Shown here in pieces: positions 1 through 64,000 of a stretch of 64,000 nt of DNA. The position numbers and the translations under genes are program-made. The stretch is from Jiangella sp. DSM 45060 (GTDB lineage: Bacteria > Actinomycetota > Actinomycetes > Jiangellales > Jiangellaceae). Location of the stretch: positions 5,910,622-5,974,621 of the forward strand of contig NZ_LT629771.1 in the NCBI RefSeq assembly GCF_900105175.1, written 5' to 3'. How positions within the stretch are numbered: position 1 is the stretch's first letter; each line of letters opens with the position of its first letter. The notes below the pieces were generated by a model. The model had not been told where the DNA came from and ran no database searches. It saw only the letters and a program-made list of their open reading frames with translations.

Positions 1-2
1 AG

Positions 3-170
3 GTCAGCGACGGCTCGGGCTGGTTCGGCTTCGTCGACGTTCCGCCCGGCGTGTACCTGGCCCGCTACGACCTGCCCGACCGCGTGACCGGCGCTCCCAT
101 CACCGTCGTGCGAGTGCGGGCGGGTGAGCTGGCCGGCACGCGCACGCCGCCGTTCATCGCGCTGCCGTAG
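3..170 (+). CDS. C-terminal end of an unidentified protein (5' truncated by window)
   Basis: An open frame enters from the left edge and stops at TAG 168-170, leaving 55 residues. The fragment is rich in aromatic, Gly and Val residues (for example GWFGFVDVPPGVYLARYDL) and looks like the last strands of a beta-sandwich, such as a carboxypeptidase-regulatory-like or other Ig-like module at the end of a secreted protein. That reading is inference from composition only. Too little is present to name the protein. The next gene starts 9 bases downstream on the same strand. Confidence 0.6.
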   Translation, partial: VSDGSGWFGFVDVPPGVYLARYDLPDRVTGAPITVVRVRAGELAGTRTPPFIALP

Positions 171-179
171 CCTCGGACG

Positions 180-740
180 ATGAGCAGCTTCGGCGTCGTC
201 GGCGCGCGGCTCTACGCCTGGTTCAACCGCCACCCCGAGTCCAACCGGGTGGTGGTCGACCTCGCGGAGCTGCGCGCCGGCGAGCCGGTCCTGGAGGTCG
301 GCTGCGGTCCGGGCGTCGCGCTCGAACTGGCCGCCGCCGTCGCCGGCCCCGAGCACGTCGCCGCGGTCGAGCCGTCCGAGACGTTCGTCGCCATGGCCCG
401 CAAGCGGGTGCCCGGGGCGGACGTCCGCGTGGCCGGCGCCGAGGACGTCCCGTTCGCCGACGGCTCGTTCGCGGCCATCTACACGCTGGCCTCCATGCAC
501 CACTGGGACGACCGCGACGCCGGTCTGGCCACACTGTGCGCGAAGCTGCGCCCGGGCGGCCGCCTGGTGCTGGCCGAACGGCTGCTCGACCGGCCCGGCC
601 ACGGCATCACCCCGGCCCAGATCGGCGAGGTGACGGGCCGGCTGACCGGCTTCGGCCAGATCGGCGTCCGCACCGAGCAGCGCGACGTCGGCCGCAAGAC
701 ACTGATCGCCGTCATCTCCGAGCGACCCCGCGCCGCTTGA
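180..740 (+). CDS. Class I SAM-dependent methyltransferase
   Basis: 186-residue protein of the Methyltransf_11 type. Motif I is VLEVGCGPG at residues 37-45, where the acidic residue and glycine loop hold S-adenosylmethionine; motif II/III follow around AAVEPSE and YTLASMHHWDD, and a post-motif LRPGGRLVLAERL lies near residue 125. The methyl acceptor is unknown; the small size (family usually 200-270) suggests little more than the Rossmann core. It is soluble, with no signal peptide. It lies 9 bases after the preceding partial gene and 31 bases before the GH116 gene on the same strand, so co-transcription is possible but shared function is not evident. Confidence 0.8.
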   Translation: MSSFGVVGARLYAWFNRHPESNRVVVDLAELRAGEPVLEVGCGPGVALELAAAVAGPEHVAAVEPSETFVAMARKRVPGADVRVAGAEDVPFADGSFAAIYTLASMHHWDDRDAGLATLCAKLRPGGRLVLAERLLDRPGHGITPAQIGEVTGRLTGFGQIGVRTEQRDVGRKTLIAVISERPRAA

Positions 741-771
741 CATGGAACGCCGTTGCACGTGAGGTCGGACC

Positions 772-3210
772 ATGACGCCGGAATGGCCGGTCCTGCGCCG
801 GTACGACGCCGACCACTCGCTGCGCATCGCCCTGCCGCTCGGTGGCATCGGGACGGGGACGGTATCGCTCGGCGGCCGCGGCGACCTGCGCGACTGGGAG
901 CTGCGCAACCAGCCGGCCAAGGGTTTCGCGCCGCGCGACAGCTTCTTCGCGATCAGGGCGGGTGACGCCGTCCGGGCGCTGGAGGGGCCGATCGACCCCG
1001 TGCTGTACGAGGGCTGGGAGGGCGCCGCGGTGCCCAACCACAGCCTGCCCCGGTTCGCACGCTCGCAGTTCCTGGCCGCGTACCCGCTCGGGCAGGTGCT
1101 GCTCGACGACCCCGCCGTCCCCGTGACGGTGCGGCTGCAGGCGTTCAACCCGCTGGTCCCGGCCGACGTCGAAGCGAGCTCGCTGCCTGTCGCGGTGCTG
1201 CGCTACGCCGTCACCAACCTCAGCGATGAGGCGCAGCAGATCACGGTCGCCGGCAGCGTCCGCAACCCCGGCGACGACCCCCGCAACGAGCGCCGCGACG
1301 ACGGCGTCCTGCTCCGGTCCGGCGGCGACGTCGAGGGCGAGCGCTGGGGCTCGATCGCCCTGGCCGTCCTCGACGAGGACGACGTCACCGTCCGCACGAC
1401 ATGGGCCGGGTCCAGCTGGGGCGGCCCGCTGCTGGACTTCTGGGACGACCTCGCCGCCGACGGACGGCTGGACGAGCGGCCCGCCGACGGCGAGCCGGTG
1501 GCGTCGGTCGCGGCGCTGCGCACGCTCGGGCCGGGCGAGACGCACGCGTTCACGTTCCTGCTCACCTGGCACTTCCCGAACCGGCTGGACTGGCGCGGCG
1601 AGACCGTCATCGGCAACCACTACACGCAGGCGTACGGCGACGCCTGGGACGCCGTCACCGCGATCGCCCCGCGGCTGGCCGGCCTGGAGGAGCGCACCGT
1701 CGCCTTCGTCGGCGCCCTGACCGGCAGCGACCTGCCCGCTCCGCTCGTCGAGGCCGCGCTCGCCAACGTCAGCACGCTGCGCTCGCCGACCTGCTTCCGC
1801 ACCCCGGACGGCCGCTTCTACGGCTGGGAGGGCTGCCACGACGACAGCGGCAGCTGCTACGGCAACTGCACGCACGTCTGGAACTACGAGCACACGACGC
1901 CGTACCTGTTCGGCGAGCTGGCGCGGTCGATGCGCGAGCTGGAGTTCCGGCACGCCACCGGCGCCGACGGCCACATGAGCTTCCGGCTGGAGCTGCCGCT
2001 GGACCGGTCCCGCGAGCACGGCGTCGCCGCGGCCGACGGGCAGATGGGCTGCCTGGTGAAGCTGCACCGCGAGTGGCGGCTCAGCGGCGACGACGACCTG
2101 CTGCGCTCGCTCTGGCCGGCCGCGCGCCGGGCGCTGGAGTTCGCCTGGATCCCCGGCGGCTGGGACGCCGACCGCGACGGCGTCATGGAGGGCTCGCAGC
2201 ACAACACCATGGACGTCGAGTACTTCGGCCCGAACCCCCAGGTCGGCGGCTGGTACCTCGCGGCGCTGCGGGCGGCGGAGGAGATGGCCCGGCACCTCGG
2301 CGACGACGAGTTCGCCGCCACGTGCGCGGACCTGTTCGCCCGCGGCAGCGCCTGGATCGACGACCACCTGTTCAACGGCGAGTACTACCGGCACGAGATC
2401 CGCCCGCCGGGCAGCGAGGACGCCATCGCGCCGGGGCTGCGGCTGCCCGGCATCGGCGCCCGCGACCTCACCGCGCCGGAGCTGCAGATCGGCGACGGCT
2501 GCCTCACCGACCAGCTGGTCGGCCAGCACGCCGCCCGGCTCACCGGCCTCGGCGATCTGCTCGACGATGCGCACGTGCGCACGACCATGCGCAGCATCGT
2601 CCGGCACAACGACCGCACCGCGCCGGGCGCGCCGTTCAACCCCAAGCGCAGCTACGCACTGGCCGGCGAACCGGGACTGCTGGTCGCGTCGTACCCGCAC
2701 GGCAACCGCCCGCAGCGCCCGTTCCCCTACTTCGCCGAGGTGTGGACCGGGCTGGAGTACACCGCGGCCATCGGGCTGCTGCAGGCCGGGCTCACCGACG
2801 CGGCGGTCGGCATCGTCGAGGCGGTCCGCAGCCGCTTCGACGGACGCCGCCGCAACCCGTTCGACGAGGCCGAGTGCGGCCACCACTACGTCCGCGCCAT
2901 GGCCGCCTGGGGCACCATCCCCGCCCTGACCGGGTTCGGGTACGACGGCGTCAGCGGCACGCTGCGCTTCGCGGCCGCGGACCTCGCCGCCGGCCCGGTC
3001 ACGTGGTTCTGGGCCTCCGGCGACGCGTGGGGCACGGCCACCCAGGCCGCGTCCGGCGACGGCGTGCGCGTGCGCGTGACGGTGGGCGGCGGCCGGCTGC
3101 GGCTGGACACGCTCGCGATCGACGGCGTCGGCGCCACGGCGGGGGCCGGCCGCGTACTCTCGACCGGTGAGTCCGCCGATGCAACCATGGGCGGTCGACG
3201 AATGTCATAA
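772..3210 (+). CDS. GH116-family glycosidase (GBA2/DUF608-like)
   Basis: 812 residues, close to full family length. The N-terminal beta-sandwich domain opens with the diagnostic glycine-rich block PLGGIGTGTVSLGGRGDLRDWELRN (in part, residues 22-46). The C-terminal (alpha/alpha)6 barrel carries the conserved blocks QHNTMDVEYFGPN (near residue 477), GDGCLTDQLVGQ (near 574) and FAEVWTGLEYT (near 653). The family contains non-lysosomal glucosylceramidases and beta-glucosidases/xylosidases acting on aryl or lipid glycosides; the substrate here cannot be set. There is no signal peptide, so action in the cytoplasm is likely. ATG 772 follows a GAGGT stretch about 10 bases upstream. It ends 5 bases before the SARP-type regulator on the same strand. 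Confidence 0.85.
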   Translation: MTPEWPVLRRYDADHSLRIALPLGGIGTGTVSLGGRGDLRDWELRNQPAKGFAPRDSFFAIRAGDAVRALEGPIDPVLYEGWEGAAVPNHSLPRFARSQFLAAYPLGQVLLDDPAVPVTVRLQAFNPLVPADVEASSLPVAVLRYAVTNLSDEAQQITVAGSVRNPGDDPRNERRDDGVLLRSGGDVEGERWGSIALAVLDEDDVTVRTTWAGSSWGGPLLDFWDDLAADGRLDERPADGEPVASVAALRTLGPGETHAFTFLLTWHFPNRLDWRGETVIGNHYTQAYGDAWDAVTAIAPRLAGLEERTVAFVGALTGSDLPAPLVEAALANVSTLRSPTCFRTPDGRFYGWEGCHDDSGSCYGNCTHVWNYEHTTPYLFGELARSMRELEFRHATGADGHMSFRLELPLDRSREHGVAAADGQMGCLVKLHREWRLSGDDDLLRSLWPAARRALEFAWIPGGWDADRDGVMEGSQHNTMDVEYFGPNPQVGGWYLAALRAAEEMARHLGDDEFAATCADLFARGSAWIDDHLFNGEYYRHEIRPPGSEDAIAPGLRLPGIGARDLTAPELQIGDGCLTDQLVGQHAARLTGLGDLLDDAHVRTTMRSIVRHNDRTAPGAPFNPKRSYALAGEPGLLVASYPHGNRPQRPFPYFAEVWTGLEYTAAIGLLQAGLTDAAVGIVEAVRSRFDGRRRNPFDEAECGHHYVRAMAAWGTIPALTGFGYDGVSGTLRFAAADLAAGPVTWFWASGDAWGTATQAASGDGVRVRVTVGGGRLRLDTLAIDGVGATAGAGRVLSTGESADATMGGRRMS

Positions 3211-3215
3211 CCAAG

Positions 3216-6014
3216 GTGAGCACCCGCGTCGAGATCGATCTGCTCGGCCCGATGCGCCTGCGGGCGGACGGGCGGACCCTCGACGTCACCACCGGCCGGC
3301 TCCGCGCGCTCATCGCCGTCCTGGCGCTGTCGGCCGGCCGCACCGTCACCGTGGCCCAGCTGATCGAGGCGCTGTGGGCCGAGCAGCTCCCGGCCAGCCC
3401 GCGGCGCAGCGTCCAGACCTACGTCACACGGCTGCGCACGCTGTTCGGCGCTGACCTCATCGCCACCAGCGCCACCGGCTACGTGCTGCACATCGACCCC
3501 GACGCCGTCGACGTGCTGCGGTTCCAGCGGCTGCTCGAGCGCGCCGACGGCAGCGCCGACCCCGTGCGGCAACGGGCGCACCTCACCGAGGCGCTGGCGC
3601 TGTGGCGTGGGCGTCCGTTCGACGACGTCGAGTCCGACTGGCTGGCCGGCACCGAGGCGCCGCGGCTGGCCGAGCGGTACCTCGGCGCGCAGGAGCGGCG
3701 CATCGCCCTCGACCTCGAGCTGGGTCGCCCGGCCGACCTCGTCCCGGAGCTGCGCGAGCTGACCGCCGCCCACCCGCTCCGCGAGCCGGCGTGGGCGCTG
3801 CTGCTGGAGGCGCTGGAGCGGTCCGAGCGGCGGGCCGAGGCGCTGGTGCAGTATGAGCGGGTGCGGGCCCGGCTCTCCACCGACCTCGGCGTCGAGCCCG
3901 GCCCGCGGCTGCAGGCGGTGTACGCGCGGCTGCTCGCGCACACCCCGGCGCGGCGGACGGCGCCCACGGTGCGCCGGGTACCCCGTCAGCTGCCCGCCGA
4001 CGTCCCCGACTTCGTCGGCCGGGGCGACGCGCTGGCGCTGCTGGACCACGCGGCCGCCACCTCGCCCGTCGCGACCGTGTCGGGCACCGCCGGCGTCGGC
4101 AAGACGACGTTGGCCGTGCACTGGGCGCACCGCGTCTCCGACCGGTTCCCCGACGGCCAGCTCTACGTCGACCTGCGCGGCTTCGACCCCGACCGACCAC
4201 CGGTCGACCCCACCGACGCGATCCGCGGCTTCCTCGACGCGCTGCGGGTGCCGCACGAGCTGATCCCGGCCGACGCCGACGGTCAGGCCGCGCTCTACCG
4301 CAGCGTGCTGGCCGGGCGCCGGCTGCTGGTGCTGCTCGACAACGCCCGCGACGCGCGTCAGGCCCGCCCGCTGCTGCCCGGCTCGGCCGACTGCCTGACG
4401 CTCGTGACCAGCCGCGACCAGCTGATCGGCCTGACGGCCACGGCCGGCGCGCGCGCCGTCACACTGGACCTCCCGCCGGTCACCGACGCCCGCGAGCTGC
4501 TGGTGCGGCGCATCGGCGTGCGCGCCGCGGCCGCGCCCCACGTCGTCGACGAGCTGGTCGCGCTGTGCGCCCGGCTGCCGCTGGCGCTCGCCGTGGCCGC
4601 TGCCCGGGTGGCGGAGCAGCCCGAATCGCTGGAGTACCGCGTGGCGGAGCTGCGGGCGGCCAGCGGCGGGCTCGAGGCGTTCGCCGCCGACGACGCCACC
4701 ATCGACCTGCGCTCGGTGTTCTCGTGGTCCTACGACGGCCTGAGCGACCCCGCCGCCCGGCTGTTCCGGCTGGCCGGCTCCGCGCCCGGGCCCGACATCG
4801 GCGTCGCCGCCGCGGCCGCGCTCGCCGGGCTCGACGCCGACGTCGTCCGCCCGCTGCTGGGCGAGCTGACCCGCGCCCACCTCCTGACCGAGCACCGCCC
4901 GGGCCGCTACGGCGCACACGACCTGCTGCGTGCGTACGCCGCCGAGCTGGCCGAGGCCGGCCCGGCCGAGCCCGCGCTGGCGCTCGGCCGGCTGCTCGAC
5001 CACTACCTCGCCACCGCGCTGGCGGCCAGCCGGCCGCTGCGTTCGGACCGCGAGACGTACGAGCCGGTCCCGCCGCCGACGGCCGGCCCCGAGGTGGCCG
5101 AGCGCATCGCCGGCGCCGACGCCGCACGCGCGTGGTTCGCCGCCGAACGGCGCACGCTGCTGGCCGCCGTCGACGCCGCGGCCGACCGCGGTTACGCCGT
5201 CCACGCGTGGCAGCTGGCGTGGGCGCTCACCATCGACCTCGACTGGCGCGGACGGTGGCGCGACATCGCGCGGGTGAACAGCTCGGCGCTGCTGGCCGTC
5301 CGTCTCCTCGACGACACCGAGCCGACGGCGCACCTGCACCGGCTGCTCGGCCGCGCCTACGGCTACCTCGACCGCTACGACGACGCCGAGGCGCACCTGC
5401 AGAGCGCGTTGCGGCTCTACGCCGAGCGCGACGACCTCGTCGGGCAGGCGCGGACGCTGCGGTCGCTGGGCGTGGTGAAGGAGCGCACCGGCCGGCACCA
5501 GGAGTCGCTCGACCACGACCTCGACGCGCTGGCGCTGTTCCGGCGCATCGGCCAGCCGGCCGGGCTGGCGGGCGCGCTGAACGCCGTCGGGTGGGGGCAG
5601 GCGATGCTCGGCAACTACCAGCGGACGCTGGAGTTCGCCGGCCAGGCGCTGGAGATCCTGCGCGGCCTGGACGACCGTCTCGCCGAGGCGGCGACGCTCG
5701 ACACCCTGGGGTTCGCGCACCACCACCTGGGCGCCTACGACCGCGCCGTCGACTGCTTCGAGCGCGCGCTGGACCTACTGCGCGAGCTCGACGGCCTCTA
5801 CTACGAAGTGGTCACATTGCGGAAGCTCGCCGACAGCCACGAAGCGGCCGGCGACACCGTCGCCGCCGCGCAGGTGCGTCGACTGGCCGTGGCCGCCCTG
5901 GACGAGCTGGGCGAGCGCGGCACCGAACGGCTGCGGGCGGAGCTGACCGCGTCGGTCACTGCTGAGCGGGACGGGCCTCCGGGTCGGCCGGGGCGGCAGC
6001 CGGCGTCTCGGTAG
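3216..6014 (+). CDS. AfsR/SARP-type regulator: wHTH, BTAD, NB-ARC, TPR
   Basis: 932 residues, GTG start. Domains in order: OmpR-like winged helix (about 1-95), bacterial transcriptional activation domain BTAD (about 100-245), a STAND/NB-ARC ATPase with Walker A GTAGVGKTT near residue 291 and Walker B RRLLVLLDNA near 370, then TPR-like helical repeats from about residue 690 to the end. Proteins of this plan (AfsR) activate secondary metabolism or stress genes by binding direct repeats and are switched by nucleotide hydrolysis and TPR contacts. The target is unknown; no biosynthetic cluster adjoins it, so the nearest candidate is the GH116 gene 5 bases upstream. Its 3' end overlaps the convergent tatA gene by 59 bases. 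Confidence 0.88.
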   Translation: MSTRVEIDLLGPMRLRADGRTLDVTTGRLRALIAVLALSAGRTVTVAQLIEALWAEQLPASPRRSVQTYVTRLRTLFGADLIATSATGYVLHIDPDAVDVLRFQRLLERADGSADPVRQRAHLTEALALWRGRPFDDVESDWLAGTEAPRLAERYLGAQERRIALDLELGRPADLVPELRELTAAHPLREPAWALLLEALERSERRAEALVQYERVRARLSTDLGVEPGPRLQAVYARLLAHTPARRTAPTVRRVPRQLPADVPDFVGRGDALALLDHAAATSPVATVSGTAGVGKTTLAVHWAHRVSDRFPDGQLYVDLRGFDPDRPPVDPTDAIRGFLDALRVPHELIPADADGQAALYRSVLAGRRLLVLLDNARDARQARPLLPGSADCLTLVTSRDQLIGLTATAGARAVTLDLPPVTDARELLVRRIGVRAAAAPHVVDELVALCARLPLALAVAAARVAEQPESLEYRVAELRAASGGLEAFAADDATIDLRSVFSWSYDGLSDPAARLFRLAGSAPGPDIGVAAAAALAGLDADVVRPLLGELTRAHLLTEHRPGRYGAHDLLRAYAAELAEAGPAEPALALGRLLDHYLATALAASRPLRSDRETYEPVPPPTAGPEVAERIAGADAARAWFAAERRTLLAAVDAAADRGYAVHAWQLAWALTIDLDWRGRWRDIARVNSSALLAVRLLDDTEPTAHLHRLLGRAYGYLDRYDDAEAHLQSALRLYAERDDLVGQARTLRSLGVVKERTGRHQESLDHDLDALALFRRIGQPAGLAGALNAVGWGQAMLGNYQRTLEFAGQALEILRGLDDRLAEAATLDTLGFAHHHLGAYDRAVDCFERALDLLRELDGLYYEVVTLRKLADSHEAAGDTVAAAQVRRLAVAALDELGERGTERLRAELTASVTAERDGPPGRPGRQPASR

Positions 6015-6258
6015 CGGGCTCGGCCGAGGCCGGCTGCGCGGCGCTGGCCTGCGCCGTCGAGGCCTGCGGCTGCGCCGGTGCAGGGTTCACGATGACCGCG
6101 TTGGACGCATCGCTGTCGGCCGGCTTGGACATCTCGCTCTTGAAGATCTTCAGCGACTGCCCGATGCCACGAGCCATCTCCGGCATCCGCTTCGCGCCGA
6201 AAAGCAGGAAGATGACGATGAGGCCGATGATCAGCTCAGGTGTACCGATGTTAGGCAT
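5956..6258 (-). CDS. tatA: Sec-independent translocase protein TatA
   Basis: 100 residues. The N-terminus (MPNIGTPELIIGLIVIFLLF) is the single TatA membrane helix, followed by the FGAKRMPEMARGIGQ hinge and amphipathic helix; the rest is a long Ala/Pro/Glu-rich tail. TatA oligomers form the export channel of the twin-arginine pathway in the cytoplasmic membrane. The start at 6258 is chosen because it places the helix at the extreme N-terminus; an upstream in-frame start at 6312 would add a non-conserved Arg-rich leader. No tatC or tatB is adjacent, so this is a solitary copy, possibly one of several. It is divergent from a small secreted protein and its 3' end overlaps the SARP gene. Confidence 0.9.
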   Translation of the reverse strand: MPNIGTPELIIGLIVIFLLFGAKRMPEMARGIGQSLKIFKSEMSKPADSDASNAVIVNPAPAQPQASTAQASAAQPASAEPATETPAAAPADPEARPAQQ

Positions 6259-6365
6259 TGAGTCACTTCTTCCCTGACAGGTACCGGTCCTCCCCATCGT
6301 ACGCCTGCCCACTTGCGGGTATGGTTGGCGCGGTTCGGGGGATGCCGCTTCAGGAGGTCACAGCC

Positions 6366-6773
6366 ATGTCGGGTCGCCGCTCCGGGGACCACGCGGGCCA
6401 CCGCGTGCTCCGGAAGCTCTGGGCGCTCCCGGCCATCCTGCTCTCCGGCGCCCTCATGCTGGTCACGTCCGGTCCGCCGGCCGCCGCCGCGCCGTCCGGC
6501 CAGCAGCGCGGCTCGTCCGTCGCCGCGGCGGCCGGAGACCACGGGTCCCCCGCGCCGTCCGTCGGCGGCATCGACGACCTCGCCGACCTCACGCTCGTCG
6601 CGACGGCCGTCACCGTGAAGCTCGGCTACGCGCCGCCCGTCCCGGCGGGCAGCGTCGTCGGGCCGCTCGACCTGTTCCCGCTGGAGGCCGCGTCCACGCC
6701 GGCCGACCGCATCCCGGCCGACGCCGGCTGGACGCCCACCGACCCGCAGCGCGGGCCGCCCGCGTCCCGGTAG
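6366..6773 (+). CDS. Small secreted hypothetical protein
   Basis: 135 residues with no recognised domain. Residues 1-20 are basic (MSGRRSGDHAGHRVLRKLW), followed by a hydrophobic stretch ALPAILLSGALMLVTSG and an AAAAP cleavage-like site near residue 45, so it is probably a signal peptide and a short secreted Ser/Pro/Ala-rich chain. ATG 6366 is preferred over the upstream ATG 6258 because CAGGAGGT lies about 9 bases before it. It is divergent from tatA and upstream of secDF, with no tandem-arginine motif of the strict SRRxFLK type, so it should be a Sec rather than Tat substrate. Confidence 0.5.
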   Translation: MSGRRSGDHAGHRVLRKLWALPAILLSGALMLVTSGPPAAAAPSGQQRGSSVAAAAGDHGSPAPSVGGIDDLADLTLVATAVTVKLGYAPPVPAGSVVGPLDLFPLEAASTPADRIPADAGWTPTDPQRGPPASR

Positions 6774-6848
6774 GAGACCTCCCCTCAGAACCTCGCCCGA
6801 CGGCGGGCCCATGCCCGCGCGCCGGGCACGTCCCTTGGAGACCTGCCC

Positions 6849-9437
6849 GTGGAACGCACGTCCGCGCTCTACCTCGCGATCGCCGTCATCGCGATCATCC
6901 TGCCCAGCTACGCGCTGGTCCGCCGGCGCGCCCAGAAGCGCGGCGCCGCCACCGACACCGGGCGGTTCTTCCGCGGCGTCACGGCCGTGCTGATCCTCGT
7001 CGGCTCCGGCTTCGTCACGCTCACCGCCAGCCCGAACCTCGGCCTCGATCTCGAGGGCGGCGCGCAGATCGTCCTCGAGACCCAGGACACCGACACCGTC
7101 GAGGCCAACGCCGAGTCCACCGACCGCGCCCTCGAGGTGCTCCGCCGCCGCGTCGACGCGCTCGGCGTCTCGGAGCCGTCGCTGAGCCGGTCCGGCGACC
7201 GCCGCATCATCGTCGAGCTGCCCGGGGTCTCCGACCCGCGTGAGGCCGCCGACGCGCTCGGCCGGACCGCCCAGCTGACGGTGCACCCCGTCCTGGGCTA
7301 CGACACCTCCGGCCAGGTCCCGCCCACGGAGACCCCGCCGGCCACGCCGCCCGCGGAGACCCCGCCCGCCACGCCCCCGGCCACCGAGGGCTCCGTCGGC
7401 GGCGCCATCGCGCCCGAGACCCAGGACGGCGACACCGGCACCGACGTCGTCGCCGGCTCGACGCCCGCGCCGTCCGAGACCCCCGCGCCGTCCGAGACGC
7501 CCGCGCCCGGCGAGACGCCGGCCCCCGAGTCCGGTGAGCAGCTGGTGCTGCCGGACGAGTCCGGCCAGCCGCTGATCCTCGCGCCCACCGCCATGACCGG
7601 CGAGGAGATCAACGGCGCCGACGCCATCTACGACGTGCAGCGCGGCGGCTGGCTCGTCACGCTCGACTTCAGCGGCAGCGGCGGCGACACCTGGGCCCAG
7701 CTCACCAGCGACGCCGCCTGCCAGCCCGACGGCGACCCGACCCGCCGCATCGCGATCGTCCTCGACGAGACCGTCATCTCCTCGCCGAACGTCACCACCA
7801 GCGTCCAGTGCGGCGTCGGCATCCGCGGCGGCCAGACGGAGATCACCGGCGACTTCGACGAGGAGGAGGCCAAGGACCTCGCCGCGCTGGTCGAGGGAGG
7901 CGCGCTCCCCGTCGACGTCACCACCATCGAGCAGCGGGTCGTCGGCCCGACGCTGGGTGAGGCCGCCATCGAGGCCAGCGCCTGGGCGGCGATCATCGGC
8001 ATGGCCCTCACCGCGATCTTCATCGGCGTCGCGTACCGGCTGGTCGGACTCATGGCAGTCATCGCGCTGGTCGGCTACGCCCTCATGTCCTACGCGGCGC
8101 TGAGCGCGCTGGGCGCCACGCTGACGCTGCCGGGCCTGGCCGGTTTCGTGCTGGCCATCGGCATGGCGGTCGACGCGAACGTGCTGATCTTCGAGAGAGC
8201 CCGCGAGGACTACGTCGACGGCAAGACGAAGAGCCTGCGCGGCGCCGTCCAGAGCGGCTTCAAGAACGCGCTCTCGGCCATCGCCGACTCCAACGTCACC
8301 ACGCTGCTGGCCGCCGGGCTGTTGTTCTTCCTCGCCTCCGGCCCGGTCCGCGGCTTCGGCGTCACCCTGACCATCGGTGTGCTCGCGTCGCTGCTGTCGG
8401 CGCTGGTGCTCAGCCGGGTCCTGGTCGAGTGGCTGGTCGACCGCCGCTGGCTGAACCGTCACCCCGACGCCAGCGGCCTGGCGCACCACGGCCGGGTCCG
8501 GCTCTGGCTGCGCCGGCGCAACCCGCAGCTCATGGCACGGCCGCTGCGGTGGCTCCTCATCTCCAGCGTCGCGGTCGTCCTGGCCCTCGGCGGCATCCTC
8601 CTCCGCGGCCTGGAGTTCGGCATCGAGTTCACCGGCGGCCGCCTCATCGAGGTGTCGCCCACCGAGGTCATCGACGTCGACGACGCCCGCACCGTGGTCG
8701 CCGACGCAGGCTTCCCGACGGCGATCGTCCAGGAATCCGGCGACGACGACATCACGGTCCGCGCCAGCGACATGTCCGACGACGACGCTGCCACCGTCAT
8801 CGCCGCGCTCGACGACGCCGGCGGCGGCGCCGAACTCATCCGCGACGAGCTCATCGGACCCAGCCTCGGCGACGAACTGCAGCGCAACGCGCTCATCGCG
8901 CTGGGCGTGGCGCTGGCGGCGCAGCTGGCGTACCTCGCCATCCGGTTCCGCTGGACGTTCGGCACCGGCGCCGTCGTGGCCCTGTTCCAGAACGTCGTGA
9001 TCACCGTCGGCATCTTCGCCTGGATCGGCAAACCGCTCGACGGCATGTTCCTCGCCGCCCTGCTGACGATCATCGGCTACAGCGTCAACGACACCGTCGT
9101 CGTGTTCGACCGCGTCCGAGAGACGTGGACCCGCAAGGACGGCGAGAGGTTCCGCGACGTCGCCAACACGGCGATCCTCAACACGCTGCCGCGGTCGGTG
9201 AACACCGGTGCCAGCACCCTGTTCATCCTCATCGCCCTGCTCGTCCTCGGCGGCGACTCGCTGTCCGACTTCGCGCTCGCGCTGGTCCTGGGCATCCTGG
9301 TCGGCACGTACTCGTCGAACTTCACGGCGGTGCCGCTGACGATCATGCTCGAGGACAAGAAGCCGGCCCCGCCGCCGGCGCCGAAGAAGGTCGACAAGCG
9401 CAGCCGCGAAGACCCCAACTACGGCGCCGTCGTCTGA
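6849..9437 (+). CDS. secDF: SecD-SecF fusion protein translocase subunit
   Basis: 862 residues in a single reading frame. The SecD half has the N-terminal membrane helix, the LGLDLEGGAQIVLET block and the periplasmic P1 region; the SecF half begins near residue 560 with FGIEFTGGRLIEV and has the YSVNDTVVVFDRVRE motif. Six-helix RND-like bundles appear in both halves. Fused SecDF is usual in Bacillus, whereas actinobacteria normally carry separate secD and secF near ruvB and yajC, so this may be a second copy. A Pro/Thr/Glu-rich low-complexity insert (about residues 155-240) sits in the outward-facing part of SecD. SecDF uses the proton gradient to pull proteins out of the Sec channel. GTG start follows TTGGAGA. 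Confidence 0.9.
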   Translation: MERTSALYLAIAVIAIILPSYALVRRRAQKRGAATDTGRFFRGVTAVLILVGSGFVTLTASPNLGLDLEGGAQIVLETQDTDTVEANAESTDRALEVLRRRVDALGVSEPSLSRSGDRRIIVELPGVSDPREAADALGRTAQLTVHPVLGYDTSGQVPPTETPPATPPAETPPATPPATEGSVGGAIAPETQDGDTGTDVVAGSTPAPSETPAPSETPAPGETPAPESGEQLVLPDESGQPLILAPTAMTGEEINGADAIYDVQRGGWLVTLDFSGSGGDTWAQLTSDAACQPDGDPTRRIAIVLDETVISSPNVTTSVQCGVGIRGGQTEITGDFDEEEAKDLAALVEGGALPVDVTTIEQRVVGPTLGEAAIEASAWAAIIGMALTAIFIGVAYRLVGLMAVIALVGYALMSYAALSALGATLTLPGLAGFVLAIGMAVDANVLIFERAREDYVDGKTKSLRGAVQSGFKNALSAIADSNVTTLLAAGLLFFLASGPVRGFGVTLTIGVLASLLSALVLSRVLVEWLVDRRWLNRHPDASGLAHHGRVRLWLRRRNPQLMARPLRWLLISSVAVVLALGGILLRGLEFGIEFTGGRLIEVSPTEVIDVDDARTVVADAGFPTAIVQESGDDDITVRASDMSDDDAATVIAALDDAGGGAELIRDELIGPSLGDELQRNALIALGVALAAQLAYLAIRFRWTFGTGAVVALFQNVVITVGIFAWIGKPLDGMFLAALLTIIGYSVNDTVVVFDRVRETWTRKDGERFRDVANTAILNTLPRSVNTGASTLFILIALLVLGGDSLSDFALALVLGILVGTYSSNFTAVPLTIMLEDKKPAPPPAPKKVDKRSREDPNYGAVV

Positions 9438-9496
9438 CGCCCGGTCGTCCGACGCAGTGGAGGGGACGGTGCCCGCTCGGGTACCGTTTCCCCTCT

Positions 9497-9573
9497 GCCC
9501 GAATAGCTCAGCTGGTCAGAGCAACCGCCTTGTAAGCGGTAGGTCGTCGGTTCGAATCCGACTTCGGGCTCCA
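9497..9573 (+). tRNA. tRNA-Thr (anticodon TGT)
   Basis: A full cloverleaf can be drawn: acceptor arm GCCCGAA (9497-9503) pairs with TTCGGGC (9563-9569); anticodon stem ACCGC/GCGGT encloses loop CTTGTAA with anticodon TGT at 9531-9533; the T arm carries GGTTCGAATCC. Discriminator T is followed by an encoded CCA at 9571-9573. It reads the ACA threonine codon. It stands alone 59 bases after secDF. Confidence 0.97.
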
Positions 9574-9615
9574 TTCACCACGTTCGAGGTCGCGAGGCCA
9601 CGTAGCCCGCGATCC

Positions 9616-9853
9616 ATGGATGACGGGTACCGGGTGTTCCGGCCGCGTCGGGACGACGTCTACGACTGGGCCGGGCGTCAGCTCCACCCGGACATCCGAC
9701 GTCTGGTGGGCGTGGGGCGACGCCGTGATCGAGTTCGATCGTGCCGACGTGACGGAGATCCCGCTCGACCGGCCCGAGAATGCGGCGTTGGCGCCGGAGA
9801 CGACGTATACCGGGACCGGCCGGTACGTCACCGGCTGGCTCGACCCGCAGTGA
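9616..9853 (+). pseudogene. Possible frameshifted small gene after tRNA-Thr
   Basis: Two overlapping frames look partly coding. From ATG 9616 a frame reads MDDGYRVFRPRRDDVYDWAG with good codon bias; from about 9700 the +1 frame (continuous from 9620) reads DVWWAWGDAVIEFDRADVTE and ends at TGA 9851-9853. Joined by one frameshift near 9690-9710 they would give one protein of about 78 residues with uniform codon use. Neither part matches a family I recognise. Alternatives are a genuine 77-residue gene starting at 9620, or no gene at all. Confidence 0.3.
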
Positions 9854-9862
9854 TCGACCAGC

Positions 9863-10336
9863 TCACACCACGCGGCTGAGCAGCACGCCCATCGGCTGGT
9901 AGCCGAGGTCGCGGTACAACCGGAGGGCGCCGTCGTTCGCGTGGTGCGCGTCGAGTTGCAGGCGCACGGCGCCGAGTGCGGCGGCCGTCGTCGCGGCCGC
10001 TTCCAGGAGAGCGCGGCCGATGCCCCGGCCGCGGTGGTCCGGCAGCACCGCGACGTCGAGGGAGGCGGCCGGGACGTCGACGATCATGCTGGCCGGGCCG
10101 GGCGGCGCCAGCATGGTCACCGACGCGGAGCCGACGACGTCGCCGTCGAGGCGGGCGACCAGGATCCGCGCACGGTCCGGTCGCCGCTCGCGGTAGCGCC
10201 GGGCGACGGCGTCGAGCGGCGGGACGCGGTAGCGGTGCGGGTCGAGGCCGACGTGGTGGGCGGCGCCGGCGACGTAGACGCGGGCCAGCGCGTCGGCGTC
10301 GACGGGGAGACGGGCCTCGGCGATGGCGACGGTCAT
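9863..10336 (-). CDS. GNAT-family N-acetyltransferase
   Basis: 157 residues with a single GNAT fold. The acetyl-CoA pyrophosphate loop is visible as DHRGRGIGRALLE (about residues 100-112), followed by helix AAATTAAALGAVRLQLDAHHAN and a C-terminal LYRDLGYQPMGV strand typical of the family. The substrate amine is unknown. ATG 10336 overlaps the stop of the upstream exporter by four bases (ATGA), implying translational coupling, so a role in modifying or detoxifying the same compound the exporter handles is a reasonable inference. Confidence 0.85.
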   Translation of the reverse strand: MTVAIAEARLPVDADALARVYVAGAAHHVGLDPHRYRVPPLDAVARRYRERRPDRARILVARLDGDVVGSASVTMLAPPGPASMIVDVPAASLDVAVLPDHRGRGIGRALLEAAATTAAALGAVRLQLDAHHANDGALRLYRDLGYQPMGVLLSRVV

Positions 10337-11892
10337 GCCGCCGATGCTGCCCGATCCTCCGGCTCCGGCGCCTCCCGGCCGATCGGCGGGACGTGCCGCA
10401 GGGTCGTCGCGACCAGGACGGCGATGCCGGCCACGGCGACCGCGCTGAGCGTCGTCACGGTGGTGAGACCGGCGAGGAAGGCCTCGCGAGCGGCGCCGAG
10501 CAGCGCCTCGGCCACCGGTGCGGGAAGGTCGGGTGCGACAGCGAACGCGCCGGCGAAGCTGTCGCGGACGGTGTCGGCCGCGGCGCCCGTGACCCCGCTG
10601 GGCAGCTCGTCGGCGATGCGGCCGCTGTAGATGGCGGCGCCGAGGCTGCCGCCCACCGCGATGCCCATGGCCGCGCCGAACTCGTTGCTGGTCTCGGAGA
10701 CGGCCGACGCCGAGCCGACCCGCTCCGGCGGCGCCGAGCTGACGACGATGTCCGTCCCGAGCGTGCCCAGCGCGTTGACGCCGAGGCTGACCAGCACCCC
10801 GCCCACGATCAGCAGCGTCAGCCCGGAGCCCGGCTCCAGCCGGCTGATCAGCCCGAACCCGGCCGCCGCGACGACAAGCCCGGCGACGATCACCGTCGCG
10901 GGACGGAACCGGCCGGCCAGCACCGGCGCCGCGAGCGATGCGACGACGGTGGCGGCGCCGAGCGGCAGGAACCACAGCCCGGCCTCGGACGGCGACAGTC
11001 CCTCGACCAGCTGGAGGTGCTGGGTGAAGTAGAACCCGAACGCGTACATCACCGGCATGGTCAGCATCAACGCCACCGTCGCGGCGGTGAACCGGCGCCG
11101 GGCGAACAGCGCGAGGTCGAGCAGTGGGTCCGGCAACCGGAGCTGACGGCGGACGAAGACCACGCCGATCAGGACGCCCGCGGCGATCAGCGCCAGCGGC
11201 AGCGCGCCGGCGCCGTCCCGTGCGGTCTCCTTGAGCCCGTAGACCACGGACAGGACGGCGGCCAGCGACAGCGCGACGCTGGTGAGGTCGACGCGGCCGG
11301 GGTCGGGGTCGCGCGCCTCCGGCAGCAGCACCGGCCCGGTGAGCAGCAGGAGCACCATCACAGGAACCGCGAGCAGGAACACCGAGCCCCACCAGAAGTG
11401 CTCCAGCAGCACCCCGCCGATGGCCGGGCCGGTGACACCGCCGACGGAGAACGCGATCAGCCAGACGCCGATCGCGAGCGACCGCTGCCGGGGCTGCGCG
11501 AACATGGTGCGCAGCAGCGACAGCGTCGACGGCATCAGCGTCGCCCCGGCGATGCCGAGCAGCACCCGTGCGCCGATCAGCATCGTGGCGCTGGTCGAGT
11601 ACGCCGCGACCACCGAGGCCGCCGCGAACCCCGTCGCGCCGATCAGCAGCAGCCGACGCCGCCCGATCCGGTCGCCGACCGTGCCCATCGTGATCAGCAG
11701 CCCCGCGACCATGAACCCGTAGACGTCGGTCATCCACAGCAGCTGCGTGCTGTCGGCGCCCAGTTCGGCGCCCAGGTGCGGGAGCGCCATGTAGAGCACC
11801 GTCAGGTCCAGCCCGAGCATCAGCGTCGGGAGGACGAGCACCGCCAGCCCGAGCCATGCCCGCGCCCCGGCGCGTTCCGTTCCGCCGTCCAT
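10333..11892 (-). CDS. MFS drug exporter, DHA2 (EmrB/QacA) family
   Basis: 519 residues with about 14 hydrophobic segments. The first cytoplasmic loop carries motif A (GTVGDRIGRRRLLLIG), helix 5 the antiporter motif C (GVTGPAIGGVL), and the first helix the acidic LDLTVLYMALPHL typical of QacA-like proton-driven multidrug exporters. The start at 11892 (MDGGTERAG) puts the first helix about 14 residues in; upstream in-frame codons extend into the TetR promoter and are not conserved-looking. It forms an operon with the GNAT gene and is divergent from a TetR regulator, the classic arrangement for an exporter and its repressor. Confidence 0.92.
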   Translation of the reverse strand: MDGGTERAGARAWLGLAVLVLPTLMLGLDLTVLYMALPHLGAELGADSTQLLWMTDVYGFMVAGLLITMGTVGDRIGRRRLLLIGATGFAAASVVAAYSTSATMLIGARVLLGIAGATLMPSTLSLLRTMFAQPRQRSLAIGVWLIAFSVGGVTGPAIGGVLLEHFWWGSVFLLAVPVMVLLLLTGPVLLPEARDPDPGRVDLTSVALSLAAVLSVVYGLKETARDGAGALPLALIAAGVLIGVVFVRRQLRLPDPLLDLALFARRRFTAATVALMLTMPVMYAFGFYFTQHLQLVEGLSPSEAGLWFLPLGAATVVASLAAPVLAGRFRPATVIVAGLVVAAAGFGLISRLEPGSGLTLLIVGGVLVSLGVNALGTLGTDIVVSSAPPERVGSASAVSETSNEFGAAMGIAVGGSLGAAIYSGRIADELPSGVTGAAADTVRDSFAGAFAVAPDLPAPVAEALLGAAREAFLAGLTTVTTLSAVAVAGIAVLVATTLRHVPPIGREAPEPEDRAASAA

Positions 11893-11917
11893 CGACCCGC
11901 CTTCCGCCCGGATTATG

Positions 11918-11940
11918 TTTCGATACGGTACACAACGAAA
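11918..11940. promoter_or_regulatory. Candidate TetR operator in exporter/regulator divergon
   Basis: The 97-base gap between the divergent exporter and tetR genes contains TTTCG (11918-11922) and CGAAA (11936-11940) as inverted arms around ATACGGTACACAA, in a locally AT-rich patch. A perfect 10-bp palindrome GATCCGGATC lies at 11963-11972, just before the regulator start. One or both are likely binding sites for the adjacent TetR protein. Confidence 0.45.
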
Positions 11941-11989
11941 TTGTCCTCGTCGACACCGTTCCGATCCGGATCGCAATACGATGAGGGGC

Positions 11990-12805
11990 ATGCCGGACGC
12001 CCGCGACCACCCCGCCCGCCGAGATGGCGTCCGCCGTGCGGAGGGTGCCCGCCGTTCAGGGGGCGAGGGCCGTCCGGAGGACGACCGTCGTCCGGAGGGC
12101 GGCGCCGACCGCGCCGAGGCCGCCGGGCGCTCGGAGGGCGCGCGCCGACCGGAGGGCGCGGGCCGACCGGAGGGCGCCGGGCGTCCGCGCGATCCGTCCA
12201 TCGACGCCGCGGTGCTGACGGCCACGCTGATCGCGCTGACCGAGCACGGCTACACCCACCTCAGTCTCGAGGACGTCGCCCGGCGGGCCGGGACGACCAA
12301 GCCCGCGATCCGGCGACGCTGGGCCGGACGGCAGCAGCTGGTGCTCGCCGCACTCGGCAGCCGGCTGGGCGCGGTCGAGGGCCCGGACTCCGGCTGCACG
12401 CTGTGCGACCTGGACGAGTCGCTGAAGGTCTTCGTGGCCGCGTTCCAGCGGCTCCCGCCGGACGTGCTCGCGCCGTTGCTGGCCGATTGCGCGTCCGACG
12501 ACGCCCTGCGCGAGCAGTTCATGACGACCCTGTTCGACCCGCCGCGGCAGGCGGTGGCGCGCACGCTGGAGCGCGCGCGGGCCCGCGGCGACCTGCGTCC
12601 CGACGCCGACCTCGGCCTCGTCCTCGACCTGCTCGGCGCGCTGATCCACTACCGCGTGCTGTTCGGCCACGCCCGCACCGGCGACCTCGAGCTGGAGCGG
12701 GCGGTCGAGACGCTGCTGCAGGGCATCGCGGCGGACTACCCGGCGCTGCTGGAGCACAGCGCGTCGGTCACCGGCGCCGCGACGCTGCACGGCCTGCACA
12801 CCTGA
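11990..12805 (+). CDS. TetR-family transcriptional regulator with repetitive N-terminal tail
   Basis: 271 residues, against about 200 for the family. The helix-turn-helix is at about residues 85-110 (LSLEDVARRAGTTKPAIRRRW), and the ligand domain follows. Before it lies a charged tail of some 65 residues made of degenerate RxEGAxRPEGAG repeats, encoded by imperfect GGAGGGCGCG-type DNA repeats; this is unusual and probably disordered. ATG 11990 follows GAGGGG; ATG 11981 is an alternative. It is divergent from the DHA2 exporter and likely its repressor, released by an exported drug. Pronounced repeat content suggests the tail length varies between strains. Confidence 0.85.
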   Translation: MPDARDHPARRDGVRRAEGARRSGGEGRPEDDRRPEGGADRAEAAGRSEGARRPEGAGRPEGAGRPRDPSIDAAVLTATLIALTEHGYTHLSLEDVARRAGTTKPAIRRRWAGRQQLVLAALGSRLGAVEGPDSGCTLCDLDESLKVFVAAFQRLPPDVLAPLLADCASDDALREQFMTTLFDPPRQAVARTLERARARGDLRPDADLGLVLDLLGALIHYRVLFGHARTGDLELERAVETLLQGIAADYPALLEHSASVTGAATLHGLHT

Positions 12806-12825
12806 GCCGTGCGACGATCGGTGGC

Positions 12826-13617
12826 ATGACCCGGGAGCTGCGCACGATCTTCGACGAGGACGCGGCGCTCTACGCGCGGGTCCGGCCGGGCTACCCGGAG
12901 GCGGTCTTCGCCGCGCTCGGTGAGCTGGCGGGTCTGGGTCCGGAGGCGCGGGTGGTCGAGATCGGCCCCGGCACCGGCCAGGCGACGGTCGGCCTGGCGG
13001 CGAGCGGCGCGCGCGTCGTCGCCGTCGAGCTGGGCGCGAACCTGGCGGCGGCGCTGCGCTCGCGGACGGCCGGACTGCCCGTCGAGGTGGTGGAGGCGGC
13101 GTTCGAGCGGTGGCCGGCGCCGCCCGCGTCGGCCGACCTCGTGACATCGTTCACCGCCTGGCACTGGGTCGATCGCGCCGTGCGGGCCCAGCGGGTGGCG
13201 GACGTGCTGCGCCCGGGCGGCGCCCTGGCCACGGTGACGACGGAGCACGTGCTCGGCGGCACGGCCGCCTTCTTCGCCGACGTGCAGGACTGCTACGAGC
13301 GCTGGGACCCGGCGACCCCGCCCGGACTGCGGCTCCGGCCGGCCGACGCCATCGCGCCGTTCACCGACGAGATCGACGACTCGCCGCTGTTCCAGCCCGC
13401 GGTGCGGCGCCGCTTCCGCGCCGACGTCACGTACGACACCCGGGGCTACCTCGACCTGCTGTCGACGTACTCCGGCCACCGGGCGCTCCGCGCGGACCTG
13501 CGGCGCGGGCTGCTCGACTGCGTCGGCGGCCTGATCGAGCGCCGCTACGGCGGCAGCGTCACCAAGGCGTACCTCTACGAACTGCGCGTCGCCCGCACGT
13601 GGCCGAGCAGCCCCTGA
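12826..13617 (+). CDS. Class I SAM-dependent methyltransferase
   Basis: 263 residues. Motif I is VVEIGPGTGQATVGL near residues 45-59, motif II VAVELGANLAAAL, and the ADLVTSFTAWHWVD block with LRPGGALA is typical of Methyltransf_11/25 enzymes annotated as UbiE/CoQ5-like or generic. The ATG at 12826 is 20 bases after the TetR gene on the same strand, so it may be carried on that transcript. The acceptor is unknown. There are no membrane segments. Confidence 0.85.
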   Translation: MTRELRTIFDEDAALYARVRPGYPEAVFAALGELAGLGPEARVVEIGPGTGQATVGLAASGARVVAVELGANLAAALRSRTAGLPVEVVEAAFERWPAPPASADLVTSFTAWHWVDRAVRAQRVADVLRPGGALATVTTEHVLGGTAAFFADVQDCYERWDPATPPGLRLRPADAIAPFTDEIDDSPLFQPAVRRRFRADVTYDTRGYLDLLSTYSGHRALRADLRRGLLDCVGGLIERRYGGSVTKAYLYELRVARTWPSSP

Positions 13618-13645
13618 CCGGCGGCCCGCGCCCACCGCGACCGGT

Positions 13646-14959
13646 TCACGGCCGTCGCCGACGACGGCGGGCGGCGATGACGTCGCGGAGGGGTGGGACG
13701 ACGACGCCGGTCTCGGCCATGCGACGACGGGCCAGGCGGCGCGACCGCAGGATGCCGATCAGCCCGATCGTCCACATCACGTACTGCACGCACATCGCCA
13801 CCCGGAAGTCGCCGAGCTCGTAGGCGGTCGCGGACGCGCCGCCGCTGCGCGCGTCCAGCACCAACCCGATGGCCAGGATGGTGAGCAGCGACGCCACGAA
13901 CCCGCCGACGTTGACGATGCCGGTTGCGGTGCCGAGGCGGTTCGGCGGGTTGAACGTGCGGGCGAAGTCGAACCCGATCATCGAGCCGGGGCCGCTCAGC
14001 GCCATCGACAGCACCAGCAGTACCAGCAGCCAGCCCGGCGCCCGCCCGGGCAGCAGCAGGACAGCGGTCCAGGCGGCCGCGTTCGCGAACACGATCCCGA
14101 GCACCAGCCACGACCGCCGCAGCGGGTGCCGCTGCACCATGACGCCGATGACGGGACCGGCCACCACGCCGGCCACCACCGTCAACGTCAGCAGCGCGCC
14201 GGCACCGGCCTCCGAGACGCCCTCGCCGGAGACGAGGAACGGGAACCCCCACATCAGCGCGAACACGGTGCCGGAGAACTGGGTGGTGAAGTGCGTCCAG
14301 AGTCCCAGCCGGGTGCCCGGGTGCCGCCACGCCGTGACGAGGTCCGCGCCGACGTGGCGCATGTCGCCGCCGGCCACCGGCTGCGCCCGTGTCGACGGGG
14401 TGTCGCGCAGCGCCGCGGCGGCCAGCACGCACACCAGCACGCCGGTCGCGGCCGCCGAGCCGAACGCCGCGCTCCACCCGTAGGCGTGCAGGACGGCGAC
14501 GAACGGCACGGCCGACAGTACCTGCCCCGACTGGCCGACCAGGCCGGTGAGCTGCGTCATCACCGGCACCCGGCCGGGCGGGAACCAGGCCGAGACGATG
14601 CGCAGGACGCTCACGAAGGTCAGCGCGTCGCCCATGCCGACGAGCACCCGGCCGGTCGCGGCCAGCGGCACCGACGCGGCGACGGCGAGGACGGCCTGCC
14701 CCGCGGCCATGAGCAGCGCGCCGGCGATGACCAGCCGCCGTCCGCCGACGCGGTCGAGCAGCACGCCGATCGGGATCTGCAGCCCCGCGTAGACCACCAG
14801 CTGCAGCACGACGAACGAGGCGAGCACGCTGGCCGACACGTCGAACCGTCCGGCCGCGTCGAGTCCCGCCACCCCGAACGTGGTGCGGTGCATGACCGCG
14901 ACGATGTAAGCGGATACGCCGACGCCCCAGATGGTCCAGGCACGGCGCGGAGTCGGCAT
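13646..14959 (-). CDS. MFS transporter, 12 helices
   Basis: 437 residues with about 12 hydrophobic helices. Motif A appears as GVLLDRVGGRRLVIAG in loop 2-3, and a TWHFTTQFSGTVF-like region opens the second half (about residues 220-240). The C-terminal end is a short Arg-rich tail. The best resemblance is to general MFS permeases of the sugar-phosphate/nitrate type; the substrate cannot be predicted. ATG 14959 is chosen because it puts helix 1 at residues 8-28; an in-frame GTG further upstream adds a Pro-rich leader. It is convergent with the methyltransferase, 28 bases apart. Confidence 0.82.
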   Translation of the reverse strand: MPTPRRAWTIWGVGVSAYIVAVMHRTTFGVAGLDAAGRFDVSASVLASFVVLQLVVYAGLQIPIGVLLDRVGGRRLVIAGALLMAAGQAVLAVAASVPLAATGRVLVGMGDALTFVSVLRIVSAWFPPGRVPVMTQLTGLVGQSGQVLSAVPFVAVLHAYGWSAAFGSAAATGVLVCVLAAAALRDTPSTRAQPVAGGDMRHVGADLVTAWRHPGTRLGLWTHFTTQFSGTVFALMWGFPFLVSGEGVSEAGAGALLTLTVVAGVVAGPVIGVMVQRHPLRRSWLVLGIVFANAAAWTAVLLLPGRAPGWLLVLLVLSMALSGPGSMIGFDFARTFNPPNRLGTATGIVNVGGFVASLLTILAIGLVLDARSGGASATAYELGDFRVAMCVQYVMWTIGLIGILRSRRLARRRMAETGVVVPPLRDVIAARRRRRRP

Positions 14960-15332
14960 CAGGGTTCCATTGTCCCCCGTCGCCGGCGGAGTCGGTCGCG
15001 AAGGACCCGGCACCCCAGGAGGGAGCACCGGGCCCTCCGTCTTCGGTCACGAGGGCATGTGACCATTCCGACTGCGGGTTTGATTTCAGGCGGTCCCCAC
15101 AATCGGAAAGCGGTGGTTCGGAAACCACCACGTCCGATAACTGCGCGGCTGCTCACAACGCGTGACAATCGCGCAGAATTCGACCGGGCAAAGACTTTCA
15201 GAGATCGACTTGTCGTGCATGTCGACGCGCCCGGACCTGGGAACACGCTGACCGGTTTGCCGGTAAACGTCAGGAAAGATCGACCGATCGGTGGAGGGCC
15301 GAATGGGTCCTACGAACGGCGCCGCCGGAATG
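14960..15332. other. 373-bp intergenic region, lower GC
   Basis: No convincing gene on either strand. The stretch is visibly less G/C-rich than its surroundings (TTTGATTTCAGG, AAAGACTTTCAG). It contains a small hairpin GTGGTT-CGGA-AACCAC (15113-15128) that could end transcription from the CBS gene. It probably also holds the MFS promoter, but no hexamer pair stands out. Confidence 0.5.
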
Positions 15333-15773
15333 TCAGGTGGCGGCGGTGCGAATGTAGGTCGAGAGGGAGTCGCGCTCGACCTCGAGCTCGGTGATGCGGA
15401 TCTTCACGACGTCACCGATGCTGACGATGCCGTCGAGGCCGCCCGCGTCGGAGATCACCGGCATGTGCCGGAACCGGCCCAGCGTCATGGCCTCGGCCAG
15501 CTCGTCGATGTGCTGGTGCGGTGCGCAGGTCTGGACGTCGGCGGTCATGATCGCGGAGACCGGCTCGGAGAGCACGCTGGCGCCACGGGCGGCCAGCGCC
15601 CGGACGATGTCGCGCTCGGAGACGATGCCGCTGATGGTCTCGCCGTCGGGCGACACGACGACGGCGCCGATGCGGTTCTCGGCCAGGACGGTGAGTAGAG
15701 TGCGGACGTCGGTGTCGGGGGGCACCGTCACGACGCCCTTGCCCTTGGACCGGATGATGTCGGAGATGCGCAT
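15333..15773 (-). CDS. CBS-domain pair protein
   Basis: 146 residues consisting almost wholly of two CBS motifs: the first around VVTVPPDTDVRTLLTVLAENRIGAVVV..ISGIVSERDIVRAL (in part, residues 13-60), the second around DVQTCAPHQHIDELAEAMTLGRFRHMPV..GIVSIGDVVK. Such stand-alone pairs bind adenine nucleotides and are often stress- or hypoxia-linked in actinobacteria. ATG 15773 follows AGGAGGCC. It is monocistronic by position. Confidence 0.9.
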   Translation of the reverse strand: MRISDIIRSKGKGVVTVPPDTDVRTLLTVLAENRIGAVVVSPDGETISGIVSERDIVRALAARGASVLSEPVSAIMTADVQTCAPHQHIDELAEAMTLGRFRHMPVISDAGGLDGIVSIGDVVKIRITELEVERDSLSTYIRTAAT

Positions 15774-15867
15774 CGGGGCCTCCTCGCCGCTCGGAGTACT
15801 CCTGGTGCCTTTGAACCGTACGGCGTTCGCGTCGATCCGGAAAGGCTTCTGAACAGTCGAGAGTGGT

Positions 15868-16896
15868 TTACCCCGGATTGTCCGCCCCAGTCGGGGCCGG
15901 TCCCGTCGAGCCCCGCACCACCAGCTCGGGCGTGAACAGCAGTTCCGAGCGGTCGGCGGGCCGGCCGGCGATCTGCTCCAGCAGCGCCTGGACGGCCGCG
16001 GCGGCCATCGCCGGGACGGCCTGCCGGACGGTGGTCAGCGGCGGGTCGGTGAACGGGATGAGCGGGGAGTCGTCGTAGCCGATGACGGAGACGTCGCCGG
16101 GCACCGTCAGCCCGCGCTGCCGGACCGCCCGCACCGCGCCCAGGGCCATGAGGTCCGAGCCGCACACGATCGCCGTGCAGCCGGCGTCCAGCAGCCGCGA
16201 GGCGCAGGCCCGGCCGCCCTCGACGGTGAAGAACGACGTCACGACCAAGCCGTCCGGGTCGGGCGCGCCCGGCACCGCCCGCAGCGCCCGGGCGAACCCC
16301 TCGATCTTGCGGGCGGCCGGGACGAACCGGCGCGGCCCGATGGCCAGCCCGATGCGACGGTGCCCGAGCGACGCCAGGTGCTGCACGGCCAGCTCGGCCG
16401 CGGCGACGTCGTCGGTGGACACGAACGGCACGTCCAGCCCCGGGACGAACCCGTTGACCAGCACGATCGGCAGCCCCAGCTCGCGCAGACGGTGGTAGCG
16501 GGCCGTTCCGGCGGTGCTGTCGGCGTGCAGCCCCGACACGAACACGATGCCGGCGACGCCGCGGTCGACCAGCATCTCGACGTACTCGTCCTCGGTGACG
16601 CCGCCGGGCGTCTGGGTGCACAGCAGCGGCGTGTACTCTCGCTGCGCCAGAATCGTCTCGATGACCTGCACGAACGCCGGGAAGACGGGGTTCTCCAGCT
16701 CGGGCACGATCAGCCCGATGAGCCCGGCGCTGGTCGAGCGCAGCCGGCTCGGCCGCTCGTAGCCCAGGACGTCGAGCGCCGCCAGCACCGCCTGCCGGGT
16801 CTGCGCGGCGACACCGGGCTTGGCGTTGAGCACCCGGCTGACCGTCGCCTCGCTGACCCCGGCATGCAGGGCGACGTCGCTGAGCCGCACCGTCAT
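15868..16896 (-). CDS. LacI-family transcriptional regulator
   Basis: 342 residues, normal length. The N-terminal helix-turn-helix reads VRLSDVALHAGVSEATVSRVLN (residues 3-24) with the hinge helix near residue 55; the rest is a periplasmic-binding-protein-like sugar domain (GLIGLIVPELENPVFP, then VCGSDLMALGAVRAV and VIGYDDSPLIPFTDPPLTTV). It should repress carbohydrate genes until a sugar binds. It is divergent from the MsiK-type ATPase with 205 bases between, so that gene is the obvious target, although no palindrome with a central CG typical for LacI operators was found; a CRP-type palindrome lies in the gap. Confidence 0.92.
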   Translation of the reverse strand: MTVRLSDVALHAGVSEATVSRVLNAKPGVAAQTRQAVLAALDVLGYERPSRLRSTSAGLIGLIVPELENPVFPAFVQVIETILAQREYTPLLCTQTPGGVTEDEYVEMLVDRGVAGIVFVSGLHADSTAGTARYHRLRELGLPIVLVNGFVPGLDVPFVSTDDVAAAELAVQHLASLGHRRIGLAIGPRRFVPAARKIEGFARALRAVPGAPDPDGLVVTSFFTVEGGRACASRLLDAGCTAIVCGSDLMALGAVRAVRQRGLTVPGDVSVIGYDDSPLIPFTDPPLTTVRQAVPAMAAAAVQALLEQIAGRPADRSELLFTPELVVRGSTGPAPTGADNPG

Positions 16897-16947
16897 GGAC
16901 GGACGGTACCGCGCGGCCCGTGCCGCCCGGTGCCGGCGCGGCGCCGG

Positions 16948-16965
16948 GCGTGACCTAGCTCACGC
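16948..16965. promoter_or_regulatory. CRP-type palindrome between lacI and msiK
   Basis: GCGTGA-CCTAGC-TCACGC is a perfect inverted repeat with 6-bp arms and a 6-bp spacer; its core GTGA-N6-TCAC is the binding pattern of CRP/FNR-family regulators. It lies 52 bases upstream of the LacI gene start and 26 bases upstream of a TATAGT -10-like hexamer (16991-16996) facing msiK, a position suitable for activation. Confidence 0.5.
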
Positions 16966-17101
16966 GCGGGTGACGGATCGAGGTCCGGCCTATAGTCTCT
17001 CGTAACACCCGCAACCTGGCATTCACGTGCGGGACAACTTCATACCCGTCCACTTCACAACGGATCGTCCGGCACGTACCTGCCGGTGAAGGGAAGCAAC
17101 G

Positions 17102-18223
<1,122 letters not shown>

Positions 18224-18247
18224 TCCACCGCTGACCACCAGCTGAAC

Positions 18248-18268
18248 GCCGCGGCGAGGGTCCGCGGC
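18248..18268 (+). terminator. Weak hairpin after msiK
   Basis: GCCGCGG (18248-18254) pairs with CCGCGGC (18262-18268) around a 7-base loop, 25 bases after the msiK stop. There is no U tract. It may only attenuate read-through into the next gene, which starts 22 bases later. Confidence 0.35.
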
Positions 18269-18289
18269 TCCGTGCGGGACAATGTCTCC

Positions 18290-19558
18290 ATGGAGCTTCG
18301 GATCCTCGCCGCACCGCGCGAGCAGCAGGCGCTCCTCGACCTGCCCTGGGACATGCCGCTGGAGCAGTGGCCCGAGTGGTACCTGGTCGCGCTCCCCCGC
18401 GGCATCTCGCGCCACGTCGTCCGGTTCACCCGGCTCGGCCGCAACGTCTACGCGCTGAAAGAGATCGTCAAGCCGTACGCCGACCGTGAGTACCAGATGC
18501 TGCGCGACCTCGCCCGGCTCGACGTCCCCGCGGTCCAGGCGGTCGGCGTCGTCAGCGGCCGCGAGGCCCCCGGCGGCGAGCCGCTCGACTCCGTCCTCGT
18601 CACCCGGCACCTGCAGTTCTCGCTGCCGTACCGCGCGCTGTTCGCCCGCATGATGCGCCGCGACACCGTCGACCGCCTCATCGACGCCCTGGTCGTGCTG
18701 ATCGCCCGGCTGCACCTCACCGGCTTCTACTGGGGCGACTGCTCGCTCTCGAACACGCTGTTCCGCCGCGACGCCGGCGCGTTCGCCGCCTACCTCGTCG
18801 ACGCCGAGACCGGCGAGCTGCACAACGGGCTCAGCGACGGCCAGCGCGCGCACGACCTCGACACCGCCCGCACGAACATCGCCGGCGAGATGATGGACCT
18901 CCTCGCCGCCGGCCAGCTGGACGAGAGCGTCGACCCCATCGCCGTCAGCGACCAGGTGGTCGAGCGGTACACGGCGCTCTGGACCGAGCTGACCGAGTGG
19001 GAGGCGTTCGACGTCAACGAGCGCTGGCGCATCGCCCGCCGGGTCGACCGCCTCAACGAGCTGGGCTTCGACGTCGACGAGCTCGACATCGTCACCGACA
19101 TCGGCGGCCGCACCATCCGCGTCCAGCCGAAGGTCGTCGACCCCGGCCACCACTCGCGCCGGCTGCTGCGTCTCACCGGCATCGACGCGCAGGAGAACCA
19201 GGCCCGCCGGCTGCTCAACGACCTCGACACCTACGCCGCCGTCACCGAGCAGCAGGGCGAGGACGAAGAGATCGTCGCCAACGCGTGGGTCGTGGACAGC
19301 TACGAGCCGGTGCTGCGGGCCATCCCGCGCGAGCTACGCGGCAAGCTGGAGGGTCCGGAGATCTTCCACGAGGTGCTCGAGCACCGCTGGTACCTGTCCG
19401 AGAACCTCGGCCGCGACGTCGGGCTCGAGGAGGCCGCGCGCGACTACGCCGACACCGTCCTGCGGCACAAGCCCGACGAGCTGGCCATCCTGGGCGGCAC
19501 CAGCGCCGAGGCCGACACCACGCAGCCGTTCCGCATCACGTGGAGCGATCTCCAGTAG
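18290..19558 (+). CDS. DUF4032 domain protein with kinase-like N-terminus
   Basis: 422 residues. The N-terminal half resembles the lipopolysaccharide-kinase/Kdo-kinase fold: LVALPRGISRHVVRF, LHLTGFYWGDCSLSNTLF (the catalytic-loop-like block, about 137-154) and YLVDAETGE as the metal-binding Asp region; DUF4032 follows. The biochemical role is not established. ATG 18290 (MELRILAAP) is preferred to the GTG six codons upstream. It lies 66 bases after msiK, an association I recall from other actinobacteria, so co-expression with sugar uptake is plausible. No membrane segment is seen. Confidence 0.85.
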   Translation: MELRILAAPREQQALLDLPWDMPLEQWPEWYLVALPRGISRHVVRFTRLGRNVYALKEIVKPYADREYQMLRDLARLDVPAVQAVGVVSGREAPGGEPLDSVLVTRHLQFSLPYRALFARMMRRDTVDRLIDALVVLIARLHLTGFYWGDCSLSNTLFRRDAGAFAAYLVDAETGELHNGLSDGQRAHDLDTARTNIAGEMMDLLAAGQLDESVDPIAVSDQVVERYTALWTELTEWEAFDVNERWRIARRVDRLNELGFDVDELDIVTDIGGRTIRVQPKVVDPGHHSRRLLRLTGIDAQENQARRLLNDLDTYAAVTEQQGEDEEIVANAWVVDSYEPVLRAIPRELRGKLEGPEIFHEVLEHRWYLSENLGRDVGLEEAARDYADTVLRHKPDELAILGGTSAEADTTQPFRITWSDLQ

Positions 19559-19606
19559 CCCGGCCTGTTATGGTGCTCCGCGCGGGCACCTGAACATGGG
19601 ATCTGG

Positions 19607-20995
19607 ATGAAGCACCACACCATACGCACCCGCACCGTCCTCACCCTCGCGGCCGCCGCTTCCGGCGCCGCTCTCGTGCTCGCCGCGGCGGGCCCGGCGA
19701 GCGCCCAGGACCAGCCGCTCACCACCGAGAACCCCCGGCCCAACTCCGCGCCGCTGACCGGCGGCGACGCGGCCTACGAATATGCGCCGACGATCATCGC
19801 CGAGAACGGCGTGTACCGCATGTGGTACTGCGCCCAGGACCCCCAGGGTTCCGTGCCCGGCGACGACATCCTGTATGCGGAGTCGCCGAACCTCGACGGC
19901 CCGTTCACCGCGCCGGGCGGCGGCGACCCGCTGATCGTCTTCGAGGGCCGCGGCGACGGCGGCTTCGACGGCCAGCACACCTGCGACCCGTCGGTCGTCA
20001 AGGTCGACGGCACCTACTACATGTACTACGGCGCGGCCGTGAACGACGGCGCCACCACCGTCGGCGTCGCCCGCAGCTCCGACGGTCTCAGCTGGGAGCG
20101 CATGACCGACCAGCCGATCATCGCGCCGGCGAACCAGCAGGACACCGGCAACGACTACGGCGCCGGCCAGCCCAGCGTGACCTACCTCGACGGGCAGTTC
20201 TACCTGATCTTCACCGACACCACCGGCGCCGGCGCGCTGCCGACCAACGGCGCCGGGCAGTTCGCGTGGCGCTCGTCCGACCCGACGTTCGCCACCGGCA
20301 CCGAGGTGTTCACCGCCGACGGCTGGCAGGCGTCGACCCCGGAGAACTCGCGCGCGTTCTCCCTGGCCAACGCGTTCTCGGCCGACTGGCAGTACTCCGA
20401 CGAGCTCGAGTCGTTCGTCATCGCCCACAACAACGACGCCGGCCGCACGACGCTGACGTTCCTCGGCACCGAGAACCTCGCCGAGCACCCGTGGGCGCCG
20501 GTGAACATCGAGGGCCCGTGGGTCGAGGGCCCGGGCGTCGTGTCGACGCCGGACAAGCACGCCGTCGACGACAACGGCGGCGAGTGCGGCCGGGTGCCGG
20601 TCGACGTCATGCACGCGAGCCGGGCCGACGGCGTCCCGCCGCAGGACCTCGTGCACAAGGGCATCGACGTCGTCGCGCCGATCGAGTGCGAGACGCCCAC
20701 GCCCACCCCGACGCCGACCGAGGACCCGACCGACGAGCCCACCGAGGACCCGACGGAGTCGCCCACCGAGGACCCCACCGGCGAGCCGACGGACGAGCCC
20801 ACGGATGAGCCGTCCGAGAGCCCGACCCCGACGCAGGAGCCGACCGAGGACCCGACGCCGTCGCCGTCGCCGACCTCTGACGACGACCTGCCCGACACCG
20901 GCGCCGGCAGCACCGGCGTGCTGGTGGCGCTGGGCGCGGCCCTGGTGGCCGGCGCGGCGCTGCTGTACCGGTACCGCCGCGGCACGGTCGCGTAG
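19607..20995 (+). CDS. LPXTG-anchored GH43-like secreted protein
   Basis: 462 residues. Signal peptide at 1-34 (TLAAAASGAALVLAAAGPASA). The body carries repeated WYCAQDPQG, MYYGAAVNDGATTVGVARSSDGLSWERM and FYLIFTDTTG strands typical of five-bladed beta-propeller glycosidases (GH43/GH32/GH62 superfamily); catalytic acids cannot be assigned. A Pro/Thr/Glu-rich stalk of PTEDPTDEP-type repeats (about 360-420) leads to the sorting signal LPDTG, a hydrophobic helix and a basic tail RYRRG. Sortase should link it to peptidoglycan. It probably binds or cuts plant or microbial polysaccharide at the cell surface. A strong hairpin terminator follows. Confidence 0.85.
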   Translation: MKHHTIRTRTVLTLAAAASGAALVLAAAGPASAQDQPLTTENPRPNSAPLTGGDAAYEYAPTIIAENGVYRMWYCAQDPQGSVPGDDILYAESPNLDGPFTAPGGGDPLIVFEGRGDGGFDGQHTCDPSVVKVDGTYYMYYGAAVNDGATTVGVARSSDGLSWERMTDQPIIAPANQQDTGNDYGAGQPSVTYLDGQFYLIFTDTTGAGALPTNGAGQFAWRSSDPTFATGTEVFTADGWQASTPENSRAFSLANAFSADWQYSDELESFVIAHNNDAGRTTLTFLGTENLAEHPWAPVNIEGPWVEGPGVVSTPDKHAVDDNGGECGRVPVDVMHASRADGVPPQDLVHKGIDVVAPIECETPTPTPTPTEDPTDEPTEDPTESPTEDPTGEPTDEPTDEPSESPTPTQEPTEDPTPSPSPTSDDDLPDTGAGSTGVLVALGAALVAGAALLYRYRRGTVA

Positions 20996-21001
20996 CACGC
21001 A

Positions 21002-21043
21002 CGACGAGGGGTGGGCGGCCGCGCGGCCGTCCACCCCTCGTCG
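21002..21043. terminator. 20-bp hairpin, bidirectional terminator
   Basis: CGACGAGGGGTGGGCGGCCG (21002-21021) pairs with 21024-21043 over 20 base pairs with one G-U wobble. It occupies the gap between two convergent genes (ends at 20995 and 21052) and lacks a U run on either side, as is common in high-GC actinobacteria. Confidence 0.85.
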
Positions 21044-21051
21044 CGTGGTGC

Positions 21052-21435
21052 TCAGATGCGGTAGGGCGCGTTGCCGCGGACGGCGTCGGTGATCTCCTCG
21101 TTCACCGGCCGGAGCTCGACCACGCCGCCGACACCGCACGGGATGCGCGCCGCGATGGCGGCCGCCTCCTCGGGCGTCTCGCAGTCGACGAGGTAGTAGC
21201 CGGCCAGGAGTTCCTTGGCCTCGAGGAACGGGCCGTCGGTGACGGCGGGCGCGCCGCCGCGAGCCCCCGCGCGCACCGTCAGCACACCGGAGCCGTCGCC
21301 GAGCGCGGCCGAGCTGAGCACCGTCCCGGCCTCGTTGAGCTCCTTGAACAGGGTGACGTGCCCCTGCAGCCGGGCCTCCGCCTCGGGGTCGGGGCCCGCG
21401 CCCGGGTTGTTGTAGATCAGCATCAGGTACTTCAC
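21052..21435 (-). CDS. YCII/DGPF-domain protein
   Basis: 127 residues of the YCII-related (PhnB-like DGPF) family: KYLMLIYNNPG at the start and the diagnostic VTDGPFLEAKELLAGYYLVDCETPEEAAAIAARIP-type block (in part) in the middle. These ferredoxin-like proteins often sit beside ECF sigma factors; function is unknown. GTG 21435 is chosen because GAGAGAG lies 8 bases upstream; an in-frame GTG at 21444 would overlap that site. It is divergent from the DHA2 exporter, and a perfect CRP-type palindrome lies in the shared gap. Confidence 0.8.
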   Translation of the reverse strand: MKYLMLIYNNPGAGPDPEAEARLQGHVTLFKELNEAGTVLSSAALGDGSGVLTVRAGARGGAPAVTDGPFLEAKELLAGYYLVDCETPEEAAAIAARIPCGVGGVVELRPVNEEITDAVRGNAPYRI

Positions 21436-21460
21436 GGGGATCACTCTCTCACGAACTCGA

Positions 21461-21476
21461 TGTGACCCAGGTCACA
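21461..21476. promoter_or_regulatory. Perfect CRP consensus palindrome
   Basis: TGTGA-CCCAGG-TCACA is an exact match to the CRP-family consensus TGTGA-N6-TCACA. It lies 25 bases upstream of the YCII gene and 80 bases upstream of the divergent exporter, so it could serve either. Confidence 0.65.
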
Positions 21477-21556
21477 AAACCTCATGTCGAAATCCGCTCC
21501 TCGACCGCGACGTACCGGATGACAGCGCGATCGAAGGACCTGAGAGAGGGATCACC

Positions 21557-23149
21557 GTGACGACCATCGACACTTCGGCTCCCGTGGAGCGAGCCGGCAA
21601 GCGCGAGTGGATCGGCCTGGCCGTGCTGGCCCTGCCCACCCTGTTGCTCGCACTCGACATGAGCGTTCTGCACCTGGCCGTGCCGCACCTGGCGGCCGAC
21701 CTGCGGCCGAGCAGCAGCCAGCTGCTGTGGATCACCGACATCTACGGCTTCATGGTGGCCGGCTTCCTCATCACCATGGGCACGCTGGGCGACCGGATCG
21801 GCCGGCGCAAGCTGCTGATGATCGGCGCCGTCGGCTTCGCCGCCGCCTCGGCGCTGGCCGCGTTCTCGACCAGCGCGGAGATGCTGATCGCGACCCGGAC
21901 GCTGCTGGGCATCGCCGGCGCGACGCTGATGCCGTCGACGCTCGGCCTGATCAGCAACATGTTCAAGGACCCGCAGCAGCGCGGCGTCGCGATCGCGGTC
22001 TGGATGAGCTGCTTCATGGGCGGCATGGCGCTCGGCCCGGCCGTCGGCGGGGTGCTGCTGGAGGCGTTCTCCTGGGGCTCGGTGTTCCTGCTCGGCGTCC
22101 CGGTGATGGTGCTGCTGCTCGCGACCGGCCCGTTCCTGCTCCCCGAGTACCGCAACCCCGACGCCGGCCGGCTCGACCTCGTCAGCGTGGGCCTGTCGCT
22201 CGGCGCCATCCTGCCGATCATCTACGGCCTCAAGGAGCTGGCGAAGGACGGCGTGAGCACGGTGGCGCTGACCGTCGCCGCTGCCGGTGTGGTCGTCGGC
22301 GCGGCGTTCGTCCGCCGGCAGTTGCGGCTGGCCGACCCGCTGCTCGACCTGCGACTGTTCCGGAACAAGCGGTTCAGCTCGGCCCTGGGCATCTTCTCCG
22401 TCGGCGGCTTCGCGATGGGCGGCATCTTCCTCTTCCTCAGCCAGTACCTGCAGCTGGTCGAGGGCCTGACGGCGCTGGAGGCCGGCCTGTGGCTGGTCAT
22501 CCCGGCCGCCGCGATGATCGGGGGCACGATGTACGGCCCGGCGCTGAGCCGCAGGGTCGGCGCCGGTTGGGTCATCGGCGGCGGGATGGCCGTCTCGGCC
22601 ACCGGGCTGCTGCTCATCACGCAGGCCGGCGCCACCGGCGGCCTCGGCATCGTCATCGTCGGCATGATCATCGCCAACGTGGGCATGGGCCCGGGTGCGG
22701 CCCTGACGACGGACATCGTGGTCGGCTCGGCCCCGCCGGAGAAGGCCGGCTCCGCCGCGTCGGTCTCCGAGACCAGCGCCGAGTTCGGCATCGCCCTCGG
22801 CATCGCGACGCTGGGCAGCCTGGGCACCGCCGTCTACCGGTCCGACCTGACCCTGCCCGCCGGCACGCCGGCCGAGCTGGCCACCGCCGCCCAGGACTCG
22901 CTGCCCGGCGCCACCGTGGCCGCCGCGGACCTGCCCGCCGACGTGGCCGGCCCGCTGCTGGAGTCGGCCCGCGAGGCGTTCATGACCGGTCTCACCACGG
23001 TCGCCGGCATCAGCGCCGCCGCCCTGTTCGTCTTCGCGGTGGTCGGCGTGACCCTGTTCCGCCGGTTCCAGCCGGCCGCCCACGCCCCCGAGCCGGAGGC
23101 GGAGTCGGCGGACGTGGCCGACGCCGAGCCGGAGCCCGTCGCGGCCTGA
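21557..23149 (+). CDS. MFS drug exporter, DHA2 family (second copy)
   Basis: 530 residues with about 14 helices. It shares long blocks with the exporter at 10.3-11.9 kb: LGLAVL-like helix 1 with LALDMSVLHLAVPHL, LLWITDIYGFMVAGFLITMGTLGDRIGRRKLLMIG (in part) and GSAASVSETSAEFGIALGIA near helix 13. Motif C reads GMALGPAVGGVL. The C-terminus is a short acidic tail (EPEAESADVADAEPEP). GTG 21557 follows GAGAGAGGGAT. Unlike the first copy it has no adjacent TetR gene; a perfect CRP-type site lies upstream. Confidence 0.92.
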   Translation: MTTIDTSAPVERAGKREWIGLAVLALPTLLLALDMSVLHLAVPHLAADLRPSSSQLLWITDIYGFMVAGFLITMGTLGDRIGRRKLLMIGAVGFAAASALAAFSTSAEMLIATRTLLGIAGATLMPSTLGLISNMFKDPQQRGVAIAVWMSCFMGGMALGPAVGGVLLEAFSWGSVFLLGVPVMVLLLATGPFLLPEYRNPDAGRLDLVSVGLSLGAILPIIYGLKELAKDGVSTVALTVAAAGVVVGAAFVRRQLRLADPLLDLRLFRNKRFSSALGIFSVGGFAMGGIFLFLSQYLQLVEGLTALEAGLWLVIPAAAMIGGTMYGPALSRRVGAGWVIGGGMAVSATGLLLITQAGATGGLGIVIVGMIIANVGMGPGAALTTDIVVGSAPPEKAGSAASVSETSAEFGIALGIATLGSLGTAVYRSDLTLPAGTPAELATAAQDSLPGATVAAADLPADVAGPLLESAREAFMTGLTTVAGISAAALFVFAVVGVTLFRRFQPAAHAPEPEAESADVADAEPEPVAA

Positions 23150-23170
23150 CCCTTCGAGCGCTGTCCCGGG

Positions 23171-23203
23171 AGCCGGGACCGGTCCACCAGACCGGTCCCG
23201 GCT
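23171..23203. terminator. 14-bp perfect hairpin, bidirectional terminator
   Basis: AGCCGGGACCGGTC (23171-23184), loop CACCA, and the exact complement 23190-23203. It sits between the convergent exporter (ends 23149) and the AbiEii gene (ends 23213). Confidence 0.88.
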
Positions 23204-23212
23204 CTCGCGCGT

Positions 23213-24124
23213 TCAGCTCCACTCCAGCTCGCGGTGCGACCAGATCCTGCCGCCGGCGGCGTTGCTCATGGCCGGACCGACGAAGCGCGTGACGACCTCT
23301 CGGGCAAGGTCGACGGTCGAGTACTCGGCACAGTAGGGCACAGACTTCGCGAGACTCGAATAGACGCGCCCCCACTCCTTCGGAACGACGAAGCGGTCGA
23401 GCGCCGCCATACGCCGACGTCGGGCTTCCGCCGAGATCGCGACCCCGAGAGCCGTTCCGTCGACGTCGTGCGTGACGGCGAGAACGACCAGGTCCACGAG
23501 ATCCTTCTCGCGGCTCGACGGACGATCACCGTAGATCGTCATAGTCGCGCAGACCTTGTCGGCGATCTGGTCGACGACGGGGTACAGCCGATACTCGTGG
23601 CTGACCAGTCGGGGCAGCCGAAGGGCGCTGGCTGGCTCCATGGTCGTCACGGGCGCAGTCAGCCCCGCGCCGATGGCGAGATCGACCCCCAGAGAGGACT
23701 TCTTCTGAGCGCCGACGTAGACGTCGAAGACGACGCGGCAGCCCTCGGTATAGGGCTGTTCCTCGCCACCGATCGAGGCGCGGTGCGCGGCGTAGACGAA
23801 CCTGAAATGATCGCCGAGATCAACCCCGGCGAGTCGGCGGAGGTCGGCGAGCGCCTGGTCGAGGGTGAGTCCGTGGCGATACAGGTCGATGTCGCGCGTG
23901 GCGCGGCCGGACGGCACCCGTGCCAGCATCCCGGTGCCACCTTTGAGCAGCCACTCCGAGCTAGCACCTTCAGAGAACACTCGACTCAGAAAGCGCCGGA
24001 AGTACTCCAGTCGGACCCGCTCGTTGACGCTCAGCGACGGATCTGCCAGTGCCGCCCTGCGGGACGCATCCTTGATCGCCGCATCGACACCTGCTGCGCT
24101 GGGGTACGGTTCACCGTCACTCAT
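23213..24124 (-). CDS. abiEii: AbiEii-type nucleotidyltransferase toxin
   Basis: 303 residues. The DUF1814/AbiEii nucleotidyltransferase core is clear: KGGTGMLARVPSGRATRDIDLY at about 61-82, with GGTG (62-65) and the paired acids D78 and D80 that bind metal; KVCATMTIYGDRPSSREKDLVDL near residue 195-215 is the second conserved block. Type IV toxins of this family add nucleotides to tRNA or otherwise block translation and give phage abortive infection. It overlaps the upstream antitoxin by 8 bases, so translation is coupled. GC content and codon bias are clearly below those of neighbours, a sign of transfer. Confidence 0.88.
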   Translation of the reverse strand: MSDGEPYPSAAGVDAAIKDASRRAALADPSLSVNERVRLEYFRRFLSRVFSEGASSEWLLKGGTGMLARVPSGRATRDIDLYRHGLTLDQALADLRRLAGVDLGDHFRFVYAAHRASIGGEEQPYTEGCRVVFDVYVGAQKKSSLGVDLAIGAGLTAPVTTMEPASALRLPRLVSHEYRLYPVVDQIADKVCATMTIYGDRPSSREKDLVDLVVLAVTHDVDGTALGVAISAEARRRRMAALDRFVVPKEWGRVYSSLAKSVPYCAEYSTVDLAREVVTRFVGPAMSNAAGGRIWSHRELEWS

Positions 24125-25169
24125 CGGTGGTGGCCTGCCGCGCGGCGCGGACAGTGGCGATCATCTCGGGGTCAAATACAACGCTCTGGCTGAAGGTCTT
24201 CGCCCAGCTTCGGCTGAGTGATAGAACGGCTTCGCTGCTGACGAGTTGCTCCGACAGCCGACGCGCCGAGTCATCGAAACCAGTGGCGTTCAGCAGCGTC
24301 GCGAGCGTGGTCCTCGAGGAAGCGTTGAACTGTTCCAGCTGCGGGGCGAGCGCACGAGCGAGCGATGCCCCGATGGAATCGCTGATGGCACGCATGGTCT
24401 GCCGCATCTCGGGCGTGCCGAGTAGCTTCTCGACGCCGTCCTCGCCGAGCGCACCGACGTACTTGGCCGCCACGCGGGCGCCCAGCGGCGACGTGGCGAT
24501 CTCCCGTGCAAGCGAGTCGAGGTCGAGACCGGCGATCTCCAGAAGACGTGCCAGCAGCGCGGCGCCGTCGCCCTTGCGCATGCCTTGCCGTGCGGCAAGT
24601 GGCGCGAGCAGAGCCTGCAGTCGGACGACATCGATCCGACGCCTCCCGGATGCATCGCGAAGGGCATCGGCAACGATGCTGAGATCGGTACGCGCCTCCA
24701 CGAGGTCGGCGATCGTCAGCTCGATCGTCGTCACCGGAAGTCCGGCAACGATCGTGACATCCCTCGCGTCGAGGCTCCGCTGTCGGTAGCGGATCTCAGT
24801 GCGTTGGGTCTGCCGCCTGTCCGGCGAACTGAACTCGTGACGATCGGCGGGCAGATCGCCGATCCCATGAAGACGCGCCGATGATGCTCCACTAATGACG
24901 ACCTCAGCTGCGGGTTCGCCGAGACGTTCCTCAGCGAACCTGCCGGGGTTGGTGCCGAGCCAGGCGGCCCGCAGGTCCTCGAACTCGTCTCCGGGAGCAC
25001 CGGCATCGCGATAGACGCCATGTGCGAGTCGGGTCAGGTGCCCAGCCTCAGCCAGCCGCGAAAGGTCCAGCCGCGTGAGCCCGAGCCTGCCGGCTTGGGC
25101 CGACGTGACCATCCCCCATTGGGAGGACGACAGCTCAGCAAGCACACGCAGGGCATCACCCGACTTCAT
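24117..25169 (-). CDS. abiEi: AbiEi-type antitoxin/autorepressor
   Basis: 350 residues. The N-terminal winged helix (SSSQWGMVTSAQAGRLGLTRLDLSRLAEAGHLTRLAHGVYR, in part, about 13-53) is the AbiEi antitoxin DNA-binding domain; the next 120 residues match the AbiEi body (VVISGASSARLHGIG, DVTIVAGLPVTTIELTIADLVEA in part). The last 150 residues form an extra Ala/Arg-rich helical region not typical of shorter AbiEi proteins. AbiEi neutralises AbiEii without binding it and represses its own promoter through inverted repeats; a long repeat overlaps this start codon. Reduced GC shows foreign origin. ATG 25169 is the first ATG after the putative -10, so the mRNA may be leaderless. Confidence 0.85.
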   Translation of the reverse strand: MKSGDALRVLAELSSSQWGMVTSAQAGRLGLTRLDLSRLAEAGHLTRLAHGVYRDAGAPGDEFEDLRAAWLGTNPGRFAEERLGEPAAEVVISGASSARLHGIGDLPADRHEFSSPDRRQTQRTEIRYRQRSLDARDVTIVAGLPVTTIELTIADLVEARTDLSIVADALRDASGRRRIDVVRLQALLAPLAARQGMRKGDGAALLARLLEIAGLDLDSLAREIATSPLGARVAAKYVGALGEDGVEKLLGTPEMRQTMRAISDSIGASLARALAPQLEQFNASSRTTLATLLNATGFDDSARRLSEQLVSSEAVLSLSRSWAKTFSQSVVFDPEMIATVRAARQATTDE

Positions 25170-25207
25170 ACTTGGATGGTATCGCTTTGATTGATACTTT
25201 CCAAGTA
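25169..25207. promoter_or_regulatory. AbiEi operator: 15-bp inverted repeat over the antitoxin start
   Basis: TACTTGGATGGTATC (25169-25183) and GATACTTTCCAAGTA (25193-25207) are inverted arms matching at 13 of 15 positions around the 9-base spacer GCTTTGATT. The left arm runs into the ATG of the antitoxin gene. On the minus strand the GATACC inside it is 8 bases before the ATG, so repressor binding would cover both promoter and start. Confidence 0.75.
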
Positions 25208-25216
25208 CGTGGGCCG

Positions 25217-26008
25217 TTACGAGCGCTGGCGCAACGCCTCGTAGAGCACGACGGCGCCGGCGGCGGCCGCGTTGAGGGAGCTGGCGCCGCCGGTCATGGG
25301 GATGCGGGCGACGACGTCGCAGGCGTCGCGCCAGGCGCGGCTCATGCCGGTGGTCTCGTTGCCGATCACGACGACGGCGGCGCCGGCCAGCGGGGCGCCC
25401 GCCAGCTCCACCGTCCCCGTCTCGTCGGTGCCGACGATCGTCGCTGCGGCGGAAGCGGCCCAGGACAGCAGCGGCGCCGGCCCGGGCAGCCGCAGCACCG
25501 GGATGGTGAACACCGACCCGGTGCTGGCCCGCACCGACTGCGGGTCCCACGGGTCCGCCGCATGCCCCGCCACCACGACGGCGTGCGCGCCCAGCGCGTC
25601 CGCCGACCGCACGAGCGACCCGACATTGCCGGGCGACGACGGCCGGTCGAACACCACGACCAGCGGCGACGCCACCGCGGGCAACCGGGCGAGGGAATCG
25701 GAGGGACGGCGGACGACGGCGAGCAGCTCGGGCGCGCCGTCGGAGCGCTCACCCAGCTCGGCCAGCAGCTCCGGCGCCACCCGGACGACCGGCGCCACAC
25801 CGGACGCCATCAACTCGGCCGCCCACGACGAGGGCCGCGGCCGGCCGTCGAACAGCAGCGACACGAACGGCACCCCGGCCGCGGCGGCCAGCGTGATCGG
25901 CCGCACGCCCTGGACCAGCAGTTCGCCGCTGGACTGCCGCTTCGACCGGTTGGTCAGCAGCGCCTGCCACTGCTGGAACGTGGCGTTGCGCCGTTCGACC
26001 ACCCTCAC
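25217..26008 (-). CDS. TrmH/SpoU-family RNA 2'-O-methyltransferase
   Basis: 263 residues. The SPOUT knot motifs are present: VVVFDRPSSPGNVGSLVRSADALGAHAVVV (in part, motif 1), VIGNETTGMSRAW (motif 2) and IPMTGGASSLNAAAAGAVVLYEALR (in part, motif 3). It transfers a methyl group from SAM to ribose in rRNA or tRNA; the target is unknown. GTG 26008 overlaps the stop of the acyl-CoA dehydrogenase by four bases. It is distinct from the RlmB paralogue 1.2 kb away. Confidence 0.88.
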   Translation of the reverse strand: MRVVERRNATFQQWQALLTNRSKRQSSGELLVQGVRPITLAAAAGVPFVSLLFDGRPRPSSWAAELMASGVAPVVRVAPELLAELGERSDGAPELLAVVRRPSDSLARLPAVASPLVVVFDRPSSPGNVGSLVRSADALGAHAVVVAGHAADPWDPQSVRASTGSVFTIPVLRLPGPAPLLSWAASAAATIVGTDETGTVELAGAPLAGAAVVVIGNETTGMSRAWRDACDVVARIPMTGGASSLNAAAAGAVVLYEALRQRS

Positions 26009-27153
26009 CCGGACGACCGCAGCTCGCGCGAGATGACCAGCCGCTGGATCTGGTTGGTGCCCTCGAAGATCTGCATGACCTTGGCCTCGCGGAAGTACCG
26101 TTCGACCGGGTGGTCGCGGGTGTACCCGGCGCCGCCGAGCACCTGGACGGCATCGGTGGTGACCTGCATGGCGTTGTCGGTCGCGACCAGCTTGGCCACC
26201 GACGCCTGGTGCCGGAACGGCATCGACGCGTCGCGGCGGCGGGCCGCGACGACGTACAGCGCCCGGGCCGACTCGACCGCGGCCGCCATGTCGGCGAGCA
26301 GGAACCCGAGCCCCTGGTGGTCGATGATCGGCTTGCCGAATTGCTCCCGCTCACGGGCGTACTCGACGGCGGCCTGCAGCGCGGCCTCGGCGAGTCCCGT
26401 CGCGACGGCGGTGACGCCGAGCCGGCCGGAGTTCAGCGCCTCGAGCGCGATGCCGAAGCCGTCGCCCTCGCGGCCGATGCGCCGCTCGGCCGGCACCCGG
26501 ACGCCGTCGAGGTTGACGATGGTGGTGGGCGACGCGGTCAGCCCCATCTTCCTCTCCGGCGCGCCGAAGGACAGCCCGGGAAGGTCGGCCGGCACCAGGA
26601 AGCACGAGATGCCGCGCGACCCGTCGTCGGAGGTGCGGGCGAACACGGTGTAGAAGTCGGCGATGCCGCCGTGCGTGATCCACGCCTTCGTGCCGGTCAG
26701 CACGTACGTGTCGCCGTCGCGGACCGCGCGCGTGGTCAGCGCGGCCGCGTCGGAGCCGGCCTGCGGCTCGGACAGGCAGTACGCGCCCAGCAGCTCGCCG
26801 CCGATGAGGTCGGGCAGCCAGCGCTTGCGCTGCTCGACGGTGCCGTGCGTGGCCAGCGGCCAGCAGGACAGCGTGTGCACGCTGACGGTGAGCGCGACGG
26901 TGGCCCACCGCTCCGCCAGCTCCTCCAGGACCTGGAGGTACACCTCGTACGGCTGGGCGGCGCCGCCGTAGGCCTCCTCGTAGGGCAGGCCGAGCAGGCC
27001 GATGCGACCCAGCGTGCGGACGAGGTCGCGCGGGTACTCGCCCGCCTCCTCCGCCGCGGCCGCGCGCGGGCGCAGCTCGCGCTCGGCGATATCGCGAACC
27101 AGGCCGATCAGGTCGACGGCCTCGGGCGTGGGCAGCATGCGCTCCACGGACAC
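26005..27153 (-). CDS. Acyl-CoA dehydrogenase
   Basis: 382 residues, the normal length. Signature 1 YCLSEPQAGSDAAAL and signature 2 QVLGGAGYTRDHPVERYFREAKVMQIFEGTNQIQ (in part) are both present; the Glu of FEGTNQIQ is at or beside the position of the catalytic base in short-chain enzymes. It oxidises acyl-CoA to enoyl-CoA with FAD and passes electrons to ETF. Chain length cannot be predicted. It is translationally coupled to the downstream TrmH gene, a pairing without an obvious functional link. Confidence 0.93.
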   Translation of the reverse strand: MSVERMLPTPEAVDLIGLVRDIAERELRPRAAAAEEAGEYPRDLVRTLGRIGLLGLPYEEAYGGAAQPYEVYLQVLEELAERWATVALTVSVHTLSCWPLATHGTVEQRKRWLPDLIGGELLGAYCLSEPQAGSDAAALTTRAVRDGDTYVLTGTKAWITHGGIADFYTVFARTSDDGSRGISCFLVPADLPGLSFGAPERKMGLTASPTTIVNLDGVRVPAERRIGREGDGFGIALEALNSGRLGVTAVATGLAEAALQAAVEYAREREQFGKPIIDHQGLGFLLADMAAAVESARALYVVAARRRDASMPFRHQASVAKLVATDNAMQVTTDAVQVLGGAGYTRDHPVERYFREAKVMQIFEGTNQIQRLVISRELRSSG

Positions 27154-27227
27154 GTCCGGTTACCTCCGCGGGGTCGCGCCGTGACCGAGGATCGCCCGGA
27201 CGACGGCGGTCGGTGATCGGCCGTAGC

Positions 27228-28205
27228 CTACCGTGCCTCGCCGACGCTCCTGGCGCGGGTGACCTCGTAGAGCGCGACCCCGGCCGCGACGCCCGCGTTG
27301 AGCGATTCGACGCCGCTCACGATGGGGATGCGCACGACCAGGTCGCAGGTCTCGGTGACGATGCGCGACATGCCGGTGCCCTCGGACCCGACCACCAGGC
27401 ACAGCGGCTGGTCGAGCGCACGGGCGGCGGCGATGTCGGTGTCGCCGGAGCCGTCGAGCCCGACGACGAACAGCCCGGCCTCCTGGTACGCGCGCAGCGC
27501 GCGGGCCAGGTTGGTGGCCTTCGCGACGGGCAGCCGGGCGGCCGCGCCGGCGGAGGTCTTCCAGGCGCCGGCCGTCATGCCGGCGCTGCGCCGCTCGGGC
27601 ACGACGACGCCGTGGGCGCCGAACGCGGCGGCCGAGCGGACGACGGCGCCGAGGTTGCGGGGGTCGGTGACGCCGTCGAGCGCGACGACGAGCGGCACCT
27701 CGCCGGCGTCGAACGCGGCGGTGACGAGGTCGGCGGGGTCGGCGTAGTCGTACGGCGGCAGCGTCAGCGCCAGCCCCTGGTGCACGGCGCCGCCGGTGAG
27801 GCGGTCGAGCTCGGAGCGAGGCGACTCGAGCAGCGGCAGGCCCCGCTCGGCGGCGAGCTTCAGCACCTCGCGGACGCGGTCGTCGCTGTCGATGCGCTCG
27901 GCCACGTAGAGCGCCTTCACCGGCACCTCGGCCCGCAGCGCCTCGACGACGGCGTTGCGCCCGGCGACGGTCTCGGCGGCGCCGGGCCGCCCGGTGCCGC
28001 CACGGCGCACAGCGCCGGACTTCTCGGCCGCCTTCCGGGCCGCGGCGGCCTTGCGCGACGCCGGGTGGGCGGGGCGGTCCTCGGCCTTCGGCGTGGGGCC
28101 CTTGCCCTTGAGCGCCTTGCGCCGCTGCCCGCCGGAGCCGACGACCATGCCCTTCTTGGTGCCGGTCTTGCGCATGGCGCCGCGGCGCTGGGAGTTGCCG
28201 GCCAT
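27228..28205 (-). CDS. rlmB: 23S rRNA (guanosine-2'-O-)-methyltransferase RlmB
   Basis: 325 residues. An N-terminal Lys/Arg/Gly-rich tail of about 75 residues (GQRRKALKGKGPTPKAEDRP) is typical of the actinobacterial form and probably contacts rRNA. The substrate-binding domain starts VAGRNAVVEALRAEVPVKALYVAE, and the SPOUT domain has ALDGVTDPRNLGAVVRSAAAFGAHGVVV (in part), VVGSEGTGMSRIV and IPIVSGVESLNAGVAAGVAL. It methylates G2251 of 23S rRNA (E. coli numbering). Its ATG shares one base with the cysS stop (TGATG). Confidence 0.93.
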   Translation of the reverse strand: MAGNSQRRGAMRKTGTKKGMVVGSGGQRRKALKGKGPTPKAEDRPAHPASRKAAAARKAAEKSGAVRRGGTGRPGAAETVAGRNAVVEALRAEVPVKALYVAERIDSDDRVREVLKLAAERGLPLLESPRSELDRLTGGAVHQGLALTLPPYDYADPADLVTAAFDAGEVPLVVALDGVTDPRNLGAVVRSAAAFGAHGVVVPERRSAGMTAGAWKTSAGAAARLPVAKATNLARALRAYQEAGLFVVGLDGSGDTDIAAARALDQPLCLVVGSEGTGMSRIVTETCDLVVRIPIVSGVESLNAGVAAGVALYEVTRARSVGEAR

Positions 28206-29653
28206 CAGTCATTGCCTCCGAGGTCGCCTGGCTCGTCGGCGAGTTGCCAGCGAGTGCCGTCGGGGTTGTCCTCGACGACGATGCCGGCCGCCTTGAGCCG
28301 GTCACGCAATGCGTCGGCGGTGGCGAAGTCGCGATCCTCGCGGGCCCGCTGACGCTGCTCCAGCACGGTGTGGACGAGGACGTCGACCGCGCCGCGCAGG
28401 CGGTCGCCGCCGCTGCCGACCGTACCGAGGCCCAGCCACGGCTCGGCCAGCGGGTCGAGGCCCAGCACGCCGAGCATGGCCCGAACCGACGCGAGATTGG
28501 CCCGCAGCTCGACCCGCTCGCCGGACGTCAGCAGCGTGTTGCCCTCGCGAACGGTGTCGAACAGCACCGCCAGCGCCTGCGGCACGGAGAGGTCGTCGTC
28601 CATGGCGGCCCGGAACGCCGCGGGGACGTCGGCGGCCGGCTGAACGTCGGTGGTCACCTCGGACGCCCGGACGACGTAGCCCTCGATGCGCCGGAACGCC
28701 GCGGCCGCCTCGGCCAGCGCCTCCTCGGAGAACTCGACGTGGCTGCGGTAGTGCGGCGCGGCGAGGTAGTAGCGCAGCTCGATCGGCCGGATGCGCTGCA
28801 CGACGTCGGCGACCAGCAGCGAGTTGCCGAGCGACTTGCTCATCTTCTCGCCGGCCGTGGTGACCCAGCCGTTGTGCATCCAGGTGCGGGCGAACCCGCG
28901 CCCGGCCGCGCGCGACTGGGCCAGCTCGTTCTCGTGGTGCGGGAAGCGCAGGTCGATGCCGCCGCCGTGGATGTCGAACTCGGCGCCGAGATACTTGCCG
29001 GCCATGGCCGAGCACTCCAGGTGCCAGCCGGGCCGGCCGCGACCGAACGGCGTGGGCCACGACGCCGTGGGCGGCTCGCCGGGCTTGTGCCCCTTCCACA
29101 GCGCGAAGTCGCGGGGGTCGCGCTTGCCCCGCGGGTCGGCGTCGGCGGCCGGCTCCATCTCGTCGATCTTCTGGCCGGACAGCTCGCCGTACGACGGCCA
29201 CGAGCGCACGTCGAAGTAGACGTCGCCGGAGCCGTCCGCGGACGCGTAGGCGTGGCCGCGCTCGATCAGCTCGTCCATCAGCTCGACCATCTCGGGGATG
29301 TGCCCGGTGGCCCGCGGCTGGTAGCTGGCCGGCAGGCAGCCGAGCACCTCGTAGGCGGCGTCGAGCGCGCGCTCGTTCTCGTACGCCCACGCCCACCACG
29401 GACGTCCCGCCTCGGCCGACTTGGTGAGGATCTTGTCGTCGATGTCGGTGACGTTGGCCACGATGGTGACCTCGTACCCGTTGTGCTCGAACCAGCGCCG
29501 CAGCACGTCGAACACGACTTCCTTGCGGATGTGGCCGATGTGCGGCGGTCCCTGCACGGTCAGCCCACAGTGGTAGATCCCGACCTTGCCCGGCGTCACC
29601 GGGACGAAGTCGTGGATCTCACTGCTGGCGGTGTCGTACAGGCGAAGACTCAC
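28205..29653 (-). CDS. cysS: Cysteinyl-tRNA synthetase
   Basis: 482 residues. Zinc ligand Cys29 and HIGH motif PHIGH (37-41) are at the N-terminus; KMSKS is at 270-274; the [10 protein letters not shown] and [15 protein letters not shown] blocks lie between. It charges tRNA-Cys. GTG 29653 ([10 protein letters not shown]) is the family-consistent start; in-frame ATG codons further upstream would enter the opposite PAP2 promoter. It is followed directly by rlmB, as in other actinobacteria, but its usual upstream partners ispF, ispD and carD are 8 kb away here. Confidence 0.95.
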
Positions 29654-29720
29654 CGGACAAGGGTAGCGGGGGTGGGCGTCGCCGTTCCCCGATCGCGGCC
29701 ACGATGGGGAACAATGAACG

Positions 29721-30434
29721 GTGACCATGGTGACCGACGACGCACAGACGCGAGTGTCCACCCGGCGTGAGTGGCCGTGGTGGGCGCCCTCGGTGGCGGC
29801 CGGCCTGGTCAGCGCCGCCCTGCTGGGCCTCATGACGTGGCTGGTGCTCGAGCGCACCTGGTTCATCGGGTGGGACTGGGACTTCCACGTCTACGTCGAC
29901 GCCCGCCAGCCCGGCGGCTTCACGAAGTCGCTGCTCGACACCGTGGCGCGCTTCGGCGGGCAGCGGCTCTACACGCTGCCGATCATCGCCGCGGTCGGAC
30001 TGTTCGTGGCGTACAAGCAGCGCAGCATACGGGTGCTCATCGCGATCGCGTCCGGGCTGGCGACGGTGCTGCTCATCGGGTACTGGATCAAGTTCGGCCT
30101 GGGCCGCACGCCGCCGGCCAGCGGGCAGGACGTCCTGCACGGCGTCGGGCAGGCGTTCCCGTCCGGGCACACCGCCAACGCCACGCTGACGTGGTTCCTG
30201 CTGGTCGTGGTGCTGTTCGGGGCCAACGGCCTGAAGCCCGACCCGGTCCGGTTCCGCCGCTACCTCTGGGTGGCCGGCACGCTGGTGGTGGTCACCGGGT
30301 TCCTCATGACCGCGCTCGACTACCACTGGGTCAGCGACATCCCCGGCGGCATGGCGCTGGGGCTGCTGGCGCTGATGATCTCGGTGACGGTGCTCAGGGC
30401 GCCGCCACTGCGCCTGCCCCGACGACGGGGATGA
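29721..30434 (+). CDS. PAP2-family membrane phosphatase
   Basis: 237 residues with about six hydrophobic helices. The phosphatase motifs are [12 protein letters not shown] (motif 1), [14 protein letters not shown] (motif 2, with the PSGHT signature) and [13 protein letters not shown] (motif 3, nucleophile His and supporting Asp). It would remove phosphate from an isoprenoid or lipid pyrophosphate such as undecaprenyl pyrophosphate at the membrane. In motif 3 the usual Ser-Arg before the helix is Thr-Ala, a minor departure. GTG 29721 or ATG 29727 may be used. Its last 41 bases overlap the convergent aldo/keto reductase gene. Confidence 0.88.
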
Positions 30435-31365
30435 GTCCGCGCGCCTCCAGGTCGGCCCACAGCCCGGGTTCTCCAGGTGCGTTCAGCCAGGCGGCGTTCT
30501 GGCGCACCTCGGCCGGGCTGCGCATGCCGACGACTGCGGACCGGACCAGCGGGTGGCGCAGCGGGAACTGCAGCGCGGCCTGCGGCAGCACGGCGTCGTG
30601 CTCGGCGCAGACGGCGGCGAGGTCGCGGGCGCGGGCCAGCACGGCCGGCGGCGCCGCGCCGTACTCGTACGTGCCGGCGGGGTCCGGTTCCGGCGTGGCG
30701 AGCAGGCCGGAGTTGTAGATCCCGGCGGCCACGACGGCGGTCCCGGCGGCGGCACAGGCGGGGAACAGCTCGGTCAGCGCGGGCTGCTCGAGCAGCGTGT
30801 AGCGGCCGGCCACCATGACGACGTCGAGCCCGCCGTCGCGGACCAGCCGGGCCAGCGCGGCCGCGTCCTTCGACCCGGCGCCGACGGCGGTGACGGCGCC
30901 CTCGTCGCGCAACTCGGCGAGCGCCGGGACCGCGGTGGCCAGCGCTTCGTCCATGCGGTCCTCGGGGTCGTGCAGGTAGAGGATGTCGACGTGGCCCAGA
31001 CCGAGCCGGGTCAGGCTGTCGTCGAGGCTGCGCCTGATGCCGTCGCGGCTGAGGTCCCAGACCCGGCGGTGGGTGGCCGCGACGGCGAAGCCGCCCTCGT
31101 CGTCGGCGCCGCCGCGGTCGTCGGGGACGAGCAGCCGCCCGGCCTTGGTGGACACGACGTACCCGGCCCGTGGCCGGTGCGCCAGGGCGGCGCCCAGCCG
31201 CCGCTCGGAGACGCCGAGCCCGTAGTGCGGCGCGGTGTCGAAGTAGCGGACCCCGGCGTCCCAGGCGGCGTCGACGGTGGCGGCCGCGGTGTCCTCGTCG
31301 ACGGCGGTGTAGAGGCCGGCGATCGGGGCGGCGCCGAAGCCCAGGCGCGACAGCGTCAGCGCCAT
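30394..31365 (-). CDS. Aldo/keto reductase, probable L-fucose (D-threo-aldose) 1-dehydrogenase
   Basis: 323 residues with an AKR barrel. [49 protein letters not shown] (in part) contains the catalytic Asp and Tyr, VSTKAGRLL the Lys and [10 protein letters not shown] the His. The [15 protein letters not shown] pattern is that of D-threo-aldose 1-dehydrogenases, which oxidise L-fucose to the lactone with NAD(P)+. Its ATG overlaps the L-fuconate dehydratase stop by 10 bases, and an SDR is divergent; together they give the first, third and fourth steps of non-phosphorylating fucose breakdown. No lactonase or aldolase is in the window. Confidence 0.85.
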
Positions 31366-32648
31366 ACGGCGCCATCCGGGAACCGGTGCGCGTCGATCGA
31401 CGGCACCAGGATCTCGGTGCCGGCGCCCGGCCGTGTCGGCGCCAGGTAGCGGCCGTTCTCGACCCGGACCGGGTCGGCGAAGTGCTCGTGCAGGTGGTCG
31501 ACGTACTCGATGACGCGGTCCTGCAGGGTGGCGCTGACGGCGACGTAGTCGGCCATCGCGAGGTGCTGGACCGCCTCGCACAGCCCGACGCCGCCGGCGT
31601 GCGGGCAGACCGGGACGCCGTACTTCGCGGCGAGCAGCAGGATCGCCAGGTTCTCGTTCACGCCGGCGACGCGGGTGGCGTCGATCTGCACGATCTGCGT
31701 CCCGCCGGCCTGCAGCAGTTGCTTGAACACGACGCGGTTGGCGACGTGCTCGCCGGTGGCGACCCGGATCGGGGCGACGCGCTGCGCGATGGCGGCGTGG
31801 CCGAGGATGTCGTCGGGGCTGGTCGGCTCCTCGATCCACCACGGGTCGAACGGCGCCAGCTCCTTCATCCAGCGGACCGCCTCGTCGACGTCCCAGCGCT
31901 GGTTGGCGTCGATGGCGATGCGGACGTCGGGGCCGCAGATCTCCCGGGCGATGGCCAGGCGGCGGATGTCGTCGTCGAGGTCGCCGCCGACCTTGAGCTT
32001 GATCTGCGTGAACCCGGCCGCCAGCGCCTCGCGGGTGAGCCGGGCCAGCTTGGCGTCGTCGTAACCGAGCCAGCCGGGCGTGGTGGTGTACGCCGGGTAG
32101 CCCTCGGCCAGCAGCGTCGCCGCGCGCTCGGCCTTCCCCGCCTCGGCGGCCTGCAACAGCTGCAGCGCCTCGGCCGGGTCGAGCACGTCGGTGAGGTACC
32201 GGAAGTCGACGAGGCCGACCAACTGCTCCGGCGAGAGGTCGGACAGCAGCCGCCACAGCGGCACGCCGGCCCGCTTGGCCGCGAGGTCCCACAGCGCGTT
32301 CACCACCGCGCCGACGGCCATGTGCATGATGCCCTTCTCCGGGCCCAGCCAGCGCAGCTGGGAGTCGTGCACCAGCCGCCGCCAGGCGCCGCCGAGGTCG
32401 GACAGCAACGCCTCGACGTCCGTGCCGACCAGCAGCGGGGCGAGCGCGTCGATCGCCGCGACCTGCACGTCGTTGCCCCGGCCGATGGTGAACACGAACC
32501 CGTGACCGTCCGGGCCGTCGTCGTCGGTGCGCAGCACGACGTACGCGGCGGAGTAGTCGGGGTCGGGGTTCATCGCGTCCGACCCGTCCAGCATCCGCGA
32601 GGTCGGGAAACGCAGGTCGACGGTGTCGAGAGCGGTGATCTGACTCAT
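31356..32648 (-). CDS. fucD: L-fuconate dehydratase, enolase superfamily
   Basis: 430 residues. Enolase-superfamily landmarks of the fuconate dehydratase group are visible: [12 protein letters not shown] (catalytic Lys), IAIDANQRW (metal Asp), [10 protein letters not shown] (metal Glu), ATGEHVANR (metal Glu) and CPHAGGVGL (catalytic His). It removes water from L-fuconate to give 2-keto-3-deoxy-L-fuconate with Mg2+. ATG 32648 has GGAAGGG upstream. First gene of a two-gene operon with the aldo/keto reductase; divergent from an SDR across a 17-bp perfect palindrome of FadR/GntR operator type. Confidence 0.9.
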
Positions 32649-32729
32649 GGCGGCCCTTCCGATCGATGGCGCGGGGACGCATAACATCCGATGTCTGTTC
32701 GCCCAGTCTGCCACGGCACTGGGGCGATG

Positions 32730-32746
32730 CCGTGGTCTGACCACGG
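32730..32746. promoter_or_regulatory. FadR/GntR-type operator in the fucose divergon
   Basis: CCGTGGTC-T-GACCACGG is a perfect palindrome with 8-bp arms and one central base. Its core TGGTCTGACCA (32733-32743) follows the FadR-subfamily pattern T-N-G-T-N-N-N-A-C-N-A. It lies 81 bases before fucD and 49 bases before the SDR, suiting joint repression. A near copy, TGGTCGGACTA, is at the promoter of the GntR gene at 44.8 kb. Confidence 0.65.
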
Positions 32747-32794
32747 TGTCGTAGGATGTCTCGCGATCGGTCCTCGATGAAACGGGAGCGGACG

Positions 32795-33541
32795 ATGGGT
32801 GAACTGGATGGCCTGACCGCGGTGGTCACCGGCGGCGCGTCGGGCATCGGGCTCGCGGCGGCCCGGCTGCTGGCCGCGTCCGGCGCGGCGGTCGGCGTAC
32901 TCGACCGCTCCGTCGACGTCGCACCGTCCGACCTCTACGCCGTCCGGTGCGACGTCACCGACTCCGACGGCGTCACCGCGGCCGTCGACGCCGTCGCCGA
33001 GCGGTTCGGCGGCCTCGACATCGTCGTCAACAACGCCGGCATCGGCGCCGCGGGCACCGTCGAGGACAACGACGACGACGAGTGGCACCGCGTCTACGAC
33101 GTCAACGTCGTCGGCATGGTCCGCGTCACCCGCGCCGCGCTGCCCCACCTGCGCAAGTCCCGCCACGCCGCCATCGTCAACGTCTGCTCCATCGCCGCCA
33201 CCGCCGGGCTCCCCCAGCGCGCCCTCTACTCCGCCACCAAGGGCGCAGTGCTGTCGCTCACCCAGGCCATGGCCGCCGACCACCTACCCGACGGCGTCCG
33301 CGTCAACGCCGTCAACCCCGGCACCGCCGACACCCCGTGGGTGGCCCGCCTGCTCGACGCCGCCCCCGACCCCGCCGCCGAGCGGGCCGCGCTCGAGGCC
33401 CGCCAGCCCACCGGCCGGCTCGTCCCGCCCGAGGACATCGCCGCCGCCATCGCCTACCTCGCCGGGCCGTCCGCCGGCTCCGTCACCGGCACCACCATCG
33501 CCGTCGACGGCGGCATGCAGGCCCTGCGGCTGCGCAGGTAG
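32795..33541 (+). CDS. Short-chain dehydrogenase, probable 2-keto-3-deoxy-L-fuconate dehydrogenase
   Basis: 248 residues. Rossmann motif TGGASGIG near residues 12-19, NNAGIGAAG, active-site [11 protein letters not shown] (Tyr and Lys) and PGTADTPWV in the substrate loop. The last feature and the neighbour fucD favour the fuconate dehydrogenase group, which oxidises 2-keto-3-deoxy-L-fuconate to the 2,4-diketo acid. ATG 32795 is preferred because GGGAG lies 7 bases upstream; ATG 32756 and 32777 are in frame and would add a charged leader. Confidence 0.85.
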
Positions 33542-33616
33542 GCCACGCGCCCGGCCCCGGACCCGTAAACTGTCCGGCTGACACGCAGGGGTGATGGCCG
33601 AAGCGGAGGACGACGG

Positions 33617-36400
33617 GTGGAGTTCGGGGTTCTGGGGCCGCTTCGTGCCCTGGCCGACTCCGGCGCCGACGTCACCCCCGCGGCCGCGAAGCAGAGCCTG
33701 CTGCTGGCCGTCCTGCTGTGTCACCGCGACGAACCGGTGCCGGCCGACCGGCTGGTCGACCTGCTGTGGGACGACGCGCCCGCGACGCGCACGAACCTGC
33801 AGGTACACGTGCACCGGCTGCGTCAGCGGCTCGGCGCCGGCCGCATCGCGTTCGGCCCGGCCGGGTATCAGCTGCGGGTCGGCGACGACGAGGCCGACGA
33901 CGCGCGGTTCGAGCGTGTGGCCGCTCGCGGGCACGCGGAGCTGGCCGCCGGCGACGCTGCCGCGGCGCACGCCACGCTGACCGAGGCGCTCGACCTGTGG
34001 CGCGGCTCGCCGTACGCCGGCCACGAGGAGTCCGAGCCGGTGCGGGTGCAGATCGCGCGACTCACCGAACTGCGGCTGGTCGCGCTGGCCGACCGGCTGC
34101 GCGCCGGACTCGCGCTCGGCCGGGCCGCCCAGGTGGTGGGCGAGCTGGTGGCGCTGGTGTCCGAGCATCCGCTCCGGGAGGAGCTGCGCGGGCTGCTCAT
34201 GCTCGCCCTGCATCGGTCCGGGCGCACCGCGGAGGCGCTGGAGGCCTACGCCGAGGGCCGGCGCCTCGCCGTCGACGAGCTCGGCATCGAGCCCGGCGCG
34301 GAGCTGCGCGAGCTCCACCAGTCCATCCTCACCGACGACGGCGGCGGCGCGGCGCCCCGCCCGGCCGAGCCGCGGCCGGCGCCGTCGGAGCTGCCCGCGG
34401 CCGAGGCGTCCTTCGTCGGCCGCGAGACGCTGCGCCGCGAGCTGGTCGAGCGGCTGCGCGGCGGCGAGCACGCGGTCGTGGCGATCAGCGGCCCGGGCGG
34501 GGTCGGCAAGTCGGCGCTGGCCCGGCAGGCGGCCAACGCGGCGGCCGACGCCTTCCCGGACGGCCAGCTCTACCTCAACCTGCAGGGGTCGACGCCGGGG
34601 GCCGAGCCGGTCCCGCCGCGCGAGGCGCTGAGCCGGCTGCTGCGCTCGCTGCGCGTCCCCGACAGCGACATCCCCACGACGACCGACGAGGCGGCCGCCG
34701 CGTTCCGGTCGGTCACGGCCGACCGCCGGCTGCTGATCGTGCTGGACAACGCGGCCGACGCCGCCCAGGTGCGGCCGCTGCTGCCCGGCCGCGCGTCCGG
34801 GTCGGCCGTGGTGGTGACCAGCCGGGCGGTGCTCGGCGCCCTGGACGTCGCCTGGCACCTGCGGCTGACCGCGCTGAGCGAGCGTGAGGCCGTCGCCCTG
34901 CTGGGCCGCCTGGCCGGCGCCGAGCGCGTCACCGCCGACCCGCGCGCCGCGGCCGAGATCGCCGCGATGTGCGACCGGCTGCCGCTCGCCCTGCGCATCG
35001 CCGGCGCCCGGCTGGTGGCCCGGCCGGACTGGTCGCTCGACGCGCTGCGCGAGCGGCTGCGCGACAGCGCCGCACGCCTGGACGAGCTCGAGCACGGCGA
35101 CCTCGCGGTGCGCGCCAGCTGCGCCGTCGGGTTCCTCGCGCTGCCGAAAGAGACCGCGCACACGTTCGTCGCGCTCGGGATGCTGCATCTCGCCGACGCC
35201 ACTCCGGCGGTCGTCGCGGCGCTGACCGGCCAGCCGGTGGCCGTCGCGACCCGCCAGCTGGATCGACTGGTCGAGGCCGGGCTGCTCGACGCCGCCGGCG
35301 CGGACCGGTACGCGCTGCACGACCTGCTGCGGTTCTACGCCCGCGAACGCGCCGCCGAGACGTCCACGCCGGCCGAGCGGCGGGCCGCCCGGCTGCGCGT
35401 CGTCCACCACCAGATCGCCACCGCGCGCGCCGCCATGCAGGTCGTGGCGCCGGGGCGCACGTGGCGGCTGCGGACCGGCGTCGCCGGCGACGACCTGACC
35501 GAGCCGCCTCTCGCCTTCGCCGATGGTGAGGCCGCCGGCGCCTGGATCCGGTCCGAGGCGGCCGCCCTGGTGGCATCGGCGCGCTATGCCGCGACACTGC
35601 CCGACGAGGGCCCGGGCCTGGTGTCCGCGCTGTCAGCGGCTCTCGTCCAGCTGTTCCACACTCAGAACCTCTGGCCGGAGCTGGCCACCGTCCCGGCCAT
35701 CGCGCTGTCCGTCGCCGAACGGGCCGAGCTGCCGGCATTGACGGCCGCGGCCAGGCACGACCTCGGCATGTCCGCAGCGATCCGTGGCCGGCCCGACGAC
35801 GCGGGCGTGGACCTGCGGGCGGCGCTGCGGATCTTCGAGCAGCTCGGCGACAGCGCCGGCGAGGCATTGGCGCTGGACTCGCTCGGCAACGCGGCCAGGA
35901 TGGCCGGCCGGTTCCCGGACGCCGTGACCTATCACCGTCGCGCTCTGACGATCTTCCGGGCCCGCGGCGACGACTACAGCGCGGCTCGTACCCTCAACAA
36001 CCTGGCCTGGTCCCAGCACGTCCACGGCGACGAGGCGTTGGGCGCCTACCAGGAAGCCCTGCGCGCCTACGACGAGATCGGCGACGAGATCGGTGCCGCC
36101 GCCGTCCTGCTCAACCTCAGCCAGCTGCACCTCGACCGGAACCGGCCCGCCGACGCCCTTGCCGCGTCAGAGCAGGCGGCCGCAGTCCTCAGCCAGTACG
36201 GGCACCTGCGCCGGCACCTCGTGGCCCTGTGGCGCCGGGGCACCGCCCGGCATCGGCTCGGCGACGTCGACGCCGCCCGGGCGGACTGGCAGCAGGCGCT
36301 CGAACTGCTCCGCGACGGCGGCGCCCTGACCGACGCCGAGATCGCCGAGATCATGGCCGCGCCCGTCCCCGAACCCCCATCGGTGCTGCGCGACACCTGA
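33617..36400 (+). CDS. AfsR/SARP-type regulator: wHTH, BTAD, NB-ARC, TPR (second copy)
   Basis: 927 residues, GTG start, same plan as the protein at 3.2-6.0 kb: winged helix (about 1-90), BTAD (about 95-240), NB-ARC with Walker A GPGGVGKSAL near 292 and Walker B RRLLIVLDNAADA near 370, then TPR-like repeats with DLGMSAAIRGRPDDAGVDLRAALRIFEQLGDSAGEAL (in part). A TAAACT -10-like hexamer is at 33566-33571. Targets are unknown; the antiporter gene 56 bases downstream is the nearest candidate. The two copies are diverged throughout, so they are old paralogues rather than a local duplication. Confidence 0.88.
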   Translation: MEFGVLGPLRALADSGADVTPAAAKQSLLLAVLLCHRDEPVPADRLVDLLWDDAPATRTNLQVHVHRLRQRLGAGRIAFGPAGYQLRVGDDEADDARFERVAARGHAELAAGDAAAAHATLTEALDLWRGSPYAGHEESEPVRVQIARLTELRLVALADRLRAGLALGRAAQVVGELVALVSEHPLREELRGLLMLALHRSGRTAEALEAYAEGRRLAVDELGIEPGAELRELHQSILTDDGGGAAPRPAEPRPAPSELPAAEASFVGRETLRRELVERLRGGEHAVVAISGPGGVGKSALARQAANAAADAFPDGQLYLNLQGSTPGAEPVPPREALSRLLRSLRVPDSDIPTTTDEAAAAFRSVTADRRLLIVLDNAADAAQVRPLLPGRASGSAVVVTSRAVLGALDVAWHLRLTALSEREAVALLGRLAGAERVTADPRAAAEIAAMCDRLPLALRIAGARLVARPDWSLDALRERLRDSAARLDELEHGDLAVRASCAVGFLALPKETAHTFVALGMLHLADATPAVVAALTGQPVAVATRQLDRLVEAGLLDAAGADRYALHDLLRFYARERAAETSTPAERRAARLRVVHHQIATARAAMQVVAPGRTWRLRTGVAGDDLTEPPLAFADGEAAGAWIRSEAAALVASARYAATLPDEGPGLVSALSAALVQLFHTQNLWPELATVPAIALSVAERAELPALTAAARHDLGMSAAIRGRPDDAGVDLRAALRIFEQLGDSAGEALALDSLGNAARMAGRFPDAVTYHRRALTIFRARGDDYSAARTLNNLAWSQHVHGDEALGAYQEALRAYDEIGDEIGAAAVLLNLSQLHLDRNRPADALAASEQAAAVLSQYGHLRRHLVALWRRGTARHRLGDVDAARADWQQALELLRDGGALTDAEIAEIMAAPVPEPPSVLRDT

Positions 36401-36456
36401 CCATCGCCGCCGGCACCCCCTAGATTGGGCCCTACGGAACACTTGGGGGGTGGGCC

Positions 36457-37638
36457 GTGACCAGCGAGTCGTCGGTGATGCTGACGGTGGTCCTCGCGGT
36501 CGCCGTGCTGGCGCCGATCATCGCCGACCAGCTGTCCCGCGTGGTCATGGTGCCGTCGGTCGTCCTGCAGATCGGGCTCGGCATCCTCATCGGGCCGGCG
36601 GTGCTGGACTGGGTACGCCCGACCGGGCTCGTCGACGCGCTGTCCGATCTCGGGCTGGCGTTCCTCATGCTGCTCGCCGGTTATGAGCTGAAGTACGCGC
36701 GCATCCGCGGTGCGCCGCTCGGGGCGGCGGCATCAGCCTGGCTCGTCTCATTGGCGCTCGGCATCGGGGTGGGGCTGCTGATCGCCGGCGGCGACGGCGG
36801 GCTGGTGGTCGGGCTGGCCCTGACGACGACGACGCTCGGCGTCGTCCTGCCGGTGCTGCGTGACCGCGGACTGCTGGACACCGACTTCGGGACCCGGTTC
36901 ATGGCCGTGGGCGCAACCGGCGAGTTCCTGCCGATCGTCGCGATCGCCTTCGCGCTGAGCGGTGAGCGCCCCGCACACACGACGGCGGTTCTGGTGGTGT
37001 TCGCGCTGGTCGCGGCCGGTGCGGCTGCGCTCGCCCGGCGCCCGCGGCATCCGGCCGTGGCCCGGCTGGTCACGATGACGCTCGGGACCAGCGCCCAAGT
37101 GGCGGTGCGGTTCTGCGTGTTCGTCTCTGTCGCGATGGTGGCGCTCGCGGAGAGCCTCGACCTCGACCCCGTGTTGGGCGCGTTCGCGTCCGGCGTCGTG
37201 ATCCACCTCTTCCTGGACACCGGCGTCCCCCGCGAGTCCGATGAGGTGCTGGCGCGGCTCGAGGGCATCGGGTTCGGTTTCCTCATCCCGATCTTCTTCA
37301 TCGTCAGCGGCGCGCGCTTCGACGTCGACGCCCTGGCAGACCCGTCGACGCTGGCGTTGATGCCGGTGTTCCTCGTGCTCTTCCTGGCGGTGCGCGGTGG
37401 CCCGGTGGGTCTACTGCAGGTCCAGACCCTGGGCGCTCGCTCCGCGACGGCGGCGGGGCTGCTGGCGGCGACCGCCCTGCCACTGCTCGTGGTCATCACG
37501 CAGATCGCGCAGGACGAGGGGGTCTTGTCGTCCGGCACGTCCAGCGCGCTCGTGGGCGCCGGAATGCTGTCGGTGCTGGTCCTGCCGGCGATCGCGCTGC
37601 GACTCGTCAGCCCATCACAGGAGCCGCGGCGCGGCTGA
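36457..37638 (+). CDS. Cation/proton antiporter, CPA2 (KefB-like) membrane domain
   Basis: 393 residues with about 12 hydrophobic helices and no C-terminal TrkA-N or RCK domain. The LQIGLGILIGPAVLDWV helix, FLMLLAGYELKYARIRG and LALTTTTLGVVLPVLRDRG blocks match the Na+/H+ exchanger domain of the CPA2 family. It would exchange Na+ or K+ for protons across the membrane. GTG 36457 follows a G-rich GGGGGGTGGG stretch; a TAGATT hexamer at 36421-36426 is a candidate -10. Confidence 0.88.
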   Translation: MTSESSVMLTVVLAVAVLAPIIADQLSRVVMVPSVVLQIGLGILIGPAVLDWVRPTGLVDALSDLGLAFLMLLAGYELKYARIRGAPLGAAASAWLVSLALGIGVGLLIAGGDGGLVVGLALTTTTLGVVLPVLRDRGLLDTDFGTRFMAVGATGEFLPIVAIAFALSGERPAHTTAVLVVFALVAAGAAALARRPRHPAVARLVTMTLGTSAQVAVRFCVFVSVAMVALAESLDLDPVLGAFASGVVIHLFLDTGVPRESDEVLARLEGIGFGFLIPIFFIVSGARFDVDALADPSTLALMPVFLVLFLAVRGGPVGLLQVQTLGARSATAAGLLAATALPLLVVITQIAQDEGVLSSGTSSALVGAGMLSVLVLPAIALRLVSPSQEPRRG

Positions 37639-37648
37639 GCTCGAGGGA

Positions 37649-38116
37649 TCAGCCGAGCAGCAGCGCGGTGGCGACGGCGGCCAGGCCCTCGCCGCGGCCG
37701 GTGAGGCCGAGGCCGTCGGTGGTGGTGCCGCTGACGCTGACCGGCGCGCCGATGGCGTCGGACAGCACGGCCCCGGCCTCGTCGCGGCGGCTGCCGACGC
37801 GCGGGCGGACGCCGATGACCTGGACCGACGCGTTGGCGATGGTGAACGACGCGGCCCGCACCAGCCGGGCGGTCTCGGTCAGCAGCGCGACGCCGGAGGC
37901 GCCGGCCCACTCGGGGCGGTCGGTGCCGAAGACGGCGCCGAGGTCGCCCAGGCCGGCGGCGGACAGCAGGGCGTCGCAGACGGCGTGCGCCGCGACGTCG
38001 CCGTCGGAGTGGCCGACCGGGCCAGCCGGCTCGTCCGGCCAGTGCAGCCCGGCCACCCAGCACGGACGGCCGGGCTCGATGCGGTGGACGTCGACGCCCA
38101 GCCCGACCCGGGTCAT
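37649..38116 (-). CDS. ispF: 2-C-methyl-D-erythritol 2,4-cyclodiphosphate synthase
   Basis: 155 residues, normal length. Zinc ligands Asp9 and His11 are in [12 protein letters not shown], and the third His in [37 protein letters not shown] and [20 protein letters not shown] complete the family pattern. It cyclises CDP-ME 2-phosphate in the non-mevalonate isoprenoid pathway. Its ATG overlaps the ispD stop by four bases; cysS does not follow as it usually does. Confidence 0.96.
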
Positions 38117-38793
38117 ACGGTGGCCGCCCGCCGTGCGAGCACCGCCGCGGCGAGCAGGAGGTCCTGCGGCCGGGTCACCTTGAACGCGTCGGCATGCCCC
38201 GCGACGACGTGCACGGGCAGCCCGAGACGCTCGACCAGCACGCCGTCGTCGGGCGCGTCGACGTCGCCGCGTTCGACGGCGGCCGCGTGCGCCCGCTCGA
38301 GGACGCCGCGGCCGAACCCCTGCGGCGTCTGGACGGCACGCAGCGCGGCGCGGTCGGGCGTCGCCGTGACCAGACCCGCGGCGTCGACCACTTTCAGGGT
38401 GTCGACCACCGGCAGGCCCGGGATGACGGCGTTGTGCCCGGCCAGGACGTCGGCGGCGACGGCGTCGAACAGCTCGGGCGGCGCCAGGCAGCGGGCGGCG
38501 TCGTGCACCAGCACGGCTTCGGTGTCAGCGGGCAGCGCCGCCAGTCCGTTCGCGACCGAGTGCTGCCGCGTCGACCCGCCCGGGACGACGGCGGCCGCAC
38601 CGGCCAGCGCGGGGTCGTCCTCCATGCCGTCGGGCGCCACCACGACGACGTGCGTCACTCGCGCGGCGGCGGAGGCGGCCCGCAGCGCATGCCAGACCAG
38701 GGGACGTCCGCCGATGTCGACGAACGCCTTCGGGCGACCTTCACCCAGTCGCTCGCCACGACCGGCGGCGACCACGATGCACGCAACGCTCAC
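38113..38793 (-). CDS. ispD: 2-C-methyl-D-erythritol 4-phosphate cytidylyltransferase
   Basis: 226 residues. CTP-binding loop [26 protein letters not shown] (in part, residues 7-32), [13 protein letters not shown] (catalytic Asp region) and [28 protein letters not shown] (in part) are diagnostic. It joins MEP with CTP in isoprenoid synthesis, one step before the missing IspE and two before IspF. It sits 32 bases after carD on the same strand and overlaps ispF. Confidence 0.96.
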
Positions 38794-38825
38794 GACGGGA
38801 TCATGCCCCGTTCGACGCGCGTGTG

Positions 38826-39308
38826 TCAGCCTGCAAGGACCTCGTCGAGCAGCGTCTCGGCCTTGTCCTCATTGGTGTTCTCGGCCAGGGCCAGTTCGGA
38901 GACGAGCACCTGACGGGCCTTGGCCAGCATGCGCTTCTCGCCCGCGGACAGGCCGCGGTCGCGCTCGCGCCGCCAGAGATCGCGGACGACCTCGGCGACC
39001 TTGATGACGTCGCCGGACGCCAGCTTCTCGAGATTCGCCTTGTACCGGCGCGACCAGTTGGTGGGCTCTTCGGTGTGCGGCATGCGCAGCACCTCGAAGA
39101 CGCGATCGAGCCCTTCCTGGTTGACGACGTCGCGCACGCCGACGAGGTCGACGTTGTCCGCCGGAACGCGAACGGTCAGGTCGCCTTGCGTGACCTTGAG
39201 GACGAGGTACTGGCGTTCCTCTCCTTTGATGACGCGGGACTCGATCGCCTCGATGAGCGCGGCCCCGTGATGGGGGTAGACAACCGTTTCGCCGACCTTG
39301 AAAGTCAT
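38826..39308 (-). CDS. carD: CarD-family transcriptional regulator
   Basis: 160 residues. The N-terminal Tudor-like RNA polymerase-binding domain starts [19 protein letters not shown], and the helical C-terminal domain holds [18 protein letters not shown] and [16 protein letters not shown]. CarD stabilises the open complex at rRNA and many other promoters by binding RNA polymerase beta. ATG 39308 is the family start; a TATCAT -10-like hexamer lies on the minus strand at 39335-39340 with a purine-rich leader GAAAGGGGACAGGA. It heads carD-ispD-ispF. Confidence 0.95.
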
Positions 39309-39602
39309 GTGTTCCTGTCCCCTTTCCCCCACCGATGATAGCACGATTTTCACGACCCGGATAAGCGTTTGTGCTGGTCAGCGCCAGTGATGGGGGTTGA
39401 CAAAAGCCCATTCGGCGTGCTGCGGTCACTCGTCATACGCGGCCGGGAGCCGATCCGGAGTGTCCGTTTAGCCCCTTTCCAAGGTCGTCGATCTTGCCGT
39501 CCCACCAGGTAGGAGCGGGTGCCGGTGACCGGCCGCCCGGACGACGCCGGTACTGTGGTCCGCGGTCTGTCCACTGTGAGCGCGCTTTCCGAGGAGCACG
39601 TG

Positions 39603-40175
39603 GTGAAGGTTGCTGTCCGGCGTCTGGTTCTCGTCGCCGCCCCCGTCCTGATGCTGGGCGCGGCCGGCTGCAGCATCCACGAACAGACCCAGCGGTGGTA
39701 CTCGGCCGACAACGGCATCAACGCCGAGGCCGGCGACATCGGCCTGCGCAACGTCCAGGTCGTCTCCGACGGCGACGGCACGGCCACCGTCATCGCCACC
39801 CTCACCAACCGCGGCGACAGCGACGACGAGCTGGCCGAGGTCCTCATCGGCGACGTCCCCGCCGACATCGCCGACGGCCCGCTCGAGCTCCCGGTCAGCG
39901 GCGTCGCCGACCTCGGCCCCGACGCCGACCGCGTCGACGGCTTCGACGTCGAGGCCGTCCCCGGCTACACCGTCTCGGTCGAGTTCCGCTTCGAGAACGC
40001 GCCGCGCACCACCGTCCAGGCGCTGGTCCGCCCCGCCGAGGGCACCTACGCCGAGGCGCTGCCGGCCGTGCCGACGCCCCAAGTGGAAGAGCCGGCGGAA
40101 GAGCCGACGGGCGGGCCCACGGAGACGCCGGGCGACCTGCCGACGGAAGAGCCCACCGGCACCGCGACGCCGTAA
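39603..40175 (+). CDS. Putative lipoprotein with acidic/Thr-rich tail
   Basis: 190 residues. Signal peptide VKVAVRRLVLVAAPVLMLGAAGC has a lipobox LGAAGC with the acylated Cys at residue 23. The mature part has one Ig-like beta-sandwich (LRNVQVVSDGDGTATVIATLTNRGDSDDEL, in part), similar to copper chaperone PCu(A)C-neighbour proteins described only as hypothetical. It ends in a Pro/Thr/Glu-rich tail. GTG 39603 is chosen since GAGGAG lies 6 bases upstream. Function unknown; it is anchored on the outer face of the membrane. Confidence 0.75.
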   Translation: MKVAVRRLVLVAAPVLMLGAAGCSIHEQTQRWYSADNGINAEAGDIGLRNVQVVSDGDGTATVIATLTNRGDSDDELAEVLIGDVPADIADGPLELPVSGVADLGPDADRVDGFDVEAVPGYTVSVEFRFENAPRTTVQALVRPAEGTYAEALPAVPTPQVEEPAEEPTGGPTETPGDLPTEEPTGTATP

Positions 40176-40218
40176 GGGCGCCGTCACACCGGGCGCCGGT
40201 TCCGCGCACCGGTTTATG

Positions 40219-40248
40219 CAACGGATCGCTTGCACAAGCGATCCGTTG
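40219..40248. promoter_or_regulatory. ArsR-type operator: perfect 14-bp-arm palindrome
   Basis: CAACGGATCGCTTG (40219-40232), spacer CA, then its exact complement CAAGCGATCCGTTG (40235-40248). It ends 17 bases before the ArsR gene start and so probably covers the promoter, giving autorepression of the three-gene operon. Confidence 0.8.
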
Positions 40249-40265
40249 AACCTAGGCTCGGCGGC

Positions 40266-40601
40266 ATGTCTACCGCCATCGACGACGACCTCGACGCCGC
40301 CTTCGCCGCCCTCGGCGACCCCACCCGCCGGGCCATCGTCGCCCGGCTGGCCCGCGGCGAGGCGACGGTCACCGAGCTGGCCGAGCCGTTCGACCTCACC
40401 CACCAGGCCGTCTCCCGCCACGTCGGCATCCTGCGGCGCTGCGGACTGATCCAGCAGCGGGTCGACGGGCAGCGGCGGCCGTGCACGCTGCAGGCCGAGC
40501 GGCTGCAGGAGCTGGCCGGCTGGATCGCCGAGCAGCAGCGCGAGTGGGCGTCGCGGCTCGACCGGCTCGAGGACCACCTGGCCCGGGTGCGGCAACCGTG
40601 A
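40266..40601 (+). CDS. ArsR-family winged-helix regulator
   Basis: 111 residues. The wHTH reads FAALGDPTRRAIVARLARGEATVTELAEPFDLTHQAVSRHVGILRRCGLI (in part), the form found next to AHSA1-type proteins; no metal-binding Cys pairs typical of arsenic sensors are seen. It should repress its own operon through the 14-bp-arm palindrome just upstream. The stop overlaps the next start by four bases (GTGA). Confidence 0.92.
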   Translation: MSTAIDDDLDAAFAALGDPTRRAIVARLARGEATVTELAEPFDLTHQAVSRHVGILRRCGLIQQRVDGQRRPCTLQAERLQELAGWIAEQQREWASRLDRLEDHLARVRQP

Positions 40602-41050
40602 CGACGCATGCCCGCCTCGACGGCGACCAGCTGATCGCCACCCGCCACCTCGACGCCGAACCGGCGCTGGTGTGGGCCGCGTTCACCACGCCGGAGCACC
40701 TGGCCGCGTTCTGGGGCGGCGACCACGCCACCGTCCCGCCCGGATCGGTCACCGTCGACCTGCGCGCCGGCGGCTGGTTCGAGCTGGAGACCCGCGGCCC
40801 CGACGGCTCCGGCCGCCGGCTGCGGTTCCGCTACGACGTCGTCGAGCCGCCGCAGCTGCTGGTGCTGACCGAGCCGCACAGCGGCATCACGACCGAGATC
40901 CGTCTCACGCCGTCCGGCGCCGGCACCACCGTCGTCGTGCACCAGCGGCGGCTGCCACCGGAGCTGCGCACCGAGCAGGCCCGCGCCGGGCTGGCCGGCA
41001 TCCTCGACCGCCTCGCCACCGTCCTGACCCACCCAGGGAGCACCCGATGA
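40598..41050 (+). CDS. SRPBCC/AHSA1-family protein
   Basis: 150 residues of the START-like helix-grip fold: ATRHLDAEPALVWAAFTTPEHLAAFWGG at the start and GGWFELETRGPDGSGRRLRFRYDVVEPPQLL (in part) in the middle. These proteins bind hydrophobic ligands; the ArsR-AHSA1 pairing is widespread but its physiological substrate is mostly unknown. GTG start overlaps arsR, and its stop overlaps the next gene (ATGA). Confidence 0.9.
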   Translation: MTTHARLDGDQLIATRHLDAEPALVWAAFTTPEHLAAFWGGDHATVPPGSVTVDLRAGGWFELETRGPDGSGRRLRFRYDVVEPPQLLVLTEPHSGITTEIRLTPSGAGTTVVVHQRRLPPELRTEQARAGLAGILDRLATVLTHPGSTR

Positions 41051-41397
41051 CCACCCGAGAGCAGCTCGTCCACCGCTACATGGACGGCTTCCGCCGCAGC
41101 GACCACGTGTCGATCCTCGCCTGCCTCACCGACGACGTCGTCTGGCACGTGCACGGCTGGCGCACCACGCACGGCAAGGCGGAGTTCGACGACGAGATCG
41201 AGAACCCGGCGTTCGAGGGCAGCCCCACGCTGACCGTCGAGCGGACGGTCGACGCCGGCGACGTCGTGGTCGTGACCGGCACCGGCACCGGACGGCACCG
41301 CGAGCACGGCCCGTTCCGGTTCGTCTACAGCGATCTCTTCACGTTCCGCGACGACCTGATCGCCCAGGTCGACTCCTACGTCGTGCCCGTGAACTAG
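41047..41397 (+). CDS. SnoaL-like (NTF2-fold) protein
   Basis: 116 residues with the cone-shaped NTF2 fold: LVHRYMDGFRRSDHVSILACLTDDVVWHVHGW, GKAEFDDEI and FRFVYSDLFTFRDDLIAQVDSYVVPV. Members include small isomerases, cyclases and hydrolases. Last gene of the arsR operon, translationally coupled to the AHSA1 gene. Its TAG stop overlaps that of regX3 on the other strand through the palindrome CTAG. Confidence 0.82.
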   Translation: MTTREQLVHRYMDGFRRSDHVSILACLTDDVVWHVHGWRTTHGKAEFDDEIENPAFEGSPTLTVERTVDAGDVVVVTGTGTGRHREHGPFRFVYSDLFTFRDDLIAQVDSYVVPVN

Positions 41398-42074
41398 GCC
41401 TCGAGCTTGTAGCCGAGGCCGCGCACCGTCAGCAGGTAGGTCGGCGCCGCCGGGTCGGGCTCGATCTTCGCCCGCAGCCGCTTCACGTGCACGTCCAGCG
41501 TCTTGGTGTCGCCCACGTAGTCGGCGCCCCAGATGCGGTCGATCAGCTGGGCCCGGGTGAGCACCCGCCCGGCGTTGCGCAGCAGCAGCTCGAGCAGTTC
41601 GAACTCCTTCAGCGGCAGCCGGACGGAGCTGCCGTTGACGGTGACGACGTGGCGGTCGACGTCCATGCGAACCGGGCCGGCGCCCAGGATCGCCTGGCTG
41701 GCCTCGGTGGGCTCGGTGCCGCGGCGCAGCACCGCCCGGATGCGCGCGACCAGCTCGCGCGAGGAGAACGGCTTGGTGACGTAGTCGTCGGCGCCCAGCT
41801 CGAGGCCGACGACCTTGTCGACCTCGGAGTCCTTGGCGGTCAGCATGATGACCGGGACGTTCGAGCGCTGCCGCAGCTGGCGGCACACCTCGGTCCCGGA
41901 CAGGCCCGGCAGCATGAGGTCGAGCAGGACCAGGTCGGCCCCGCCCCGGTCGAACTCGTCGAGGGCGTCGTCGCCGGTCACGGAGACGGCGACCTCGAAC
42001 CCCTCCTTCCGGAGCATGTACGACAGGGCGTCGCTGAACGAATCCTCATCCTCGACGACGAGCACGCGGGTCAC
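41394..42074 (-). CDS. regX3: Response regulator RegX3/PhoP-type
   Basis: 226 residues. Receiver domain with acidic pocket E8/D9 and phosphoacceptor Asp52 (LVLLDLMLPG), TAKDSEVDKVVGLELGADDYVTKPFS with Lys, and an OmpR-like winged helix ending LTVRGLGYKLEA. It controls phosphate-starvation genes. It is downstream of senX3 with a 4-base overlap. In Streptomyces the equivalent is called phoP. Confidence 0.93.
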   Translation of the reverse strand: MTRVLVVEDEDSFSDALSYMLRKEGFEVAVSVTGDDALDEFDRGGADLVLLDLMLPGLSGTEVCRQLRQRSNVPVIMLTAKDSEVDKVVGLELGADDYVTKPFSSRELVARIRAVLRRGTEPTEASQAILGAGPVRMDVDRHVVTVNGSSVRLPLKEFELLELLLRNAGRVLTRAQLIDRIWGADYVGDTKTLDVHVKRLRAKIEPDPAAPTYLLTVRGLGYKLEA

Positions 42075-43252
42075 GGCGTCTCCTTACCAACTGGCGTCTC
42101 GAACGCGGACGGTTGCCCGGTTCGGTGCGGGTGCAGCGGCAGTCGCAGGGTGAAGGTGGACCCTGCTCCCTGCACGCTCCACACGCCTACCTCGCCGCCG
42201 TGGCTGGCGGCGATGTGCTTGACGATGGACAGTCCCAGGCCGGTGCCCCCGGTGGCTCTGGAACGGGCCGGATCGACGCGATAGAACCGCTCGAAGATGC
42301 GGTCCAGCTCGCTCTCGGCGATGCCGAACCCCTGGTCGGTGACGCTGACCTCGACGAGGTCGTCGCGGCGGCGGACACCGACCGCGACCCGGGTGTTGGG
42401 CGGGCTGTAGTTCACCGCGTTCTCGACCAGGTTGCCCAGCGCGATGACCAGCTGCTCGACGTTGCCCAGCACCTGCAGCCCCGGCGTGCCGCCGGAGGTG
42501 AGCCGGATCTTGTTCTTCTCGGCCTCGACCCGGCTCCGGTCGAGGGCCGCCTCGACGACGCTGTCGACGTCGACCGACTGGGGCGACGCGACGGGGTCGT
42601 CGTACTGCAGCCGGGAGAGGTCGATGATCTCCTGCACCAGCCGGGTGAGCCGGGCGCCCTCACGCTGCATGCGCTCGGCGAAGCGCTGCACGGCCTCGGG
42701 GTCGTCCTTGGCGTCCTCGACCGCCTCGGCGAGCAGCAGCAGCGCGCCGACGGGCGTCTTCAGCTCGTGCGACACGTTGGCGACGAAGTCGCGGCGGACC
42801 TCGTCGACCCGGATCTCGTGGGTGCGGTCCTCGACCAGCGCCAGCAGGAGCTTGCTGTTGAGCGGCGCGACGCGCGCCGACACGTACAGCGTCTGGGTGG
42901 TGTCGCGCGAGCGCGGGATCTCCAGCTGCACCTCGCGGATCTGGCCGTCGCGGCGGACCCGCTCGGTCAGCTCGACCAGCTCGGGCACGGCCACGCGATC
43001 GTGGCGGACCAGCCCGAACGCGTACGCCGACGGGCTGGCCTTCACGACGTCGAGCGCGCTGTCGAGAACGATGGCGCTGGAGCGCAGCACCGACAGCACC
43101 TCGTCGACGCCCTCGGGGACGCGGGAGGTACGCGGCGGCTCAGGCGGGTGCTGCGCACGCTCGCTGGCCTTGAACGCCAAACCCGCCGCGAGGCCGACCG
43201 CTGCGCCGACACACGCGGCCAGCGCTCCGGCTGTCACGGCATCCACATCCAC
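42071..43252 (-). CDS. senX3: Sensor histidine kinase SenX3/PhoR-type
   Basis: 393 residues. One N-terminal membrane helix (GALAACVGAAVGLAAGLAFKA), a PAS-like linker, dimerisation domain with phosphorylated His162 (FVANVSHELKTPVG) and ATPase motifs NLVENAVNYSPP (N box), VTDQGFGIAESELDRIFERFYRVD and GGTGLGLSIVKHIAASHGG. It signals phosphate limitation together with PhoU and the Pst importer. Divergent from phoU across PHO-box-like repeats. Confidence 0.93.
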   Translation of the reverse strand: MDVDAVTAGALAACVGAAVGLAAGLAFKASERAQHPPEPPRTSRVPEGVDEVLSVLRSSAIVLDSALDVVKASPSAYAFGLVRHDRVAVPELVELTERVRRDGQIREVQLEIPRSRDTTQTLYVSARVAPLNSKLLLALVEDRTHEIRVDEVRRDFVANVSHELKTPVGALLLLAEAVEDAKDDPEAVQRFAERMQREGARLTRLVQEIIDLSRLQYDDPVASPQSVDVDSVVEAALDRSRVEAEKNKIRLTSGGTPGLQVLGNVEQLVIALGNLVENAVNYSPPNTRVAVGVRRRDDLVEVSVTDQGFGIAESELDRIFERFYRVDPARSRATGGTGLGLSIVKHIAASHGGEVGVWSVQGAGSTFTLRLPLHPHRTGQPSAFETPVGKETP

Positions 43253-43274
43253 CGATGGTATGTGCCACAGCGGA

Positions 43275-43349
43275 GTTCATCTCCACTTCAAGACACTTCA
43301 CGCCGCAGTTTCGGTCCCTTGTTCACCGAGACTTCGCGGCCCATTCACC
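43275..43349. promoter_or_regulatory. PHO-box-like direct repeats between senX3 and phoU
   Basis: GTTCACC (43321-43327), CTTCGCG (43332-43338) and ATTCACC (43343-43349) are spaced exactly 11 bases apart, the GTTCACC-N4 pattern bound by actinobacterial PhoP/RegX3. A weaker array (GTTCATC at 43275, CTTCAAG at 43286, CTTCACG at 43296) precedes it. Together they point to autoregulation of the divergon. Confidence 0.7.
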
Positions 43350-43417
43350 TGGCCGCCCTGGGCGTCCACCTCGTGCACCTAGGCTGATCAGACAGGAGCA
43401 ACCTGCCTACCCACAGG

Positions 43418-44104
43418 ATGACAGGGATGACGAAGCCAATGCGCGAGGCGTACCACGAGCAGCTCGACGAGGTCAACGGCCGGCTGATCGGGATGATCCG
43501 CAAGACCGGTGAGCTCATGGGGCTGGCCACCAAGGCGCTGCTCGAGGCCGACCTCGACGCCGCCGAGCAGGCCATGGCGTCCGATTCCAGCATCAACCGC
43601 GACCAGCTCGAGATCGACGAACAGGTCCTGGAGCTGATGGCCACCCAGGGCCCGGTCGCGTCCGAGCTGCGCATCGTCACGTCCGCCCTGCGCAGCACGT
43701 CCGACGCCGAGCGCATGGGCGACCTCGCCGTCCACGTCGCCAAGGTCGCGCGCATGCGCTACCCCGACCACGCCGTGCCCGAGGAGCTGCGGGCCACCTT
43801 CGCCGCCATGGGCAAGGCCGCCTGCGAGATGTCGACCAAGGCCACCGAGGTGCTGCGCACCCGCGACCTCGACGCCGCCGCGGAGCTGGCGCAGGACGAC
43901 AACGAGATGGACCATCTGCACCGCTCGCTGTTCCACGAGATCCTCGACGACGACTGGAACCGCGGCGTCGAGGCGGCCATCGACATCGCGCTGCTGGGCC
44001 GCTACTACGAGCGCTTCGCCGACCACGCCGTGCACATCGCCACGAACGTCCGCTACCTCGTCACCGGCGAGATCGAGTGGGCCGACAGCGGCGCCGGCCA
44101 CTGA
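43418..44104 (+). CDS. phoU: Phosphate signalling protein PhoU
   Basis: 228 residues, all alpha-helical, with two PhoU repeats: MREAYHEQLDEVNGRLIGMIRKTGELMGLA and the second at about residue 115. The metal-site patterns DLAVHVAKVARMRYP and RFADHAVHIATNVRYLVTGE are conserved. It links Pst transporter activity to SenX3. Start may be ATG 43418, 43427 or 43439; the family pattern MREAYHEQL favours the last, the listed one is the longest. Confidence 0.94.
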   Translation: MTGMTKPMREAYHEQLDEVNGRLIGMIRKTGELMGLATKALLEADLDAAEQAMASDSSINRDQLEIDEQVLELMATQGPVASELRIVTSALRSTSDAERMGDLAVHVAKVARMRYPDHAVPEELRATFAAMGKAACEMSTKATEVLRTRDLDAAAELAQDDNEMDHLHRSLFHEILDDDWNRGVEAAIDIALLGRYYERFADHAVHIATNVRYLVTGEIEWADSGAGH

Positions 44105-44114
44105 CCTCCGGCGT

Positions 44115-44792
44115 CTAGGAGGTCAGGGCGTCGCGGAGCCACTGCTCGACCCCGGCGACGTGGACGGTGGCCCAGGAGCGGGCGACGTCGGGTTGGCGCG
44201 ACCGGATGGCCTGGACGATGGCCCGGTGCTCGGCGAGCGTGCGGGCCACCGCGTCCTCCTGGGTCAGGCCACGCCAGACCCGGGCCCGGTGGGTGGGCCC
44301 GGACAGGCTCTCGACCAGCGAGCACAGCACCGGGTTGCCGGAGCCCTCGGCGATCAGCCGGTGGAACTCCAGATCGCTCGCGACCAGCTCCTCGACGCCG
44401 GTGGCGGGGTCGAGCGGCGCCATGATCTCGTCGAGCTTCGCGATGGCGTCGTCGCTCATGCGCACCGCCGCCATGGCCGCGGCGGCCGGCTCGATGACGC
44501 GGCGCACCTCGAGGAAGTGCAGCACGGTGTCGTCGCGGTGGAAGTCGACGACGAACGCCATGGCGTCGAGCAGCAGGTGGGGCGACAGGCTCGTGACGTA
44601 GGTGCCGTCGCCCTGCCGCACGTCGAGCACGTGGATCAGCGACAGCGCGCGCACCGCCTCGCGCAGCGAACTGCGCGACAGGCCGAGCCGCTCGGCGAGG
44701 TCGGCTTCGCGCGGCAGCCGGTCACCGGGGCTCAGCTCCCCGCTGACGATCATCTGCTTGATCTTCTCGATGGCGACGTCTGTCACTGCCAT
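44115..44792 (-). CDS. GntR-family regulator, FadR/FCD subfamily
   Basis: 225 residues. wHTH RLPREADLAERLGLSRSSLREAVRALSLIHVLDVRQGDGTYV (in part, about 22-66), then the FCD helical ligand domain with metal-type residues in LEFHRLIAEGSGNPVL and AEHRAIVQAIRSRQPDVA. FCD proteins respond to organic acids such as sugar acids, lactate or acyl-CoA. No target gene adjoins (phoU and gpmA are its neighbours). Its promoter has a TATAGT -10 overlapped by TGGTCGGACTA, nearly identical to the palindrome in the fucose divergon, so it may control both. Confidence 0.92.
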   Translation of the reverse strand: MAVTDVAIEKIKQMIVSGELSPGDRLPREADLAERLGLSRSSLREAVRALSLIHVLDVRQGDGTYVTSLSPHLLLDAMAFVVDFHRDDTVLHFLEVRRVIEPAAAAMAAVRMSDDAIAKLDEIMAPLDPATGVEELVASDLEFHRLIAEGSGNPVLCSLVESLSGPTHRARVWRGLTQEDAVARTLAEHRAIVQAIRSRQPDVARSWATVHVAGVEQWLRDALTS

Positions 44793-44816
44793 GCCGACAC
44801 GTTCCCCCTTGACACC

Positions 44817-44829
44817 TGGTCGGACTATA
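44817..44829 (-). promoter_or_regulatory. Autoregulated promoter of the FCD regulator
   Basis: On the minus strand TATAGT (44829-44824) is a good -10 hexamer. The operator-like TGGTCGGACTA (44817-44827) overlaps it, differing at two positions from the core of the palindrome at 32733-32743. Confidence 0.55.
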
Positions 44830-44892
44830 CGCGGCAGAAGGGCGCCACCAGGACCTGCCTGGTGACGCCCTTCGGACGGGTGGGTGACGGGG

Positions 44893-45639
44893 TCAGCGGC
44901 CCTGGTTCTTGACCGCCTCGATGGCCGCCGCGGCGGCGTCGGGGTCGAGGTACTCGCCGCCCGCGGTGACCGGGCGCAACGACTCGTCCAGGTCGTACAC
45001 CAGCGGCACGCCGGTGGGGATGTTCAGCCCGGCGATGGCGTCGTCGGAGATGCCGTCGAGGTGCTTGACCAGCGCGCGCAGCGAGTTGCCGTGCGCGACG
45101 ACGGCGACCGTCTGGCCGCGGCGGAGGTCGGGCACGATGGCGTCGTACCAGTACGGCAGGAACCGCTCGAGCACGTCCTTCAGGCACTCGGTGGCCGGCA
45201 GCAGCTCGGGCGGGAGGTCGGCGTAGCGCGGCTCACCGGTCTGCGCGAACTCGTCGCCCGGGTCGATGGCCGGCGGCGGGGTGTCGTAGGAGCGCCGCCA
45301 GAGCATGAACTGCTCCTCGCCGAACTCGGCCAGCGTCTGCTTCTTGTCCTTGCCCTGCAGCGCGCCGTAGTGGCGCTCGTTCAGTCGCCAGTGCCGGCGC
45401 ACCGGGATCCAGTGCCGGTCGGCGACGTCGAGGGTGATGTTGGCGGTGCGGATGGCCCTGCGCAGCACGCTGGTGTGCAGGACGTCGGGCAGGACGTCGC
45501 GCGCCTTCAGCAGCTCGCCGCCGCGCCGGGCCTCGGCCTCGCCCTTCGCGGTGAGGTCGACGTCGACCCAGCCGGTGAACAGGTTCTTCGCGTTCCACTC
45601 GCTCTCGCCGTGACGGAGCAGCACCAGGCGATACGTCAT
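44893..45639 (-). CDS. gpmA: 2,3-bisphosphoglycerate-dependent phosphoglycerate mutase
   Basis: 248 residues. The RHG motif [20 protein letters not shown] (in part) places the phosphorylated His at residue 10; [17 protein letters not shown] and [19 protein letters not shown] are typical of cofactor-dependent enzymes. It interconverts 3- and 2-phosphoglycerate in glycolysis. Same strand as the YbjN and mshA genes, an order shared with Mycobacterium and Streptomyces. Confidence 0.95.
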
Positions 45640-45649
45640 GGGCGTCAGC

Positions 45650-46144
45650 TTACGGGGCGGGCCTGAGGTGCTCGAACGCGGCCAGGTTGCGCGTTGACTC
45701 GCCGCGCGCCAGCCGCCACTCCCATTCGCGCCGGATGGACGACGCGAAGCCCAGCTCGAGGATGGTGTTGAAGGAGGAGTCGGCGGTGCCGAGCACGATG
45801 CCGAGCAGGCGGTCGACCTCGTCGGCGGTGACGGCGTGCAGCGGCAGCCGGCCGACGAGGTACACGTCGCCGGCGTGGTCGACGGCGAACGCGATGCCGG
45901 ACAGCCGAGCGTTGCGCTCGAGCAGCCAGCGGTAGACGCCCTCGTGGTTCTCGTCGGGCCTGCGGGCGACGAACGCGTTGACGACCAGGCTGTGGTCGCG
46001 GACGGCGAGACTGCAGGACGTCTTCAGCTTGCGCTCGCCGGGCAGTTCGACGGCGAACTCGCCGGGCGCGGGCTCGTCCCACGGCTGCCCGGAGTCGCGC
46101 AGATAGGCGCGGACGACCGCGGCGGGACCGTCGTCGGTCGTCAT
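45650..46144 (-). CDS. YbjN-domain protein (type III secretion chaperone-like fold)
   Basis: 164 residues. [49 protein letters not shown] (in part) and [30 protein letters not shown] (in part) match the YbjN family that stands between mshA and gpm in many actinobacteria. Role unknown, perhaps a chaperone. ATG 46144 overlaps the mshA stop by four bases. Confidence 0.85.
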
Positions 46145-47409
46145 GCCGTCATCACCTGCCGGTGCCGCATCGCTCGGGCGTAGACGTCGAGCATACGGGC
46201 CGCGGTGGCGTCCCAGCCGAACTCCGCCGCGTGTGCGACGGCGCCGATGCTCATCCGGCGCAGGCGGTCCGGGTCGCCGATCAGCCCGGCGAACGCGTCG
46301 GCCCAGTCGGCCGGGTCGTGGCCGTCGACCAGCAGCCCGGACACGTCGTGGGCGACGGCGGTGCGCAGCCCGCCCACCGCGGCCGCGACGACCGGCGTGC
46401 CGCAGGCCTGCGCCTCCAGCGCGACCAGCCCGAACGACTCGCTGTAGGACGGGACCGCGGTGACGTCGGCGGCGCGATACCAGTCCGCCAGCTCGCGCTG
46501 ACCGACCGGCGGCTCGAACCGCACCACGTCGGCGACGTCGAGCCGGTCGGCCAGCCGGGTCAGCGCGTGCGGCTCGGCGAAGCCGGACCCGGACGGCCCG
46601 CCCACCACGGCGACGACCAGCCGGTCGCGCAGCGCCGGGTCGCGCGCCACGAGCAGCGACGCGGCCCGCACCAGCACGTCGGGCGCCTTGAGTGGCTGGA
46701 TCCGTCCGGCGAACAGCAGCACGACGGCGTCGGCGGGCAGCCCCAGCCGGGCCCGGGCGGCGGCCGCCGGGCCGGGCGCGAACACGTCGAGGTCGACGCC
46801 CGGCGGGACGGTCGCCACCCGGGCGGGGTCGGCGCCGTACAGCTCGACCAGCTGGGCGACCTCGTCGTCGGTGCTGGCCACCAGCAGGTCGGCGGCCGCG
46901 ACGACCTGCTCCTCGCCCAGCTCCCGCTCACGCGGCTCCGGCCGCTCGCCCTCGGCCAGCGACAGGTTCTTCACCTTGGACATGGTGTGCATCGAGTGCA
47001 CCAGCGGGACGCCCCAGCGGCTGGTGGCCAGCCAGCCGACGTGGCCGGACAGCCAGTAGTGCGAGTGGACGAGGTCGTACCAGCCGGGCGGGCGCCGCGC
47101 CTCGGCCCGCAGCACGCCGGACGTGAACGCGCACAGCTGGGCGGGCACCTCGGCGATCGGCAGCAGCTCGTACGGCCCGGCCGCGACGTGACGCACCAGC
47201 ACGCCCGGCTCGGTCTCGACCACCGGCGGCTGGCCGGACGACGTGGCCCGGGTGAAGACCTCGACCTCGACGCCGAGCGCCGCCAGCCGGCGGGCCAGCT
47301 CGACGACGTACACGTTCATGCCGCCGGCGTTGCCGCCGCCGGGCTGGTCGAGCGGTGAGGTGTGGACGCTCAGCATCATCACCCTGCGCGGTGCGCCCGT
47401 GCCCGACAT
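46141..47409 (-). CDS. mshA: D-inositol-3-phosphate glycosyltransferase (mycothiol synthesis)
   Basis: 422 residues, GT4 retaining glycosyltransferase with GT-B fold. N-terminal [32 protein letters not shown] binds donor and acceptor; [34 protein letters not shown] and [27 protein letters not shown] (in part) are family blocks, the last with the nucleotide-binding Glu. It joins N-acetylglucosamine to 1D-myo-inositol 3-phosphate, the first step to mycothiol. ATG 47409 (MSGTGAPRR) is chosen by length against known MshA; the frame stays open far upstream but enters the opposite gene. Confidence 0.94.
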
Positions 47410-47635
47410 CACAATCCGTGCAACCGCCTGCGCCGGTGCCCGATTCCCTGGCACAGTGCGCTCGATTGCTGCTGTTTTGACTGGATAACCGCGAATCACC
47501 CGAGAAATCCCTGTGGCCGATACCGAGTCGTGATGGAGATTGCCGCCTCCATACGGCAACCTGGTCGCGGTTTGGTGAGTCTTCAAGGGTGGGAGCGGCG
47601 TCGAGGGGACGCCGTCAAGAGGGGGAGGAACGATC

Positions 47636-48775
47636 GTGACGCGTGGCAGGAAGGCCGGCACGGGCGCGCTCATCGCCGTGCTCGCCGTCGCCGTGGTGTC
47701 GGCCGTGCTCATCGGCTGGAACCAGTTCGGCCGCGACGAGCCGGCGTCGGCCAGCCCGGAGCGGTCCGGCCAGACCGCGACGCCACCGGCCGAGGAGCCA
47801 TCGGACACCCCGACCCCGACGGCGACACCCACCCCGACGGTCACCCCGACGCCGACTCCCACCACCACGCCCACGCCGGAGGCGCTGATGGCCACCGGCG
47901 CCAGCGGCGACCAGGTGCGCGAGCTGCAGGCCCGGCTCAAGCAGCTGGAGTGGTACGCGCCCGACATCACCGGCGAGTTCGACGAGGTCACCGCCACCGC
48001 CGTCGCCGGGTTCCAGGGCAAGCGCGAGCTGCCGGCCACCGGCGAGGTCGACCAGGCCACCTGGGACACCCTGGTCGGGATGACGCAGACGCCCACCGAG
48101 GACGAGCTGAACAACGTGCTGACGCCCGGCCCGACCATCCTCGGCCCCGGCGACACCGGCGACCAGGTCCGCGAGCTGCAGGCCCGGCTCGAGCAGATCG
48201 GCTGGTTCAGCGGCGACGTCACCGACACCTACGGCGACACCACCACCGCGTCGGTCAAGGGCTTCCAGGACAAGCGCGGCTTCCCCGCCACCGGCGAGGT
48301 CGACCAGCGCACCTGGGACAAGATCGTCGAGATGACCCGCACGCCCACCGACGACGAACTGCACAACCGCGAGCCCGAGAACAACGGCGGCGACACCGAC
48401 GGCCTCGACCCGCGCTGCCTCACCGGCCGGGTGCTGTGCATCGACAAGTCGACGAACTCGCTGCGCTGGGTCGTCGACGGCGAGGTGCGCATGACCCTCG
48501 ACGTCCGGTTCGGCACCGACGAGCTGCCGACCCGCGAGGGCGCGTTCCAGGTGAACTCCAAGTCGCGCGACCACGTGTCGTCGCTGTACGACACGCCGAT
48601 GCCGTTCGCGATGTTCTTCAGCGGCGGCCAGGCGGTGCACTACTCGCCCGACTTCGCGGCCAACGGCTACAACGGCGGTTCGCACGGGTGCGTCAACGTC
48701 CGCGACCGCGACGCCATCGAGTCGCTGTTCGACCAGGTCAACGTCGGCGACGCCGTCATCGTCTACTGGTCCTGA
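47636..48775 (+). CDS. L,D-transpeptidase with two peptidoglycan-binding domains
   Basis: 379 residues. An N-terminal membrane helix ([19 protein letters not shown]) is followed by a Thr/Pro-rich linker, two PG_binding_1 repeats ([33 protein letters not shown], in part, at about 90-150, and a near copy at about 175-235) and the YkuD catalytic domain with SHGCVNVRD, His350 and Cys352. It forms 3-3 cross-links in peptidoglycan or anchors proteins, outside the membrane. GTG 47636 follows GAGGGGGAGGAA. It is divergent from mshA; a strong terminator follows. Confidence 0.92.
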
Positions 48776-48786
48776 CTTAGCGCTGA

Positions 48787-48821
48787 CCGACGGCGGCCGG
48801 GGGCTCCCCGGCCGCCGTCGG
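48787..48821. terminator. 16-bp perfect hairpin, bidirectional terminator
   Basis: CCGACGGCGGCCGGGG (48787-48802) pairs perfectly with 48806-48821 around a 3-base loop. It lies between the L,D-transpeptidase stop (48775) and the stop of the convergent hypothetical gene (48826). Confidence 0.9.
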
Positions 48822-48825
48822 CGCG

Positions 48826-49533
48826 TCAGCGCTCGCCCGGGCGGCGCACCGCCCTCGGCCCCGGCCCGCCGGTGGGCCTGGCCGGCGGGACGTCGGCGAG
48901 CTGCCAGCTGTGCGGCGGGCTGGCGTCGTCGTGGCCTCGCGGCAGCGAGCAGGCGTCGACGGCGCGGCCACTGTCAGGCGCCGGTCCCTCGGCGACGCAG
49001 GGCAACGCCTCGGTGAGCATGACGTCGTCGGCGTACCAGAGCAGCCACCACCACGGCTGCGTGCTGACGGCGGCGTGGTCGCGCGGCTGGCCCAGCCCGA
49101 TGTGCGGCAGCCGGTGGCCGGCGGCGTACTCGCACACGATGAGGTCGCCGGCCCGGGCGTCGGACTCGCCGGCGGCGCCGTTCCCACGGTGGAGGGCGAG
49201 CCGTTCGGCGTCGGAGCGCGACAGCACGATCGAGGCGGCACAGGGCGGATCCAGGCCCGCGACCGGCGGCACGCCGGCCGGCAGCGGCTCGACCTTGCAC
49301 AGGTGGGCCGGGCCGCCGCCCAGCCCGACGTCGGTCTCGCTCCAGCGGGTGACCGGCCGGTAGCCCAGGCGCCGGACCAGTGCGTCCCAGCCGCGCGGGC
49401 CCGGCACGGACGGCTGGCCGCGGACCGCGTCGATCAGGGTGCCGTCGGGTCGCCTGATCTGGACGACCGGCAGCGGCCGGTCGGGCGCCAGTGCCGGGAT
49501 GTGGAAGGCGGCGTAGTGCAGGCGAGGCAGCAT
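48826..49533 (-). CDS. Unrecognised soluble protein
   Basis: 235 residues that I do not recognise. Features visible: LHYAAFHIPALAPDRPLPVVQIRRPDGTLIDAVRG at the start, a conserved-looking DLIVCEYAAGHRLPHIGLGQPRDHAAVSTQPWWWLLWYADDVMLTE in the middle (in part), several Cys (AHLCKVE, DPPCAAS, VCEYA, PCVAE, DACSLPRG) and no signal peptide or membrane helix. ATG 49533 gives MLPRLHYAAF; an upstream in-frame ATG adds an Arg-rich leader. The Trp/His-rich centre suggests an enzyme or ligand pocket. Codon use is normal for the window. Confidence 0.6.
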   Translation of the reverse strand: MLPRLHYAAFHIPALAPDRPLPVVQIRRPDGTLIDAVRGQPSVPGPRGWDALVRRLGYRPVTRWSETDVGLGGGPAHLCKVEPLPAGVPPVAGLDPPCAASIVLSRSDAERLALHRGNGAAGESDARAGDLIVCEYAAGHRLPHIGLGQPRDHAAVSTQPWWWLLWYADDVMLTEALPCVAEGPAPDSGRAVDACSLPRGHDDASPPHSWQLADVPPARPTGGPGPRAVRRPGER

Positions 49534-49714
49534 GTCGGATCGGTCTCCGATCCCCCGGGGACGGGGTCGTGAGTACATTGCAAACAGCTAAAAGGTGTCA
49601 CGAACCTCGGACAATTGCTATAGGGAGCCGTAGGGTGCGGCCGGACGCACAGGGGTGCGCGCCCGTGCGTCCTGGTGATAACCGCAGGTCGGGCACGCTC
49701 TAGATTCTGGATCC

Positions 49715-49993
49715 GTGGAGACCTTCGATCCGGATCCTCAGCTGCGCGGCTACGTCTTCGTGCGACTCGCGGACCATCTCCTCGCCGAGATCGCCGCGGG
49801 CCGGATCACGGTCGGCGGGCGCCTGGCCAACGAGCGCGAGATGGCGCAGACCTACGGGGTGGGCATCGGCACGGTGCGCCGGACGCTGGAGCTGCTGCGC
49901 GAGCGCGGCATCGTCGAGACGTACCCGAGCAAGGGCACCTTCGTCATCGCGGCGACGCCTGCCGACGACAGCGGCGCCGACGGGGCCGGCTGA
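49715..49993 (+). CDS. Minimal GntR regulator (winged helix only)
   Basis: 92 residues containing only the GntR DNA-binding domain: YVFVRLADHLLAEIAAGRITVGGRLANEREMAQTYGVGIGTVRRTLELLRERGIVETYPSKGTFVI (in part). There is no effector domain; YtrA-type and actinobacterial short forms act alone or with small ligands. GTG 49715 is 8 bases after a TAGATT -10-like hexamer (49701-49706), so the transcript is probably leaderless. It is divergent from the hypothetical gene and convergent with the sortase, 8 bases away. Confidence 0.82.
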   Translation: METFDPDPQLRGYVFVRLADHLLAEIAAGRITVGGRLANEREMAQTYGVGIGTVRRTLELLRERGIVETYPSKGTFVIAATPADDSGADGAG

Positions 49994-50001
49994 CCCCGGC
50001 G

Positions 50002-50643
50002 TCAGGCGCTGGCCGTCGCGAAGACCACCAGGTTGTCGACGTAGTGGCCGGTGGACTCGTCGAACGTGTGGCAGGTGATCAGCCGCAGCTGGCGGTCCGG
50101 CACCGGGCCGTAGACCTCGTCGGACGGGAAGTCGGCCTGGGGCACCGTGCGGCTGCCGTCCACCACGAACTCAGCGACGGCGCCGGAGCTGAGCTCCACC
50201 TCGATCCGGTCGCCCGGACGCAGCCGCGACAGCGCGGCGAAGACGGCCGGACCGTCCGGCGAGTCGACGTGGCCGGCGAGGACCGCCGGGCCGGGCGCGC
50301 CGGGCACCGGGCCGCCGGCGAACCAGCCCGCCGACTGCCAGTCCTCCGGCGCGGCCAGCCGTCCGTCGTCGCCGCGGTGCAGGGTCTCCAGCGCGCTGTC
50401 GACGCCTATCGCCGGGATCCGCACCCGCACCGGCGCCGTGTGGTCGACGGGGATCGGACGCGGCCCGGTGGTCCCGGCCGGCGTGGTGACGTCCGGCGGG
50501 GCCGCCGCGGGCGACCCGGCCGTGGGCCCGCGGCCCGCAGCCGGCTCCGTCCGGTCCGCGACGGGCTCCGTCCCGTCCGTGCACCCGCCGAGACCGGCGG
50601 CGACGACGGCCGCCACGACCAGCGCCGCCGCCGCTCGGCTCAT
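50002..50643 (-). CDS. Class F-like sortase lacking a downstream Arg
   Basis: 213 residues. N-terminal lipobox-like AAGLGGC (Cys21) suggests a lipid or membrane anchor, followed by a Pro/Ala/Thr linker. The sortase beta-barrel has PVRVRIPAIGVDSALETL, catalytic His125 in LAGHVDSPDGPAVF, and Cys191 in LRLITCHTFDESTGHYVDNLVV. No Arg occurs after the Cys, whereas sortases normally need one there; it may be non-catalytic or use another residue. Class F enzymes are actinobacterial and process LPXTG-like signals. It is translationally coupled to the DUF4397 gene. Confidence 0.82.
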   Translation of the reverse strand: MSRAAAALVVAAVVAAGLGGCTDGTEPVADRTEPAAGRGPTAGSPAAAPPDVTTPAGTTGPRPIPVDHTAPVRVRIPAIGVDSALETLHRGDDGRLAAPEDWQSAGWFAGGPVPGAPGPAVLAGHVDSPDGPAVFAALSRLRPGDRIEVELSSGAVAEFVVDGSRTVPQADFPSDEVYGPVPDRQLRLITCHTFDESTGHYVDNLVVFATASA

Positions 50644-51473
50644 GCCACTCGTCGGCGGCGCGCCAGCACCCCGGTGACGACGGCCAGCCCAGCCGCCAGC
50701 ACCACCGCGCCGAGCGGCGCCGTCCAGCCCGGGGAGGTGTCGAGCCCGCGGCCGCCGGTCTGCACGCCGCCGGCCGGGGCGTCCGGCGTGCCGGTGCTGT
50801 CCACGACCCCGACGACGCTCAGCGCGCCGTCCACGTCGAGGACGAAGAGCGTGTTGACGGTGCCGGCGGCGAGGTCGACGGAGGTACTCCCGGTGCCGGC
50901 GTCACTGCTGAGGTCGAGCGTCCAGCGGCCGCCCGGCACCTCGCTGTAGCCGGTCGCCGTCCCGAAGGCGGCGTCGTCGGCTAGGACCGTGCCGGTGTCG
51001 GTCGTGACGGTGACCGACGGCGACGAGACGGCGGCCGAGATCAGCCGCACGCGCGCCTGGCCCGCCGCCGGCGCCGTCAGGTCGTCGACGAGGATGCGGC
51101 CGGACAGCTCGGCGTTCAGGCCTACCGCGGCGACGGTGATCGCGACCCCGTCCTCGATCTCCACCGCCGCCGTGATGACCGGCTCGGAGTCCGCCGGCGC
51201 GCCGGCCGGGCGCATCGCCGCGGTGTAGGTGCCGGCGGGCAGCCGCGCGTAGCCGGACACGTCGCCGTAGCCGACGTCCTGCAGTTCCAGCACGGACTCG
51301 CCGTCGAGGCCGGTCAGGCTGACGTCGACCTCCGGGGTGTCCGGTGACAGGTGCGCCAGCCGGGCCCAGCCCGCGGCCGCCGGTTCCTCGCTCCCCTGGG
51401 CGCCGGCGGCGGTGCCGGCGGCCAGGGCGACGACTCCCACGGCCGTGGCCAGGGACCTGACGATGCGTTTCAT
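50640..51473 (-). CDS. DUF4397 secreted protein with C-terminal membrane anchor
   Basis: 277 residues. Signal peptide ending TAAGAQG near residue 26, then two DUF4397 Ig-like repeats (WARLAHLSPDTPEVDVSLTG and QARVRLISAAVSSPSVTVTTD start each), and a C-terminal helix with basic tail VLARRRRVA. No LPXTG is visible before the helix (TGGRGLDTSPG), so the adjacent sortase may use another signal or the protein stays membrane-bound. It lies between a GT-C-like gene and the sortase with 4-base overlaps on both sides. Confidence 0.85.
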   Translation of the reverse strand: MKRIVRSLATAVGVVALAAGTAAGAQGSEEPAAAGWARLAHLSPDTPEVDVSLTGLDGESVLELQDVGYGDVSGYARLPAGTYTAAMRPAGAPADSEPVITAAVEIEDGVAITVAAVGLNAELSGRILVDDLTAPAAGQARVRLISAAVSSPSVTVTTDTGTVLADDAAFGTATGYSEVPGGRWTLDLSSDAGTGSTSVDLAAGTVNTLFVLDVDGALSVVGVVDSTGTPDAPAGGVQTGGRGLDTSPGWTAPLGAVVLAAGLAVVTGVLARRRRVA

Positions 51474-53392
51474 GGGCTCTCCTCGGGATGCGGTGGGTCG
51501 GGGAGCAGACCGCGCGGTGCGGTCAGCGAGTACGTGGCGGTGACGGTGGTCCCGTCGGTGTCGACCTGCGACGGCGTGAACGGCGCCGGCTGCCCGAGCA
51601 GCCAGAGCGCCAGCCGGGCCGCCTCGTCCTCCGTCGGCAGGCCGGTGAGCACGAGCCGGCGACGCACCCCGGCGTCCTCGCCCGGCAGCGCGGGCAGCGA
51701 CACGCCCAGCTCGTGGGTGCCGGACAGCTTGCCCAGGACGATCACCAGCCGCGGGTCGACCCGCCCGGCCGCCGCGACGGCGCGCGCGGCGGCGTCGAAG
51801 GTCAGGGCGTCGTTGCGCAGCAGCTGGCCGGTCGCGTACCGGACCGTGTGCCGGTCACCCGCGGCGACCGCCTCGGCGACGTCGCGGCCGAGCGGGTGGA
51901 CCGCCCGGATCTCCACCCGGCCGTCGCCCTGCCCGAACGCCGCGACGACGGTCGACTCGGCCAGCGCGGACCTGATGTCAGCCCGGTCGGCGTCGTCGTC
52001 GCGCAGTGCCGCGGTCCACACGACGTAGTCGTAGTGGGTCCAGCCGGGCGGGCGCGGGTCGAACGGGCCGTCCTCCTGGACGTCGTCGTCCTCCTGGACG
52101 TCGTCGTCCTCCCGCGCGGCGGCGTCCGGGAAGCTGGTGAACGGCACCAGCCCGGCCGCCGCGAACCCGGACCGCAGCAGGTCCGCCCGCAGCGTCTGGT
52201 CGACCACCAGCCGGCCGTCGCGCGGCACGTTCGCCGTCAGCCAGCGCTCGGCCTGGGCGACCGGCGCGACCGGGTCGTCCCGCAGCAGCGGGCGCAGCTC
52301 GCCCGGCCAGGTCGCCGTCACCGCGACGACCAGCGCGGCCGCCGCGGTCGTCGTCATGATGGCCAGCGGCGTCGCCTCCGGCCGCCCGCGCACCGCCAGC
52401 AGCCGGACGACCAGCCGGTGCGCCGTCGCGGGCACCAGCAGGGCGGCCAGCGGGACCGCCGCGACCGGCAGCACGACCGGCACCGGCCCGCCCGGCACGA
52501 CGATCAGCAGCGCCAGCGTGATCAGCGCGGCCGCCGTCGGCCGCAGGGCCGGAAACAGCAGCGCTGCGCCCGCCGCGACCGGCCCGATCGCCACCAGGAC
52601 CGGATCCAACGCCCACCACCGCTCCGGCGCCGCACTGCCCAGGTCGTCCAGCGTCGCGAGCACGTACCCGTAGGCGCCGGCGCTGGCCGCGGCGGCCACC
52701 CCGGTCAGCGCGAGCCGCCACCGTCGCGCCGTCACCTGCTGCCACATCGTCCACACGACGAACGGCGCCACGACGACGAACGTGGGCTGCGTCAGCGCCG
52801 CCAGCAGCACCGCGACCCCGGCCGCCGGGAACGCGACGGGCCGACCTCGCCGCGCCGTCGCCAGGACGAACGCGAGCAGCATCCACAGCACGGCGACGTT
52901 CTCGGCCAGCACCAGCCGGTGCAGGTGCAGCGCCAGCGGCGACGCCGCGAAGATCACGACGGCGACCGCGGCGGCCGGCCGGGCCACCCCCAGGCGCCGG
53001 GCCAGCGCCCACATCAGGACGGCGCCGAGCAGCAGCACGACCAGCAGCGCCTCCCGCCCACCCCCCACCACGTGCGTCGCCCGGTCCAGCGCGCCGGCCG
53101 GCCCGGTCCACGCCGCCAGCTGGGCCGCGGCGACGCCGTTGGCGCCGTCGGTCACCTGGGCCATCAGGTCGCCCTCGGCCTCGGTGAACGCGGGCGAGCG
53201 GGTCATGCCGGCGGCGTGCACGAAGCCGGCCAGCGTCAGCAGCGGCGCCAGCCAGGCGAGGTCCGGGCCGTGCCTGCGGAACCAGCCGCGCACCCGGCGC
53301 GGCCGCGGCGGCCTCGGCTGCACCGGAATCGGCAGCCGCAGGTCGTCGAGGTCCGGCGGCAGCGCGGGCAGGGTCGTCACGGTGTCGCGCAA
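51470..53392 (-). CDS. GT-C-like membrane glycosyltransferase, putative
   Basis: 640 residues. A Pro/Arg-rich cytoplasmic start is followed by about 10-12 membrane helices and a soluble C-terminal domain of about 220 residues. The first outer loop has acidic SPAFTEAEGDLMAQV and a later loop HLHRLVLAENVAVLWMLLAFVLA, both at positions used by PMT/ArnT-type GT-C enzymes that transfer sugar from a lipid carrier; this is inference. A tandem EDDDVQ repeat interrupts the soluble part (52071-52112). First gene of a three-gene operon with DUF4397 and sortase. Confidence 0.7.
   Translation of the reverse strand: MRDTVTTLPALPPDLDDLRLPIPVQPRPPRPRRVRGWFRRHGPDLAWLAPLLTLAGFVHAAGMTRSPAFTEAEGDLMAQVTDGANGVAAAQLAAWTGPAGALDRATHVVGGGREALLVVLLLGAVLMWALARRLGVARPAAAVAVVIFAASPLALHLHRLVLAENVAVLWMLLAFVLATARRGRPVAFPAAGVAVLLAALTQPTFVVVAPFVVWTMWQQVTARRWRLALTGVAAAASAGAYGYVLATLDDLGSAAPERWWALDPVLVAIGPVAAGAALLFPALRPTAAALITLALLIVVPGGPVPVVLPVAAVPLAALLVPATAHRLVVRLLAVRGRPEATPLAIMTTTAAAALVVAVTATWPGELRPLLRDDPVAPVAQAERWLTANVPRDGRLVVDQTLRADLLRSGFAAAGLVPFTSFPDAAAREDDDVQEDDDVQEDGPFDPRPPGWTHYDYVVWTAALRDDDADRADIRSALAESTVVAAFGQGDGRVEIRAVHPLGRDVAEAVAAGDRHTVRYATGQLLRNDALTFDAAARAVAAAGRVDPRLVIVLGKLSGTHELGVSLPALPGEDAGVRRRLVLTGLPTEDEAARLALWLLGQPAPFTPSQVDTDGTTVTATYSLTAPRGLLPDPPHPEESP
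52071..52112. repeat. 18-bp tandem repeat inside the GT-C-like gene
   Basis: TCCTCCTGGACGTCGTCG occurs twice in tandem (52071-52088, 52089-52106) plus a third partial copy to 52112. It encodes EDDDVQ repeats on the minus strand and keeps the frame. Confidence 0.85.
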
Positions 53393-53600
53393 CGCCGACG
53401 CCTCCCCCCGAGGTGTCGCACAGACCTGCGCGCCGGCCCATGGCGCGGCGATGCCACGCCATGATCGCCAGGCAGGTCAGGCTCGCGGTTCCTGACCAGA
53501 AAGTCTTCGGCGGGAGTGTATACCTGAATGTGACTATGTGAGGCGAAATGTGGTGATTGGGTTCCGCGGTTGGCGGTGCGGGCCCTGTCAGTGCTCCGCT
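53393..53600. other. Promoter region of the GT-C-like operon
   Basis: No gene is seen. The part at 53500-53570 is clearly AT-richer, and the minus strand holds GTATACAC near 53517-53524, a possible -10 for the operon starting at 53392. Confidence 0.4.
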
Positions 53601-53720
53601 GGTCCGCCGGCAGGCCGCGCCGCTGGTCCGCCGGTGGGCCGCGCCGCTGGTTCCCCGGCGGGCCGCGCCGCGGGTACGCCGGTGGGCCGCGCCGCGGGTA
53701 CGCCGGTGGGCCGCGCCGCA
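53601..53720. repeat. Five 24-bp tandem repeats
   Basis: Units begin at 53601, 53625, 53649, 53673 and 53697 and follow GGTNCGCCGGTGGGCCGCGC-CGCN with up to five changes. The last two units are almost identical. They lie in non-coding DNA just upstream of the larger repeat array. Confidence 0.85.
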
Positions 53721-54047
53721 AGCGTTCGCCCGTGTGCACGTCGTCGCGGGCCACAGCGACCAGCGCCGCGCGAGTCTGTCGGTGCCCGCCCGTAGGGTGG
53801 GCACCCTCCCTAGAGGGGCGGGTCATACCTACCTCGCGCTGAGCAGCAACCGCACCACTGCCCTGCACTACAGCCACGCCCGCCGCCCGGCACGACTACC
53901 GCCGGGCACCGCCGTGCTACGCCCGCCGCCCGGCGCCACCGCTGCCCCGCACACCGCCGCCCCGCACCACCGCCCGCCGCCGACGCCGGGCGCGCTTGCA
54001 GCGCCGCGCGAGTCTGTCGGTACCCGCCCGTAGGGTGGGCACCCTCC

Positions 54048-55047
54048 CTAGATGTGATGTCCAGGGAGGTTGGTCAGCCGGGTGATCGGTGGCTGGCCTC
54101 CGATGGCGGAGTGGGGGCGGTGGTGATTATAGAAGTGCAGCCAGCCGGGCAGGGCTGTGTTGCGCTGGTCGGTTGACTCGTAGAGGCGTGCGTAGGCCCA
54201 GCCGTCGGCCAGGGTGCGGTGGAATCTCTCGATTTTGCCGTTGGTCTGCGGCCGGTAGGGCCGGGTCCGTTTGTGGACGATGCCGAGGTCGGTGCAGGCG
54301 TCGCGCCAGGCGTGGGAGCGGTAGCAGCTGCCGTTGTCGGACAGCACCCGTTCAACGGTGATGTCGTGGTCGGCGAACCAGGCCACCGCGCGGTGCAGCA
54401 CGCCGATCGCGGTGGTGGCTTTCTCGTCGGTGCAGATCTCGGCGTAGGCGACGCGGGAGTGGTCGTCGACGACGGTGTGCACGAACGCGGTGCCGGTGCG
54501 AGGGTCGTGGCGGTGGTTGCGCTGCCCGGTCCTGTTCGCCGTGGCTTCTCGGTTCTTGTCGCCTTGCTGGCGTCCGAGGAAGCGGTGCCCGCCGCCGTCG
54601 GGGATGTTGGGCGAACTTGGTCACATCGACGTGGATCATCGAGCCCGGGTGCGGGTGTTCGTAGCGGCGCAACGGTTCAGCGCTGACCCGGTCGATACGG
54701 GCAAGCCGGTTGATCCGGCACCGCACCAGCACCGCGTGCACGGTCGACGCGGGCATCCCGAGCCGGCCAGCGATCTGGACCGGACCAAGCCGATGCCGCC
54801 ACCGCAGCCGCACGATCCGCCGCACCACCTCCGGCGTGGTCCTGGTCGGGCTCGAGTGCGGCCGCGAGCTACGATCGGCCATCCCCGCAGCACCTTCGCT
54901 GCGGTAGCGGTCGGCCCACTTCTTCGCGGTGCGCGCAGCGACCATGAACATCTTGGCCGCGGCGACGTAGGTCCAGCCACGATCGACGACCAGCCGAGCC
55001 AGCCGCAGACGGGCACGCGGGGTCAGAGCAGCGTTAGCGTGGGACAC
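54048..55047 (-). pseudogene. IS481-type DDE transposase, frameshifted
   Basis: The N-terminal helix-turn-helix region (LTPRARLRLARLVVDRGWTYVAAAKMF, in part, and VRRIVRLRWRHRLGPVQIAGRLG) and first catalytic Asp (MIHVDVTKFA) are in one frame; one extra C near 54611-54614 moves the rest (NIPDGGGHRFLGRQQ, HTVVDDHSRVAYAE, second Asp in VLSDNGSCY, Glu in NGKIERFHRTL) to another frame. Removing that base restores a full family protein of about 333 residues. The GTG start at 55047 gives VSHANAALTPR. The stop TAG (54050-54048) is outside the element, in the duplicated target CCTAGA. Confidence 0.9.
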
Positions 55048-55162
55048 GAGGGCCTCCGGTCGATGAAGCGGTGAACTAGACAGCTCCACTTCACAACCGG
55101 AGGCCTTCACCTGTCAGCCAGGCTCACCAACACCGGGCGGCACAACCTCCCCGGACATCACA
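54053..55162. mobile_element. IS481-family insertion sequence, 1110 bp
   Basis: Terminal inverted repeats of 20 bp with one mismatch: TGTGATGTCCAGGGAGGTTG at the left end (54053-54072), and TGTGATGTCCGGGGAGGTTG read from the right end (55162-55143). The target duplication CCTAGA is at 54047-54052 and 55163-55168 and lies inside one 82-bp repeat, whose uninterrupted copies have a single CCTAGA. It carries one transposase gene, broken by a frameshift. Confidence 0.95.
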
Positions 55163-55531
55163 CCTAGAGGGGCGGGCCATACCTACCTCGCGCTGAGCAG
55201 CAACCCCACTACCGCCGCCCCGCACCACCGCCCGCCGCCGCCCCCCAGCCCGCTTGCAGCAACCGTGCGAGTCTGTCGGTACCCGCCCGTAGGGTGGGCA
55301 CCCTCCCTAGAGGGGCGGGTCATACCTACCTCGCGCTGAGCAGCAACCCCACCACCGCCGACACCACCGCCCGGCGCACCCGCCGGCCCCCAGCCCGCTT
55401 GCAGCACCGCGCGAGTCTGTCGGTACCCGCCCGCAGGGTGGGCACCCTCCCTAGAGGGGCGGGTCATACCTACCTCGCGCTGAGCAGCAACCCCACTACC
55501 GTCCGGCACGACCGAGGGGCGGGCCCGGCGA

Positions 55532-56332
55532 TCAGGCGGTCGGCAGGTCGATCAGCATGACGGGGTCCGTGGTCGGCTGCGGCGACCCGCCGTCCGGTTC
55601 GACGGTGATGCCGAGCCGGTCGGCGCCGGCGAGGCCGCGGGCGGTGAAGGGACCGACGTGGCCGTCGGGGGGGTTGCCGAGGACGCCGGCGGACACCACG
55701 CCGCCGTCGTCGTGCATGAACCACAGCTGGTAGGTGTGCCCGGCCGGTGCCGGCGCCATGCCGTCGCCGATGAACACGGCGACGTCCAGCGAGCGCGCCA
55801 GCAGCACGGTGCCGCTGCTGTCGCCCTCGCCGACCCGCACCATCTCCATGTCCTCCGCACCGACCAGTTGCCGCATCTGGGCGCCGATCTGCTGCGACCG
55901 GTCGAGGTCGGACTGCACGTCGTTCAGCCGGATCCCGAGCACGACGATCGCCGCCACGGCCGCTGCGGCCAGGCCGGTCGCGACCCGCGGCCACCAGCGC
56001 CGCAGCGCCCGCCCCGCGGCAGAACCCGACCCTGCAGCAGAACCCGACCCCGCGGCAGAACCGAGCGGCGTCGACCCCGCCGCAACCCGCGGCGGCAGCG
56101 GCCGCACCTCGGCGATCCGGGCGAGCACCTCCTCACGCATCCGCGGCGGCGGCGTGACGGCGGCGGCGACGCCGAGGCGGGCGGCGGTCTCGCGCAGCTC
56201 GTCGACCTCGACGCGGCAGTCGGCGCACTGTTCGAGGTGCTCCTCGAACCGGCTGACCTCGTCCGGCGGCAGCGCGTGCAACGCGTACGGCGCGGCCAGG
56301 GTGTGGATTCCGGCGTCCACGTGCTCGTTCAT
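55532..56332 (-). CDS. rskA: Anti-sigma-K factor RskA-type
   Basis: 266 residues. The N-terminal zinc-binding anti-sigma domain has HALPPDEVSRFEEHLEQCADC, with the H-x3-C-x2-C motif; a GSAAGSGSAAG linker, one membrane helix (VATGLAAAAVAAIVVLGI) and an RskA outer domain (TYQLWFMHDDGGVVSAGVL, in part) follow. It holds SigK inactive until regulated proteolysis. ATG 56332 overlaps the sigK stop by four bases. The 82-bp repeat array begins 40 bases beyond its stop. Confidence 0.92.
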   Translation of the reverse strand: MNEHVDAGIHTLAAPYALHALPPDEVSRFEEHLEQCADCRVEVDELRETAARLGVAAAVTPPPRMREEVLARIAEVRPLPPRVAAGSTPLGSAAGSGSAAGSGSAAGRALRRWWPRVATGLAAAAVAAIVVLGIRLNDVQSDLDRSQQIGAQMRQLVGAEDMEMVRVGEGDSSGTVLLARSLDVAVFIGDGMAPAPAGHTYQLWFMHDDGGVVSAGVLGNPPDGHVGPFTARGLAGADRLGITVEPDGGSPQPTTDPVMLIDLPTA

Positions 56333-56919
56333 CGCCCCACCCCCATGCAGTCGCGCAGCCGGGCGAGGCCGTCGCGCAGCCGCGTCTTGACCGTACCGAG
56401 CGGAGCATGCAGCAGCTGCGCGACCTCGCGATACGTGTAGCCGTCGTAGTAGGCCAGCGCGATCGACTCGCGCTGCAGCCCGGTCAGCGAGTCGAGACAG
56501 CGGCGTACCTGTTCACGCTCCACGTTCGCCTCCACCTCGTCGGCCACATGGTCGTAGGGCCGCTCGTCGTCGCGGCGGGCGGCGCGCTCCTCGCGGTCGC
56601 TGCCGGCCTGTTCGCGGCGGACGCGGTCGACGGCGCGGCGGTGGGCGATCGTGAGGATCCAGCCGCGCGCGCTGCCCCGCTCGGGCTCGTACCGCGACGC
56701 CGTCCGCCAGACCTCGACCAGCACCTCCTGGGCGACCTCCTCGGCCAGCGCCCGGTTGCGGACCACCGTCGTCGCGATGCCCAGCACCGGACCGGCCATG
56801 CTGTCGTAGACCTGCTCGAAGGCGGCGTGGTCGCCGCGGGCACAGTGGTCGAGCAGCCGGCCGAGCCGGTCGCCCGGCGGCTCCGGCTCACCCGCCGGCA
56901 CCGATCGCAACGTCACCAT
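56329..56919 (-). CDS. sigK: ECF sigma factor SigK
   Basis: 196 residues. Region 2 has DHAAFEQVYDSMAGPVLGIATTVVRNRALAEEVAQEVLVEVWRTA (in part) and region 4 CLDSLTGLQRESIALAYYDGYTYREVAQLLHAPLGTVKTRLRDGLARLR (in part). Identification as SigK rests on the neighbours: rskA, FAD oxidase, DUF1365, cyclopropane synthase and DUF1295, the set found at the M. tuberculosis sigK locus. ATG 56919; an in-frame GTG is one codon inside. Transcribed from a promoter that shares its motif with the divergent operon, implying autoregulation. Confidence 0.92.
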   Translation of the reverse strand: MVTLRSVPAGEPEPPGDRLGRLLDHCARGDHAAFEQVYDSMAGPVLGIATTVVRNRALAEEVAQEVLVEVWRTASRYEPERGSARGWILTIAHRRAVDRVRREQAGSDREERAARRDDERPYDHVADEVEANVEREQVRRCLDSLTGLQRESIALAYYDGYTYREVAQLLHAPLGTVKTRLRDGLARLRDCMGVGR

Positions 56920-56959
56920 CGTGCGTCCTCCACCGTCATCGTCCACCTGACTGCCCCGA

Positions 56960-56987
56960 GTTCGCAGCCGTGGGGACGGCGGATTGG
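56960..56987 (-). promoter_or_regulatory. SigK-type promoter of sigK-rskA
   Basis: Minus strand: -35 CCAATCC (56987-56981), 15 bases, -10 GCGAAC (56965-56960). The expected transcript start is about 33 bases before the sigK ATG. Mirror image of the promoter facing the FAD gene. Confidence 0.75.
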
Positions 56988-56999
56988 TCGCGGTCCGCA

Positions 57000-57027
57000 C
57001 CAATCCGCGCGCACGCGGGCCGCGAAC
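57000..57027 (+). promoter_or_regulatory. SigK-type promoter of the lipid operon
   Basis: -35 CCAATCC (57000-57006), 15 bases, -10 GCGAAC (57022-57027). Seven bases separate the -10 from ATG 57035, so the mRNA is probably leaderless. The two opposed -35 boxes form the inverted repeat GCGGATTGGT/ACCAATCCGC at 56979-57008. Confidence 0.75.
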
Positions 57028-57034
57028 CCCGGGC

Positions 57035-58321
57035 ATGGAGCCCACGCGACCGTCGGTGGCGGTGATCGGATCCGGCATCGCCGGCCTCACCGCCGCCTAC
57101 CTGCTGCAGCGCCGGTACGACGTGCACCTGTTCGAGGCGGACGACCGGCTGGGCGGGCACGCGCACACGCACGACGTGCCGGGCGCGGGCGCGCCGGTCG
57201 CGGTGGACAGCGGATTCCTCGTGCACAACGAGCGAACCTATCCGCGGCTGACCCGGTTGTTCGGCGAACTCGGCATCGCGACCACCGAGACGGACATGTC
57301 GATGAGCGTGAGCTGCGCGTCGTGCGGGCTGGAGTACGCGGGCGCGCTCGGCCCGTCCGGCGTGTTCGCCCAGCGCCGGTCCGCGGCCAGGCCGCGGTTC
57401 CTGCGGATGCTCGCCGAGGTCGCGGCGTTCCACCGGCGGGCGCGAGCACTGCTGGCGAACGACGCGGACCAGAGGCTGACGCTCGGCGCGTTCCTCGCCC
57501 GGCACCGGCACACCGCCTACTTCGCCGACCACTTCATGGTGCCGCTGGTGTCGGCGGTCTGGTCGGCGGGACGAGCGGACGTGCTGCGGTATCCGGCCCG
57601 GTTCCTGTTCCGGTTCCTCGACAACCACGGCATGCTCGCGGTCGGCGGGTCGCCGCGCTGGCGGACGGTCACCGGCGGCTCGCGGACGTACGTCGAACGG
57701 GCGGCGAAGGAGCTCACGTCCGTGCGCACGTCGACCCCGGTCCGCGGACTGCGGCGCACCGGCGACGGCGTCCTGGTGCGCGAGGCGTCGGACACGGTGC
57801 AGCGGTTCGACCACGCCGTCGTGGCGACCCACGCCGACCAGGCGCTGCGACTGCTGGAGGACCCGACGGCGGACGAGCGGGCCGTGCTGGGGACGTTCGG
57901 GTTCTCGGTCAACACGGCGGTGCTGCACACCGACGCGACGCTGCTGCCCCGGGAGCGGCGGGCGTGGGCGTCGTGGAACCACGTGGTGCCGGCCTGCGGT
58001 CCCGGCGCGGGGGCACGCACGCGGCCCGTGGCGATCTCGTACCACCTGAACCGGCTGCACCGGCTGGGCGGTGCGGCGGGTGGGCGGGAGTACATCGTCA
58101 CGCTGGGCGGGACGGACCGGATCGCGCCTGACGCCGTCGTCGCCCGGATGGTCTACGCGCACCCGATCCACACCGTCGAGACGGTCGCGGCACAGCGGCG
58201 GCTGCCCGGCCTCGCCACCGCCCGGACGGTGTACGCGGGCGCCTGGCAGGGCTGGGGGTTCCACGAGGACGGCTGCGCGTCCGGCGTCCGCGCCGCCGAG
58301 CATCTGGGGGTCCGCTGGTGA
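57035..58321 (+). CDS. FAD-dependent NAD(P)-binding oxidoreductase (amine oxidase fold)
   Basis: 428 residues. Dinucleotide motif VIGSGIAGLTAAYLLQRRYDVHLFEADDRLGGHAHTHDV (in part, residues 8-46) and VDSGFLVHNERTYPRL start the family; EYIVTLGGTDRI and VYAGAWQGWGFHEDGCASGVRAAEHLG close it. Similar proteins stand with DUF1365 and cyclopropane synthase genes and may act on fatty-acid chains; the reaction is unproved. ATG 57035 sits 7 bases after the putative -10. Overlaps the DUF1365 start by four bases. Confidence 0.88.
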   Translation: MEPTRPSVAVIGSGIAGLTAAYLLQRRYDVHLFEADDRLGGHAHTHDVPGAGAPVAVDSGFLVHNERTYPRLTRLFGELGIATTETDMSMSVSCASCGLEYAGALGPSGVFAQRRSAARPRFLRMLAEVAAFHRRARALLANDADQRLTLGAFLARHRHTAYFADHFMVPLVSAVWSAGRADVLRYPARFLFRFLDNHGMLAVGGSPRWRTVTGGSRTYVERAAKELTSVRTSTPVRGLRRTGDGVLVREASDTVQRFDHAVVATHADQALRLLEDPTADERAVLGTFGFSVNTAVLHTDATLLPRERRAWASWNHVVPACGPGAGARTRPVAISYHLNRLHRLGGAAGGREYIVTLGGTDRIAPDAVVARMVYAHPIHTVETVAAQRRLPGLATARTVYAGAWQGWGFHEDGCASGVRAAEHLGVRW

Positions 58322-59031
58322 CGGCGCTGTACTTGGCCACGGTGACGCACACGCGGTACGAGCGGGCCCGCCGGACGTTCCGCTACGGCACCTTCCTGTG
58401 GCTCGTCGACCTCGACGACCTGCCCCGGCTGCCGCGGGCGCTCGCGGCGTTCCGGGCCCGCGATCACTTCGCCGGCGACGCCGCGACGATCCGGGACGGG
58501 CTGGCATCGTGGCTGGCGGAGAAGGGTATGGCTCTCGGCGGCGGCCGCGTGCTCATGCTCTCGGGCGCGGCCGTGCTCGGGTACGTGTTCAATCCGCTGA
58601 CAGTGTTCTGGTGCCACGACGCGGACGGCGCGCCGCTCTGCGTCGTCGCGGAGGTGCACAACACCTACGGAGGCCGGCACGCCTACGTCCTGCACCCGGA
58701 CGAGCAGGACCGGGCGACGACCGCGAAGGAGCTCTACGTGTCGCCGTTCTTCCCCGTCGACGGCCGCTATGCGATGTCCGTCCCCCGTCCCGGCCACCGG
58801 CTGCGGCTGGCGGTCACCCTGTTCCGGCCCGGGCCCGGCGGCGCGGACGTGCCCGCGTTCGCCGCGTCGCTGACGGGCCGCCGCCGGCCGGCCACCGTGC
58901 CGCAGCTGCTCCGGCTGCTACTGCGCTACCCCTGGGCGCCGCTGCGGGTCAGCGCGCTGATCCGCTGGCAGGGCGTCCGGCTGTGGCTGCGCCGGCTGCC
59001 CGTCGTCCCGCGCCGAGGTGCGGCCGCATGA
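58318..59031 (+). CDS. DUF1365 protein
   Basis: 237 residues. Conserved blocks TRYERARRTFRYGTFLWLVDLDDL, VFNPLTVFWCHDADGAPLCVVAEVHNTYGGRHAYVL (in part) and KELYVSPFFPVDGRYAMSV define the family. It has no known reaction but almost always accompanies the FAD oxidase and cyclopropane synthase, so it probably handles the same lipid. GTG 58318; stop overlaps the next ATG. Confidence 0.9.
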   Translation: MTALYLATVTHTRYERARRTFRYGTFLWLVDLDDLPRLPRALAAFRARDHFAGDAATIRDGLASWLAEKGMALGGGRVLMLSGAAVLGYVFNPLTVFWCHDADGAPLCVVAEVHNTYGGRHAYVLHPDEQDRATTAKELYVSPFFPVDGRYAMSVPRPGHRLRLAVTLFRPGPGGADVPAFAASLTGRRRPATVPQLLRLLLRYPWAPLRVSALIRWQGVRLWLRRLPVVPRRGAAA

Positions 59032-60260
59032 GCGCCGTCACCAGCATCGACATCGGCCGCTGGCCGGACGTCGCCGTCACGCCCGCGGCCGGTGGCGCAC
59101 GGCTGCGGGCGGCCCGGACGGCGGTCGGGTACGCCGCGCGGGTGGCAGGGGTCCGGGTCGTGACGGCGGACGGCGCGCTCGGCGCCGCGCCGGGCGCACC
59201 GGTGCTCGAGGTCCGCCGGGCCCGCGAGTTCTTCGCCCGCATCGGCCGCGACGGCATGATCGGCTTCGGCGAGGGGTTCATGAGCGGCGCGTGGACGGCG
59301 CCCGACCTCACCGGCGTGCTGACGGCGTTCGCCGGCCGGCTGACCGGCCTGGTCCCGCCGCCGTTGCAGCGGCTGCGCCGGCTGACGCAGCCGTCGATGC
59401 CGGCCGCCGAGTTCGCCGACCGCGCCGGCGCACGGCGCAACGTCAGCCGTCACTACGACCTCTCCAACGAGCTGTTCGCGCTGTTCCTCGACCCCTCGAT
59501 GACGTACTCGTCGGCGTTGTTCGGACCCGGCGACGACCTCGAGCGGGCCCAGCTGCGCAAGATCGACGCGGTGCTGGACGCCGCGGCGGTCCGGCCCGGC
59601 GCACGGGTGCTGGAGATCGGCACCGGCTGGGGCGCGCTGGCGGTCCGGGCCGCGACCGAGCGCGGGGCGCACGTCACCACCGTCACGCTGTCCGAGGAGC
59701 AGGCCGCCCTCGCCCGGTCCCGCGTCCAGACGGCGGGGGTGACGGACCGCGTCGACGTGCAGGTGCGCGACTACCGCGACGTCGAGGGCCGCTACGACGC
59801 CGTCGTCAGCGTCGAGATGATCGAGGCCGTCGGCGAGCGGCACTGGCCGCAGTACTTCGCCACGCTGGGCCGGGCGCTGGCGCCGGGCGGGCGGATCGGG
59901 CTGCAGGCCATCACGATGCCGCACGAGCACCTGGTGGCGACGCGGCACTCGTGGACCTGGATCCACAAGTACGTCTTCCCCGGCGGGCTGATCCCGTCGG
60001 AGCGGGCGATCCGGGAGCACGCGTGGCGCGACGGCGGGCTGTCGGTGCTGCACCGGCGCTCGTTCGGCGCGCACTACGCCGAGACACTGCGGCAGTGGCG
60101 CGAGCGGTTCCTGGCCGGCGCCGACGCCGTCGGCGCGCTCGGCTTCGACCCGGTGTTCCGGCGGATGTGGGAGTTCTACCTGGCCTACTGCGAGGCCGGG
60201 TTCCGCACCGGCCGGCTGGACGTCGAGCAGTACACGCTCGGGACTGGAGGGGTCCGATGA
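59028..60260 (+). CDS. Cyclopropane-fatty-acid synthase-like methyltransferase (first)
   Basis: 410 residues. An N-terminal lipid-binding part (IGFGEGFMSGAWTAPDLTGVL) precedes the SAM domain with HYDLSNELFALFLDPSMTYSSALF, motif VLEIGTGWGALAVRA and IEMIEAVGERHWPQYFATLGRAL-type block. It adds a methylene or methyl group from SAM to an unsaturated acyl chain of a membrane phospholipid. Equivalent to UfaA1 in the mycobacterial sigK locus by position. 4-base overlaps on both sides. Confidence 0.92.
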   Translation: MSAVTSIDIGRWPDVAVTPAAGGARLRAARTAVGYAARVAGVRVVTADGALGAAPGAPVLEVRRAREFFARIGRDGMIGFGEGFMSGAWTAPDLTGVLTAFAGRLTGLVPPPLQRLRRLTQPSMPAAEFADRAGARRNVSRHYDLSNELFALFLDPSMTYSSALFGPGDDLERAQLRKIDAVLDAAAVRPGARVLEIGTGWGALAVRAATERGAHVTTVTLSEEQAALARSRVQTAGVTDRVDVQVRDYRDVEGRYDAVVSVEMIEAVGERHWPQYFATLGRALAPGGRIGLQAITMPHEHLVATRHSWTWIHKYVFPGGLIPSERAIREHAWRDGGLSVLHRRSFGAHYAETLRQWRERFLAGADAVGALGFDPVFRRMWEFYLAYCEAGFRTGRLDVEQYTLGTGGVR

Positions 60261-61471
60261 CCGCGACGGCAACGCGGCTGCACGGCCTGCTAGGAGAGGT
60301 GCTCGGGACCGAGCCGCCGGTGCGGATCCGGGCGTGGGACGGCAGCCTGGCCGGCCCGGCGGACGCGCCGGTGGTCGCGCTCCGGTCGCCGATGGCGCTG
60401 CGCCGGCTGCTGTGGCGGCCCGGCGAGCTGGGGCTGGCCCGGGCATACGTCGCCGGCGACCTCGAGGTGGAGGGCGATCTCGGCGCCGCGTTCGCGCACA
60501 CGCGGCGCGCGTTCGCGGCGGCCCGGACACGGCCGACGCCGGGCGCCGTCCGGTCGGCGTGGCGGGCGGCTCGCGACTGGCGGCTGCTGGGCGCGCCACC
60601 GCCGGCCCCGCCCGAGGAGGCCCGGCTGCGCGGACGACGGCACACGCAGCGGCGCGACCGCGCGGCGATCAGCCACCACTACGACCTCGGCAACGACTTC
60701 TACGCGCTGCTGCTGGACGAGACCATGGCGTACTCGTGCGGTTACTGGACGCCGGACGTGCCCGACGGCGACGGCGCGGCCGCGTCGCGGGCCAAGCTGG
60801 ACCTCGTCTGTCGCAAGCTCGAGCTGCGCCCCGGCGACCACCTGGTCGACGTCGGCTGCGGCTGGGGCTCGCTGGTGCTGCACGCGGCCCGCGAGTACGG
60901 CGTCCGGGTCAGCGGCTACACCATCTCGCAGGCGCAGGCGTCGTTCGTCCGCGACCGCATCGCCCGGGCCGGGCTGGGCGACCACGCCGCCGTCGAGCTG
61001 CGCGACTACCGCGACCTCGACGTCACCGGCGCCGACGCCGTCGCGTCGATCGAGATGGGCGAGCACGTCGGCGCAAAGCGGTACCCGGAGTACGCGGCCG
61101 TGCTGCACAACACCGTCCGCCCCGGCGGCCGGCTGCTGCTGCAGCAGATGTCGCGGGGGCGGCACGCGGCCGGCGGCGGCGCGTTCATCGAGTCCTACAT
61201 CGCGCCCGACATGCACATGCGCCCGCTGCCCGAGACGCTACGGATGGTCGCGGCCGCCGGGTTCGAGCTGCGCCACGTCGAAGCGCTGCGCGAGCACTAC
61301 GTGCGGACGATCCGGTGCTGGGCCGGCCGGCTGGAGCAGCACTGGGACGACGTCGTCGCGCTGGCCGGCGAACGGACCGCGCGCGTCTGGCGGCTCTACC
61401 TCGCCGGCGGCGCGGCCGCGTTCGACGAGGGCCGCATGGGCGTCGACCAGATCCTGGCGGTGCGGCGCTGA
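60257..61471 (+). CDS. Cyclopropane-fatty-acid synthase-like methyltransferase (second)
   Basis: 404 residues. HYDLGNDFYALLLDETMAYSCGYW, SAM motif LVDVGCGWGSLVLHAA and IEMGEHVGAKRYPEYAAVLHNTVRPGG (in part) are present; the N-terminal lipid domain reads ALRRLLWRPGELGLARAYVAGDLEVEGDL (in part). It is clearly diverged from the preceding copy, so the pair may act on different positions or steps, for example methyl branching against cyclopropanation. Its stop shares one base with the next ATG. Confidence 0.92.
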   Translation: MTATATRLHGLLGEVLGTEPPVRIRAWDGSLAGPADAPVVALRSPMALRRLLWRPGELGLARAYVAGDLEVEGDLGAAFAHTRRAFAAARTRPTPGAVRSAWRAARDWRLLGAPPPAPPEEARLRGRRHTQRRDRAAISHHYDLGNDFYALLLDETMAYSCGYWTPDVPDGDGAAASRAKLDLVCRKLELRPGDHLVDVGCGWGSLVLHAAREYGVRVSGYTISQAQASFVRDRIARAGLGDHAAVELRDYRDLDVTGADAVASIEMGEHVGAKRYPEYAAVLHNTVRPGGRLLLQQMSRGRHAAGGGAFIESYIAPDMHMRPLPETLRMVAAAGFELRHVEALREHYVRTIRCWAGRLEQHWDDVVALAGERTARVWRLYLAGGAAAFDEGRMGVDQILAVRR

Positions 61472-62292
61472 TGGGCGGCATCGCGTGGAACGGGCTCGGG
61501 GCGAGCCTCGGGCTGACCGCCGCCGTCGTCGTCGTGCTGATGGCCGGCGTGGTGGCTTGGGTGGCCCGCGGCGGCGCCGTCGTCGTCATCGACACCGTGT
61601 GGGGCGCCGGGTTCGCGCTGGTCGCCGTCGTGACCTGGCTGGCGTCCTCCGGTGACGGCGACGACGTGCTGCGGGCGGTCGTCACCGTCCTCACCGTCGT
61701 CTGGGGCGTCCGGCTCGCCGTCCACCTGCACCGGCGCAACCACGGCAAGGGCGAGGACCCGCGCTACGAGGACCTGTTCGCCCGGCATTCCGGCAGCAGG
61801 GTGCGCGTGACGGCGCTCTGGGTCTGCCTGCCGCAGGCGGTGATCCTCTGGTTCGTCTCGCTGCCGGTGCAGGTGGCGCAGTACGTGACGCTGGAGCCGG
61901 CGTGGTGGCTGGTCGGGCTGGGCGTCGTGGTGTGGGCGGTCGGGCTGGTCTTCGAGGCCGTCGGCGACGCCCAGCTGGCTCGGTTCAAGGCCGACCCGGC
62001 CAACCGCGGACGGATCATGGACCGTGGGCTCTGGCGCTACACACGGCACCCCAACTACTTCGGCGACGCCTGCGTCTGGTGGGGCCTGTGGCTGTGCGCG
62101 TGCGTCACCTGGCCGGGCGCGGCCACCGTCGCATCGCCGCTGCTCATGACGTTCTTCCTGGCCCGCGGGACGGGCAAGGCGCTGACCGAGAAGCGCATGT
62201 CCGGGCGGCCCGGTTACGCCGAGTACGTCGAGCGGACCAGCGGCATCGTCCCGTTGCCGCCGCGTCAGAGGTCGACCAGCGGGTCCGGATAG
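61471..62292 (+). CDS. DUF1295 membrane protein (steroid-reductase-like)
   Basis: 273 residues with about six helices. LHRRNHGKGEDPRYEDL, LFEAVGDAQLARFKADPANRGRIMDRGLWRYTRHPNYFGDACVWWGLW (in part) and GRPGYAEYVERTSG are diagnostic. The C-terminal part resembles NADPH-dependent reductases and isoprenylcysteine methyltransferases. It may reduce the methylenated chain made by the enzymes upstream (inference). Last gene of the operon; 28 bases of its 3' end overlap the convergent photolyase. Confidence 0.9.
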   Translation: MGGIAWNGLGASLGLTAAVVVVLMAGVVAWVARGGAVVVIDTVWGAGFALVAVVTWLASSGDGDDVLRAVVTVLTVVWGVRLAVHLHRRNHGKGEDPRYEDLFARHSGSRVRVTALWVCLPQAVILWFVSLPVQVAQYVTLEPAWWLVGLGVVVWAVGLVFEAVGDAQLARFKADPANRGRIMDRGLWRYTRHPNYFGDACVWWGLWLCACVTWPGAATVASPLLMTFFLARGTGKALTEKRMSGRPGYAEYVERTSGIVPLPPRQRSTSGSG

Positions 62293-63596
62293 TCCAGGCC
62301 CCGGCGACGGTCGTCCGGCAGCGTCCACGGCGTGTGGACGGCGGCGCCCTCGACGTCGCGCAGCTCGGGCACGTAGCGGCGGACGTAGGCGCCGTCGGGG
62401 TCGAAGCGCTTGGCCTGGCGCAGCGGGTTGAGGACGCGGTTGGGCCGCGTGTCGTTGCCGGTGCCGGCCACCCACTGCCAGTTGCCGGCGTTGTTCGCGA
62501 CGTCGCCGTCGACCAGCCAGCGGAAGAAGTGGGCGGCGCCGGCCCGCCAGTCGACCCGCAGGTTCTTCGTCAGGAACGACGCCGTCACCAGCCGGGCCCG
62601 GTTGTGCATCCAGCCCTCGCGCAGCAGCTGGCGCATGCCGGCGTCGACGATCGGCACGCCGGTACGGCCCTCCTGCCAGGCCCGCAGTGCGTCGGCGTCA
62701 TCGCGCCATTCGACGTCACGGCGCCGGTAGTCCTTCGCGGCGACGGACGGGACCGCCGCCGTCACCTGGTGGTGGAAGTCGCGCCAGGCCAGCTGCCGGA
62801 CCTGTTCCGGGGCACAGCCGGCCAGCCGGTTGGCCACCTCGAGCGGCGAGACGCAGCCGAAGTGCAGGTACGGGCTGAGCCGCGAGGTCCGGTCGCCGGC
62901 GAGGTCGTCGAGGTCCGGCTCGCCGTCGCCGGCCCTTCGGACGGCCGCCTCGAGGACGGCGCGCCCGGCGGTCTCGCCACCGTCGGGAAGATCGGGCGAG
63001 GAGTCGCCGTCGGACAGGTCCGTGACGGCAGGCAGCCGGCCGATCCGGTCGAGGGCGCCGCCAGCTCCGGGGATCGTCGGCGGCGCCGCGTGCTGGTCGC
63101 GCCACTCGACCGCGTCCCAGGCCCGCCAGTACGGAGTGAAGACGCGGTAGTGGTCGCCGCCGGCCGGGGCCAGCGCGCCGGGCGGGACCACCGTCACGCC
63201 GGGATGGGCCCGGAACCGCACGCCCCGCCCCGCGCACCCGTCGGCCAGCCGCTGCTCGCGGCGCTGGGCGTAGCCACTGACGTCGGCGCTGCACACCAGC
63301 GCCGTCGCCCCTGTCTCCGCGACTACCGCCATCGTCTCCTCGACGACGTCGCCGCGGCGCAGCACCAGGTTGCCGCCGCGCTGCCGCAACTGTTCGCGCA
63401 GGTCGGCCAGCGCCCGGGCGAGGAACGCGGCCCGGTTGGGCGCGGCGTTCCGGCCGCCCAGGATCGCGTCGTCCAGCACGAACAGCGGCACCACCCGGTC
63501 GGCGTGCTCGCAGGCGGCGGCCAGCGCCGGGTGGTCGTGCACCCGCAGGTCGCGGGTGAACAGCACCACTGCCGTCTTCTCCATCGTCGGACTCAT
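62265..63596 (-). CDS. phr: Deoxyribodipyrimidine photolyase
   Basis: 443 residues. Photolyase alpha/beta domain TAVVLFTRDLRVHDHPALAAAC and FAD-binding helical domain with WRDFHHQVTAA, MRQLLREGWMHNRARLVTASFLTKNLRVDWRAGA (in part) and NAGNWQWVAGTGNDTRPNRVLNP (in part). It repairs UV cyclobutane dimers with blue light. Two upstream in-frame codons exist; ATG 63596 (MSPTMEK) is chosen because ATG 63605 lies within the -10 box TCGAAT. It shares a SigK-type promoter motif. Confidence 0.93.
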   Translation of the reverse strand: MSPTMEKTAVVLFTRDLRVHDHPALAAACEHADRVVPLFVLDDAILGGRNAAPNRAAFLARALADLREQLRQRGGNLVLRRGDVVEETMAVVAETGATALVCSADVSGYAQRREQRLADGCAGRGVRFRAHPGVTVVPPGALAPAGGDHYRVFTPYWRAWDAVEWRDQHAAPPTIPGAGGALDRIGRLPAVTDLSDGDSSPDLPDGGETAGRAVLEAAVRRAGDGEPDLDDLAGDRTSRLSPYLHFGCVSPLEVANRLAGCAPEQVRQLAWRDFHHQVTAAVPSVAAKDYRRRDVEWRDDADALRAWQEGRTGVPIVDAGMRQLLREGWMHNRARLVTASFLTKNLRVDWRAGAAHFFRWLVDGDVANNAGNWQWVAGTGNDTRPNRVLNPLRQAKRFDPDGAYVRRYVPELRDVEGAAVHTPWTLPDDRRRGLDYPDPLVDL

Positions 63597-63603
63597 ACCC
63601 GTC

Positions 63604-63630
63604 ATTCGAGGCCCATCCGCTCCCGGATGG
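63604..63630 (-). promoter_or_regulatory. SigK-type promoter of the photolyase gene
   Basis: Minus strand: -35 CCATCC (63630-63625), 15 bases, -10 TCGAAT (63609-63604), then seven bases to ATG 63596. It overlaps its mirror image facing the next gene. Confidence 0.75.
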
Positions 63631-63639
63631 GGTACGAAC
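63613..63639 (+). promoter_or_regulatory. SigK-type promoter of the last gene
   Basis: -35 CCATCC (63613-63618), 15 bases, -10 ACGAAC (63634-63639), then seven bases to ATG 63647, again giving a leaderless transcript. Confidence 0.75.
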
Positions 63640-63646
63640 CCCCGAC

Positions 63647-64000
63647 ATGAGGGTTCTCGTCGCCGGCGCGACCGGCTATGTCGGCAGCCGCCTGGTCCCG
63701 CGGCTGGTCGCCGCCGGACGCACCGTCCGCTGCCTGGCCCGCGATCCCGGCAAGCTGCGCGACCAGCCCTGGGCGAGCGAGGTCGAGGTCGTGCGCGGCG
63801 ACGTGCTGGATCGGGCCGGCCTCGCCCCTGCCATGGAGGACGTCGACGTCGTGCACTATCTCGTGCACTCGCTGGCGACGCGCGGCTTCGCCGAGACCGA
63901 CCGGAGGGCGGCGACGACAGTGGCGGCGGCGGCCGCGGACGCCGGTGTGGGCCGGCTCGTCTACTTGGGCGGGTTGCACCCGCCGGCCACCGCCGGGCTC
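63647..64000 (+). CDS. NAD(P)H-binding protein (atypical SDR), 3' truncated by window
   Basis: 118 residues before the window edge. Rossmann motif MRVLVAGATGYVGSRLVPRLVAAGRTVRCLARD (in part) and VDVVHYLVHSLATRGFAETDRRAATTVAAAAADAGVGRLVYLGGL (in part) match atypical SDRs of the NAD(P)-binding DUF2867 group. The full reaction is unknown. Its promoter places it with the photolyase and the lipid operon. Confidence 0.85.
   Translation, partial: MRVLVAGATGYVGSRLVPRLVAAGRTVRCLARDPGKLRDQPWASEVEVVRGDVLDRAGLAPAMEDVDVVHYLVHSLATRGFAETDRRAATTVAAAAADAGVGRLVYLGGLHPPATAGL

Follow-up and report, generated by a model that had tools for sequence, protein, structure and literature searches.

A short intergenic region in the genome of Jiangella sp. 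DSM 45060 separates a YCII gene from a divergently transcribed MFS exporter gene and contains a perfect CRP-type palindrome. The locus raises the question of whether this palindrome is a regulatory site and, if so, which of the two genes it serves and in company with which other regulator. The analysis concerns a stretch of 64,000 nucleotides (the window; 5910622-5974621 of the genome), in which positions are counted from the first base.

Genes of the locus

The gene arrangement is as the sequence-only reading described it, with the YCII gene on the minus strand and the MFS_1 exporter on the plus strand (Table 1). As read from the sequence, the YCII gene likely starts at a GTG at 21435, 25 bases from the palindrome. 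The paralogous pump at ~10.3 kb (56% identity to the exporter) does have a divergent TetR gene of its own, as had also been claimed, whereas a Pfam scan of five genes neighbouring the exporter shows no TetR- or GntR-like one. A single gene of the five is of regulator type, an AbiEi antitoxin past the exporter, part of an AbiEii/AbiEi-like toxin-antitoxin pair that adjoins it on the minus strand (23213-25550, ORF extents). On the other side of the locus, a very strong hairpin (20990-21060; -57.7 kcal/mol, z -8.0) lies between an LPXTG/GH43-like gene and the YCII gene, and is perhaps a two-way terminator lacking a T run.

Table 1. Features of the YCII/exporter locus, in window coordinates.
Feature	Position	Strand	Basis
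YCII-related protein (PF03795), ORF extent	21052..21444	-	Pfam YCII 2.6e-17
CRP-type site TGTGACCCAGGTCACA	21461..21476	.	exact consensus; 9/10 arm columns constant across 12 Jiangella genomes
Putative -35 element TGTCGA	21485..21490	+	exact pattern match; 6/6 columns invariant in 12 genomes
Putative -10 element CGACGT, 17-base spacer	21508..21513	+	exact pattern match; 6/6 columns invariant, spacer 1/17
Predicted exporter transcription start (inferred)	21520	+	36th base from the first -35 base, as in S. meliloti
Ribosome-binding-like GAGAGAGG before the exporter	21542..21549	+	read from sequence
MFS exporter, DHA2/QacA-LfrA-QepA-like, 530 aa	21557..23149	+	Pfam MFS_1 1.7e-46

The CRP-type palindrome and its conservation

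A pattern scan of all 64 kb for TGTGA-N6-TCACA, at 0 or 1 mismatch, returns the palindrome as its single match; it carries 10/10 defined bases and lies between the two genes where the sequence-only reading had placed it. That such a site is rare by chance also stood, but the figure of 0.06 offered for it did not. That value fits 50% GC, while the window has ~73% GC, and the expectation per window is 0.03 from 100 dinucleotide shuffles (3/100 contained an exact site) or 0.006 from base composition. Genome-wide (7.49 Mb, a single contig) there are seven exact sites vs none for a reversed control pattern, with ~0.74 expected when the window's composition is used, and the 12 Jiangella genomes together hold 90 exact sites vs one control match. 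Among the genes of this genome is one for a CRP homologue whose alignment to structure 3h3u extends over 224 residues (E 4e-79); we take 3h3u to be the M. tuberculosis CRP linked to Rv3676, and the recognition stretch VGASRETVNKALADF of the DNA-reading helix is identical in the two. Putative CRP-type control of the exporter is well supported by these sequence comparisons.

Two of the other exact matches in the genome merit description. One (L082 1501-1516; G000:C1:4389876-4389891) lies ~130 bases upstream of a TetR gene that is followed by an MFS gene. The other, TGTGAATGCGTTCACA (L083 1501-1516), precedes the start of a presumably dehydrogenase-like gene on the minus strand by ~18 bases; as it lies inside a longer inverted repeat, it may form a stem instead of a CRP site. 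The same 16-mer was found again in several other Jiangella genomes.

The sequence-only reading had named lack of conservation near the orthologous genes as one outcome that would refute it, and the site is kept in 12/12 Jiangella genomes and in Haloactinopolyspora alba. The exporter and its adjoining divergent YCII ortholog are present in all 12 Jiangella genomes searched; the palindrome between them is exact in 11 and has one mismatch, at its last base, in the twelfth (G007; L002/L106). In an alignment of the 12 intergenic regions, chosen by regular expressions for both the palindrome and the promoter motif described below (0/12 dropped), the invariant columns number 9/10 in the CRP arms, 2/6 in the CRP centre, 0/8 in the gap between site and promoter, 7/25 in the YCII leader and 15/43 in the exporter leader. 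Of 216 exporter relatives found in named genomes, the closest of which belong to Jiangella species, the 80 best were examined; seven (six from Jiangella, one from Haloactinopolyspora) carry an exact site in the 350 bases upstream, and three more have a site with one mismatch. The exact site of H. alba (L005/L112), TGTGAGCCAAATCACA, has central bases that differ from those of the window site and lies 19 bases before CGTCGA-N17-CGACGT. Scans for exact or near-exact motifs in two incomplete genomes with weak exporter matches (G003, G004) returned none. At two Phytoactinopolyspora loci (L041, L043), a CRP-like TGTGA-N6-TCGCA with one mismatch is seen ~105 bases before the exporter paralogue.

A putative ECF42-type promoter before the exporter

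Eight bases downstream of the palindrome and directed at the exporter is the motif TGTCGA-N17-CGACGT (21485-21513), for which 0.03 occurrences are expected per shuffled window. Both of its hexamers (12 defined bases) are invariant in 12/12 Jiangella genomes, vs one of the 17 spacer columns. A sigma-70-type promoter was also considered and rejected, with 0 matches in 20900-21700. We read the motif as an ECF42-type promoter because of its agreement with the layout known from S. meliloti, its presence on both strands at two YCII-sigma loci, its frequency and linkage to YCII genes among the family genomes, and its matches upstream of YCII genes in this genome. The main ECF42 paper, by Liu et al. 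in 2018, is said to give the ECF42 promoter motif. The window motif fits the published layout TGTCG[A/G]-N17-CG[A/T]C (PMC8999054; PMC6180224), and the YCII neighbour of ECF42 sigma factors is described as conserved in a review (PMC8999054). TGTCGG-N17-CGTC is present in two S. meliloti promoters whose genes are raised by RpoE10, an ECF42 sigma, and in the one whose start is marked, transcription begins nine bases past CGTC; a third such motif, before the YCII gene next to the sigma gene, overlaps the YCII start site, and that gene is not raised by the sigma factor (PMC6180224).

In Saccharothrix sp. ST-888 (L068) and Kitasatospora sp. GP82 (L067), an exporter relative is paired head to head with a YCII gene, behind which comes an ECF42-like sigma gene, and the intergenic region of 209-210 bases carries TGTCGA-N17-CGACGT on both strands. 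Across 22 genomes of the family the motif has 97 matches vs four for controls, 12 of the 97 being this exporter's promoter in the 12 Jiangella genomes. A YCII gene (10 loci) or an exporter ortholog or relative (four, the window's included) lies within 260 bases downstream at 14 of 35 examined motif loci; 21/35 have neither within that distance, and at two further loci a YCII gene is found ~0.5 kb downstream. Six of the remaining loci were inspected, of which four precede proteins with like starts, one of them FAD-binding and berberine-bridge-like (Pfam). Within this genome, TGTCGA-N16/17-CG[AT]C occurs upstream of 5/17 YCII genes and is absent from the other 12. YCII-ECF42 operons preceded by the motif are those of L067 and L068, of genome G002 and, in this genome, of L200.

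The motif before the gene for an FAD-binding, berberine-bridge-like protein in this genome (L165 1501-1529; G000:C1:6914833-6914861) continues with CGACGTACCGG, as it does before the exporter, and L257 and L275 are similar. No CRP site (≤2 mismatches) was found in the 130 bases upstream of the L165 motif.

No ECF42 sigma gene adjoins the YCII/exporter pair in the window. Elsewhere in the genome there are 13 strong ECF42-like matches, one of which has an internal stop. The gene nearest to the L068 sigma (69%) is G000:C1:4348971-4350212, whose product contains Sigma70_r2, Sigma70_r4_2 and DUF6596 domains; it has no adjoining YCII gene, and matches to it of 83-100% are present in 12/12 Jiangella genomes. 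In G002, the best match to this sigma (73%) comes after a YCII gene (Pfam) under an exact TGTCGA-N17-CGACGT, which makes G000:C1:4348971-4350212 the best candidate for the cognate sigma of the exporter promoter. At the 10 Jiangella loci scanned, of 14, neither a promoter nor a CRP site was found in the 420 bases before the candidate gene.

Spacing of the two elements

The gap between the palindrome and the -35 element is 8 bases in five genomes, 19 in five (H. alba included) and 20 in three. The longer gaps exceed the short one by 11-12 bases, roughly a single turn of the helix. With the transcription start placed as in S. meliloti, the predicted CRP centres are -51.5, -62.5 and -63.5; a looser guess at the start gives -47.5 to -62.5. 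The helical spacing is suggestive of face-dependent CRP action, and it is not treated as proof because ~28% of indels of 3-20 bases would retain phase within 1.5 bases and because the exporter tree leaves the number of events unfixed, G006 (gap 19) grouping with G013 (gap 8). One point against activation is that, in E. coli, a CRP centre near -51.5 is not regarded as a classical activating position. Another is the argument of a 2025 analysis that the class I contact of E. coli is limited to its own clade (PMC12531629). In favour of it, the CRP sites of M. tuberculosis are concentrated between -60 and -40 and between +1 and +20, relative to the start (PMC4117774).

Distribution of the elements and order of events

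In another genus of the family, three genomes (G016, G017, G018) have an exporter relative with TGTCGA-N17-CGAC and no CRP site at up to two mismatches. Neither a promoter match nor a CRP site at up to one mismatch was found in G019, G020 or G021; G020 has one site with two mismatches. Across the six best exporter matches in two other genera, no CRP site was found, and three of them (L116, L117, L119) showed neither CRP site nor promoter. The exporter locus of G002 likewise yields no CRP site with two mismatches allowed; its promoter reads CGTCGA-N17-CGACGT, with a C at the first -35 base as in H. alba. The promoter pattern also occurs upstream of related exporters that yielded no CRP site, which suggests that CRP was added as a further layer to a specific regulator already in place. 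The simplest reading would place the ECF42-type promoter first, followed by gain of the CRP site in the Jiangella/Haloactinopolyspora line and its later loss in G002.

Which gene is served, and by what

The two elements, their conservation, the genes for CRP and for ECF42 sigma factors and the linkage of the motif to YCII-ECF42 operons are all observed. We consider it somewhat probable that they form a two-layer exporter promoter, used by an ECF42 sigma polymerase together with CRP, the latter most likely activating. RNA polymerase with an ECF42-group sigma factor would recognise TGTCGA-N17-CGACGT, and exporter transcription would begin near the predicted start. The CRP homologue would bind the palindrome, centred near -51.5 (-62.5/-63.5 in the species with longer gaps), and most likely activate the promoter once bound. 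CRP binding, its activating rather than repressing effect, the cognate sigma and any effect on YCII are the steps that we infer. On this model the drug-exporter-like gene is probably controlled by two regulators simultaneously. The sequence-only reading had set CRP against the dedicated TetR of the paralogous pump; CRP-type control is well supported at the sequence level, but the contrast is incomplete, the exporter having a strongly conserved ECF42-type promoter as well.

ECF42-type promoters are normally taken as requiring their sigma factor alone. A stricter version of the model, possible yet doubtful in our estimation, would make CRP co-activation obligatory, so that the exporter, as an AND gate, would combine a specific stress signal with the cAMP/nutritional state; the ECF42 promoter would have come first, with the sigma gene absent from the locus, and the Jiangella/Haloactinopolyspora line would then have acquired the CRP site, CRP staying on the same helix face.

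The palindrome might instead serve mainly the YCII gene, by covering or activating its promoter, and leave the exporter to ECF42 alone. The distance of 24-25 bases from palindrome to YCII start codon, constant in the 11 Jiangella genomes (of 12) in which it was measured, would suit such a role, as would the finding in M. tuberculosis that CRP binding near the start site went with repression (PMC4117774). However, in H. alba an exact site persists at a distance of 19 bases from the exporter promoter, a spacing shared with four Jiangella genomes, in a 13.6 kb exporter locus without a YCII match; the gene upstream of its exporter is a relative of the window's LPXTG/GH43-like gene (likeness judged by eye). 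This weakens YCII as the sole target of CRP and makes that reading improbable. The 260 bases before the window YCII gene hold no ECF42-type promoter on the YCII strand, unlike those of L067 and L068. Because H. alba retains the exact site with no YCII match at the locus, the palindrome probably serves the exporter. Whether it does so by activation is a separate matter, since upstream factors work in either direction and the sequence itself gives no direction; CRP could repress or insulate the exporter promoter. Yet the predicted centres of -51.5 to -63.5 lie upstream and not near +1, and upstream CRP binding in M. tuberculosis went with activation (PMC4117774), so we regard repression as unlikely.

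The identity of the binding protein can be questioned too, as the operator of some other dimeric regulator (TetR, GntR or other) might share the letters of the CRP half-site. The symmetry of the window site, which reaches seven bases per arm (TGTGACC/GGTCACA), would be in keeping with this. However, only the five-base arms are near-invariant across species, the centre is variable as CRP predicts and differs again in H. alba, and none of the scanned neighbours supplies a regulator of these families; we think such an operator highly unlikely. As for a functionless chance match, the few shuffled windows that contained an exact site lend it a little weight, but retention in 12 Jiangella genomes and, in H. 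alba, a second genus rules it out for practical purposes.

Relation to known systems

The targets of ECF42 sigma factors and the roles of their YCII partners are still poorly known. The locus provides a concrete, conserved candidate target other than a YCII gene, namely an exporter. It also suggests a way in which global control can be superimposed on an ECF promoter. Since the CRP site is present in some natural variants and absent from others, and two helical spacings occur, the proposal is directly testable. No description of a CRP site joined to an ECF42-type exporter promoter was recognised in the literature searched, outside of which most subscription journals lie. The CRP site and the ECF42-type promoter are known parts; the variant that combines them is new.

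The best NCBIfam matches of the window exporter are DHA2 exporters of the QepA, LfrA and QacA types, but it misses all of their curated cut-offs (462/1075 bits for QepA, 443/825 for LfrA and 262/900 for QacA/B). In protein type and palindrome, the window resembles the actinobacterial CRP regulons, such as that of M. tuberculosis CRP (Rv3676), and GlxR of Corynebacterium is of the same protein type and has the same palindrome. In M. tuberculosis, too, some CRP sites lie between divergent genes (PMC4117774). The window differs from these regulons in that its site accompanies the ECF42-type promoter of an MFS exporter. The association with YCII and the layout of the promoter are shared with the ECF42/YCII systems of S. 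venezuelae (Sven_0747), S. meliloti (RpoE10) and P. putida (ECF-10); in contrast to these, the window has a YCII/exporter pair without an adjacent sigma gene and a CRP site upstream of the exporter promoter.

Follow-up and report, generated by a model that had tools for sequence, protein, structure and literature searches.

An intergenic repeat array of Jiangella probably belongs to a genus-specific, REP-like family with an orphan PafBC-type promoter sequence in its core

The Correia elements of Neisseria are promoter-bearing MITEs, small repeats dispersed between genes, and for most REP-like repeats no regulatory input is recognised. The text of a REP survey names no actinobacterial family (PMC3733652). 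The published PafBC (RecA-NDp) promoter reads tTGTCRgtg, 8 nt, TannnT (PMC5656591). A 64,000-nt stretch of the chromosome of Jiangella sp. DSM 45060 (NZ_LT629771.1, positions 5,910,622 to 5,974,621; the window) was analysed here. Four repeat units lie on its plus strand, in the gap between rskA and a membrane-protein-like gene (51470-53392). We consider it likely that this array is a cluster of a Jiangella-specific, REP-like dispersed repeat, which has as its core an orphan promoter of PafBC type, immediately followed by a GC dyad, and which is homogenised by gene conversion. Genes were called on fetched regions with an ad hoc codon-usage gene finder, and genomic copy positions are those among the matches listed, the first 100 places per search. 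The features of the locus are as follows.

51470..53392, minus strand: membrane-protein-like gene without Pfam match, flanking the array opposite rskA
53777..53833, plus strand: core of unit 1 (57 nt), from the sequence and the alignment of copies
53777-53798, plus strand: promoter part of unit 1, TGTCGGTG-CCCGCCCG-TAGGGT, perfect RecA-NDp consensus (PMC5656591)
53804-53822, plus strand: GC dyad of unit 1, CCCTCCC-TAGAG-GGGCGGG
54015..54052, plus strand: left part of unit 2 (38 nt), promoter TGTCGGTA-CCCGCCCG-TAGGGT and start of the dyad, ending in the CCTAGA duplication
54053..55162, minus strand: IS481-family insertion sequence (IS) of 1,110 bp, from its terminal inverted repeats (TIRs), target site duplication (TSD) and LZ_Tnp_IS481, rve and rve_3 domains
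55163..55187, plus strand: right part of unit 2, the TSD copy and the last 19 nt of the core
55274..55330, plus strand: core of unit 3, promoter part TGTCGGTA-CCCGCCCG-TAGGGT
55418..55474, plus strand: core of unit 4, promoter part TGTCGGTA-CCCGCCCG-CAGGGT
55532..56332, minus strand: rskA (anti-sigma-K factor), 3' end toward the array
56329-56919: sigK, after rskA

The initial annotation had rightly counted four units in the gap beside rskA and had recognised that they are much more conserved than their spacers. The unit length of 82 bp that it gave holds locally, as a product of tandem duplication, but not for the family, in which the common part is a core of about 57 nt (TGTCGGTGCCCGCCCGTAGGGTGGGCACCCTCCCTAGAGGGGCGGGTCATACCTACC) that is almost invariant and sharply bordered, with unrelated flanks. 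Likewise, its period of about 144 bp describes the last two start-to-start spacings (143 bp after removal of the IS and one TSD, and 144 bp) but not the first (238 bp). The 1,110-bp insertion in unit 2 had been overlooked and counted as gap. Box and -10 are perfect in one of the four units, unit 1; units 2 and 3 deviate at the weak last g of the box, and unit 4 deviates there and in the TA. The promoter of unit 4 is probably weakened, because its -10 TA is changed to CA. The same intergenic space contains, upstream of unit 1, a 24-bp tandem repeat of 5.2 copies (CCGCTGGTACGCCGGTGGGCCGCG, 53596-53719). Elsewhere in the window, a 252-bp tandem duplication (1.9 copies, 79% alike, 47890-48367) lies within the predicted gene 47636-48775, and a 12/24/36-bp tandem repeat of the GCCGACCGAGGA type (20713-20875) probably encodes a Pro-Thr-Glu-rich protein stretch.

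The insertion in unit 2 belongs to the IS481 family by its IS481-type transposase, its TIRs (TGTGATGTCCrGGGAGGTTG) and its NCTAGN duplication, CCTAGA at 54047-54052 and 55163-55168. The transposase is spread over two overlapping minus-strand frames (55110-54352, 252 aa; 54482-54048, 144 aa) and could be frameshifted or made by programmed frameshifting. A second genomic copy, in opposite orientation at 5577385-5578504, is reported as 100% identical over the IS; this copy and a relative in the congener G004 (L038) occupy the same base of other repeat copies. IS481-type elements are known to duplicate NCTAGN (PMC2516522). In an 800-kb sample (L357-L396), CTAG was about 15-fold under-represented (132 observed vs 1,939 expected), and the repeat carries one CTAG, in CCTAGA. 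The IS probably landed in the repeats because CCTAGA is one of the few CTAG sites in the genome, and CTAG scarcity may generally funnel IS481 elements that target NCTAGN into them. The CCTAGA duplication, the NCTAGN rule and the scarcity of CTAG therefore explain the insertion, which is no part of the array's function. In G004 a further repeat copy (L404:2042-2100) is broken at this TAGA too; the intruding sequence differs (TGAGTGAGTCC...) and may be an additional insertion element that uses the site.

The window array is a local cluster of an element present about 170-200 times in the genome. A 25-nt core with up to 3 mismatches was found in 185 copies on the 7.49-Mb chromosome and a reversed control pattern in none, which places the array beyond chance. 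The exact pattern TGTCRGTG-N8-TANNNT gave 198 sites (reversed control, 0); the congeners G003 and G006, both free of the 25-mer, had 29-34 such sites, and other genera of the family had 3-26. A count of copies in related genomes, which the initial annotation had proposed, traced the core to 9 of the 11 congeners and to no genome outside Jiangella in a set of 118 from the class (own included). A 30-mer was present 153 times in the own genome, 2 to 91 times in carrier congeners and not at all in G003 and G006. Named genomes bearing the core, among the matches listed, were all Jiangella (J. muralis, endophytica, ureilytica, rhizosphaerae and anatolica).

The elements have an extragenic, 3'-end location. 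In an unbiased sample of 864 kb, they occupied 8 of 43 convergent, 7 of 146 tandem and 0 of 122 divergent gaps (p = 2e-4), and none fell within a predicted gene. Of the 81 intergenic clusters in the element-centred set, 42 lay between convergent genes, and 12 of 129 copies were called inside predicted genes, which may in part be gene-finder error. The same preference was seen in other species, where convergent, tandem and divergent gaps accounted for 24, 29 and 3 cases, compared with background numbers of 25, 101 and 84, respectively. Tandem copies were arranged head to tail. Orientation within tandem gaps was unbiased (16 vs 14), and no strand bias by chromosome half, in the style of Chi or KOPS, was detected. 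Near the unit at position 1136368 of the chromosome, a tandem repeat with a 14-bp period (TGTAGGTGAGCCGG) was observed (L380:16437-16500).

The core reads TGTCRGTG-CCCGCCCG-TAGGGT, which fits the PafBC consensus exactly and varies between A and G at the R position; the motif appeared in 0 of 300,000 shuffles of the core. Downstream of pafA, the host encodes a WYL protein and an HTH_PafC-WYL protein (PafB- and PafC-like). Dyad-free sites of the same motif numbered 15 in the fetched regions, and 13 of these precede a gene start on the same strand, mostly 6-8 nt before ATG or GTG (leaderless). The genes behind them include radA, recA, uvrB, uvrC, an AlkZ-like glycosylase and a DEDD exonuclease, and the spacers of the repair-gene sites differ from CCCGCCCG. 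In contrast, among the dyad-bearing sites (143 of 160 motif sites in fetched regions), a gene start followed within 150 nt in only 11, always at 75-121 nt, and on this ground the units were rejected as plain gene promoters. The ratio of 143 to 15 overstates the genome-wide excess because the sampled regions were element-centred. Judged from sequence, the genome seems to carry many more such damage switches than damage-response genes. Among the three proposals of the initial annotation (a multi-hairpin RNA, a protein-binding array and a decaying repeat peptide), the protein-binding array comes nearest, in that each unit carries a PafBC-type promoter sequence.

For a non-circular test, the genome was searched with nothing but the dyad of divergent subfamilies (GCCCACCCGGCCGGGAGGGG), the box being left out of account, and 59 genomic matches were obtained. 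An exact box and -10 stood in the right place in 36 of them and a weak one in 2, and in 17 the box TGTCRGTG was replaced by GTTCAC-N5-GTTCAC, 12 nt before the -10. The remaining 4, with neither by the strict pattern, comprised two reverse strands of a counted palindrome, one degenerate GTTCAC copy and one match in coding sequence. Across 11 different 8-nt spacers, the box varied only at R and at one T, the TA and the final T were constant, and nnn varied, which is the published degeneracy of the PafBC promoter. The first REP-like stem (CCCGCCC/GGGTGGG) was lost in several divergent subfamilies, and box and -10 were kept. That box and -10 outlast both the spacer and the first stem is what most strongly favours a promoter over a plain palindrome.

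The GTTCAC units form a smaller class, in which GTTCAC-N5-GTTCAC or GTTCAC-N5-GTTAAC precedes the same -10 and dyad. They also occur in tandem arrays, and their direct repeats resemble the PHO box (PMC4415409). Units of this class were located on the chromosome (G000:C1) as follows.

770106-770513: GTTCAC-class units
2049009-2049281: GTTCAC-class units
2094663-2094899: GTTCAC-class units
2298320-2298903: GTTCAC-class units
2967255-2967829: GTTCAC-class units
4424294-4424810: GTTCAC-class units

A single GTTCAC-type match outside the repeats (L323:2014-2048, minus strand) lies directly before a class II DAHP synthase gene, whose GTG follows the -10 by about 7 nt; this is not a known Pho gene.

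The dyad, CCCnCCC-loop-GGGnGGG, starts 4-7 nt after the -10 in all 168 dyad units, a position that coincides with, or slightly precedes, the start site deduced from the leaderless genes. Its central pair is mostly mismatched, some counts varying with how the loop is drawn, and the single variable position within the stem is mostly a mismatch. An Rfam covariance-model search of the unit gave no match up to E = 10, and a known RNA family was rejected accordingly. Folding stability downstream of the predicted start did not exceed that of shuffled sequences (mean z -0.25, 48 types). Given the mismatched central pair and the unexceptional RNA stability, a selected RNA helix is not supported, and the multi-hairpin RNA was not upheld. 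Of the nested inverted repeats that the initial annotation had ascribed to each unit, the outer ones (GCGCGAG/CTCGCGC) are no feature of the family: the left and right flanks of 15 unlinked copies matched each other no better than they matched shuffled partners (p = 0.44). G-quadruplex formation by the GGGnGGG runs was discarded as a general property, since divergent subfamilies lack the first run. The dyad is possibly a DNA dyad, a terminator or a pause site, and a short RNA could still be made from the unit promoter.

At the window locus, four units are present here, one in G004, one in G010 and none in seven other congeners. Among 40 element loci of G004 and G010, a clear orthologous region was available for 30, with an element on both sides in 28 and none detected on either side in 2; most own-genome regions in this comparison had been chosen for holding elements, and four comparisons in unbiased sequence agree. 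In 30 orthologous element pairs, TA and the final T had no mismatch, and the rate per site was 0.8% in TGTC, 3% in N8, the spacer, and 10% at R. It was 24% over positions 23-57, and the flanks shared about 68% identity. The high divergence of the 3' half arises because one dyad type has been replaced wholesale by another at the same locus. Such swaps between conserved flanks were clearest in L388 vs L415 and L120 vs L409, and further cases were L370/L410 and L372/L433; compared with both G004 and G010, the own genome carries a new dyad type at L090. A gene-conversion-like exchange, for which the common 25 nt and the common ACCTACC end would serve as anchors, would explain the swaps.

The reading we favour builds on the sequence match, the PafBC and regulon promoters of the host, the location, the orthologous sharing and the dyad swapping, and would add promoter activity, short transcripts, an exchange mechanism and an effect on the damage response. 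Single-stranded DNA formed after DNA damage would activate PafBC, and RNA polymerase with SigA would be recruited to the orphan promoters as at recA or radA. Transcription would start at the dyad and yield a non-coding RNA only, expected to be short because no gene lies behind and a GC dyad stands at the start. Copies between the 3' ends of genes would do little harm there. Units would multiply locally, head to tail, and gene-conversion-like exchange between loci would swap the dyad half and leave the promoter half.

Some observations speak against this reading. The spacer of the main family is itself conserved, like a REP stem (TGTC followed by GGTGCCCGCCC-GTA-GGGTGGGCACC), so that a TGTC-tagged REP could by itself account for the motif match; unit positions avoid gene promoters, in the fashion of REPs; three of the four window units deviate from a perfect box or -10; conversion, and not selection, could have kept the promoter half alike; and the dyad has its mismatched central pair and its ordinary RNA stability. 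The units might be ordinary REP-like palindromes, TGTC-tagged as others are CGTC- or GTAG-tagged, whose role would not go beyond bidirectional termination or the stabilisation of mRNA 3' ends and whose match to RecA-NDp would be incidental. Their intergenic position, preference for 3' ends and avoidance of divergent gaps match REPs (PMC3733652), the main family folds into an 11-bp stem preceded by TGTC, and tandem gaps show no orientation bias. However, divergent subfamilies without the first stem keep box and -10 at fixed spacing, a GTTCAC repeat can stand in for TGTCRGTG before the same -10, and DNA-repair genes of this genome have the same motif as their promoter. Moreover, a profile search of the genome for RAYT (Y1 transposase, PF01797) gave no match, the controls being detected, and the arrays run head to tail without inverted dimers, by which a RAYT-REP system was rejected. 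We judge the palindrome reading to be quite improbable. Unlikely as well are MITE-like non-autonomous elements moved by an as yet unrecognised transposase. Sharp core borders, unrelated flanks, patchy copy numbers and empty sites orthologous to the window locus in seven congeners would suit such elements, but TIRs (p = 0.44) and TSDs (flanking direct repeats, p = 0.16) were not significant, which led to the rejection of a MITE. No Y1 transposase gene was found, and copies are mostly common to orthologous sites in G000, G004 and G010, at mostly ascertained loci. The initial annotation had named scattered copies of a known REP or MITE family as evidence against its view; copies are indeed scattered genome-wide but fit no known family of either kind.

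A lesser but real possibility is that the units are adaptive damage-response elements, either very short RNA genes or decoys that titrate activated PafBC-RNA polymerase off the regulon and thereby damp the response. Orphan sites exceed dyad-free regulon-type sites about 9 to 1 in element-centred regions and several-fold genome-wide, the promoter half is kept in three species (G000, G004 and G010) whose flanks diverge, and the dyad sits at the predicted start in 168 of 168 dyad units. Against this, copy number ranges from 0 to 185 among congeners, so that the elements are dispensable, and no conserved RNA extends past the dyad, RNA stability being ordinary. A broader version, in which some 170-200 gene-less, activator-dependent promoters of PafBC type and GTTCAC-repeat type with swappable dyads form a decoy or short-RNA layer that shapes the damage response and is kept by gene conversion, appears doubtful. 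Most remote is a minus-strand gene for a decaying tandem-repeat peptide, which was rejected by comparison of copies. The RBS-like GAGGTAGGTATG and the 48-codon frame that had suggested it do exist at units 3 and 4, where GAGGTAGGT-ATG is followed by an open frame through units 4 and 3, because these two units happen to sit 144 bp apart. They are not kept in other copies: only the distance from unit 3 to unit 4 is divisible by 3, other spacings and unrelated flanks are found elsewhere, the ATG is missing in other subfamilies, and frame and start differ between copies.

With an orphan PafBC-type promoter preferred, a repeat confined to one genus conserves the full sequence of a stress-activated promoter, in several times more copies than the genome's own regulon. 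Should the copies be active, transcription would begin at some 200 intergenic places upon DNA damage, and transcription-factor titration by dispersed repeats would be directly testable. The swap of palindrome halves at fixed loci beside an unchanged promoter half is a natural experiment in the concerted evolution of dispersed bacterial repeats. The elements may benefit the cell, through decoys or short RNAs, or may be tolerated by it. In the open-access literature searched for Jiangella repeats, and for PafBC together with repeats, no description of the element was found.

Several known systems invite comparison. The insertion in unit 2 is like ISLxc2 of the IS481 family in size, ends, transposase domains and NCTAGN duplication, with no important difference. 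The PHO box consists of two 11-nt direct repeats with a GTTCACC core under PhoP control; the 17 GTTCAC units found here have GTTCAC repeats at 11-nt spacing. Like Correia elements, the Jiangella units are small, dispersed, intergenic and provided with a promoter, but they are without TIRs or target duplication, and their promoter is of an activator-dependent, damage-responsive type. With GTAG- and CGTC-tagged REPs and BIMEs (PMC3733652), they share short length, extragenic position in convergent and unidirectional gaps, GC palindromes and high copy number. In the main type TGTC precedes the 11-bp stem, and this stem is absent in divergent subfamilies; the units differ in that the genome has no RAYT gene, in the head-to-tail arrangement instead of inverted dimers, and in an activator-type promoter box that outlives the palindrome sequence. 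The units would work like orphan RecA-NDp promoters, with a distribution like that of REPs. They resemble the RecA-NDp (P1) promoters of the actinobacterial PafBC regulon, with which they share the box, the 8-nt spacer, TAnnnT and a host with PafB and PafC, and from which they differ in having no gene behind, a conserved CCCGCCCG spacer in the main family, a GC dyad at the start site and 170-200 copies, partly arrayed.
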